DNA of 34,607 bases from IMG/VR virus record IMGVR_UViG_3300007734_000610, positions 1 through 34,607 of that record, one strand, 5' to 3'. Both the position numbers and the translations under genes were made by a program. Positions within the stretch are counted from its first letter, which is position 1; each line of letters begins with the position of its first letter. Below are positions 1 to 34,607 of this stretch, one piece after another. The notes below the pieces were generated by a model, which saw nothing but the letters and a program-made list of their open reading frames with translations, made no database searches and had not been told where the DNA came from. The DNA is from a virus.

Positions 1-1
1 A

Positions 2-106
2 CCTGCTGGCTTTGGAAGAGATGTAAGAATCAATCTTGGCAAAACTCCCACAAATCAACCAGAATCCTTACAATACAAAGACCCTTTTGGGAACACTACA
101 AGGTAA
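2..106 (+). CDS. C-terminal end of an upstream gene (partial)
   Basis: An open frame enters from the left edge and runs 34 residues to a TAA at 104-106. The peptide has ordinary protein composition and ends in KDPFGNTTR. Its stop overlaps the AAGG Shine-Dalgarno of the portal start at 111, the same stop/SD arrangement used by several other genes here. This supports it as the real end of the gene before portal. In podoviruses that neighbour is often a terminase or a small pre-portal protein, but too little is visible to identify it. Confidence 0.5.
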   Translation, partial: PAGFGRDVRINLGKTPTNQPESLQYKDPFGNTTR

Positions 107-110
107 TATT

Positions 111-2054
111 ATGGAATTCCAAGAACCCACAGAAGCTGACAAAGAACTTACAGACTTTGTTATTACGCATTGTGACCGCTGGCGCGACTGGCGCAACACG
201 AACTACCTACCGGACTGGGAGGAGTACGAGCGTATCTTCCGTGGCCAATGGGACGCGCAGGACAAGACCCGCGAATCAGAGCGTAGCCGCATAGTGACGC
301 CAGCCACGCAGCAGGCGGTGGAGACACGCCACGCTGAGATCATGGAGGCGATATTCGGGCAAGGTGAGTTCTTCGACATCACGGATGACATACGGGATGT
401 GAACGGCAACCCGATGGATGTGGCGCTCATTAAGGCGCAGTTGATGGAGGACTTCAAGGTAGACAAGATCAGGAAGGCTATCGACCAAATTGAGCTGATG
501 GCCGAGATCTACGGCACGGGCATAGGCGAGATCGTGGTGAAGACGGACAAGATGTTCGTGCCGACCACTAAGGCGATACCGGGGCAGACGCAAGCTGCGA
601 TTGGTGTGCAGGAAAAAGACCGGGTAGCGGTCAAAATCATGCCGATCAACCCTAAGAACTTCTTGTTCGACCCTAACGGGACGAGCATAGATGACTGCAT
701 GGGCGTGGCGATAGAGAAGTACATCTCCATCCACAAGATCGTAGAGGGGATGGAGAAGGGGATCTATCGCAAGGTCAACATTACGCCCACCTACGATGAT
801 ACGGACTTGGAGCCTACGCAGGAGATTAGCCAGTACCAGGACGAAAAGGTGCTGCTGCTGACATACTACGGACTGGTGCCGAAAGAGTATCTGCTAAAAG
901 ACGAGAAAATCGAAGAACTTTTCCCTGAGAGTAGTGTCGCGGATGAGTACTCGAACTTGGTAGAGGCAATTGTTGTCATTGCCAACGATGGAATACTGCT
1001 AAAAGCCGAAGAAAATCCATACATGATGAAGGATCGCCCTGTCATCAGCTACCAAGACGATACGGTGCCCAATAGACTGCTGGGCAGGGGGACGGTGGAG
1101 AAGGCGTTCAATATGCAAAAAGCTATTGACGCACAGGTACGGTCGCATTTGGACTCTCTGGCGCTGACAACCAGCCCCATGATCGCGGTAGACGCGACCA
1201 GGCTACCGAGAGGCGCTAAATTTGAGGTAAAACCGGGTAAAGCGTTCCTTACCAACGGCCCACCGAGCGAAATTCTGTACCCGTTCAAGTTCGGGCAGAC
1301 AGATGGCAATAATTTGCAGACGGCCAAAGAGTTCGAGCGGATGCTGCTGCAAAGTACGGGTACGCTGGACGCGCAGGGCGCCATCACAAGCGGTGCGCGG
1401 GACATGGGCCAAGGCGGCATGAGCATGGCCGTGGCGTCGATCATTAAGAAGTACAAGCGGACGCTGGTAAACTTCCAAGAAGACTTCCTGATACCGTTCA
1501 TTCACAAGGCCGCGTTTAGGTACATGCAGTTCGACCCAGAACGCTACCCAAGTGTGGACTTGAAATTCATCCCAACGGCAACTTTGGGCATCATCGCGCG
1601 CGAATACGAGCAGCAGCAGTTCATCGGGCTATTGCAGACTCTTGGGCCAAATACGCCAGTACTGCCGTTGATTTTGAAAGGCATTTTGAACAATTCTAGC
1701 CTGACAAACAGGTACGAATTGATGGCCGCGCTGGAGAAAATTAGCGAACCAGATCCTAACGCCAAGATGGCGCAAGAACTGCAAATACAGGCCGCGCAGG
1801 CGCAGATAGCGGTCAATACGACCCAGGCCGAGCAGAACCGGGCCGAGGCTACTAAGCTGTCGGTCGAGGCGCAACTGATGCCCCGCGAAATACAGGCTAA
1901 GATAGCGAGTAGTCTCACGACGAACTTGCCGAATGAAGACGCTGCAAATTCACGCGAGTTCGACAAAAGAGTGAAAATTGCCGAGTTGATGCTCAAGGAA
2001 GCTGACATCAACAACAAGGGTAAGATTGTCGAACTGCAAATGCAAAAGGGGTAA
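111..2054 (+). CDS. Portal (head-tail connector) protein
   Basis: This 647-residue protein is in the size range of podovirus portals, the dodecameric ring at the capsid vertex through which DNA is packaged and ejected. The N-terminal part has a pattern I associate with this family: WEEYERIFRGQW, then ERSRIVTPATQQAVETRHAE and IMEAIFGQGEFFDI. The last ~100 residues are Gln/Ala-rich and look like a long helix or coiled coil, as expected for a portal barrel. I chose ATG 111 because AAGG lies 7 bases upstream and the upstream gene ends at 106. A TTG at 36 would add 25 residues but overlaps that gene. The position ahead of scaffold and capsid genes supports the call. No homology search was possible. 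Confidence 0.8.
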   Translation: MEFQEPTEADKELTDFVITHCDRWRDWRNTNYLPDWEEYERIFRGQWDAQDKTRESERSRIVTPATQQAVETRHAEIMEAIFGQGEFFDITDDIRDVNGNPMDVALIKAQLMEDFKVDKIRKAIDQIELMAEIYGTGIGEIVVKTDKMFVPTTKAIPGQTQAAIGVQEKDRVAVKIMPINPKNFLFDPNGTSIDDCMGVAIEKYISIHKIVEGMEKGIYRKVNITPTYDDTDLEPTQEISQYQDEKVLLLTYYGLVPKEYLLKDEKIEELFPESSVADEYSNLVEAIVVIANDGILLKAEENPYMMKDRPVISYQDDTVPNRLLGRGTVEKAFNMQKAIDAQVRSHLDSLALTTSPMIAVDATRLPRGAKFEVKPGKAFLTNGPPSEILYPFKFGQTDGNNLQTAKEFERMLLQSTGTLDAQGAITSGARDMGQGGMSMAVASIIKKYKRTLVNFQEDFLIPFIHKAAFRYMQFDPERYPSVDLKFIPTATLGIIAREYEQQQFIGLLQTLGPNTPVLPLILKGILNNSSLTNRYELMAALEKISEPDPNAKMAQELQIQAAQAQIAVNTTQAEQNRAEATKLSVEAQLMPREIQAKIASSLTTNLPNEDAANSREFDKRVKIAELMLKEADINNKGKIVELQMQKG

Positions 2055-2057
2055 AAA

Positions 2058-3371
2058 ATGGCAGCAGTAACGATCAAGAGCAGCGCCATAGCAAGTGCTG
2101 GCGCGTTGGACTTACAGACCAACGGCACCACCAGCGCGCTAAGTCTAAGCACCGCTCAAGTAGCAACTTTGGCGGGGGCCGTAGTAGGCCCGGTAACAGC
2201 GGCCGTATTTAACACCACTAGCACAACGGTAAACGCCTTCGGCGCAGCGACAGCGGTAAACATCGGCGCGGCCACCGGGACGATGACGGTGGCTAACACC
2301 ACGCTGGCAGCGAAGGCGATCACCGCCAGCACCACGCTGGGAGTCACCGGGGTTGCAACGCTGGGCAACGGCGCCGTCCTGGGGACGCCGGCCAGCATGA
2401 CGGCGACCAACATCACAGGGACGGCGGCGGGACTGACGGCAGGCAATGTAACTGCTAATGCCAACCTGACAGGGCCAATCACATCTGTAGGCAACGCAAC
2501 CAGCATCGCAAGCCAGACAGGAACTGGCACCACCTTTGTGATGAACACCAGCCCAACGCTGGTCACGCCTGCTCTTGGGACGCCTAGCGCATTGGTTGGC
2601 ACCAACATCACAGGGACGGCGACAGCATTTACCGCAAGCAATGTAACGACCAACGCTAACCTGACTGGTGGTGTTACAAGCGTTGGGAACGCCGCTACTG
2701 TTGTTACTAATGCCAATCTGACCGGCGATGTGACCTCAGTTGGTAACGCCACAACGCTTACCAATGCGCCTGTCATTGCCAAGGTGCTGACTGGCTATGT
2801 ATCTGGCGCTGGAACAGTTGCGGCTACGGATTCAATTCTGCAAGCTATCCAAAAGCTGAACGGCAATGATGCGACCAACGCCAATCTAACTGGTGCAATC
2901 ACCTCAGTCGGTAATGCAACATCATTGGGGTCATTCAGTTCTGCCAATCTCTTGGGTGCTCTTACCGATGAGACAGGAACTGGCGCCAATGTCTTTGCGA
3001 CGAGTCCAACGCTAGTAACGCCTCTTCTTGGGACTCCAACAAGCGGCGTTCTAACCAACGCTACTGGCTTGCCTTTGACTACTGGCGTGACAGGTACTCT
3101 GCCAGTAGCTAATGGCGGTACAGGCTTAACGGCGGGAACTTCTGGTGGCATACTTGCTTACACGGCGACTGGTACTTTAGCATCTTCTGCGGCACTAACG
3201 CAGTACGGTGTTGTCTATGGTGGCGGTGCTGGCGCGGTTCCGGTGGCTACAGCTAACGGTACAACTGGACAGGTTTTTACAGCTACAACAGGTAGTGCAC
3301 CCTCATGGGCCACAAGCACTGCGGCATCAACAGGCAAAGCCATAGCAATGGCAATGATCTTCGGTTTCTAA
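2058..3371 (+). CDS. Repetitive tail-fibre-like structural protein
   Basis: A 437-residue, Ala/Thr/Gly/Asn-rich protein with almost no charged residues. It is built from degenerate repeats containing NANLTG-(P/G/D/A)-(I/V)-TSVGNAT, SPTLVTP-LGTP and TNITGTA. These repeats occur in many environmental phage fibre proteins and probably form elongated beta structure. A VANGGTGLT segment and the C-terminal TGKAIAMAMIFGF are also typical of such fibres. It starts 3 bases after portal with the SD AAAAGGGG. It heads a cassette of fibre and adhesin genes. The most likely role is a virion fibre or decoration; receptor binding is inferred, not shown. Confidence 0.65.
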   Translation: MAAVTIKSSAIASAGALDLQTNGTTSALSLSTAQVATLAGAVVGPVTAAVFNTTSTTVNAFGAATAVNIGAATGTMTVANTTLAAKAITASTTLGVTGVATLGNGAVLGTPASMTATNITGTAAGLTAGNVTANANLTGPITSVGNATSIASQTGTGTTFVMNTSPTLVTPALGTPSALVGTNITGTATAFTASNVTTNANLTGGVTSVGNAATVVTNANLTGDVTSVGNATTLTNAPVIAKVLTGYVSGAGTVAATDSILQAIQKLNGNDATNANLTGAITSVGNATSLGSFSSANLLGALTDETGTGANVFATSPTLVTPLLGTPTSGVLTNATGLPLTTGVTGTLPVANGGTGLTAGTSGGILAYTATGTLASSAALTQYGVVYGGGAGAVPVATANGTTGQVFTATTGSAPSWATSTAASTGKAIAMAMIFGF

Positions 3372-3380
3372 GGACTAATC

Positions 3381-3764
3381 ATGGCAAATCCCAATATCGT
3401 CGCCGTAACAGTAATTAACGGCAATACATCTACTCTTCTTATATCGTCAACCGCTGATCCGTTTGCAACGGCGTTGGCAAGTAATGCTGCCTCGTCAGGC
3501 AAGGTCTACAAGATCAATTCAATTGTTGCGGCCAACATAGATACTACTACGGCGTATAACATAACAATTAAGATATTTTCGGCGGCGGCGTTAGGGGGTA
3601 CAGGTACACAGATTGCAGCAACAATTTCTGTTCCACCAAACGCCTCGTTAATTGTTGTGGATAAAACTAGCTCATTTTATTTGTTGGAAGATAGGTCGAT
3701 TGGGGCCACAGCAAGCACGGCAAGTAAATTTGTTGTGACTAGTTCGTGGGAAGAAATTACATAA
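3381..3764 (+). CDS. Small phage structural protein of unknown function
   Basis: 127 residues, rich in beta-branched residues, with no signal peptide or transmembrane segment. The pattern of a short strand, SGKVYKINSI, then alternating hydrophobic strands resembles small beta-sandwich virion proteins that recur near fibre genes in environmental phages. The start has a good SD (TAAGGA) and the same TAAGGA..AATCATGGCA leader as other late genes. Its TAA overlaps the next start codon (TAATG), so the two are probably translationally coupled. A role in the tail or fibre base is inferred from position only. Confidence 0.55.
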   Translation: MANPNIVAVTVINGNTSTLLISSTADPFATALASNAASSGKVYKINSIVAANIDTTTAYNITIKIFSAAALGGTGTQIAATISVPPNASLIVVDKTSSFYLLEDRSIGATASTASKFVVTSSWEEIT

Positions 3765-4582
3765 TGTCCCTCTCGCGCATAGGCGGCATCCTCTCCGCTG
3801 GACTCACTGGTCTAAATTTCCCCGTGGCTACGGTGGAGTATCTGTGCGTGGCGGGTGGGGGTGGTGGTGGTGCGACAACTGGCGGCGGCGGTGGCGGTGC
3901 TGGTGGGCTTTTAACTGCTACAGGTCTTGCAGTAGTAATTGGAACTTCTTACACAGTAACTGTTGGTGCTGGCGGGGCTGGCGGTACAGCAAGCGGAACA
4001 ACTGGGACAAACTCTGTTTTTAGTAGTATTACGGCAAACCGTGGCGGCTACGGGGCAACAGCAGCAACGAATGGTGAAGGTGGTAGCGGAACGGTAGGGT
4101 CTGGCGGTGGCGGTGGAACTTCAGGCACAGGAGGTGCTAGTACAGCAGCTCAAGGTTTTGCTGGGGGCAATGGTGCTACTGCCAATGGCGGTGGCGGTGG
4201 CGGTGCTGGATCGGTTGGTCTAAATGCGGTTGCAAGTTTATCTGGCGGTGGTGGCGGCACGGGCCTATGCTCCAGCATAAATGGATCAAGCGTTTTCTAT
4301 GCTGGTGGCGGGGGTGGAGGAAGTGCGGGTACGGCTGGACTAGGTTCTGCGGGTGCGGGTGCTGGTGGATCAGCATCAGGCTCTGCGGCATTAGCAAATT
4401 CTGGCTCTGGTGGTGGGGGGTCTATTACGGGGACTGCTGGTGCAGGCGGCTCAGGCATAGTAATCATCCGCTACCCATCATATCTAGCCCCGGCAACATC
4501 CACAACGGGCAGTCCCGAATCATATGTCACTGGCGGCTGGCGGGTTTATCGCTGGGTTGCCAGCGGCACAATCACATTCTAA
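3764..4582 (+). CDS. Glycine-rich tail adhesin-like protein, copy 1 (N-terminal type A)
   Basis: 272 residues. A short N-terminal segment (MSLSRIGGILSAGLTG...) leads into VEYLCVAGGGGGG and then about 200 residues of polyglycine blocks. It ends with GSGIVIIRYP and a C-terminal strand region closing in VASGTITF. This is the layout of the phage glycine-rich domain family. Polyglycine-II packing of this kind forms the receptor-binding tip adhesins known from T-even-like phages (gp38 type). A longer frame from GTG 3746 exists, but ATG 3764 overlaps the previous stop and aligns with the type A paralogue at 5403. The probable role is host-surface recognition. Confidence 0.65.
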   Translation: MSLSRIGGILSAGLTGLNFPVATVEYLCVAGGGGGGATTGGGGGGAGGLLTATGLAVVIGTSYTVTVGAGGAGGTASGTTGTNSVFSSITANRGGYGATAATNGEGGSGTVGSGGGGGTSGTGGASTAAQGFAGGNGATANGGGGGGAGSVGLNAVASLSGGGGGTGLCSSINGSSVFYAGGGGGGSAGTAGLGSAGAGAGGSASGSAALANSGSGGGGSITGTAGAGGSGIVIIRYPSYLAPATSTTGSPESYVTGGWRVYRWVASGTITF

Positions 4583-4584
4583 TT

Positions 4585-5406
4585 ATGGCATCAGGAATAT
4601 TTACATTAAGACAAGTGCTGCAAGGCATCCGGCAAGGCGCTTGGACGGGCAATATCGCACCGCAATGGGTTGAGTATCTTGTGGTTGCTGGTGGCGGGGG
4701 TGCAGCTTCTGAAGGCGGCGGCGGTGCTGGTGGACTTCTATCAGGGATTCTTCCCGTTACTCCCGGTGCTACTCTAACGGTTACTGTTGGTGGTGGTGGT
4801 GCTTCTGGAGCGTCTTCTGCAAATGGAGATAATTCTGTTTTTTCAACCATTACTGCTTCCGGGGGTGGCCGTGCCGTTAATGGTGGTGGCGCTGGCGTTT
4901 CTGGTGGCTCAGGCGGCGGCGGTGGCAGTGGGCAAGGCGCTGGGGGTCAGGGGACGGTTGGTCAAGGTAATTCTGGTGGCTCTAGTTCAAATGGTAATAT
5001 AGCGGCAGGTGGTGGCGGGGCGGGTACGATTGGGCTTAACGCAGTATCTGTTGGTGGCAACGGCGGGGCGGGTATCGCATCAGCAATTAACGGGACGGTC
5101 ACACCTTACGCTGGCGGCGGTGGTGGCGGTGCTTACACGGTGGCGGCTGGTCTAGGCGGTGCTGGTGGAGGTGGTGCTGGTGGTACTGGTGCTGGTGCTG
5201 GAACTGCTGGAACTGCTAATACAGGTGGTGGTGGTGGTGGCTCATGGGCATCTCCATATGGCATAGGTGGTTCAGGCATAGTCATCGTGAGGTATCCCGT
5301 CCAATACCGCGATGCAACCACATCTACAGGTGCAACAAAGACAACTGCTAACGGCTACACCATCTACACATGGACAACTAGCGGAACTGTGAGTTTTGTA
5401 ATATGA
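4585..5406 (+). CDS. Glycine-rich tail adhesin-like protein, copy 2 (N-terminal type B)
   Basis: 273 residues, a paralogue of copy 1. The N-terminus (MASGIFTLRQVLQGIRQ, then WTGNIAP) differs from copy 1 but matches the copy at 6645. It is followed by VEYLVVAGGGG, polyglycine blocks, GSGIVIVRYP and a C-terminal YTIYTWTTSGTVSF strand. The two added residues VI arise because the stop overlaps the next start (ATGA at 5403-5406). The open frame extends upstream through copy 1 in another phase, but only ATG 4585, two bases after the previous stop, gives the family N-terminus. Probable tail-tip adhesin. Confidence 0.65.
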   Translation: MASGIFTLRQVLQGIRQGAWTGNIAPQWVEYLVVAGGGGAASEGGGGAGGLLSGILPVTPGATLTVTVGGGGASGASSANGDNSVFSTITASGGGRAVNGGGAGVSGGSGGGGGSGQGAGGQGTVGQGNSGGSSSNGNIAAGGGGAGTIGLNAVSVGGNGGAGIASAINGTVTPYAGGGGGGAYTVAAGLGGAGGGGAGGTGAGAGTAGTANTGGGGGGSWASPYGIGGSGIVIVRYPVQYRDATTSTGATKTTANGYTIYTWTTSGTVSFVI

Positions 5407-6275
5407 GCCAAACTCTGTTGGGCGGCTTCCTCAGCGCCACATTCAACCCTCTGTCCGGCGCACCTACGACAGTCGAATATCTTGTCGTGGCTGGCGGGGG
5501 TGGTGGTGGGAATTGGAACGGCGCTACTGGTGCTGGCGGCGGCGCGGGTGGGCTTCTTAGTGCAGCAGGATTTGCGGTAACTGTCGGGTCATCTATTACC
5601 ATTACGGTTGGCGGCGGCGGGGCCGCTGGAACCGGGTCAGCAGTAGGAACATCTGGCGATAGTTCCGTTATTGTTGGCGTTGCAACTATTACTTCTACTG
5701 GCGGTGGCGGCGGTGCAGGTTCTTCTGGAAACGGTGCAAACGGTGGCTCTGGTGGTGGTGCAAGAGGGGATTCAGGGTCTACAGGAGGAACTGGAACTTC
5801 TGGACAAGGCTTTGCTGGTGGTGCGGGTGCGGCTTCTGCCGCATTAAGCGCATCTGGTGGTGGCGGTTCTGGTTCAGTTGGATTGATTTGCGATGCCGCT
5901 TCTCCTTATGGCGGCGGCGGCGGTGGCACAGGGACTTGTTCTAGCATCACAGGCAGTAGGATGTTGTACGCTGGTGGCGGTGGTGGCGGTAGCTATTATT
6001 CTGGCGTCAGCCTTGGGGTAGCGGGTGGTGGCAACGGGGGCCTTGGTGATCTTGGAGGAAATGCTACTTCTGCAACATCTAACTCTGGAAGTGGCGGTGG
6101 TGGAAACGGCACTACGGGAAAATCAGGGGCAGGCGGCTCAGGCATAGTCATCATCCGTTACCCCACAACACAGTCACCACCAGCATCATTTGGCGGTGCA
6201 AACACACCACAAGTTTTATACTCAGACGGTTATCAAATATACATCTGGACAGCCAGCGGCACTGTTACTTTTTAA
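5403..6275 (+). CDS. Glycine-rich tail adhesin-like protein, copy 3 (N-terminal type A)
   Basis: 290 residues. The N-terminus MSQTLLGGFLSATFNPLSG aligns with copy 1 (LxGGxLSA), followed by TTVEYLVVAGGGGGG, glycine blocks, GSGIVIIRYP and a terminal YQIYIWTASGTVTF. The core differs from copy 1 in the spacers between glycine runs, as expected for surface-exposed loops under diversifying selection. It is coupled to copy 2 by an ATGA overlap. Adhesin function is inferred from family resemblance. Confidence 0.65.
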   Translation: MSQTLLGGFLSATFNPLSGAPTTVEYLVVAGGGGGGNWNGATGAGGGAGGLLSAAGFAVTVGSSITITVGGGGAAGTGSAVGTSGDSSVIVGVATITSTGGGGGAGSSGNGANGGSGGGARGDSGSTGGTGTSGQGFAGGAGAASAALSASGGGGSGSVGLICDAASPYGGGGGGTGTCSSITGSRMLYAGGGGGGSYYSGVSLGVAGGGNGGLGDLGGNATSATSNSGSGGGGNGTTGKSGAGGSGIVIIRYPTTQSPPASFGGANTPQVLYSDGYQIYIWTASGTVTF

Positions 6276-6287
6276 GAGGAGATAGGA

Positions 6288-6641
6288 ATGGCACATTTTG
6301 CTAAGGTGGAAAACGGAATAGTAACTTCGGTCATCGTGATTGATCAAGAAACCCTGAAACTCGGGCATTGGGGTGACCCCGCACTCTGGGTTCAGACTTC
6401 ATACAATACTTCCGGTGGGCAGCATCCACAGGGTAGACCGCTGCGTAAGAACTACGCTGGGATTGGTTATCTGTATGACGGTGTAGGTTTCTATGCCCCA
6501 TCACCATACCCTAGCTGGACTAAAGACGAGGCTACCTACCAATGGTCTGCCCCTACGCCGATGCCCGTTGTCGAGGGTAAGATGTTTAACTGGGATGAAC
6601 CCACATTGGCATGGGTTGAGCGGGTAACCGCAGAGGTATAA
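6288..6641 (+). CDS. Conserved fibre-associated phage protein
   Basis: 117 residues starting MAHFAKVENGIVTSVIVI, a start I recognise from small proteins that sit next to tail-fibre genes in cyanophages and other environmental phages. It is Trp/Tyr/Pro-rich (GIGYLYDGVGFYAPSPYPSW) and lacks a signal peptide or transmembrane helix. The SD AAGAGGAG is strong. It separates adhesin copies 3 and 4. A role as fibre cap, chaperone or virion component is plausible, but the function is unknown. Confidence 0.6.
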   Translation: MAHFAKVENGIVTSVIVIDQETLKLGHWGDPALWVQTSYNTSGGQHPQGRPLRKNYAGIGYLYDGVGFYAPSPYPSWTKDEATYQWSAPTPMPVVEGKMFNWDEPTLAWVERVTAEV

Positions 6642-6644
6642 AAG

Positions 6645-7562
6645 ATGGCCCAGTATTCCGGGATGTGGACACTAAGTCAGGTGTCCCAAGCAGTCAAAGA
6701 CCAGAACTGGACGGGGATAGCACCGCCAAATATTGAGTATTTGATTGTTGCCGGGGGCGGGGGTGCGGCAAGTGGTTTTGGCAATCTAGGTGGTGGTGGT
6801 GGCGGTGCAGGTGGATTGCTGGCTGGCTTCTCAGGCGCTACTGCTGGTACACAGATTTGGGTGACTATAGGAGCAGGCGGTGCTGGTGCTTCGGTAAGTT
6901 CTGGCGCACTTGGTGTCTCAGGTGGAAATTCTGTTTTAGTTGCTACATCTTCTGCTGCAACCACAGGAAACTTTGTAGCTATTGGCGGCGGCGCGTCTAA
7001 ATCTCAAGGAGTCGCTTCAGCCGCTTATTCTGGGGGTTCCGGGGGTGGTGGAACATGGTCAGATGTTAGTGCAGGCGCTGGAACTTCTGGGCAAGGTAAC
7101 GCTGGCGGTGCAAGTACAACATCCGCACCCGCTTATGCTGGTGGTGGCGGGGGAGGTGCTGGAACTGTAGGGCTAAACGCTACTAGTGCATCTGGCGGTA
7201 ATGGCGGCGCTGGAATAGCATCTGCCATTAACGGAACAGTCACTACATACGCTGGCGGCGGCGGTGGTGGTTCAGTAAGTGGTTTTACATCTGGCGGTGT
7301 TGGTGGTGGCGGTGCTGGAAACTCATCCTATGTAGGAGGCGGTTCAAGTGGAACAGCCAACACAGGCGGCGGCGGGGGCGGCGGTGCTGGAAATGGCGGT
7401 GGCACAGGCGGCGCAGGCGGTTCAGGCATCGTAATAATCCGCTATCCCAACATATTCAAAGACGCAGCAATAGTTACCAACGGAACAAAGACATCATTTC
7501 CTGTAGTAAACCCCACATGGACGATCTATACCTTCACCACCAGCGGGTCGATCACTTTCTGA
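6645..7562 (+). CDS. Glycine-rich tail adhesin-like protein, copy 4 (N-terminal type B)
   Basis: 305 residues, the largest of the four. The N-terminus MAQYSGMWTLSQVSQAVKDQ, then WTGIAPPNIEYLIVAGGGG, matches type B copy 2 (..TL.QV.Q...Q..WTG.IAP). Polyglycine blocks are followed by GSGIVIIRYP and WTIYTFTTSGSITF. It closes the A-B-A-B series of adhesin paralogues. A probable tail-tip receptor-binding component; which copies are actually assembled cannot be told from sequence. Confidence 0.65.
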   Translation: MAQYSGMWTLSQVSQAVKDQNWTGIAPPNIEYLIVAGGGGAASGFGNLGGGGGGAGGLLAGFSGATAGTQIWVTIGAGGAGASVSSGALGVSGGNSVLVATSSAATTGNFVAIGGGASKSQGVASAAYSGGSGGGGTWSDVSAGAGTSGQGNAGGASTTSAPAYAGGGGGGAGTVGLNATSASGGNGGAGIASAINGTVTTYAGGGGGGSVSGFTSGGVGGGGAGNSSYVGGGSSGTANTGGGGGGGAGNGGGTGGAGGSGIVIIRYPNIFKDAAIVTNGTKTSFPVVNPTWTIYTFTTSGSITF

Positions 7563-7563
7563 T

Positions 7564-7704
7564 ATGTGCAACGGCAACTGCAATCAGGGCCGCACTTGCA
7601 ACTGCCGACAGCCGATAGATGAGACACCGTTATGGATAAAGTTCTACAGAAGTATTACGAGGATCGTTTCGATCTTTTCATCAAGCCAGGGTGGACGGAT
7701 CTGA
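7564..7704 (+). CDS. Possible small Cys-rich protein
   Basis: A 46-codon frame starting one base after the previous stop. Its N-terminus is MCNGNCNQGRTCNCRQP, with Cys at 2, 6, 12 and 14, resembling short Cys-x3-Cys-x-Gln-Gly-Arg peptides I recall from other phages. The C-terminal half overlaps the next gene by 73 bases in another frame and looks less protein-like, so the tail may be accidental. Metal binding is conceivable but not shown. Confidence 0.35.
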   Translation: MCNGNCNQGRTCNCRQPIDETPLWIKFYRSITRIVSIFSSSQGGRI

Positions 7705-7871
7705 TGGAGGATGTTGATGCTATGATAGGGTCGTTGAACAATGTCTCTAGCATTGCGGATGAAAAAGACCTACAATTCAAAAAAGGGGAGTTGTCTATCC
7801 TTATTTGGCTGAAGAACCTCAAGCAGGCCAGCGAACGAGCATACGAGGACTTGAATGAAACGAATGTTTGA
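7632..7871 (+). CDS. Conserved small phage protein of unknown function
   Basis: 79 residues, acidic and helical: YYEDRFDLFIKPGWTDLMED, then KDLQFKKGELSILIWL and KQASERAYEDL. This type of protein recurs directly before a zinc-ribbon gene and the scaffold gene in related environmental podoviruses. The position suggests a role in head assembly, but no function is established. The SD is weak. The stop overlaps the next gene's start by 17 bases, suggesting coupling. Confidence 0.6.
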   Translation: MDKVLQKYYEDRFDLFIKPGWTDLMEDVDAMIGSLNNVSSIADEKDLQFKKGELSILIWLKNLKQASERAYEDLNETNV

Positions 7872-8079
7872 ATTTGCCTGCGAAAGTGGGCATAAGATTG
7901 AGCGGTATGTCATTTATGAGATGAAGACCGTTCAATGTGAGTGCGGTGGGCAAGCCCATCGCACATTGCAGGCGCCAGCTTTCAGACTGGAAGGATGGTC
8001 AGGCTCATTTCCATCATCGTATGGAAGATTTGAGAAGAGTCATATGGACAAGCTGAAAGCAGAGCGAAAACTCCTATAA
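7855..8079 (+). CDS. FmdB-like zinc-ribbon protein (degenerate)
   Basis: 74 residues. The N-terminal FEFACESGHKIERYV and a later VQCECGGQAHR match the shape of FmdB-type zinc ribbons (C-x2-C-G-H...C-x2-C). The first knuckle is C9-x3-H13 and the second C28-x-C30, so at least one usual Cys is missing or replaced. GAGGA lies 5 bases before ATG 7855; an internal ATG at 7864 is an alternative. Such genes often sit between portal and scaffold in this phage type. Its role is unknown, possibly regulatory or in head assembly. Confidence 0.55.
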   Translation: MKRMFEFACESGHKIERYVIYEMKTVQCECGGQAHRTLQAPAFRLEGWSGSFPSSYGRFEKSHMDKLKAERKLL

Positions 8080-8100
8080 CCATAAATGGCAGGAACCGAT

Positions 8101-8832
8101 ATGTTGATTGATAACGAAGACGAATTGCAAAGTGAGATCGCGGTTGAAGAAGCCAAGACATCAGAGTTGCCGGAAAAATACCGGACAAAAACTTTAGATG
8201 AAGTTGTGCGGATGCATCAAGAAGCCGAAAAGATGATCGGTAAGCAGGCGCAAGAAGTTGGCGAAGTCAGAAAACTTGCAGATGAACTCATAAAGCAGAA
8301 CCTTTCTTCCAAACAGCAACCTGTCAAAGAAGAGCCAGAAGTAGATTTTTTTGAAAATCCACAGAAGGCAGTTCAGAGTACGATTGATAAACATCCAGAT
8401 GTGATCGCAGCCCGACAAGCGGGACAAGATTTCAAAAGGATGCAGATCCAGCAGAGGCTGGCGCAAGACCATCCAGATTTTACGCAATTAGCGCAAGATC
8501 CTGGCTTTGTGAACTGGGTGAAATCCTCCCCTGTTCGCTTGGGTCTTTACGCTAAAGCCGATGGTGAATTTGACTATGATTCGGCCAATGAACTGCTGTC
8601 TACCTACAAGGAACTTCGGGGCGTTAAGGCCAAGCAATCTGATGATGCAAACGAGCAAGTCAGACAGCGAAGCATGAAGGCCGCGACAGTTGATACGGGT
8701 GGAACGGGTGAGAGTGGAAAGAAGATCTATAGAAGGGCAGATCTAATTCGGCTTAAAATGACAGATCCTAACAGATACGATGCGCTTAATGATGAGATCA
8801 TGGCTGCGTATCAAGAAGGCCGCGTCAAGTAA
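8101..8832 (+). CDS. Scaffolding protein
   Basis: About 243 residues, highly charged and predicted mostly helical, lying immediately upstream of the major capsid gene as scaffolds do. Features: an acidic N-terminus, LPEKYRTKTLDEVVRMHQE followed by a long helical segment to about residue 75, a FFENPQKAV motif and a basic C-terminal third ending KKIYRRADLIRLK...YQEGRVK, which fits a capsid-binding tail. ATG 8101 has AGGA 6 bases upstream; ATG 8086 would add five residues without an SD. It would guide procapsid assembly and then exit. The call rests on composition and position. Confidence 0.7.
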   Translation: MLIDNEDELQSEIAVEEAKTSELPEKYRTKTLDEVVRMHQEAEKMIGKQAQEVGEVRKLADELIKQNLSSKQQPVKEEPEVDFFENPQKAVQSTIDKHPDVIAARQAGQDFKRMQIQQRLAQDHPDFTQLAQDPGFVNWVKSSPVRLGLYAKADGEFDYDSANELLSTYKELRGVKAKQSDDANEQVRQRSMKAATVDTGGTGESGKKIYRRADLIRLKMTDPNRYDALNDEIMAAYQEGRVK

Positions 8833-8849
8833 CTTTTTGGAGATTTATT

Positions 8850-9800
8850 ATGGCAACCGCATTTTCACCTAGTGGCAGCGTAACTGTCACAACTGCTGCT
8901 AAGTTCATTCCTGAGATCTGGTCTGATGAGATCATTGCTGCGTACAAGAAAAATCTTGTCATGGCAAATCTAATCATGCGGATGAATTTTAAAGGCAAAA
9001 AAGGCTCAGTTATCCATGTCCCAGCACCTACCCGTGGAGCAGCCTCCGCAAAAGTTGCTGAAACCGCTGTTACGCTGATCGCCGCTACTGAGTCTGAAAT
9101 TCAAGTGACTATCAATAAGCACTACGAGTATAGTCGCTTGATTGAGGACATTGTTGAAGCCCAGGCGCTAAATTCTTTGCGTAACTTTTACACCGCTGAT
9201 GCTGGCTATGCTTTGGCTAAACAGGTCGATACTGATCTGATTCAACTTGGTAGGTCTACAAACGGTGGCGCAGGAACTAACGCATATGCTACGGGTTCGT
9301 TTGTTGGTGGTAACGGAACTAGCGCCTATACTGCTGCTAGTAACGATGAGTCCGCTCTTACTGACTCGGCAATTCGGCGCACAATCCAGCGTCTGGATGA
9401 CACCGATACGCCAATGGACAATCGCTTTTTCCTGATCCCTCCGTCTAGCCGTAACACGCTGATGGGCCTTGCTCGGTACACCGAACAGGCGTTTGTGGGC
9501 AACGGCAATGTGATCCGTACTGGCGAAATCGGTAATCTGTACGGCATCCCTGTCTTCACTTCGAGCAACTGCGATACCACTTCCGGTAGTGCTGCGGCCC
9601 GTGTGTGTTTGATGGGCCACAAGGACTCTTTGGTTCTTGTTGAGCAAGTTGGTGTACGGTCACAAGTTCAATACCAGCAACCCTACCTTGCGACGCTGTT
9701 TACCAGCGACACTCTGTACGGTGTGCAAATATTGCGCGCAGCCGCTTCTACTGGAGCAGCTAAATCCGCATCGCTCTTTGCTCTGATCGTACCAGCCTAA
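8850..9800 (+). CDS. Major capsid protein
   Basis: 316 residues with a strong GGAG SD. The pattern near the N-terminus (FIPEIWSDEIIAAYKKNLVMANLIMR), the GSVIHVPAPT strand, and the ITINKHYEYSRLIEDI-type beta/E-loop region are those of HK97-fold coat proteins found in environmental podoviruses. An Asn/Gly/Thr-rich insertion around residues 130-160 may be a surface loop. It follows the scaffold and precedes the head-tail joining genes. Confidence in the role is high; the exact coat family is not resolved. Confidence 0.85.
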   Translation: MATAFSPSGSVTVTTAAKFIPEIWSDEIIAAYKKNLVMANLIMRMNFKGKKGSVIHVPAPTRGAASAKVAETAVTLIAATESEIQVTINKHYEYSRLIEDIVEAQALNSLRNFYTADAGYALAKQVDTDLIQLGRSTNGGAGTNAYATGSFVGGNGTSAYTAASNDESALTDSAIRRTIQRLDDTDTPMDNRFFLIPPSSRNTLMGLARYTEQAFVGNGNVIRTGEIGNLYGIPVFTSSNCDTTSGSAAARVCLMGHKDSLVLVEQVGVRSQVQYQQPYLATLFTSDTLYGVQILRAAASTGAAKSASLFALIVPA

Positions 9801-9816
9801 TTAAGGAGAAATCAAA

Positions 9817-10140
9817 ATGGCTGCTGCTACTGCTGTTACCTCACGCCGAGGTAACGATTCCTTTCGGGGTATCTTTTCGGATACTTGGTCGGTATCCGCT
9901 ACACTCAATGCGTCATCGCTTGCAGATGGCGTAGGGGAAACAAACACCATAGCTGTTTCTGGCGTTAAGCTAGGCGACATTGTGCTGAATGTTTCAATGG
10001 GTGTTGATGTATCGGGCATATCTATAACGCCGTATGTATCCGCTGCTGATGTTGTGTCTATTCGTTTCCAAAATGAATCGGGCGGGACATTGGACTTGGC
10101 TAGTACGACCGTTAAATGTGTTGTTGCGCGCGTCATCTAA
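9817..10140 (+). CDS. Putative capsid-associated or head protein
   Basis: 107 residues, beta-rich, with the strong SD AAGGAG. The pattern of strands (SVSATLNASSL, NTIAVSGVKLGDIVLNVSM, ISITPYVSAADVVSIRFQN) suggests a small beta-sandwich or jelly-roll. Placed between the coat gene and an intrinsic terminator, it is probably made at high level, like a cement or decoration protein. That role is inferred from position and fold type only. Confidence 0.5.
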   Translation: MAAATAVTSRRGNDSFRGIFSDTWSVSATLNASSLADGVGETNTIAVSGVKLGDIVLNVSMGVDVSGISITPYVSAADVVSIRFQNESGGTLDLASTTVKCVVARVI

Positions 10141-10144
10141 ACAT

Positions 10145-10167
10145 ACGGGGGGCTTGCCCCCCGTTTT
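10145..10167 (+). terminator. Intrinsic terminator after the capsid genes
   Basis: An 8-bp perfect stem, ACGGGGGG pairing with CCCCCCGT around a CTTG tetraloop, is followed by TTTT (64-67 of the segment) and lies 5 bases after the stop of the preceding gene. The stem is very GC-rich but the T-tract is short, so partial termination (down-regulating genes after the coat gene) is likely rather than a full stop. Confidence 0.7.
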
Positions 10168-10176
10168 AGGACTTAT

Positions 10177-10347
10177 ATGGCAACTTTTCAATGTCTTCAA
10201 AGTGGTAATTTTGTCACCTTTACATTGCCGTATGACATCAAGACAATGATGGTACACCCGGAATACAAGTTGGTAGAAGAAGTACCTCCACAACCTCAAC
10301 CGCGCATCGGACGCCCCCGAAAGGTGGTAGAAGATGTCGACCATTGA
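10177..10347 (+). CDS. Small protein with AT-hook-like motif
   Basis: A 56-residue frame, too short for many callers. It has an N-terminal beta-like part (MATFQCLQSGNFVTFTLPYD) and a C-terminal PRIGRPRKV, which resembles the GRP core of an AT-hook. An AGGA (TTTTAGGA) lies 5 bases before the start. Short proteins with a folded N-terminus and a basic RGRPRK-like tail are common beside capsid genes in this phage type. DNA binding is possible; the function is unknown. Confidence 0.5.
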   Translation: MATFQCLQSGNFVTFTLPYDIKTMMVHPEYKLVEEVPPQPQPRIGRPRKVVEDVDH

Positions 10348-10537
10348 CGCGAGAGACTTTGGAAAATTGGAGGCTCAAGTAGAGGCGCTGCAAGAAGAAG
10401 TACGCGCGCTCAGTAAGGATGTTAAGGCGCTACTTGAGTTGGCTAACAAGGGAAAAGGCGGCTTTTGGATGGGCATGATGATCGCCAGCGCCGTAGGTGG
10501 ATTTTTGACTTTTATAGGCTCAAGGTTGCTAAAATGA
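10334..10537 (+). CDS. Coiled-coil plus single-TM protein, holin/XhlA-like
   Basis: 67 residues: an amphipathic helix with heptad spacing (FGKLEAQVEALQEEVRALSKDV), a short basic/Gly linker, then one hydrophobic segment (WMGMMIASAVGGFLTFIG) and a basic end. This is the architecture of XhlA-type lysis proteins and some phage tail or membrane proteins. It overlaps the previous frame by 14 bases. It lies far from the endolysin, which weakens a lysis role. Confidence 0.5.
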   Translation: MSTIDARDFGKLEAQVEALQEEVRALSKDVKALLELANKGKGGFWMGMMIASAVGGFLTFIGSRLLK

Positions 10538-10571
10538 TAGCAAGACATTACGATCAATCAAAGGAAAAGCC

Positions 10572-10715
10572 ATGATGTACGGTACAAAAACTGTTAAAAA
10601 AGAAACCAAGAAAAAAATTCCAGTCACCATCATCATGGCGATTGGCAAACCAAGGCCAATGCCGACTCGCGGTAGTCGTAAAGCCACTAACATCAAGACT
10701 GCAAGGGGTCGATAA
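10572..10715 (+). CDS. Small basic protein
   Basis: 47 residues, Lys/Arg-rich (TKTVKKETKKKIP... and TRGSRKATNIKTARGR), with SD AAGGAAAAGCC before ATG 10572; ATG 10575 is an alternative. The stop overlaps the next start (TAATG at 10713-10717), supporting real translation. Several comparable tiny basic proteins occur in this genome and may bind nucleic acid, but nothing specific is recognisable. Confidence 0.45.
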   Translation: MMYGTKTVKKETKKKIPVTIIMAIGKPRPMPTRGSRKATNIKTARGR

Positions 10716-10999
10716 TGAGTTCAATTACAACGCCAATTACGCTACTAAGCGCCGTTGTTGCTACCGGCGCATCTAACGCCGTCCAAGTTGACGCTGGGCT
10801 GCCAGCATTTTTGCAAGTATCTGGGATTACGACTGCTACTGTAGCTTTGCAGGGCAGTCTAGATGGAACCAATTGGTCTACGCAAGGCACCGCGCTTACA
10901 GCTAATGGCATAGTCACAATCGCAAATGCGCCAACTTATTTAAGGGCAAATGTGACTGCATGGACATCTGGGGCTATAACCGCAAAAATCCTGTACTAG
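10715..10999 (+). CDS. Small beta-sandwich phage protein, unknown function
   Basis: 94 residues with a strand-rich pattern: AVQVDAGLPAFLQVSGI, ATVALQGSLDGTNWSTQG, YLRANVTAW, AITAKILY. The LQGSLDGTNWST segment resembles strands seen in discoidin/phage head-fibre folds. There is no signal peptide or transmembrane segment. It is coupled to the upstream gene through TAATG. A virion-surface role is inferred from neighbours and composition. Confidence 0.5.
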   Translation: MSSITTPITLLSAVVATGASNAVQVDAGLPAFLQVSGITTATVALQGSLDGTNWSTQGTALTANGIVTIANAPTYLRANVTAWTSGAITAKILY

Positions 11000-11000
11000 C

Positions 11001-11144
11001 ATGAAAAAAAGCAAAGTCTCCAAGGTAATGACAGAATGGGGTAAAGGTGTTCTTCATTCGGGTAGCAAGACCGGCCCCATAGTCAAGTCACAAAAGCAAG
11101 CCATAGCGATAGCGTTGTCCGAGGCTAAAAAAGCCAAGAAGTAA
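11001..11144 (+). CDS. DUF6496-type small phage protein
   Basis: 47 residues. VSKVMTEWGKGVLHSGSKTG followed by P..V..QKQAIAIALSEAKK is the signature I recall for the DUF6496 family of short basic proteins in phages and some bacteria. It starts one base after the previous stop. It is basic (Lys-rich at both ends) and may bind nucleic acid. The function is not established. Confidence 0.65.
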   Translation: MKKSKVSKVMTEWGKGVLHSGSKTGPIVKSQKQAIAIALSEAKKAKK

Positions 11145-11178
11145 GTCGTATAATTTAGACGCCGAGACAACCCTAACG

Positions 11179-11215
11179 GGCCTCATTTGTCCAGCTAAGG
11201 AACATCAATGAGGCC
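11179..11215 (+). promoter_or_regulatory. Hairpin holding the start codon of the 11208 gene
   Basis: GGCCTCATT (11179-11187) is perfectly complementary to AATGAGGCC (11207-11215). The second arm contains the ATG at 11208, and the loop carries the Shine-Dalgarno AAGGA (11197-11201). The structure could mask the start codon while leaving the SD visible, a design that can delay or tune translation. Confidence 0.5.
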
Positions 11216-11537
11216 GGTATCCGTAGGCGCAAATCCAGTAGCCAACACGCTAACAACTCTGTACACCGTGCCAACGGGGTACTATGGCCGGGTTGTGCTG
11301 CTACGCGCGGCCAATGCTTCTGCGTCCGTTAAACATGTCACTTTCGACTGGGTAGACACCAGCGCAGCCACTACCTATTCGGTTGTCTATCAGTACGGAG
11401 TAGCCTCTAAGACAACATCCGATTTCACCGCTCCCTTCATCATGGAGGAAGGTGACATCTTGAAGGTCACTACTGAGGCGGCATCAACCTACGCTGTTGT
11501 GGTAACAATTGAAGAAGAAGGGTTGACTAGATCATGA
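11208..11537 (+). CDS. Small structural protein (neck/head-tail region)
   Basis: 109 residues, beta-rich: LTTLYTVPTGYYGRVVLLRAAN, VKHVTFDWVD, YAVVVTIEEEG. The TLYTVP-G..G.V.LL.A.N pattern recurs in small virion proteins encoded just before the adaptor gene in environmental phages. The start codon lies in a hairpin. It overlaps the adaptor gene by 4 bases (ATGA). Likely a neck or decoration protein; not proven. Confidence 0.55.
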   Translation: MRPVSVGANPVANTLTTLYTVPTGYYGRVVLLRAANASASVKHVTFDWVDTSAATTYSVVYQYGVASKTTSDFTAPFIMEEGDILKVTTEAASTYAVVVTIEEEGLTRS

Positions 11538-12184
11538 CCTACCTAGAACTAATCAACGATGTGTTGGTGCGGATGCGCGAGACTACAGTCGCCACTAACG
11601 CAGCCACCTCCTATTCGACGCTGATAGGCAAGTTCGTGAATGACGCAAAGCGTCAAATTGAAGATGCTTTTTCGTGGAATGTTCTTGGGCAGACAATCAC
11701 CATAACGACGGTGGCCGCTACCTACCAGTACTCTATGACCGGCGCTGGGCAGAAGTTCCAGGTTCTAGATGCTATAAATTCGACTAGCAATGTTGGGTTG
11801 ACCAACATCAGTTTTGTAGCCATGAACCGCGCGCAAAATTTTTCAGTTACGCCAGCATCAGGGCTGCCTATTCAGTACGCATTTGACGGGGTAGACAGCA
11901 GCGGCGACACTAAAGTAACGCTCTACCCGCGGCCAGATGCAGTCTATTCGCTCCAGTTCGCGCTGACCGTCCCCCAGGCCAGTCTAAGCGCCGACGATAC
12001 CGAACTGCTGGTGCCGTATTCGCTTGTGATCCAAAACGCATACGCCAGGGCATTGGTCGAGCGCGGCGAGGATGGAGGTCTAAATTCATCTGAGGCGTAT
12101 CTGCTTTACAAGTCCATGCTGTCGGACTACATTGCGCTTGAAGGTACGCGGTATCCCGAGAACCAAGAGTTTGTTGCGACATGA
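11534..12184 (+). CDS. Head-tail adaptor protein (SU10/gp4-like)
   Basis: 216 residues. The N-terminal helix MTYLELINDVLVRMRETTV, FVNDAKRQIEDAFSWNVL, a central beta region and a C-terminal helical hairpin (YSLVIQNAYARALVERGED) match the phage SU10-type adaptor family, the ring that joins portal to the tail nozzle. It lies directly ahead of the nozzle gene and overlaps it by 4 bases (ATGA at 12181). Confidence 0.75.
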   Translation: MTYLELINDVLVRMRETTVATNAATSYSTLIGKFVNDAKRQIEDAFSWNVLGQTITITTVAATYQYSMTGAGQKFQVLDAINSTSNVGLTNISFVAMNRAQNFSVTPASGLPIQYAFDGVDSSGDTKVTLYPRPDAVYSLQFALTVPQASLSADDTELLVPYSLVIQNAYARALVERGEDGGLNSSEAYLLYKSMLSDYIALEGTRYPENQEFVAT

Positions 12185-13740
12185 GCCAACAAGTCCAGAC
12201 CTACAGCATCTCGGCCCCAGGCTTTCTGGGGCTGAATACGCAAGACTCGCCGCTTGATCTAGCGGTTGGCTTTGCTCTGATTGCAAACAATTGCATCATC
12301 GACCAGTACGGTCGCATTGGGTCGCGTAAGGGATGGTCTAGGGTCAACGCATCGTCTGGCGCGCTGGGCGCCAACAATGTCGGCGTGATCCATGAGCTGG
12401 TTGGGCTGGATGGGACGCTGACAACGCTGTTCGCTGGCAACAACAAGTTGTTCAAGCTAGACGGCAGCAACGCTGTTGTTGAACTGACCTACGGCGGTGG
12501 GGGTACTGGGCCGACGATCACAGCTAACAACTGGCAATGCGCCTCGCTAAACGGCATCACTTACTTCTTTCAGTCTGGCTACGACCCGTTGATCTACGAT
12601 CCGGTAGTCAGTACGACCACCTACAGGCGTGTCAGCGAAAAGTCTGGCTATGTAGGGACTGTCCCCTCGGGCGATCTGGCGCTATCAGCTTATGGCCGTC
12701 TGTGGTCTGCGAATACGACTGCGAACAAGTCCACAGTCTATTTCTCTGATCTATTGGCGGGTCATGTCTGGGCTACTGGCACCAGCGGCAGTCTGAATGT
12801 AGACCGGGTGTGGCCTAACGGCCCGGATGAGATCACCGGCTTGTCGGCGCACAACGGTTTTCTCATCATCTTCGGCAAACGCCAGATCTTGGTCTACAAA
12901 GACGCTACTACGCCGTCTACCATGGCGTTGAGCGATTCAGTAGCTGGCATTGGCTGCATCGCGCGCGATTCGATACAAAATACGGGCAAAGACATCCTGT
13001 TCTTGTCCAACTCTGGAATACGGTCTTTTGCGCGCACTATCATCGAGAAGTCCGCGCCTCTTAATGATCTGTCTAAGAATGTACGCAATGACATAGCCGG
13101 GTTGATAGCGGTAGAAACGCTGGCAAACATCAAGTCGGTGTACAGCGAAAAGGAAGCGTTCTACATCATCACTTTCCCATCGGTTCTGCAAGTCTACTGC
13201 TTCAATACGCAGACCACACTACCAGACGGCGCGTATCGGGTCACGACATGGGATGTCATCAACCCAACGGCGCTTTTGTACAAGCGCAATGGTGATCTTT
13301 TGATAGGCCAAAGCGGCTACCTTGGTCTATACGGAACTTACAATGACCACGCCACATCCTATCGGATGCAGTACTACACGAACCATGCAGACCTGGGCGA
13401 CCAAAATGTAACCTCCATCCTCAAGCGCATCAAAGCGCTTACGATTGGCGGCACCAATCAGTTTGTAACAATAAAATGGGGCTTTGACTTCAGCGCCAGC
13501 TATCAATCGGCCAATGTGCTGATCCCGACTCAAGTGACCAGCTACTACGGCATAGCCGAGTACGGCGCAAATGCTACGGTCATTTCAGAATATTCTGGCG
13601 GTATTCCTATCAATACGGTAACCACTTCCGCAAGTGGTAGCGGCAAAGTTGTGCAGACAGGTTATGAGGCCACGATCAATGGATCTCAATTGTCTATCCA
13701 GAAAATTGAAATCCAAGCTAAGAACGGGAAAATATCATGA
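12181..13740 (+). CDS. Tail nozzle / hub protein (P22 gp10- or TTPB-like)
   Basis: 519 residues. The N-terminal GFLGLNTQDSP..L....A..ANNCIIDQYG.I..RKGW is typical of podovirus nozzle or stabilisation proteins, which form a beta-propeller ring below the adaptor and close the tail channel. Blade-like strands recur through the body (TLFAGNNKLFKLDG, ITYFFQSGYDPLIYD, GFLIIFGKRQILVYK). It is coupled at both ends (ATGA with the adaptor and with the next gene at 13737). Family-level confidence is good; there is no catalytic motif. Confidence 0.75.
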   Translation: MSQQVQTYSISAPGFLGLNTQDSPLDLAVGFALIANNCIIDQYGRIGSRKGWSRVNASSGALGANNVGVIHELVGLDGTLTTLFAGNNKLFKLDGSNAVVELTYGGGGTGPTITANNWQCASLNGITYFFQSGYDPLIYDPVVSTTTYRRVSEKSGYVGTVPSGDLALSAYGRLWSANTTANKSTVYFSDLLAGHVWATGTSGSLNVDRVWPNGPDEITGLSAHNGFLIIFGKRQILVYKDATTPSTMALSDSVAGIGCIARDSIQNTGKDILFLSNSGIRSFARTIIEKSAPLNDLSKNVRNDIAGLIAVETLANIKSVYSEKEAFYIITFPSVLQVYCFNTQTTLPDGAYRVTTWDVINPTALLYKRNGDLLIGQSGYLGLYGTYNDHATSYRMQYYTNHADLGDQNVTSILKRIKALTIGGTNQFVTIKWGFDFSASYQSANVLIPTQVTSYYGIAEYGANATVISEYSGGIPINTVTTSASGSGKVVQTGYEATINGSQLSIQKIEIQAKNGKIS

Positions 13741-14012
13741 GCAATTACACCAAGTCAACGAACTTTGCGACCAAGGATGCGCTTATCTCTGGTAACGCGC
13801 TCAAGATCGTCAAGGGTACAGAAATTGATACCGAGTACAACAACATCGCCATAGCCATTGCCACCAAAGCAGACGGCACATTTACAAATTTCTCGTTTGT
13901 TGAAACGGCCAATGTCTTGTACATCTACAACTCGGGAGTAGGGGTGTTTAAGATTGACTCATCGGGCAACATGACCGCGCTCGGCAACATTGTGTCGAAC
14001 GGCACCATCTAA
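13737..14012 (+). CDS. Short fibre-anchor-like protein
   Basis: 91 residues. NYTKSTNFATKDAL.SGN..KIVKGTEIDTEYNNIA resembles the N-terminal virion-attachment part of podovirus tail fibres, but instead of a long fibre it ends after a short beta segment (VLYIYNSGVGVFKIDSSGN). It may be a stand-alone adapter to which separately encoded fibres dock. Coupled to the nozzle gene (ATGA). The role is inferred. Confidence 0.6.
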   Translation: MSNYTKSTNFATKDALISGNALKIVKGTEIDTEYNNIAIAIATKADGTFTNFSFVETANVLYIYNSGVGVFKIDSSGNMTALGNIVSNGTI

Positions 14013-14021
14013 GGAACGATC

Positions 14022-15743
14022 ATGGCTACTAGAGAAGAAATAATCCGCAAGTATGTTATAGATAACATAGACAATCCAAAAGCTATAGCTGCTGCGGCAG
14101 CAGCCAACGGCGTTACGATTGAAGAACTGTCTAGGGCTACAAATATCCCGGTTGCCAATGTAACGGGCTATTTTGCCAATAACGCAGTCACGCCGCCCGG
14201 TCTTACGCCTATCTATAGTTCGTATTACGATCAAAGCCAAGAGACACCCCAGCTAAAATTTACCAATACCGTAGAGGGCTATAGCAAGACAAGCCCTACC
14301 GGCGCGGTTCAGATTTTTGATACGGGTGGGCAGTATGTGCGCGACGAGACTAGCACCGCTAGTCGTATGGCGTCTAATTTCGGCACACTAGCTACCGATT
14401 TCGTTCTTCCCGCTATAGCTACTGGTCTTGGCGTTAACGCTGTTGGTGGTCTTCTTAGCGGTGCTGGGACTGGCCTTCTTGGCTCTACTGGGCTATACGG
14501 GGACGCCGCAGCGGGTACTGGTTTAGCTACCGGAACTGGTGGGCTTACTTCCGGATTGACTACTGCTGGTACTGGTCTTACCGCTGCTCAAATAGCTGCT
14601 ACTGCCGCCCAGACTGGCCTTACTACCGCTCAAGTAGCCGATGCGGCGTCCAAAATAGCAACTACTGCTGGCACCGCGTTGACTGCTGCTCAAATAGCCG
14701 CCGCGATTTCCGGGGGTCTACAGACTGCTGGTGGACTGATGCAGGGGCAAAGCAATGTCGATGCCGCGCGCATACAAGCACAAGCCCTAACTGACGCGGC
14801 AAAAATAGCCGCCGATGAGGCACGATTTAGGCCAGTTGGCGTTACGACTAAATTTGGTACATCCAACTTCGTTACCGACCCTGTGACCGGGCGCGTGACT
14901 TCTGCCGGGTACACCCTAACGCCTGAGATGAAGGCGTACCAAGACCGGATGCAGGCGCTTAGTGCTACCGGGCTTACTCAGGCAGAAGGCGCGGCCAGTC
15001 TGTACGCACCGCTTAAAACTTCAGCAGAAGGTCTGTTCAAACTCGGCGCAAGTTACGCCGCCGAAACGCCAGAGCAAGTCGCGGCTAAGTACATCTCAAG
15101 CCAGCAGGCGCTGCTGCAACCTGGGCGTGAGCGCAGCCTAGCCGATCTGCAAAATAAACTGTACCAGCAAGGCCGTGGTGGCGTGGCCGTTGGCGCTACT
15201 GGCCCACAGTTTACGCCGCAGCAACTTATCAGCGCCATAGATCAATCCCGCAAGAGCGGCTTTTCTGACGCAGATATCGCAACGGGTCTTAGTAAATACG
15301 GCTTTGGAACAGGCCGCGCGGCGTCTAGCCCTGAGATGGAAGCCTACTACAACGCTCAAATGCAAGCGGACGCGCAACTTGCGGCAGGGGCGCAGCAGGC
15401 CGGTCAGCAGCAGTACGCCTTCGGTCAGGGCTTGTTTGGGGCTGGCGCTCAGGCGTTGTCGCAGTACCAGCAGGGGCAAGTCGGCGCTTATGATCCGTAC
15501 AAGGCGGCAATGGCTGGCGTGACACAATTGGAGCAATTGGGCCAACAACCGTTCCAATTGGGCATGGACATCGGTAGCAAGAACGCCAACCCGACCGGCG
15601 CGAATGCACTATTCCAAGGCGGTACGGCAGCAGCGCAGGCATCAGTACCTGCAAATCAATACAATCCATTTGCGTCTGTCCTAGCTGGTGCGGGAGGAAG
15701 CGCATCCTTTACTGATGCGCTGGCTAAAATTTTTGGCACCTAA
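14022..15743 (+). CDS. Ejection (internal virion) protein 1
   Basis: 573 residues. An N-terminal helical part (REEIIRKYVIDNIDNPKAIA) is followed by Ala/Gly/Thr-rich hydrophobic stretches (FVLPAIATGLGVNAVGGLLS) with repeats of TGLTAAQIAATAAQ type, then helical Gln/Ala-rich regions. Three such large Ala-rich genes in a row after the nozzle gene are characteristic of podovirus ejection proteins (P22 gp7/gp20/gp16 or T7 gp14-16 role), which leave the capsid and build a conduit across the envelope. SD TAAGGA, leader ACGATCATGG. Confidence 0.6.
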   Translation: MATREEIIRKYVIDNIDNPKAIAAAAAANGVTIEELSRATNIPVANVTGYFANNAVTPPGLTPIYSSYYDQSQETPQLKFTNTVEGYSKTSPTGAVQIFDTGGQYVRDETSTASRMASNFGTLATDFVLPAIATGLGVNAVGGLLSGAGTGLLGSTGLYGDAAAGTGLATGTGGLTSGLTTAGTGLTAAQIAATAAQTGLTTAQVADAASKIATTAGTALTAAQIAAAISGGLQTAGGLMQGQSNVDAARIQAQALTDAAKIAADEARFRPVGVTTKFGTSNFVTDPVTGRVTSAGYTLTPEMKAYQDRMQALSATGLTQAEGAASLYAPLKTSAEGLFKLGASYAAETPEQVAAKYISSQQALLQPGRERSLADLQNKLYQQGRGGVAVGATGPQFTPQQLISAIDQSRKSGFSDADIATGLSKYGFGTGRAASSPEMEAYYNAQMQADAQLAAGAQQAGQQQYAFGQGLFGAGAQALSQYQQGQVGAYDPYKAAMAGVTQLEQLGQQPFQLGMDIGSKNANPTGANALFQGGTAAAQASVPANQYNPFASVLAGAGGSASFTDALAKIFGT

Positions 15744-15754
15744 GGATACTAATC

Positions 15755-17281
15755 ATGGCAACTAACATTGTTCCGGGTCTTTTCGGCGTAACGCCCGAAT
15801 CGTACCGTCAGCAGCAGCAAGCTGCGTTCGATGCGCGCGCGTTTCAAAATGTTAAGCTAACCTCCGAACAGCAGGCCAACTTGAACATCCAAAGCGGCGC
15901 CTATGGGCTGGCCGGTGGGATAGGCCGCATGTTGGGCGGCGAAGACCCGCAGATGAAGATCATCAGCGGTCGCAATGCTGTGCTGCAACAAATCGACCAA
16001 TCGAGTCCTGAGTCGATCATGCAGGGCGCAAAGCTGCTTGCCCAATCAGGCGATAACGAAGGCGCCATGAGCCTGGCCAACTACGCCCGTCAAGCGCAAT
16101 CTGAACTGGCTGGCGTAGAGCAGAAGCGCGCTCAAACACAAGCATCATTGGCAGCAGCGGCTAGAACGCCTAAAGAAACTGTAGCCCCGGCGGTTCAGAT
16201 ATCAAATGCTATTGAAGAAACTGTGCGGTTTATGAAGACACTTTCTCCGTATAGCTCAGAATACGCTGGGATGGAGGCTAAACTTGCGGCGTTGCACGCC
16301 CAACTTAAAACAGAAAAAGCTAAGTCTTCTACCCAAGATGAACGGTTAATAACATCCATAGAGACTGTAGAAGATTTATTGCGGGATGGTAAATCGCCTA
16401 CACCAGGGCAGTTATCTACTGCAAATATGGCGGCTCAATTGCTGGCTAAACCACGGTCATTTTTTGACCCAACAAGCGGCCAAATGACAACGGTTCCAGC
16501 AGCAGATCCATCAAAAGCGTACCCATTGACATATAAGGCTTTTGGTGAAGGCGCGCCAAAAACGACTACAGTAACCGCGCAACAGGCAACGCCAGGTAAT
16601 CTTCCAGCAGCGTCACAAACACAAATAAGCGACATAGATGCCTCGCTTAAAAAACTTGAAAATTCTAAGCCAGAATTGCAGTCTTTCTTAGCCTCGTTAA
16701 AAAGTGGTGACATTAAATATAATGCTACTTCCAACACGCTAGACCTGTTAGGCGCTACTGTTTTACCAGCGTTTGGTTTCGCAGAACAAGGAGGCCAGGT
16801 AAAGAAAGATGAAATAAAACGCGCCTTAACACAGCGCGTAAACACTCTGTTACTGGCGGCAAAAGGAACGCAAACAGAAGGAGATGCGGTCAGGGCTGCG
16901 GATCAAATTGCTAGTGGCACAACTTATCTGAGCCAAGCGCGCATGATAGGCGCTATAGAAGGACTAGCCGTAACAGAGGATAAATTGGCTTCTGAACTTG
17001 GGGTTAAAAAAGCTACTTTACAATCGCAAGGCCGTCCACCAGCCCCAGCGGCACCGGCACCGGCACCAGCCCCAGCGGCACCGGCACCGGCACCAGCCCC
17101 AGCGGCACCGGCACCGGCACCGGCACCGGCACCGGCACCGGCACCGGCACCGGCACCGGCACCGGCAGCAAATATTCGGGAACAAAAAATTAACGAATTT
17201 ATTGCGTTTAATAAAAATAAACCAACTCGTCAGCAAGCCATAGACGCGCTTGTTAAAGCGGGTAGAATTTCTAAGGAGTAG
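15755..17281 (+). CDS. Ejection (internal virion) protein 2 with Pro-Ala repeat
   Basis: 508 residues, helical and Gln/Ala-rich. Near the N-terminus a QSGAYGLAGGIGRMLGGEDP segment resembles proteins encoded after ejection protein 1 in related environmental phages. The region 430-475 is an (Ala-Pro) repeat encoded by a hexanucleotide microsatellite, acting as a stiff linker to a short C-terminal domain (INEFIAFNKNKPTRQQAIDALVKAG). The SD TAAGGA overlaps the previous stop. The role follows from position and composition. Confidence 0.6.
   Translation: MATNIVPGLFGVTPESYRQQQQAAFDARAFQNVKLTSEQQANLNIQSGAYGLAGGIGRMLGGEDPQMKIISGRNAVLQQIDQSSPESIMQGAKLLAQSGDNEGAMSLANYARQAQSELAGVEQKRAQTQASLAAAARTPKETVAPAVQISNAIEETVRFMKTLSPYSSEYAGMEAKLAALHAQLKTEKAKSSTQDERLITSIETVEDLLRDGKSPTPGQLSTANMAAQLLAKPRSFFDPTSGQMTTVPAADPSKAYPLTYKAFGEGAPKTTTVTAQQATPGNLPAASQTQISDIDASLKKLENSKPELQSFLASLKSGDIKYNATSNTLDLLGATVLPAFGFAEQGGQVKKDEIKRALTQRVNTLLLAAKGTQTEGDAVRAADQIASGTTYLSQARMIGAIEGLAVTEDKLASELGVKKATLQSQGRPPAPAAPAPAPAPAAPAPAPAPAAPAPAPAPAPAPAPAPAPAPAANIREQKINEFIAFNKNKPTRQQAIDALVKAGRISKE
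17038..17166 (+). repeat. 27-bp and ACCGGC tandem repeats
   Basis: Two copies of a 27-bp unit (17038-17064, 17065-17091) and a third that starts at 17092 run into ten perfect ACCGGC hexamers (17107-17166). All unit lengths are multiples of three, so copy-number changes alter the length of the Ala-Pro linker in the ejection protein without shifting the frame. Confidence 0.9.
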
Positions 17282-17286
17282 CTGAC

Positions 17287-19389
17287 ATGGGCCTATTTGA
17301 TGCATGGCAGAACAAAACAGACGCGGCTGCGCTGCAAAAGAAATACCTATCTGATTTTAATAAGGGCCGCGTAAATAAAGCTAATGAAATTGCAGAAGGA
17401 CTAATGCAGTCTGTAGTGGAATTAGGCGTTAAAGTAGGTCTTACAGAACAGCAAACCTTAGATAAACTTAACGCGGCATTAGCGCGCCAGTCTGATAAAT
17501 TAGAATACGACAATAAAATATTGGGAGCGGCGGGTGAAATTATTGGCGAACTTACTATAGCCGCGCCAGCATCGGCAATGGGTTGGTTTGGTACGGGCAG
17601 TAAAGTAACGCAAGTACTTAAACAAGGGTTATTTGGCGGTCTTTGGGAGGGTTTTACTAAACCTACCGAAGGAGATAGATTAACTGAGGCTGGTAAAGCA
17701 GCGGCTATATCGGCAGGCGCTACAGCAGCATTAGGCGCCATTGGTAGGCCGCTTGAAAAACTTACTAATTTTGATTTTAAAGACAATATTAAAGCGGTGC
17801 GTGACGCATCTGCTTCACTAGGCATAACGCCAAATTTACTTGGCGATTTTACTGGTCGTGAAATAACTAGGGTAGCGGAATCGCTTAGTAAAACGCGAGG
17901 TGGTGGTGTAGTTCAAAAATTAAAAGCAAATGTCGATGAACTTGCTAAAGCATCTACTAAGATAGAAACAGAATTTACTGGCGGCGTTAAATACTCTGAA
18001 CAAGCAGGGCAGAACATAGCTACTGCTATACAGACTAACTATAATAATGCTGCTAAACAAGGTGGTGAGCTGTATAAAAAATTAGACTCTATAGTAGCTA
18101 ACAATAACTTAACTAAGATAGAGACTACCGAAACTACAGCGGCGCTGTCAAAAGTTCTTGATGAATACGGCGATTTATTTAAGGTGCTAGAAAGACCGCA
18201 ACTTGAAGCTAAATTTGCGTCTATGCGCGGTAATCTCATTAAAGAAGAGATTAAACAGCCTGCGGGTCTTATAGTTGATGAAGCTGGACGCCCCATTATT
18301 CCAGAAATTAAAGGCCCGGTAGAGTTTACATTTAAGGATCTTAGACAAGCACGCGAAGGTCTTACTGACGCATTACAAGCAGCTAAACGCCAAAATAAAT
18401 TCGGCGCTAAAGAGTCTATACGATTAAATGAAGTAGTTGAGGCATTAGACCGAGACATAGAAAATTGGGGTGCTAATGCGTCTAAGAATGAGTCAGTAGC
18501 CGATGCATGGAAGACTGCACGCGATTATTGGAGGGGCAATGTAATACCCTTGCGCGACGCTGATCTTGCGTTAACTATGTTGAAAGACCCTAATTCTGGG
18601 GAATTAAAAACAGATATTTCTAAGTTAGTTTCACGAATAATATCGAATGATACTGTTGGGCAAGAAGGCGCTAAACGGGCGTCAGCAATTATTTCTAAGG
18701 TACTTCCCGCCGAGGTTAAACAAGATGTAGCGGCTGCGACTTTTAACACGGCGCGTACAGAAGCTACTGATGCTAGTGGCGTATTTGATCCGATAAAATT
18801 CTCTACTTTTTTACAGTCGCGTAAACAAAATTTACAGCCTTTTGTAGACCAGAATCTTGACACGCTGCTTAACAAATACAGCTACATATCCCAGCAATTA
18901 ACAAGATCAGGTGGTGTCATAGGCGACCAACCTATCACAACTGCGTTGCGCGTAGGCGCTGGAGCGGCGATTGGAGGCCCAGCGGGAGCGGCCATGGCTG
19001 CTGTTCCCGTAAATAGACTAGCCGAAGTACTGTCGCGCAATGTGTTTGATACAGCCCCTGGGCGTGCGATCATGCTATCCGCAAAATCAATCGACGATCT
19101 TAGGCCGTTGATAACTGGCGGCATTGTATCTCAGCCTAGTACGGCGTCTGAAGAGCCACAATGGAGCCTTCCCCCAGAAGAAACAGAGTGGAAACTACCT
19201 TCAGAAGGATACGCTACTGAATCAAATCTTAGGGGGATTGCAGACGCGCCGGTATTTACGCCTGATGTAATTAATACCGAAATAGCTACGGTTCAAAAAG
19301 AAATGCCTAATTTAAGCCCAGCAGATCAAGCTACCGCACGGCAAAATATTTTAGATCTTAAAAATAAATTAAGTTTAGCTACGCAATAA
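17287..19389 (+). CDS. Ejection (internal virion) protein 3, large
   Basis: 700 residues, predicted largely helical. The N-terminus (MGLFDAWQNKTDAAALQKKY) is followed by a Gly/Ala hydrophobic segment (ILGAAGEIIGELTIAAPASA...GLFGGLWEG) near 75-120, a second Gly/Ala-rich stretch (RVGAGAAIGGPAGAAMAAVP) near 555-575, and an acidic C-terminus. Such paired membrane-interacting segments suit a protein that is ejected and inserts in the cell envelope. It is visibly more AT-rich than the genes around it (many TTA, ATA, AAA codons), hinting at separate acquisition. No lytic transglycosylase motif was noticed. Confidence 0.6.
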   Translation: MGLFDAWQNKTDAAALQKKYLSDFNKGRVNKANEIAEGLMQSVVELGVKVGLTEQQTLDKLNAALARQSDKLEYDNKILGAAGEIIGELTIAAPASAMGWFGTGSKVTQVLKQGLFGGLWEGFTKPTEGDRLTEAGKAAAISAGATAALGAIGRPLEKLTNFDFKDNIKAVRDASASLGITPNLLGDFTGREITRVAESLSKTRGGGVVQKLKANVDELAKASTKIETEFTGGVKYSEQAGQNIATAIQTNYNNAAKQGGELYKKLDSIVANNNLTKIETTETTAALSKVLDEYGDLFKVLERPQLEAKFASMRGNLIKEEIKQPAGLIVDEAGRPIIPEIKGPVEFTFKDLRQAREGLTDALQAAKRQNKFGAKESIRLNEVVEALDRDIENWGANASKNESVADAWKTARDYWRGNVIPLRDADLALTMLKDPNSGELKTDISKLVSRIISNDTVGQEGAKRASAIISKVLPAEVKQDVAAATFNTARTEATDASGVFDPIKFSTFLQSRKQNLQPFVDQNLDTLLNKYSYISQQLTRSGGVIGDQPITTALRVGAGAAIGGPAGAAMAAVPVNRLAEVLSRNVFDTAPGRAIMLSAKSIDDLRPLITGGIVSQPSTASEEPQWSLPPEETEWKLPSEGYATESNLRGIADAPVFTPDVINTEIATVQKEMPNLSPADQATARQNILDLKNKLSLATQ

Positions 19390-19409
19390 CTGTACTTTTA
19401 GGGTCAAAC

Positions 19410-19556
19410 ATGAAACAAGGTCTGTACAGCAACATCAACGCCAAGCAAAAACGCATTGCGGCTGGATCTGGTGAGAAGATGAACAAGCCCGGTAGCAAGG
19501 CTGCGCCGAGTGCAAAAGATTTCAAAGAGTCGGCTAAAACGGCCAAGAAAAAATGA
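19410..19556 (+). CDS. Conserved small basic phage protein
   Basis: 48 residues: KQGLYSNINAKQKRIAAGSG, then EKMNKPGSKAAPSAKDF.ESAKTAKKK. This type of short Lys-rich protein is frequent in environmental phages next to a DUF6321 protein. It overlaps the next start by ATGA (19553). Function unknown; nucleic-acid binding or virion packaging is possible from charge alone. Confidence 0.6.
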   Translation: MKQGLYSNINAKQKRIAAGSGEKMNKPGSKAAPSAKDFKESAKTAKKK

Positions 19557-19834
19557 AGACCCCAGCCTGGCAGAGGAAAGAGGGTAAGAACCCTGCGGGT
19601 GGCCTAAACGCCAAGGGAAGGGCGTCCTACACCGAAGGCACGCTGAAGCCTCCTGTGAAGTCTGGCGACAATCCGAGGCGCGCCAGTTTCCTCGCGCGGA
19701 TGGCGGGTAACGCAGGCCCAGAGTACAAGGACGGTGAAAAGACCCGGCTGTTGTTGTCGCTCAACGCCTGGGGCGCCAGCAGCAAAGCCGATGCCAAAGC
19801 TAAAGCAAAGGCCATCAGCAAGAGGAACAAGTGA
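19553..19834 (+). CDS. DUF6321-type phage protein
   Basis: 93 residues. KNPAGGLNAKGRASY, TLKPPVKSGDNPRRASFLAR, GPE.KDGEKTRLLLSLNAWG and ASSKADAKA follow the order of conserved blocks in the DUF6321 family of phage proteins. It is strongly basic. The stop overlaps the next gene's GTG start (GTGA). No molecular function is known for the family. Confidence 0.7.
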   Translation: MKTPAWQRKEGKNPAGGLNAKGRASYTEGTLKPPVKSGDNPRRASFLARMAGNAGPEYKDGEKTRLLLSLNAWGASSKADAKAKAKAISKRNK

Positions 19835-20283
19835 TTGATCCGGTCACCGCCTTCATGGCAGCGCAAGCTGCGCTGAAAGGAATCAAGGCGGCGATTGCGA
19901 TGGGGAAGGATGTCCAGGGCATTGCTGGCGACCTGATAAAGTTTTTTGATTTCAAAGATGTCGTAGTCAAGGCGTCCACCAATCGCAAGGGCGACACCGC
20001 CGAGGCGATGTCGATTGTGATGAAGGCGCATCAGCTTCAGACACAAGAAGAAGAGATGAAGAACATGCTGGTGATGTCAGGCAATGGCGACCTGTGGATC
20101 AAGATGCTGGAAGAGAGACTCAAGATACAGAAGGAGCGCAAGGCGGAAGAGGTAGAGCGCAAGAACAGGGCGGCTAAATTCAAACAGGACGCCGAGGAGA
20201 TTGGGATGTACATCGTTGGGTTTCTAATGATCGTTGGCGTTGTGATCTCAGCGTTCTATTTCATAACTTATTTCACGAGATGA
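19831..20283 (+). CDS. Tail-anchored membrane protein of the lysis region
   Basis: 150 residues. The N-terminus MIDPVTAFMAAQAALKGIKA is amphipathic and Ala-rich. A charged helix follows (LWIKMLEERLKIQKERKAEE...) and a single transmembrane segment near the C-terminus (MYIVGFLMIVGVVISAFYFI). The start is GTG at 19831 with AGAGGAA upstream, overlapping the previous stop. Homologues with this start sit before the holin/endolysin genes in environmental phages. It could be a spanin-like or holin-accessory protein; undetermined. Confidence 0.55.
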   Translation: MIDPVTAFMAAQAALKGIKAAIAMGKDVQGIAGDLIKFFDFKDVVVKASTNRKGDTAEAMSIVMKAHQLQTQEEEMKNMLVMSGNGDLWIKMLEERLKIQKERKAEEVERKNRAAKFKQDAEEIGMYIVGFLMIVGVVISAFYFITYFTR

Positions 20284-20287
20284 CTAT

Positions 20288-20488
20288 GTGCGATATGTCG
20301 TTGTCACCTTCTTGCTGTTGTCAATCAGCGGTAGCGCGCAGCGCCCATGGCCTAACACTTGGGGCGTCAGGAAAGAGGTGTGCGATATGAGATGCGGCAA
20401 AGCCCGGTACGGCGCAAACGAGTGGGTCAAGTCTCGCAAGGGAGACTGCGCCGAGGTCTGTCGAAATACGATTGTTTGTTGCAAATGA
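20288..20488 (+). CDS. Secreted Cys-rich small protein
   Basis: 66 residues from a GTG start. A short signal peptide (RYVVVTFLLLSISGSAQ, cleavage probably after GSA or SAQ) leads to a mature part of about 48 residues with six Cys at 32, 36, 54, 58, 64 and 65: C-x3-C-x17-C-x3-C-x5-CC. There is no lipobox, so it is not an Rz1-type lipoprotein. The disulfide-ready pattern points to a periplasmic or extracellular product. It overlaps the next gene by ATGA. Function unknown. Confidence 0.55.
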   Translation: MRYVVVTFLLLSISGSAQRPWPNTWGVRKEVCDMRCGKARYGANEWVKSRKGDCAEVCRNTIVCCK

Positions 20489-20715
20489 AAGCAAAATTAA
20501 CTTTTATCGTTACGGTCATGGTCAGCTTGACGCTGTGCATTGTTGTGCTGTCTATGTCTGGCGTAATGCTACTTGGTCTGTTTGATCCGCTCGTGGACAA
20601 CAATAAAATTTTTGAGCTGGTCGGACCGGCGTTTCAGACGGTTGTCGGTGGCTTCATAGGTCTGCTTGCCGGAGTGAAATTGTCCCACGAAGATGAGAAA
20701 GACTGCAAATGCTAA
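20485..20715 (+). CDS. Two-TM holin-like membrane protein
   Basis: 76 residues. Two hydrophobic helices (FIVTVMVSLTLCIVVLSMSG and FQTVVGGFIGLLAGVKL) are separated by a short polar loop with DPLVDNNKIFEL, and the C-terminus is charged. Size, topology and place just upstream of another membrane protein and the endolysin are holin-like. The start is ATG 20485, overlapping the previous stop. Holin or antiholin function is inferred. Confidence 0.5.
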   Translation: MKAKLTFIVTVMVSLTLCIVVLSMSGVMLLGLFDPLVDNNKIFELVGPAFQTVVGGFIGLLAGVKLSHEDEKDCKC

Positions 20716-21224
20716 CCATCCTATCTACGCTAATCTCGTTCCTAATGGGCGGTCTGCCCAAGCTGTTGGACTTCTTCAAAGACCGCGCCGACAAAAAGCA
20801 GGAACTGGCGCTGGCTCAGATGCAGATTGAGCGCGAACTGGAGATGCGTAAGCTGGGCTACGAGGCGCAGGAGCGAGTCGAGCATATCCATACCGAGCAG
20901 CTCCAGATGGAGACAAGCGCAGCCAAGGACATGGCGGTGATCGGCGCACAGCAGGCTGAGATGCAGGCGATCTACGCTCACGACCAGAGTCTGAACGAGG
21001 GCACTAGCGAATGGATGCACAACCTACGCGCTGGCGTCAGGCCCATCATCACCTTTGGATTCTTTATCCTGATGGTGGCAGTTGATGTTGGGATGTTCGT
21101 CTATGGCTGGAACCGCGATGTACCGTTCCCAGAACTGGCCGAGGCACTTTGGTCAAGCGACAGCCAGGCGCTGTTCTCCAGCATCATTGCGTTCCATTTC
21201 GGTGGTCGGGCATTCGGCAAATGA
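20709..21224 (+). CDS. Holin-3TM-family-like membrane protein
   Basis: 171 residues. A short N-terminal hydrophobic helix (LISFLMGGLPKLLDFF) is followed by a long charged helix (KKQELALAQMQIERELEMR...), then a membrane segment (RPIITFGFFILMVAVDVGMFV) and a C-terminal ALFSSIIAFHFGGRAFGK, the F-G-x-R-A-F ending typical of the 3-TM holin family found in gene-transfer agents and phages. It immediately precedes the endolysin and overlaps it by ATGA, strongly suggesting a lysis role. Confidence 0.6.
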   Translation: MLTILSTLISFLMGGLPKLLDFFKDRADKKQELALAQMQIERELEMRKLGYEAQERVEHIHTEQLQMETSAAKDMAVIGAQQAEMQAIYAHDQSLNEGTSEWMHNLRAGVRPIITFGFFILMVAVDVGMFVYGWNRDVPFPELAEALWSSDSQALFSSIIAFHFGGRAFGK

Positions 21225-21703
21225 AAGTCTCGGACAAGTGCATCAGCATGATCCGACACCATGAGGGTGTACGGTTCCGCGCATATCGTTGCCCAGCAAA
21301 ACTTTGGACAATCGGAGTCGGTCATGTTTTATACCCCAATCAAGGTCGTTTACCTTTGGATCAGCGACAATATTTTCAGCTTCAGGAATCGGATAACCGC
21401 ACCTTTTCAGCGGAGGAAGTAGATGGAATTCTTCGATCTGATCTGGCGCGATTTGAGCGTGGGGTCGCCATTCAATGTCCTGTTAGCCTTACACAGGGTC
21501 AGTTTGATGCTCTTGTCAGCTTCTCTTTTAATTGTGGTTTGGGAACTCTACAGCGTTCTACGCTGCGCCAGAAACTCCTACGAGGGGAGACAGAGGACGC
21601 AGCGCAAGAACTACTGAAGTACACCATCGGCGGCGGCAGGGTGCTGCCGGGGCTGGTCAAGAGGCGCCAGGACGAGAGAGCAGTATTTCTCGGTACGCCT
21701 TGA
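21221..21703 (+). CDS. Endolysin, GH24 lysozyme (muramidase)
   Basis: 160 residues. The catalytic pattern E-x8-(D/C)-x5-T is present as E15, C24 and T30 within HHEGVRFRAY and CPAKLWTIGVGH, so this is the Cys variant of the T4-type triad. Further family features are FDALVSFSFNCGLG and a C-terminal GLVKRRQDERAVFL. It cleaves peptidoglycan glycan strands at the end of infection. There is no N-terminal signal or SAR segment, so release must depend on the holin-like genes upstream. The start is ATG 21221, overlapping the previous stop; the frame extends further 5' but without merit. Confidence 0.9.
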   Translation: MKVSDKCISMIRHHEGVRFRAYRCPAKLWTIGVGHVLYPNQGRLPLDQRQYFQLQESDNRTFSAEEVDGILRSDLARFERGVAIQCPVSLTQGQFDALVSFSFNCGLGTLQRSTLRQKLLRGETEDAAQELLKYTIGGGRVLPGLVKRRQDERAVFLGTP

Positions 21704-21824
21704 TCGCGTCCTTGCGTTCGCATTGCAACTGCTGGATCAGGTCGTGATCCTGTTGAAGCTGCTTATAGGCCGCTTCTGCGAATTGGATTAGCTGGTCTAG
21801 CGGCCATGTGCTGAAGTTCGGCAT
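21657..21824 (-). CDS. Small helical phage protein, last gene of the minus operon
   Basis: 55 residues, starting MPNFSTWPLDQLIQFAEAAY and continuing as a helix with QQLQCERKDAIKAYREILL. The layout recalls short coiled-coil proteins of other phages (MPNF.TW...L..FA). It overlaps the upstream 63-residue gene by 62 bases and the convergent endolysin gene by 47 bases. Function unknown. Confidence 0.55.
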   Translation of the reverse strand: MPNFSTWPLDQLIQFAEAAYKQLQQDHDLIQQLQCERKDAIKAYREILLSRPGAS

Positions 21825-21954
21825 CTAATTTCTTTCGTAACCAAGTACTACCACCTAAGCGTAGGAACATGATGTGCTGCGCCTCGGTCAGTCGGGCGCT
21901 CATGTCTGGCGCGATATAGTGTGGGCCTGTCAGTTCGCTTTTGGGTCGTGGCAT
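21763..21954 (-). CDS. Small conserved phage protein
   Basis: 63 residues starting MPRPKSELTGPHYIAPDMSA, then LTEAQHIMFLRLGGSTWLRKKL. The RLGG..WLR..L core is recognisable in short phage proteins of unknown function and could be a small helical DNA-binding unit. The start overlaps the preceding gene by 25 bases, in keeping with the packed operon. Confidence 0.6.
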   Translation of the reverse strand: MPRPKSELTGPHYIAPDMSARLTEAQHIMFLRLGGSTWLRKKLDAELQHMAARPANPIRRSGL

Positions 21955-22115
21955 ATGCCGTGTGCCTCTTCTACTAGCCTAACATACATTGTCATCCAAC
22001 TGCCCCACCGCTTAACAATTTCAGCTTGTGTCAGGGGTGTCAGCGGCGTCCAGTTTGTTAGGACATGGTTCAGCCGCTTGTCCAACTCGTCAAAGGCTTC
22101 GTCTTCTTCGTTCAT
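21930..22115 (-). CDS. Small acidic phage protein
   Basis: 61 residues: MNEEDEAFDELDKRLNHVLT, then PLTQAEIVKRWGSWMTMYVRLVEEAHGICHD. Predicted helical. ATG 22115 overlaps the preceding gene's stop (ATGA) and has GGGGGA 4 bases upstream; a GTG at 22139 would lengthen it but is unsupported. Function unknown. Confidence 0.55.
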   Translation of the reverse strand: MNEEDEAFDELDKRLNHVLTNWTPLTPLTQAEIVKRWGSWMTMYVRLVEEAHGICHDPKAN

Positions 22116-22285
22116 CTTGTCCCCCAGAAATAGCCCCACATAAATCCAACGGCGAATACCAGCGCCGCCACGCCAACGATAGCCAGCCCTGTGCGTACAA
22201 CACCGGCTACTGTGTCGGCGTAGGAGTGTTCAAACCCAATAGGGTGGCTGTCCTTTTGCAAGTACTTGTAGTCCCAATCAGTCAT
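22112..22285 (-). CDS. Small single-TM protein
   Basis: 57 residues, below the usual calling threshold. The polar N-terminus (MTDWDYKYLQKDSHPIGFEH) leads to one membrane segment (RTGLAIVGVAALVFAVGFMW), ending GYFWGTR. The start overlaps the previous gene by 8 bases and the stop overlaps the next by ATGA, which confirms the frame. Likely an inner-membrane protein of unknown role. Confidence 0.55.
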   Translation of the reverse strand: MTDWDYKYLQKDSHPIGFEHSYADTVAGVVRTGLAIVGVAALVFAVGFMWGYFWGTR

Positions 22286-22484
22286 GCTCACCTCGGCTCT
22301 GTATGGTTAGATGCGCCATCGCCCCTGGCCTAGTGGGTGTGGCCCAATCCGTCTTGTAGGTCTGCCCGTCCTTGATGTGGTTAAATGTCACCGCTGGCGC
22401 TTCGCCATCCAGCTTCGCGCGTGGCTCGAACTTGCCCCGGAACAGGGCCAGCATAGACTTCTGGCTTAACTTTATCTCGCTCAT
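22278..22484 (-). CDS. Small unknown protein
   Basis: 68 residues: MSEIKLSQKSMLALFRGKFE, then AVTFNHIKDGQTYKTDWATP. Mixed alpha/beta with no recognised motif. The start ATG 22484 overlaps the transporter's stop (ATGA); a longer frame upstream lies inside the transporter gene and is rejected. Being coupled to the transporter makes it a possible cassette member, but function is unknown. Confidence 0.5.
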   Translation of the reverse strand: MSEIKLSQKSMLALFRGKFEPRAKLDGEAPAVTFNHIKDGQTYKTDWATPTRPGAMAHLTIQSRGEHD

Positions 22485-22972
22485 AGCTGCACCTTCTTCT
22501 GCACCTGCACGGCCAGTAGCCACGCCCAAACAGCACCTCCGGCTACTTTGGCAACAAATTGCATTGCGACAATTTGAGGCATTAGCATACCAAATGCAAT
22601 TGTTGGAAACAACAGGCTATCAACCGCAGCGCCCACCACATTAGAACCGTTGGCGCGGAACATCCATGACCCGCGCAACCGCGTAAACGCGCCCCAGTCC
22701 ACAAGCGATGAAGCCGTAAACGCACACGCCGACGCGATGGCGATCTGACCGGCGGCAGGGTTGAGAACATAAGTAAGCGCGCCAGTTGCGGCTATCAGCG
22801 CGCCCATTTGCCAAACGCGCAGTCGAACATGCAGCCAGTCGCGCAGGGCAAGGTCTAAACCAATCAAAAAGAATGCATTGATTGGGCTTATTGCAGGGCC
22901 AAAAGCCACTACAAGCAGGTTGGCCGCAATCATGGCGGCTAAATATAGAGCAATTGCAAAGTAGAGAATCAT
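22481..22972 (-). CDS. VUT-family (YhhQ-like) 7-deazaguanine precursor transporter
   Basis: 163 residues, about six hydrophobic segments. Conserved VUT/YhhQ features are visible: AANLLVVAFGP near 17-26, SPINAFFLIGLDLALRDWLH at 29-48, ASSLVDWGAF at 87-96, and RANGSNVVGAAVDSLLFPTI at 106-125. E. coli YhhQ imports the queuosine precursors preQ0 and preQ1. Lying two genes after dpdA in a coupled operon, this protein would supply the modified base precursor from outside the cell. Family assignment is confident; the exact substrate is inferred. Confidence 0.8.
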   Translation of the reverse strand: MILYFAIALYLAAMIAANLLVVAFGPAISPINAFFLIGLDLALRDWLHVRLRVWQMGALIAATGALTYVLNPAAGQIAIASACAFTASSLVDWGAFTRLRGSWMFRANGSNVVGAAVDSLLFPTIAFGMLMPQIVAMQFVAKVAGGAVWAWLLAVQVQKKVQL

Positions 22973-23208
22973 GGTCTTGTCGTTTCAATAGCGACGCCGT
23001 GGTGATCCGCGACGAGGGTTTGTTTTCCGCCAAATTTTTTATGCAAATCTTCAGCAATCAGTTCGTGAAAGCCGCTGGCGTAGTTTTTAAATTGGTCAAT
23101 GATGTCTTCTACCGGAATTATTTCTTCTGTGGTAATCTCCAAAAAATATTTGATGCGCGTTTCGTTGAGAGGGCATAAGCAAAAAAATTCAGTCTTGTAG
23201 GTATTCAT
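22969..23208 (-). CDS. DpdA-adjacent small protein, possible minimal T-fold
   Basis: 79 residues. It sits between dpdA (20-base overlap) and the transporter (ATGA overlap). The sequence reads as two strands (TYKTEFFCLCP, RIKYFLEITTEE), two helices (VEDIIDQFKNYA, FHELIAEDLHKKF) and two strands (KQTLVADH, HGVAIETTRP), i.e. beta-beta-alpha-alpha-beta-beta. That is the order of the T-fold used by QueD, QueF, FolE and FolB, enzymes of pterin and 7-deazaguanine pathways. The similarity is by eye only, and I do not recognise a named family. The longer open frame upstream is dpdA antiphase sequence. Confidence 0.6.
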   Translation of the reverse strand: MNTYKTEFFCLCPLNETRIKYFLEITTEEIIPVEDIIDQFKNYASGFHELIAEDLHKKFGGKQTLVADHHGVAIETTRP

Positions 23209-23908
23209 AAATTGACGGTGCGTTGTGTGACTCAATGCGTGATCGCATGACTTGCGCGCGCGCTTCTTTAGCGGGGGGCAAATAGTTCCCCTTTGCCCAA
23301 TTCTTGTCAATGCCGACATTGCGGCCAATGTTGGTTGAATCGGCGCTGGCAAGCGGAAGGCGCGTAAATACTTTTGGGTTTAGCATCCGAAGGCCGTGCA
23401 TTTTGACTAGGGGACGCCCTTGCGAGTCACAAACTACGCGCATTGCTTGGTCAATTCGTTTCCACCAAGCATCGTTTCCTACGGTGGCGTATTGGCCGCT
23501 GCTGCCAAGGCACACACGCAAGTATGTCAAGGCCATTCGCTCCAGCCTGTCTAACGATTCGTGCATATGCCATACAGGCGCGCCGAAAGCCGCACCCAAA
23601 GGCCATTCATCCAACAACGCATCGTTTGCGTTTTCGTCGCCGTCAATCACATCGGGGATGACCGCAAAGTCACACGATGGGACACGCCGGCATGACTCGG
23701 CCCACTCATAAAACGGGCGCCAATCGGTTACGGGCCGCCCGGCTTTCCACGCGGAAAAAGCGCCGTTGTCAATCGCAAACGATTGGCACACCCCTATGGC
23801 TATGCCTAGTTGATCTAAATGAGCAAAACTAACAAATGCGTGCCCTCCGTTAACGGCTACTACGGCCACCGTAGCTGGCGTAATCGGTAGCCCGTGGTAG
23901 TGGATCAT
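23189..23908 (-). CDS. dpdA: DpdA-type DNA 7-deazaguanine transglycosylase (phage form)
   Basis: 239 residues, a TIM-barrel of the tRNA-guanine transglycosylase superfamily in its short phage form. Blocks in order: HYHG (3-6), HAFVSFAHLDQL (23-34), CQSFAIDNGAFSAW (41-54), FAVIPDVIDG (81-90) with DENAND, PVWHMHES (111-118), CLGSSGQYATVG (133-144), KMHGLRMLNP (169-178) and SADSTNIGRN (188-197). These are the family hallmarks. The enzyme exchanges guanine in DNA for a 7-deazaguanine such as preQ0. ATG 23908 overlaps the previous stop (ATGA); the frame extends to GTG 23938. I see no synthesis genes in the window, but a transporter follows. Confidence 0.85.
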   Translation of the reverse strand: MIHYHGLPITPATVAVVAVNGGHAFVSFAHLDQLGIAIGVCQSFAIDNGAFSAWKAGRPVTDWRPFYEWAESCRRVPSCDFAVIPDVIDGDENANDALLDEWPLGAAFGAPVWHMHESLDRLERMALTYLRVCLGSSGQYATVGNDAWWKRIDQAMRVVCDSQGRPLVKMHGLRMLNPKVFTRLPLASADSTNIGRNVGIDKNWAKGNYLPPAKEARAQVMRSRIESHNAPSIYEYLQD

Positions 23909-24051
23909 TTCCGCACTACTTGCACGGCCAGCAGCCACTTGTCTCCGAGAAACCGTACCGAGCGCACCCAGGCGCGCATGTTGTGCCTGTTCGTGTGCCT
24001 CTCAGCACAATTGAAGTGCGCCCGTACTCTAGTCAGCATGTTTGTTTTCAT
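23905..24051 (-). CDS. Small basic protein upstream of dpdA
   Basis: 48 residues: MKTNMLTRVRAHFNCAERHT, then RAWVRSVRFLGDKWLLAVQV. It is rich in Arg and Trp, without a membrane segment. It overlaps the preceding gene and dpdA by ATGA at each end, so the frame is well supported. Too small for functional inference; similar short proteins occur in phage early operons. Confidence 0.55.
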   Translation of the reverse strand: MKTNMLTRVRAHFNCAERHTNRHNMRAWVRSVRFLGDKWLLAVQVVRK

Positions 24052-24227
24052 CTTGCTTTCCTTAAAATTTCGATCCGTTCTCTAGCCACCCGCAACGAGT
24101 TGTAGCGTTGGTGCAGCCGCTCAAGTATCGCGATACGCTTCTGCTCGACCTGCTCAATCTCCAGCAGTTCCAGAACTTGCAGTTCTGACAGCGTACTGAG
24201 CGTCCTATTTAGTTCTCGCCAGTTCAA
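24048..24227 (-). CDS. Small helical (coiled-coil) protein
   Basis: 59 residues from a TTG start inside the previous gene. It starts NWRELNRTLSTLSELQVLEL and continues LERLHQRYNSLRVARERI. Strong heptad-like leucine spacing predicts a coiled coil. The ERLHQRYN.LR..RER block recurs in small phage proteins I recall. The stop overlaps the next ATG (ATGA). Possible partner or regulator of the helicase upstream; undetermined. Confidence 0.5.
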   Translation of the reverse strand: MNWRELNRTLSTLSELQVLELLEIEQVEQKRIAILERLHQRYNSLRVARERIEILRKAR

Positions 24228-24363
24228 TTTTTGCCTCCAGTTCTTCGATCAACATTGTGACCTTCGTGTACCAACGCGAAGTAGCGTTATGGTTCTTCTC
24301 TCTGATCCGCAGTTCCGCTTTCGCAGCCTTCAGCTTGGTCTGTAGCCGTTCTAGTCTTGTCAC
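24205..24363 (-). CDS. Small coiled-coil protein after the helicase
   Basis: 52 residues from a GTG that overlaps the helicase stop (GTGA at 24360-24363): TRLERLQTKLKAAKAELRIR, then TSRWYTKVTMLIEELEAKIELA. Two amphipathic helices with a short break. A longer frame to 24465 is helicase antiphase sequence. Function unknown. Confidence 0.5.
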   Translation of the reverse strand: MTRLERLQTKLKAAKAELRIREKNHNATSRWYTKVTMLIEELEAKIELARTK

Positions 24364-25628
24364 TTCAGTTCCTCCATTGCAACATCCGATACAGCGCGCT
24401 TGCTGTGCAGCGCGGCCCAAATTTTCTCGTCCACCGTTTTGTTGGTCAGCATAATGTAGACCCACACCGCATGGGCCTGACCCGACCTGTGCAGGCGCCC
24501 GATAGCCTGCTCGTACAACTCAAGCGACCACGGCAACGACAGGAACACGCACTTGCACCCGCCATGTTGTAGGTTCAGCCCATGTCCTGCGCTCTTGGGG
24601 TGCAGCAGCAGCAACTCGACCTCGCCCCGGTTCCAACTGTCGATTGCGTCCACCGTCCGCGCCTTCGGGTAGCGTCGGCGCAACTCGGCAAGTTCTTCTT
24701 GGTAGGTGTAGAAGATGATCGTATTAGCGCGCTGATTCTCGGCCAGCAGATCGTCCAGCGCGTCGAACTTGTGGGTGCTGAACCACTCGGTCGAGTCGCC
24801 GTAGACGAACCCGCTTGCCATCTGTTGCAGCTTGCCCGTCACCACGGCAGCGTTGACTGCTATGGCCTTGGCCGTTGGGAACTCCACCACGAAATCTTTT
24901 TTCATTTCGTTGTACTTGGTCATGTCCATGTCGCAGCGCACCTCGACCGTGTGCAGCGGCGGCAGCTTGTCCTTGTACTCACCCGCGTCCAGTACGAAGG
25001 TGGCCGGTTTGATGCGCTCCATCACCGCTTCCAAACTGCCCTTGCGTGGCGCCCAGTCGTTAAACTCCTTGTTGACAAGGTAGAAGTACTGCTGTTGGAA
25101 CGCGCCCTTGGAGCGGCCCAGCAGCTTCTGATCGACGATCTTGCATTGGCCGAATACATCCTCCAGCCCGTTGCTGGTGAACGAGCCGGTCAAACCCCAG
25201 CGCACCGGGCAGTCGATCAACTTGTGCAACGCCTTGAACCTGGCGCCGCTGGGGTTCTTCAGCCGGGTCAACTCGTCGAAGACGATCCCGTCGAAGTCCA
25301 GATGGGGCAGGGACTGCAAGTTGTCGTAGTTGGTCACTACCACATCAGCGGTGGAATTGAACGCCGCTGCGCGCTGCTTGGGTGTCCCCACGGCCACGGC
25401 CATGCTCATGTTGGGCGCCCACTTGTCGCGCTCTTGCAGCCACACGCTAGTGCATACGCGCTTGGGCGCCAGTACCAGAAAGCGGTTCACCACACCCTCA
25501 TGCAGCGCGGACTGCATGGCCGTGAGCGTGATAGCGGTCTTGCCAGCGCCGACCGGGGCGAGGATCATCGCCCGGTCGTTGTTGACCAAGAAGTCAGCCG
25601 CTTCAAGTTGATAGGGCCGTAAATTCAT
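24360..25628 (-). CDS. SNF2-type DEAD/DEAH helicase
   Basis: 422 residues, superfamily 2. Walker A APVGAGKT (24-31), motif Ia VLAPKRV, motif II DELT (118-121), motif III LTGSF (147-151), motif V HPKSAGHGLNL (343-353) and motif VI QAIGRLHRSGQ (374-384). The compact size and the RSGQ ending are typical of phage SNF2-like helicases. It probably works in replication or recombination with the VRR-NUC nuclease encoded just upstream. ATG 25628 is chosen because AAGGAGG lies 6 bases before it, while ATG 25634 abuts the SD. Confidence 0.85.
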   Translation of the reverse strand: MNLRPYQLEAADFLVNNDRAMILAPVGAGKTAITLTAMQSALHEGVVNRFLVLAPKRVCTSVWLQERDKWAPNMSMAVAVGTPKQRAAAFNSTADVVVTNYDNLQSLPHLDFDGIVFDELTRLKNPSGARFKALHKLIDCPVRWGLTGSFTSNGLEDVFGQCKIVDQKLLGRSKGAFQQQYFYLVNKEFNDWAPRKGSLEAVMERIKPATFVLDAGEYKDKLPPLHTVEVRCDMDMTKYNEMKKDFVVEFPTAKAIAVNAAVVTGKLQQMASGFVYGDSTEWFSTHKFDALDDLLAENQRANTIIFYTYQEELAELRRRYPKARTVDAIDSWNRGEVELLLLHPKSAGHGLNLQHGGCKCVFLSLPWSLELYEQAIGRLHRSGQAHAVWVYIMLTNKTVDEKIWAALHSKRAVSDVAMEELK

Positions 25629-25878
25629 CCACATCCTCCTTTGACCACAGCACTACATAGTGCTGTTTGAGTCGTAACATGTCCTCGGCGAAGATCAGTT
25701 GCAGCGCGGACATCTTGCCGCCTGCTGTCTTCAGCTCAACGAACCAAGTGCTGCCATCGGGCAAGCACACGATGCGGTCAGCCACACCGCCACGCCCGGG
25801 GCTGGTGAACTTGTACGCCTTGCCACCAATGGCCTCGACCTTTTTGACTAGGTAGCGTTCGACTTGCTTTTCAAGCAC
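25603..25878 (-). CDS. VRR-NUC domain nuclease
   Basis: 91 residues, the usual size of stand-alone phage VRR-NUC enzymes. Visible catalytic signature: E3 in LEKQVERYL, PGRGGVADRIV with D34, FVELK with E48 and K50, and Q60 in SALQ. This is the PD-(D/E)XK-type fold that cleaves branched DNA in other members. GTG 25878 gives the standard N-terminus (MLEK..E.YLVK.V); the ORF extends further upstream only in the antiphase of the preceding gene. Commonly paired with an SNF2 helicase, as here. Confidence 0.8.
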   Translation of the reverse strand: MLEKQVERYLVKKVEAIGGKAYKFTSPGRGGVADRIVCLPDGSTWFVELKTAGGKMSALQLIFAEDMLRLKQHYVVLWSKEDVDEFTALST

Positions 25879-26317
25879 AGTTTCGTTCCCATCGTATACG
25901 AGCAATGTTCGCCGAACCAATGTAACTTCTAGCGCGAGATGGGGCGTTCCACCCAGCACGCGGCGCTAATGTTTGCGTTGGCGTCCACCCCGCGCCGCGC
26001 AAAGAAGCGCCAGATTCATCATGCTGCGTATATGTCACGCATTTTGCATAGCCAAGTGCTGTTGCTGCGCGGACGATTGCGCCGTAAAGCATTGAGTTGG
26101 CGTTGCGCGTGCCGTCTGTACAAGTACGAGTGACTTCTAACGTCATTCCATCGTCAAGCATTCGGGCTACTGGCCGTCCAGCTACTGCAACGCCTAAAAG
26201 ACGTCCGTCATCAAACACCCCCACGCTAAACTTATGCCCAACTGGCGGCTTGTTGTGTCGGTGATGCTCACGAACAAACGCTTGCGCGGTTTTAAGAGAT
26301 ACGGGTTTAATTCGCAC
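25871..26317 (-). CDS. XF1762-family protein (GNAT-like)
   Basis: About 148 residues. FVREHHRHNKPPVGHKF, VGVFDDGRLLGVAVAGRPVA, TLEVTRTCTDGTRNANSMLY and GYAKCVTYTQHDESGASLRG are the conserved blocks of the XF1762 phage family, whose layout resembles GNAT acetyltransferases. Start uncertain: GTG 26317 gives the usual MRIKPVS N-terminus; TTG 26326 is an alternative. It may act on a small molecule or a modified base, but no activity is established. Confidence 0.75.
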   Translation of the reverse strand: MRIKPVSLKTAQAFVREHHRHNKPPVGHKFSVGVFDDGRLLGVAVAGRPVARMLDDGMTLEVTRTCTDGTRNANSMLYGAIVRAATALGYAKCVTYTQHDESGASLRGAGWTPTQTLAPRAGWNAPSRARSYIGSANIARIRWERNCA

Positions 26318-26489
26318 GATGGGCAAACCCGTCTGCGGTCACCAAGCCGTTAGGCTCCAGCTCGACCATAATTGTTTTCTCGTGGCTGACGATGCTCACG
26401 CAGCTTGGGTTGTGCCCGTGCTGCAAGCAGTACTCTCGCAAAGCGGCTTGCAGTTCAGGAAGGGAAATTTCGATGGTGTGTGTTTTCAT
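26307..26489 (-). CDS. Small unknown protein, first gene of the minus operon
   Basis: 60 residues: MKTHTIEISLPELQAALREY, then HGHNPSCVSIVSHEKTIMVE. Alpha/beta, no recognised motif. It is the first gene after the promoter at 26496-26523, with its ATG about 7 bases from the -10 box and no SD, suggesting a leaderless transcript. Function unknown; as first gene of an early operon it could be regulatory. Confidence 0.55.
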   Translation of the reverse strand: MKTHTIEISLPELQAALREYCLQHGHNPSCVSIVSHEKTIMVELEPNGLVTADGFAHRAN

Positions 26490-26495
26490 GGCCCG

Positions 26496-26523
26496 ACTCT
26501 ACCCCAAAAATAAATGTTGTCAA
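26496..26523 (-). promoter_or_regulatory. Sigma70-type promoter for the minus operon
   Basis: Read on the minus strand: TTGACA (26518-26523), 16-base spacer, TAGAGT (26496-26501). The -35 is a perfect match and the -10 matches 4 of 6. The predicted start falls at or next to the ATG at 26489. The -35 box overlaps that of the opposing promoter. Confidence 0.65.
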
Positions 26524-26545
26524 GGACTTTTTTTCATGTTACACT
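26517..26545 (+). promoter_or_regulatory. Sigma70-type promoter for the replication operon
   Basis: TTGTCA (26517-26522), 17-base spacer, and TACACT (26540-26545) preceded by TGT, an extended -10 (TGnTACACT). Predicted start about 26552, giving a leader of about 32 bases before the ATG at 26584. It shares its -35 with the minus-strand promoter. Confidence 0.65.
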
Positions 26546-26583
26546 TCGTTCACCCAATCGCGGGTATCAACCAAGGAACGATC

Positions 26584-26748
26584 ATGGAAATCAAGCTGAA
26601 CAAGGAAGAAATCGAGCGCATCATCTTGGAGCGCGTCAACGAGATGATGGTGGACGGCAACTTCAACACCGTCACATGGGACAGCTCGTACAGCTACACC
26701 CGCACCGTTACGCTCAGTTACCAAGAACCCAAAGATGAAGCACAGTAA
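26584..26748 (+). CDS. Small acidic protein, first gene of the replication operon
   Basis: 54 residues: MEIKLNKEEIERIILERVNE, then NFNTVTWDSSYSYTRTVTLSY. An N-terminal helix followed by a strand pair, with SD AAGGAA and the leader ACGATCATGG. It overlaps the next gene by 14 bases. Function unknown. Confidence 0.6.
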   Translation: MEIKLNKEEIERIILERVNEMMVDGNFNTVTWDSSYSYTRTVTLSYQEPKDEAQ

Positions 26749-27826
26749 GATCGTTGGCGGCAGCACCGCCAAGCGCGTCATGAACTGCCCCGGCAGCGTG
26801 GCGCTGTGCGCCAAGATGCCGCCGCAGGCCGAGAACCAGTACATGGCCCAAGGCACCATGCTGCACGATGCAATGGCGCACATCTTGGGGTCTGACAACA
26901 TGCGCCCCCAGGACGCCATCAAGGGTGAGTTGCTTGACGAGAAAATCAGGCCAGCACTTGATCTGCTAAACGAAGTCGATCCCGATCAGACGATGGAATA
27001 CGAGGTCGAGACAGAGGTCAGCTTTGGCGACTTCCTACCCGGCGTTTTCGGCTCTACCGATCTAGTGGGCCGCATCGGCCAGCGCGCCATTGTCATCGAC
27101 TGGAAGTTTGGCGATGGCGTGATGGTGGACGCCGAGGAGAACGAGCAGTTGATGTTCTACGCTGCTGCTGCCATGAGGACGGCAGAAGTCATGTGGGCCT
27201 TCTCTGGTGTGGACGAGGTGGAGTTGGTCATCATCCAGCCGCCTGCCATACGGCGGTGGGTGACAACGCCAGCGCGCATCAAGCAGTTCGAGCTGGATCT
27301 GAAGGCGGCGGTGAAGGCGTCCCAAGCGCCTGACGCTGCGCTCAAGCTAGGCGACCATTGCCGGTGGTGTACGGCCAAGCCAGTCTGCCCACAGATGACT
27401 GGCGCAGTAGACCGTGCGCGTGATGTGGCGGTCAAGAGTCTCAACGCCGATACGATTGGTGCATACCTGACCAATGCTGATATCCTAGAGGGCTGGATCA
27501 CAGACTTGCGCGCCTTGGCGTTCGACATGCTCAAAGGCGGCAGGCCCGTACCGGGTTGGAAGTTAGTCCCCAAGAGGGGAATAAGATCATGGGCGAACGA
27601 GGATGTGGCCAAAGCGCATCTGATGGGTCGCCTGAAAGAATCCGAGGTGATGGTGACCAAGATAGTATCCCCGGCGCAGGCTGAAAAGCTGCTGAAAAGC
27701 AAAGTACCGGAGTCATTGACAGTCTCTATCAGTTCGGGTAGCACCATAGCGTCGGAGAGCGATCCCCGCCCCGCTGTGATGCTCATCGGGCAGCAATTAA
27801 CCGCTGCCCTCTCTAAACTAGTCTGA
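26735..27826 (+). CDS. DUF2800 RecB/Cas4-like nuclease
   Basis: 363 residues. GTMLHDAMAHIL (40-51), FGSTDLVG with D109 and VIDWKFG with D122 and K124 form the PD-(D/E)XK core of the RecB family. Cys18 plus a late C209-x2-C212-x5-C218 cluster matches the 4Fe-4S arrangement known from AddB and Cas4 nucleases. Phage DUF2800 proteins sit with DNA polymerase and SSB genes and probably process DNA ends during replication or recombination. The start overlaps the preceding gene by 14 bases. Confidence 0.75.
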   Translation: MKHSKIVGGSTAKRVMNCPGSVALCAKMPPQAENQYMAQGTMLHDAMAHILGSDNMRPQDAIKGELLDEKIRPALDLLNEVDPDQTMEYEVETEVSFGDFLPGVFGSTDLVGRIGQRAIVIDWKFGDGVMVDAEENEQLMFYAAAAMRTAEVMWAFSGVDEVELVIIQPPAIRRWVTTPARIKQFELDLKAAVKASQAPDAALKLGDHCRWCTAKPVCPQMTGAVDRARDVAVKSLNADTIGAYLTNADILEGWITDLRALAFDMLKGGRPVPGWKLVPKRGIRSWANEDVAKAHLMGRLKESEVMVTKIVSPAQAEKLLKSKVPESLTVSISSGSTIASESDPRPAVMLIGQQLTAALSKLV

Positions 27827-27837
27827 AGGAAAAATCC

Positions 27838-28464
27838 ATGTCAAATGTTAGTGTGTTTCAAACAGCGGGTCTCCCCGCCGTGTCTTCGCTCTCCACTTCG
27901 CTCAAGGCGCTGACAGTTGCCGCACCAGGCGCTGGCGGCGGCGTGGCGATACTAAAGATGGACAAGATTGGGTGCTGGGTCTTTGGCGCCGACGCGACTG
28001 AGTGCGAGGACGGCAGCAAGTGGGCCGTCAATCCGTTCTCTTTTGTTCACGGCTTTATCGCCTGGGGCAACCGCGAGGTTCTTGGTGAAAAGATGGTCGG
28101 CGTGTCGCAGCCGCTGCCAGAACTTGACCCCGCGCCAGCCGGTGCCGAGAAGGGATGGGAAACGCAGCTAGGCATGAGTCTGAAGTGCATCAGCGGCGAG
28201 GACAGCGGCCTTGAAGTGCGCTATGTCACGACTAGCCTGGGCGGCAAACGCGCTGTGCAGGAACTGGCTGTAGCATTGTCTGAGCAGGTGGACAAAGATC
28301 AGACTAAGCCGGTGCCGGTGGTGACCTTGAACAGGGGATCGTACCCGCACAAAAACTACGGCAAGGTGCTGATCCCGGTCTTTGACATTGTTCAGTTTAT
28401 TTCGTTGGAGGGCGAGGCCGAGGAATCGCCAAAAGCCGCTCGTCGCCGTCGCATAGCAGCGTAA
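27838..28464 (+). CDS. Putative single-stranded DNA-binding protein
   Basis: 208 residues. It lies between the DUF2800 nuclease and DNA polymerase, where phages of this kind encode an SSB-like protein. Visible parts: a hydrophobic N-terminus, KMDKIGCWVFGADATECEDG, FSFVHGFIAW, GYPHKNYGKV..PVFDIVQF-like beta strands and an acidic stretch near the C-terminus (LEGEAEESP) followed by a basic end (RRRRIAA). An acidic tail is usual for SSBs, though here the basic end comes last. The role is inferred from position and layout. Confidence 0.55.
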   Translation: MSNVSVFQTAGLPAVSSLSTSLKALTVAAPGAGGGVAILKMDKIGCWVFGADATECEDGSKWAVNPFSFVHGFIAWGNREVLGEKMVGVSQPLPELDPAPAGAEKGWETQLGMSLKCISGEDSGLEVRYVTTSLGGKRAVQELAVALSEQVDKDQTKPVPVVTLNRGSYPHKNYGKVLIPVFDIVQFISLEGEAEESPKAARRRRIAA

Positions 28465-28470
28465 TTTCTG

Positions 28471-28491
28471 AAGCCCCGTGACAGGGGGCTT
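28471..28491 (+). other. Intergenic hairpin before DNA polymerase
   Basis: AAGCCCC (28471-28477) pairs with GGGGCTT (28485-28491) around a 7-base loop. Only TTTGG follows, so it is a poor terminator; it may attenuate transcription or protect mRNA ends just upstream of the polymerase start. Confidence 0.45.
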
Positions 28492-28497
28492 TGGAAA

Positions 28498-30378
28498 ATG
28501 CTCTGGATCGACTTCGAAACCCGTAGCGCCTGCGATCTCAAGTCGCGCGGCGTATACAACTACGCGCAAGACGCCTCGACTGAGGTGCTATGCATGTGCT
28601 ACGCCTTTGACGATGGCGAAGTGCAGACATGGACGCACGGCCAGCCGCTGCCCGACTTCACAGGCCACCAGATACGCGCCCACAACGCTGCGTTCGAGCG
28701 GTTGATACTTTGGTATGTCCTACAGGTGGATGTGCCTCTGGAGTCGTTCTACTGCACCGCAGCACAGGCTAGGGCCAACTGCGCTCCTGGGTCGCTGGAG
28801 GATGTGGGCCGGTTCGCTGGCGCATCTATGCGTAAAGATCATAAAGGCGCTGCGCTGATCCGCAAATGCTGCCTACCGCCGTTCAAGCACAGCGCGCAGG
28901 ACATGGCCGACCTTATCAGCTACTGCCAGCAGGATGTGCGCGCCATGCGCGCGATCAGCAAGGGCTTGCGCGATCTGTCAGCCGATGAACTGATGGACTA
29001 CCATGTCAACGAGCGCATCAACGACCGGGGCGTGCTGGTCGATGTGCCGCTGTGCCGAGCGGCGGTCAGCTACGCGGCGGCTGAACTGGTCGAGATACAG
29101 GAGATCGTGGCCGAGGTGACCGAGGGCGCGATCTCTAGCGTGAGATCGTCCAAGATGCGTGACTGGGTATGGGAGCGTGTAGACGCCGAGGCGCGCAAAC
29201 TGATGACCAAGGACGATAAGGTCAGCATCGACAAGACCGTGCGCGCTAACCTACTGAATTGCGAGGGAGTACCGCCAGATGTTCAAGAAGTTATTCAATG
29301 CGCGGACGATCTATGGGCGTCCAGCACCGCGAAGTTTGGGCGGCTTGCGGATCTCGCGGACGAGGAGGATAGCCGCATTAGAGGTGCCTTCGTTTTTGCT
29401 GGTGGCAGCGCAACAGGGCGCGCTTCATCCTACGGCGCTCAAGTGCATAATTTCGCGCGTAAGTGCGCTGCCGACCCGCAGGCCGTCCGCGCAGCAATGG
29501 TTCGAGGCCATCGAATTGTTCCACAGCATGGGCGGCGAATCACCGACATCTTGAAGGGTATGCTGCGCCCCGCGCTGATCCCGGCGCCTGGTCACGCGCT
29601 AGTGGTGGCTGACTGGGCAGCGATTGAGGCGCGCGCTAATCCCTGGCTGTCCACTAAAGGACAGGCCAAGCTGGCGCTGTTCGAGTCGGGCGAGGATGTG
29701 TATGTCGCCAATGCGCGCGCCACATTTCAAACGCAAGAGATCAGCAAAGATCAGCGCCAGATTGGAAAGGTGCAGGAATTGGCCTGCGGCTTTGCTGGTG
29801 GCATCGGCGCCTTCGCTGCGATGGGCCGCGCCTACGGCCTGTCGCTGCCCGAGCATGAGGCGCGCAAGATGGTGGACGGGTGGCGCAGGGCCAATCAATG
29901 GGCCGTGGGCTACTGGTTCGATCTGGAGTCGGCCTACACCCGCGCCATGCGCCACAAAGGCCATGAGTTCACCGCAGGCCGTACCACATATCTGTTCGAT
30001 GGTCAACATCTTTGGTATTCGCTGCCATCCGGTCGGGTGCTATGCTACCCATTCGCGCGGATCGATGCGGAGGGCATAACTTACGCCAAAGCAGCGTGGA
30101 AACCAGCCGCTGACGCCAAAGAATGGCCGCGCGCGCGGTTATGGAAAGGTCTGGCGTGTGAGAATATCACTCAGGCAACTGCTGCTGATCTGCTGCGCCA
30201 CGCGCTGCGCCAATTGGACGGAGTCATACTACAAATTCATGATGAAGTCGTGGTCGAGACTGCTACGCCAGAGGCGACGATGGACGAGGTCAAAAGGGTG
30301 ATGTGTACGCCGCCGCCGTGGGCCGAGGGCTTGCCCTTAGCCGCCGAGGTGGCCGTCATGCATAGATACGGCAAGTAA
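28498..30378 (+). CDS. DNA polymerase, family A
   Basis: 626 residues. The N-terminal 3'-5' exonuclease has D5/E7 in IDFETRS, N63 in AHNAAFE and Y142-x3-D146 in YCQQDV. The polymerase domain has motif A VVADWAAIEARANPWLS (D372), motif B with R420, K424 and a Phe at 432 where Tyr is usual, and motif C HDE (581-583). This is the replicative enzyme of the phage. It lacks a 5' nuclease domain, as in T7-type polymerases. The start ATG 28498 is preceded by a hairpin and TTGGAAA. Confidence 0.9.
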   Translation: MLWIDFETRSACDLKSRGVYNYAQDASTEVLCMCYAFDDGEVQTWTHGQPLPDFTGHQIRAHNAAFERLILWYVLQVDVPLESFYCTAAQARANCAPGSLEDVGRFAGASMRKDHKGAALIRKCCLPPFKHSAQDMADLISYCQQDVRAMRAISKGLRDLSADELMDYHVNERINDRGVLVDVPLCRAAVSYAAAELVEIQEIVAEVTEGAISSVRSSKMRDWVWERVDAEARKLMTKDDKVSIDKTVRANLLNCEGVPPDVQEVIQCADDLWASSTAKFGRLADLADEEDSRIRGAFVFAGGSATGRASSYGAQVHNFARKCAADPQAVRAAMVRGHRIVPQHGRRITDILKGMLRPALIPAPGHALVVADWAAIEARANPWLSTKGQAKLALFESGEDVYVANARATFQTQEISKDQRQIGKVQELACGFAGGIGAFAAMGRAYGLSLPEHEARKMVDGWRRANQWAVGYWFDLESAYTRAMRHKGHEFTAGRTTYLFDGQHLWYSLPSGRVLCYPFARIDAEGITYAKAAWKPAADAKEWPRARLWKGLACENITQATAADLLRHALRQLDGVILQIHDEVVVETATPEATMDEVKRVMCTPPPWAEGLPLAAEVAVMHRYGK

Positions 30379-30381
30379 AAA

Positions 30382-30403
30382 CGCCGCCCGGTCAGGGGCG
30401 GCG
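30382..30403 (+). other. Intergenic GC hairpin before the primase-helicase
   Basis: CGCCGCCC (30382-30389) pairs perfectly with GGGCGGCG (30396-30403) around GGTCAG. No T-tract follows on the plus strand; on the minus strand it is followed by TTTTTA, so it would terminate antisense transcription. On the sense strand it may act as an mRNA stabiliser or attenuator. Confidence 0.6.
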
Positions 30404-30415
30404 CAAAAGGGCAAC

Positions 30416-32653
30416 ATGCAACACTTCATAGACTTTATCACATCTTTGGCCGTAGAAGGCGAGACTGCGCTATTTGTACGGCAAAAGCCAAAAACGCCGC
30501 TCGAATACCACGCCGATGGAGCGATCAAGGCCACCTGGCCGTCGTATCTGCCAGCTAAGTGGACGGGCAAGGGCGCCTGGTACGGCAACACCGCGTCCTT
30601 CATAGTCGACCGCTTTGTGGATGGGCGCATATCAGCGTCAGCGGCGAACTGCGAGTACATTCTAGTGATGATGCTCGACGATATCGGCACCAAGAGCAAG
30701 GCGCCACCCCTGCCGCCGACTTGGATCATGGAGACTTCGCCCGACAATTTCCAGTACGGTTACGCATTCGCCGAGCAGCCGCCCAAGGGCGAGTACGCCG
30801 CCGCGATCAAGGCCATCGCTGCTGCTGGCTTCACCGACCCCGGCGCCTGCAACCCAGTCCGCAATTTTCGCTTACCCGGCTCAGTCAACCTAAAGCCCGA
30901 GCGCGACGGCTTCGCGTCCCGCCTGGTCGAGTTTCACCCACAGCGCGAGTTTACGCTTGAGGGCATCTGCGCCGCTCTTGGTGTCACTCCGGGGCCAGTC
31001 GAGGCCACGCACCGCCCGATTCGACTGACCGATGACGGCACCGATGATGTGCTGGCGTGGTTGTCCGCGCAGGGTCATGTACTGTCGCGCCCTAATTTCG
31101 AGGGCTGGGCTGGCGTCACTTGCCCACAGTCCGATCAGCACACCGACGGCAACCCGGAAGGCCGCTATCTTGCGTCCAGTCGCGCCTACTGCTGCCTGCA
31201 CTCACATTGCATCGATTACGGTTCGGCCGACTTCTTGGCCTGGGTCGAGGCCCAAGGCGGCCCCCGGCACACTACAGGCTTGCGCGAGGAGTTATTAGCG
31301 TCTGTCATGGAGGGCGCACTCGCCAAGCTGGCGCCGACCGCCGCCTACCCGGACGCCGCCGCCGAGGTGATCGCGCAGGTAGAGCGCCGCGAGGTGAGCC
31401 GGTTAGAGCGCGAAGAATGGTTCACCCGGTTCGCGTATCTACAGGACGATGACGCATACTTCGACCTGGAGGAGCGCCGCGAAGTGTCGCGCAGCACTTT
31501 TAACGCGCTCTTTCGGCACATTTTCTGCAAGTCAGTCCACGGTAAGGCCCGAGTCGAGGCCAGCGTATCGTTCGACCAGCACCGGCAGGCCAAGGGCGCG
31601 CACGCCCTGGTCGGCGTCACTTACGCGCCTGGGTCGCCGCTACTGGTCGGCGATACTCACGCCAACCGATGGCGCGACGCGCGCCCTGCTGGCGCTACGG
31701 CTGACTGTGGGCCGTGGCTGCGCCACCTCGAGCGCATGGTGCCAGAGTCGTACGAGCGTGAACACCTACTAAACATCATGGCGCACAAGCTGCAATTTCC
31801 AGCGCACAAGATCAATCACGCTATCCTATTGGGCGGCAATCACGGGTCTGGCAAAGATACCCTGATGGCGCCTTTTTTCTGGTCTATCGGAGGCCCGAGC
31901 AAGACTAATTGCTCCCTAGTCAGGAACGAGGAACTCACGCAAGTGTGGGGCTATGCGCTCGAATGCGAAGTGATGGAAATAGCCGAGCTGCGCCAGTCGG
32001 ACGCCAAAGATCGCCGCGCGCTGGAAAATACACTCAAGCCCATAATCGCGTCGCCGCCCGAGATGCTATCTATCCAGCGCAAGGGCTTGCACCCCTACAT
32101 GGCACTCAACCGCATCCTGGTAGTCGCGTTCTCGAACGAGCGCGCGGCTATCTCAATCCCATCAGAGGATCGCCGTTGGTTTGTCCTATGGTGCGAGGCC
32201 GACAAAATGCCCGAGCGCATGGCCACGGCTTTATGGAACTGGTACAAGCACCAGGACGGGTTTGCGGCGGTCGCAGCGCACCTGTACGCGCGCGATGTAT
32301 CAGGGTGGAACCCAGCCGCACCGCCGCCTATGACTGAGGCGAAGGCCATCATGGTCGAGCACGGCATGTCGATCGCGGAGTCATTCTTATCAGGCCAAAT
32401 ACGGGGCCGCATCGGCGAGTTTGCGCCTGGGGTTATCGGGTCGCCGTTCCACCTGCTATGCGATAGACTCACCGGCATGGCGCCTGCTGGCGTCAAACTG
32501 CCCCAGGCCGCGCTGCTGCACGCGCTGAAAGAATGCGGTTGGGTAGACTGCGGCCGCGTCGGGTCAGCGGCGCATCAGACCAAGAAACATGTATTTTGTG
32601 CGCCTGAACTCAGGACTACCTCGAAGTCCGAGTTGCGGCGCATCATAAACTAA
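30416..32653 (+). CDS. Primase-helicase (RepB-like primase plus DUF5906 helicase)
   Basis: 745 residues. The N-terminal part carries LDDIG (88-91) and MLDDIGTKSK, the acidic motif of RepB-like archaeo-eukaryotic primases, then NPVRNFRLPGSVN. A central zinc-type cluster has C236, H242, C259/C260, H262, H264 and C265. The C-terminal helicase has Walker A GGNHGSGKDT (473-482) followed by a DUF5906-type ATPase (LKPIIASPP, NRILVVAFSNE, DRRWFVLW). It would prime and unwind DNA for the family A polymerase upstream. SD AAAGGG. Confidence 0.85.
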   Translation: MQHFIDFITSLAVEGETALFVRQKPKTPLEYHADGAIKATWPSYLPAKWTGKGAWYGNTASFIVDRFVDGRISASAANCEYILVMMLDDIGTKSKAPPLPPTWIMETSPDNFQYGYAFAEQPPKGEYAAAIKAIAAAGFTDPGACNPVRNFRLPGSVNLKPERDGFASRLVEFHPQREFTLEGICAALGVTPGPVEATHRPIRLTDDGTDDVLAWLSAQGHVLSRPNFEGWAGVTCPQSDQHTDGNPEGRYLASSRAYCCLHSHCIDYGSADFLAWVEAQGGPRHTTGLREELLASVMEGALAKLAPTAAYPDAAAEVIAQVERREVSRLEREEWFTRFAYLQDDDAYFDLEERREVSRSTFNALFRHIFCKSVHGKARVEASVSFDQHRQAKGAHALVGVTYAPGSPLLVGDTHANRWRDARPAGATADCGPWLRHLERMVPESYEREHLLNIMAHKLQFPAHKINHAILLGGNHGSGKDTLMAPFFWSIGGPSKTNCSLVRNEELTQVWGYALECEVMEIAELRQSDAKDRRALENTLKPIIASPPEMLSIQRKGLHPYMALNRILVVAFSNERAAISIPSEDRRWFVLWCEADKMPERMATALWNWYKHQDGFAAVAAHLYARDVSGWNPAAPPPMTEAKAIMVEHGMSIAESFLSGQIRGRIGEFAPGVIGSPFHLLCDRLTGMAPAGVKLPQAALLHALKECGWVDCGRVGSAAHQTKKHVFCAPELRTTSKSELRRIIN

Positions 32654-32677
32654 GGACTATGGCGATGAGCGTAGCTA

Positions 32678-32995
32678 TCAGGACAGCATAGAGCATTCGT
32701 CTGCGCCTTCCGTTGGCGTTAGGCGAGTGCTGAGGCCCGCATAGCAGCTTGTTGACTCAGTACCATACGGCGCGCCACCCTTGCCGCGCGGCCACCGGCC
32801 GCTGTTGCAGGCTTCGTACGCTGCGACGTAGTCAGCCGTTGACTGACTGGCACCGTAGGGCGGGAAAATGCGCTTTTCGGCGCCCTTGCTCTTAACGGGC
32901 CGGTGCTTGCCTGTACACTTTAACAGCGCGCTCATAAAGTCCTGGCGGGCGTCGGTTATGGTGTAGGTGGCGCGGCCGTGCTTAATTATGTTCAT
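32678..32995 (-). CDS. Conserved small phage protein
   Basis: 105 residues: MNIIKHGRATYTITDARQDF, KCTGKHRPVKSKGAEKRIFP and QSTADYVAAYEACN. The family is familiar from phage early regions but without a known role. The start overlaps the previous gene (ATGA at 32992-32995), so the much longer frame continuing to 33400 is not the gene. Convergent with the primase-helicase, 24 bases from its stop. Confidence 0.6.
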   Translation of the reverse strand: MNIIKHGRATYTITDARQDFMSALLKCTGKHRPVKSKGAEKRIFPPYGASQSTADYVAAYEACNSGRWPRGKGGAPYGTESTSCYAGLSTRLTPTEGADECSMLS

Positions 32996-33168
32996 AATTG
33001 ATTGCTCCAGTCGGGTTGATCTTGAGTCAGGGTAGCGGCGCGCTGCGCCAGGTAGTCGGCGTATTCTGCGGGTGTCATGGCGTAGTCGCCCGGTGTTGGC
33101 GTGGCAAGTGTCGAACCGTTCGGCGCGCGGGTGTGGACGACGACGCGCCCGGTGCATAGTGTGACCAT
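32992..33168 (-). CDS. Small unknown protein
   Basis: 58 residues: MVTLCTGRVVVHTRAPNGST, then MTPAEYADYLAQRAATLTQD. GGAG lies 8 bases before ATG 33168. The TPAEYADYLAQR helix is amphipathic. No function recognised. Confidence 0.55.
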   Translation of the reverse strand: MVTLCTGRVVVHTRAPNGSTLATPTPGDYAMTPAEYADYLAQRAATLTQDQPDWSNQL

Positions 33169-33234
33169 GTTTGATCTCCAGTTTACGACGCAATGCGCGC
33201 CCGTGAACGGCCCGTAGCCGCTCACAGTCGGGCA

Positions 33235-33639
33235 TTAGTTGAAGTACCTCCCAGCCAGCCCGCGCCCGAACTGCGCGCGCGCGGTGTTGCGTAGAGTGTC
33301 GACCGTAGTGGCCGGGCTGCGCCAATAGTCCCACAATGCGCGGGCGCAGATCGCAGCTACAGCGCGCCTGTACTCGGTCGGGTAGTACTGGCCGGTGCAA
33401 TAGTCTAGTGTGGCGTCGGCGTTTATTGTGAGCCTGCTACCGCGCGCGGCCTCTAGCAGCGCCTCCGCCGTCACTCCGCGCCACTCTACAGCGCGCAGCA
33501 GCGTGCGCGCGTCGCCCAGGTCGCGGGTTATGCCGCGCATCTCGGCGCGGTAGCTGCTAGCGTCGCCATAGTTGCCGAACTCCAAGCCCGGACGGGCGCC
33601 GATGAACGCGCGCAGGGAGTCGATAATTTGCTGCTTCAT
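33235..33639 (-). CDS. Conserved phage protein of unknown function
   Basis: 134 residues: MKQQIIDSLRAFIGARPGLE, GNYGDASSYRAEMRGITRDL, LLRAVEWR, and TLDYCTGQYYPTEYRRAVAA. This set of blocks recurs in phage early regions, usually with no assigned function. GGAGG is 7 bases before ATG 33639. Mostly helical. Confidence 0.65.
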   Translation of the reverse strand: MKQQIIDSLRAFIGARPGLEFGNYGDASSYRAEMRGITRDLGDARTLLRAVEWRGVTAEALLEAARGSRLTINADATLDYCTGQYYPTEYRRAVAAICARALWDYWRSPATTVDTLRNTARAQFGRGLAGRYFN

Positions 33640-33782
33640 TGTGTGCCTCCAGCTAACGCAGCCACCCACAAACAAGCTGCGGCCGCTATGTAATAGACGC
33701 CCTGGCCTGCGTCGACGGATGCGACGGCGAGACCGGCGCCGAAAATTATGACGCCTGCGATGGATAAGAGTGAGCGAATCAT
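33636..33782 (-). CDS. Small membrane protein
   Basis: 48 residues, shorter than most callers allow: MIRSLLSIAGVIIFGAGLAV, then YYIAAAACLWVAALAGGTQ. Two hydrophobic segments separated by DAGQG. The stop overlaps the next start (ATGA) and the start carries the ACACACAATG leader shared with its neighbours. Function unknown. Confidence 0.5.
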   Translation of the reverse strand: MIRSLLSIAGVIIFGAGLAVASVDAGQGVYYIAAAACLWVAALAGGTQ

Positions 33783-33802
33783 TGTGTGTTCTTTCAAGTG
33801 AT

Positions 33803-33820
33803 GGGCGGCTTGCGCCGCCC
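33803..33820 (-). other. Intergenic GC hairpin
   Basis: GGGCGGC (33803-33809) pairs with GCCGCCC (33814-33820) around TTGC. No T-tract on either side. It lies between two minus-strand genes and may attenuate transcription or stabilise mRNA. Confidence 0.5.
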
Positions 33821-33827
33821 GTGGGGT

Positions 33828-34031
33828 TTAGCGGCCGATGATGAATTCGTCGTGGCTTATGGCGCCGTACGACATAGCCACGGCCAAGATCTCGCGCTGG
33901 CTCTTAGCGCTGCGGGCGCTGCGATACAGCGCAGACAATGCGCGCGCCATGTAGTCCGGGCCACGGCCAGGGCCAAGCGCAGCTGCGTATCCTATCGTTT
34001 TGCTAACATCGCGTATTTCGGATTTGGTCAT
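33828..34031 (-). CDS. Small conserved protein, first of the right-hand minus operon
   Basis: 67 residues: MTKSEIRDVSKTIGYAAALG, then YMARALSALYRSARSAKSQR and AVAMSYGAISHDEFI. The RALSALYRSARSAKS helix is recognisable from phage early proteins of unknown function. AAGGG lies before ATG 34031 with the CACACA spacer. It is the first gene after the promoter at 34080-34106. Confidence 0.6.
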   Translation of the reverse strand: MTKSEIRDVSKTIGYAAALGPGRGPDYMARALSALYRSARSAKSQREILAVAMSYGAISHDEFIIGR

Positions 34032-34079
34032 TGTGTGCCCTTCGTTGATGGCCTTGCATGATCGCTTGGCCTGATGCTG

Positions 34080-34106
34080 ATTGTACACCATTTCCGTACT
34101 TGTCAA
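34080..34106 (-). promoter_or_regulatory. Sigma70-type promoter for the right-hand minus operon
   Basis: Read on the minus strand: TTGACA (34101-34106) and TACAAT (34080-34085). Both hexamers are close to consensus, but the spacer is only 15 bases, shorter than usual. Predicted start about 34073, giving a leader of about 42 bases to ATG 34031. Confidence 0.5.
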
Positions 34107-34145
34107 CAACTATTTTCTAGGGGTTTACCCTTGTTTTACGCACGG

Positions 34146-34235
34146 AATTGTCTTAATTGTCACGGCATGGTCAACTTTTTTGGCCTGTTTTTTAGCGTGT
34201 TTCAGAGGGGAATAGTCCTAATTGTCTTAATTGTC
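34146..34235 (+). repeat. 9-bp phased AATTGTC repeats, direct arrays
   Basis: AATTGTC at 34146 and 34155, then AATAGTC at 34211, AATTGTC at 34220 and at 34229. Within each array the units start exactly 9 bases apart. Confidence 0.85.
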
Positions 34236-34337
34236 ATAGTTTTTTTAACTCAAGAAATGAAATAGATATATATAGGGCATTTCCCGGCATGCCACGCTCG
34301 CAAACGCTGTGCACGGGGTGCGACGCGAAAAAAGCGT

Positions 34338-34362
34338 GACAATTACGACAATTCGGACAATA
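34338..34362 (-). repeat. 9-bp phased AATTGTC repeats, inverted array
   Basis: GACAATT at 34338 and 34347 and GACAATA at 34356, again exactly 9 bases apart and in inverse orientation to the arrays at 34146-34235. Confidence 0.85.
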
Positions 34363-34397
34363 GCGTTGATTTCATTAGGTTTTTTGGCATTTTCGAA

Positions 34398-34435
34398 TGA
34401 CTATAATTTGACTATTCGTGACTATTTGTGACTAT
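34398..34435 (+). repeat. TGACTAT repeats with a TATAAT box
   Basis: TGACTAT starts at 34398, 34409, 34419 and 34429, i.e. steps of 11, 10 and 10 bases, about one helical turn. A perfect TATAAT (34402-34407) overlaps the first copy, but I find no -35 at normal spacing, suggesting an activator- or repressor-controlled promoter for the gene at 34438. Confidence 0.7.
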
Positions 34436-34437
34436 TG

Positions 34438-34607
34438 ATGCCTAGACCATGCAAACCCGATACGAAAGCGCTCCGACGCGATCTGGCGCCAGCAGAGCGC
34501 GCGATCATCCGGGCCGCAGGCGGCGGCGATCTGTCGCGTGGATTCAAAGAGTTGATGGCGATCTACAGCCACCTGCACGCGCTCGGTTACAGGTACGGCA
34601 TGGCGCC
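34438..34607 (+). CDS. Start of a gene cut by the window end
   Basis: 56 codons are visible: MPRPCKPDTKALRRDLAPAE, then AAGGGDLSRGFKELMAIYSH. It remains open at the edge. The basic N-terminus and the AGGG-LS-GF-ELM helix recall short phage DNA-binding proteins, but no family is identified. No SD is visible; a TTG immediately before the ATG is an alternative start. The repeat-flanked TATAAT upstream suggests tight regulation. Confidence 0.5.
   Translation, partial: MPRPCKPDTKALRRDLAPAERAIIRAAGGGDLSRGFKELMAIYSHLHALGYRYGMA

Follow-up and report, generated by a model that had tools for sequence, protein, structure and literature searches.

The repeat arrays near the right-hand end of this phage DNA are very probably the iterons of a replication origin, bound by the phage's own primase-helicase with a specificity that would be diversifying rapidly. 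The arrays, their conserved architecture and the co-variation of repeat unit and wing loop are seen directly in the window (the whole analysed stretch, a linear IMG/VR record of 34,607 bases) and its relatives, and the co-variation strongly suggests that the C-terminus of the primase-helicase recognises the iterons. An origin is the best explanation for a C-terminal DNA-binding domain, iterons that follow it and inverted arrays placed around the lowest-GC segment. The initial annotation had read the region as the iterons and unwinding element of an origin or, alternatively, as operators of an early regulator, and the origin reading is now strongly favoured by the conserved architecture, the low-GC core and the co-variation of the repeats with the winged helix of the primase-helicase.

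The window comes from a tailed phage and ends inside a small ORF. It carries virion genes (portal, capsid, lysozyme) and a replication block consisting of an exonuclease, a family A DNA polymerase and the primase-helicase (the last assigned with Pfam and PHROGs). A near-match DNA search against named phages gave no match, and the closest named primase, 48% identical, belongs to an uncultured phage from Manatee Spring. The source is an uncultured aquatic phage that is self-sufficient, having its own virion genes, and is not a satellite.

Eight AATTGTC units had been reported in the region and eight are present, but only six are exact (plus strand at 34146, 34155, 34220 and 34229; minus strand at 34338-34344 and 34347-34353), while two carry one mismatch (AATAGTC at 34211, plus strand; TATTGTC at 34356-34362, minus strand). 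They form the reported arrays of two direct, three direct and three inverted units at the positions given, and the strict 9-bp phasing is borne out, the spacing being exactly 9 bp within each of arrays I-III (Table 1). The stretch said to be flanked by the arrays is indeed AT-rich, but it lies specifically between arrays II and III, directly to the right of II. A fourth array, overlooked in the initial annotation, lies beyond the coordinates considered there and ends one base before the ATG at 34438. AATTGTC occurs 10 times in the window, compared to 3.7 ± 1.8 times in dinucleotide shuffles (at least 10 in 0 of 100 shuffles), and the double unit AATWGTCNNAATTGTC, with up to two mismatches, occurs five times against 0.23 expected, a count that none of 100 shuffles reaches. 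The 60 bp at 34211-34270 have a GC content of 22%, and only a fraction of 0.0001 of the windows of the record is lower. Among six near-complete relatives, no 60-bp window of the record has a lower GC content than the one at the array.

Table 1. Coordinates of the origin region, its proposed initiator and associated features (window coordinates unless a contig is named).
Feature	Coordinates	Strand	Description
Primase-helicase, proposed initiator	30416..32653	+	RepB_primase N-terminal part, DUF5906/SF3-like helicase, C-terminal winged helix
Primase-helicase C-terminal domain, aa 636-745	32321..32650	+	Modelled winged helix, AlphaFold2 mean pLDDT 88
Wing loop, aa 715-722 (VGSAAHQT)	32558..32581	+	Co-varies with iteron sequence across relatives
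Array I	34146..34161	+	Two AATTGTC iteron units 9 bp apart, exact match
Array II	34211..34235	+	AATAGTC, AATTGTC, AATTGTC, 9 bp apart; left half of inverted pair
AT-rich core, putative unwinding element	34236..34276	none	Contains ATAGATATATATAG at 34262-34275
Array III	34338..34362	-	GACAATT, GACAATT, GACAATA, 9 bp apart; right half of inverted pair
Array IV	34399..34436	-	GACTATA at 34399; GACTATT at 34410, 34420 and 34430; 10-11 bp apart
Small ORF (MPRPCKPDT...)	34438..34607	+	About 70 aa in relatives (tblastn); cut by the window end
GC-rich repeats in relatives	L083 17304-17392; L179 525-641; L087 7966-8236; L088 17118-17389		

The arrays had also been placed next to the replication and early genes. 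The replication genes proper end at 32653, and the left-hand neighbours, which separate the primase gene from the arrays, are small minus-strand ORFs at 32.7-34.1 kb. The array is about 1.5 kb from the primase gene in the window, and relatives range from 1.5 to 4 kb. To the right of the arrays, relatives carry the small ORF, TerS and TerL and, judging by them, the window's right-hand neighbours would be the same. In several relatives, short GC-rich repeats (GGCCACC / GCGGCCAG) follow the small ORF and precede TerS, and they may explain why the contigs of the window and of L083 end near the arrays.

The expectation that the repeats would be conserved in close relatives holds for their letters in just one of them, but for position, phasing and inverted arrangement far more widely. 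Among the relatives, AATWGTC clusters are found only in L003/L083 (the same contig, 96% primase identity), which aligns with the window over the whole array region at 85% and in which the arrangement of array II recurs. A search for the letters AATTGTC alone would have suggested no conservation. In other relatives, phased repeats of a different sequence occupy the corresponding place next to the small ORF, and arrays equivalent to IV precede this ORF in L010, L018, L019 and L013. In these IMG/VR phage contigs, inverted arrays of units phased at 8-11 bp lie 60-150 bp apart on the downstream side of the primase gene. Many loci proved to have such arrays in a de novo scan, and the unit differs from phage to phage (GTCCACA, GCCAACA, TGACTA, TGACCCA, TGACTCA, TGCCTAC and TNCCCTA, among others).

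The architecture is also recovered by a search that assumes no motif (two inverted pairs of phased 6-mers, 60-150 bp apart). Of 134 primase loci, 44 have matches, in all cases exclusively downstream of the primase, compared to 0, 0 and 1 matches in three shuffled locus sets. The strict exact-match architecture is absent in the other 90, in part because contigs are short or units degenerate. More distant DUF5906 phages (L255-L259) have no such architecture in the fetched stretch. In a complete public genome with a 48% identical primase (L242, MW202483.1), 11 GTTTACA units in both orientations occupy the corresponding region (10226-10570), where they overlie ORFs annotated as hypothetical proteins, and they are probably the equivalent of the window's arrays. 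In six relatives, the detrended minimum of the GC skew, which is confounded by gene strand, falls at a distance of 1.3-9.6 kb from the array and mostly some kb upstream of it.

Two further types of repeats were observed in relatives. L188, L226 and L228 (e.g. L228 2391-2568), which were found via the portal gene and whose examined stretch lacks the primase, may represent a further origin class, with 11 CATCCGA units located upstream of their small ORF. A second family, formed by the palindromic repeats GTTAGTA/CACTAAC, adjoins the arrays in L006/L007 (L006 6193-6359) and L086.

The window's primase-helicase has an SF3-like helicase fold with a DUF5906/D5-type C-terminal region (PF19263, E 1e-8; profile match to NrS-1, E 9e-11), and its N-terminal part matches RepB_primase (PF16793) with 24.9 bits at a cut-off of 24.3. 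The AlphaFold2 model of the helicase plus C-terminus has a mean pLDDT of 80, and its fold is most similar to that of NrS-1 PrimPol (PDB id: 6k9c; Z 23.1, 297 residues, 16% identity), with the SaPI5 primase-helicase also matching (Z 17.7). A fold search with the C-terminal domain alone gives weak, generic winged-helix matches (best Z 6.6), among which the P4 origin-binding domain is not present. Both this model and that of the C-terminal domain alone show a winged helix, in which the variable residues 715-722 form the loop between the two strands of the wing.

As judged from the alignments, the iteron sequence follows the C-terminal end of the primase, chiefly this 8-residue loop. When identity in sliding segments of the primase is compared with possession of the same motif, after regression on whole-protein identity, residues 703-742 are the only segment that tracks the repeat strongly (correlation 0.38, with 0.24 in an overlapping window and at most 0.13 elsewhere; the motif classes are in part hand-curated). 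The columns that best discriminate pairs with different motifs are residues 721, 716, 737, 734, 735, 719, 718, 717, 736 and 720. In a permutation within groups of similar primases (p = 0.001), the top ten columns are all C-terminal and mostly fall within 716-721. Phages with TGACTA and TGACCCA units illustrate how local the effect is: wing identity is 0.875 within and 0.370 between the two classes, whereas the corresponding values are 0.925 and 0.918 for the primase body, 0.892 and 0.901 for TerS, and 0.903 and 0.906 for TerL. By eye, the alignment pairs wing R(L/I)KSR..D with GTCCACA, RLASR.YQT with GCCAACA, RLMSRDLT with TGACTA, R(I/L)AAQ.YPS with TGACCCAGA and LLKSRA.TT with TGACYCACA.

The same backbone can carry two wings, the GTCCACA type in L047 and the GCCAACA type in L045, each of which is also found on another backbone (L005 and L031, respectively). 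In pairs with different motifs, it is precisely at the wing and tail that DNA identity falls, whereas pairs with the same motif show a rise at the wing. In pairs that have the same motif on different backbones (L005-L047, L045-L031, L070-L047), the DNA between primase and array is unalignable, so hitch-hiking within one recombined block does not explain the association. This DNA is alignable over 26-70% in several pairs with different motifs on the same backbone, and there is little alignable DNA also in L010-L018, which share both motif and backbone.

Rules that assign a motif to a wing string, one of which permitted two motifs, were fixed before new loci were fetched. Two further scans, with known contigs removed, yielded 51 new loci, 25 of them covered by a rule. 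The prediction is correct in all 17 covered loci that have an array above threshold and wrong in none, although these are not 17 independent events because many of the loci are related to each other; the remaining 8 have no array above threshold. Outside the strict rules, and hence post hoc, are 26 loci: all 17 with KSRR.D(N/S) have GTCCACA as the top motif, and two with MSREFTT (69% primase identity) have TGACTA. Exceptions demonstrate that the wing is not the whole code and that wing string and unit are not related one-to-one. The LASREYQT/LASREFQT wing of the GCCAACA phages is also present in L036, L026 and L030, whose units are mainly TGACCCACA/TGCCTACA, and L087 and L088 have a common wing with TGGCCCA and TGACCCA units, respectively. 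The window's own pair, VGSAAHQT and TGACAATT, is found in just one other contig, a close relative. Since the primase of this contig (L003/L083) is nearly identical, the pair is backed by analogy with the other classes and not by a swap of its own.

In the proposed mechanism, the C-terminal winged helix of the primase-helicase would bind the ~9-bp units, one monomer to each, at intervals of about a helical turn. Two helicase assemblies facing in opposite directions would be seated by the inverted arrays II and III on either side of the AT-rich core, and this core would then open and be primed by the same primase-helicase. Arrays I and IV might serve as accessory units. Since array IV extends up to the start of the small ORF, the initiator may act as a repressor of this gene as well. 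A broader proposal has about an even chance of being right: that a common lineage of aquatic phages combines a single origin architecture with many mutually distinct specificities. Each specificity would consist of a ~9-bp iteron matched to a wing loop of eight residues, and such pairs would be exchanged for the most part without the primase body or the adjacent genes. Origin-directed nucleases, satellites or co-infecting relatives might supply the selective pressure.

Some of these features would also suit an operator cluster, in which the units would have no part in replication and would serve a regulator of the divergent transcription units, either the small downstream protein or an early protein from the minus strand. 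The arrays lie between divergent genes, array IV borders directly on the start codon at 34438, and a leftward TTGACA-15-TACAAT is visible by eye just left of the arrays, but a promoter scan finds no excess (1 site compared to 1.1 expected). Its position next to array IV made the small downstream protein the first suspect, and on our reading it looks like a DNA-binding protein (no family match above cut-off). It is conserved, yet it does not track the iteron sequence: its identity is 0.691 within and 0.647 between motif classes, and L010 and L016 have its residues 1-54 in common but carry GTAGTCA and TGACCCA units, respectively, which rules it out as the co-varying partner. In the TGACTA/TGACCCA group, the small protein, TerS and TerL are all untied to the unit sequence while the primase wing is tied to it, and an operator cluster is thus improbable. 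No more probable is a role of the primase-helicase mainly as a repressor of neighbouring genes, with the true origin elsewhere. Co-variation tells who binds the units and not why, and array IV overlaps the leader of the small ORF, but inverted arrays around the genome's lowest-GC segment are the layout of an origin, as in PICIs (PMC6092414) and SaPIs (PMC7581432).

Packaging is a still less probable role. The units would be terminase-recognition repeats of a cos or pac site, in keeping with their location upstream of TerS and TerL in relatives and with the termination of both the window and L083 within 0.4 kb of the array. TerL was tried as the co-varying protein and fitted early pairs (L010-L016, 82%; L010-L018 and L010-L080, 98%), but it failed with L010-L029, in which TerL is 98% identical and the units differ; TerS does not track the motif either. 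Moreover, three relatives with end repeats of 115-126 bp differ in where they begin with respect to the array, so this site is not a fixed genome end. Binding of a host initiator of the DnaA type is the most improbable of all, with hardly any chance of being correct. The unit TTGTCCACA of one class is one base off the DnaA-box consensus, TTATCCACA, but most classes (TGACTACA, TGACAATT, TGCCTACA) are far from it, and the units track a phage protein.

A replication origin recognised by the primase-helicase would be a system of a kind already known. What appears to be new is a widespread autonomous phage lineage with strongly diversified and apparently exchangeable specificity. The closest parallels are SaPIs and PICIs, in which the C-terminal domain of a primase-helicase recognises the iterons, as predicted here, with an origin 3' of the initiator gene and, in SaPI5, a similar fold of helicase and C-terminus (PMC6092414, PMC7581432). 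Unlike these satellites, the phages described here are self-sufficient (portal, capsid and, in relatives, terminase), their putative origin is not immediately beside the initiator gene but follows it at a distance of 1.5-4 kb, with minus-strand ORFs in between, and their unit sequences are mutually unrelated across a single phage lineage. In P4, the winged-helix domain of the alpha primase-helicase binds origin repeats, as summarised in a passage of PMC4234260 that cites Ziegelin and Lanka 1995 and Yeo 2002. Here, too, a C-terminal winged helix is predicted, and its binding to repeats would be analogous. The primase of P4 is of the TOPRIM type, whereas the N-terminus here matches RepB_primase.

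NrS-1 PrimPol is the best fold match for the helicase and C-terminus, but it reportedly has two copies of an 8-nt recognition sequence at the genome centre and not phased arrays (PMC7102993). In PLEs, the satellites of Vibrio cholerae, the DNA-binding domain of the initiator RepA and the iterons co-vary and are swapped as modules, and the origin-directed nuclease Odn was proposed to drive this diversification (PMC8263062, PMC7145576). The PLE initiator is, however, unrelated (RepA_N, with no helicase or primase), and its iterons are ~30-bp semi-palindromes. For the PrimPol-PV1 supergroup, a C-terminal winged helix was proposed to recognise the origin via helix α3 and the wing (PMC5862659). That proposal came without cognate sites, whereas cognate arrays and wing co-variation are present here, with a different type of helicase.

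How phage primase-helicases recognise their origins is established for few systems. An origin organisation of the PICI type, described in 2018 as present in no other known bacterial replicon, would be extended to autonomous phages. With many natural iteron/wing pairs on near-identical backbones, the code by which a winged-helix wing recognises DNA can be put to a direct test. It would be a key-and-lock code for origin recognition that could be read from sequence, and the pairs are candidate orthogonal origin/initiator pairs. For annotation, the arrays would pinpoint the origin in many uncultured phage contigs. They also raise the question of why a phage keeps altering the specificity of its own origin.

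Other parts of the window contain features of separate interest. The protein encoded at 22481-22972 (minus strand) matches PF02592 (Vut_1), the family of the queuosine-precursor transporter YhhQ, and a relative is annotated as "putative preQ0 transporter" in Vibrio phage PS25B.1 (L259). The product of 23189-23938 (minus strand) has no Pfam match but by eye resembles the tRNA-guanine-transglycosylase-like DpdA. Together, these two proteins hint at 7-deazaguanine DNA modification. Another possible DNA-modification gene, at 25871-26326 (minus strand), encodes a protein that matches the Pfam Mom family (PF25680, E 3.5e-7, above cut-off). A coding repeat at 17013-17171 specifies a Pro-Ala run (PAPAPA...) at the end of a 508-aa protein (15755-17281). 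Finally, several paralogous glycine-rich proteins (GGGGGG..., ending in IVIIRYP) are encoded in a row at 4000-7560 and are probably tail-fibre or adhesin-like.
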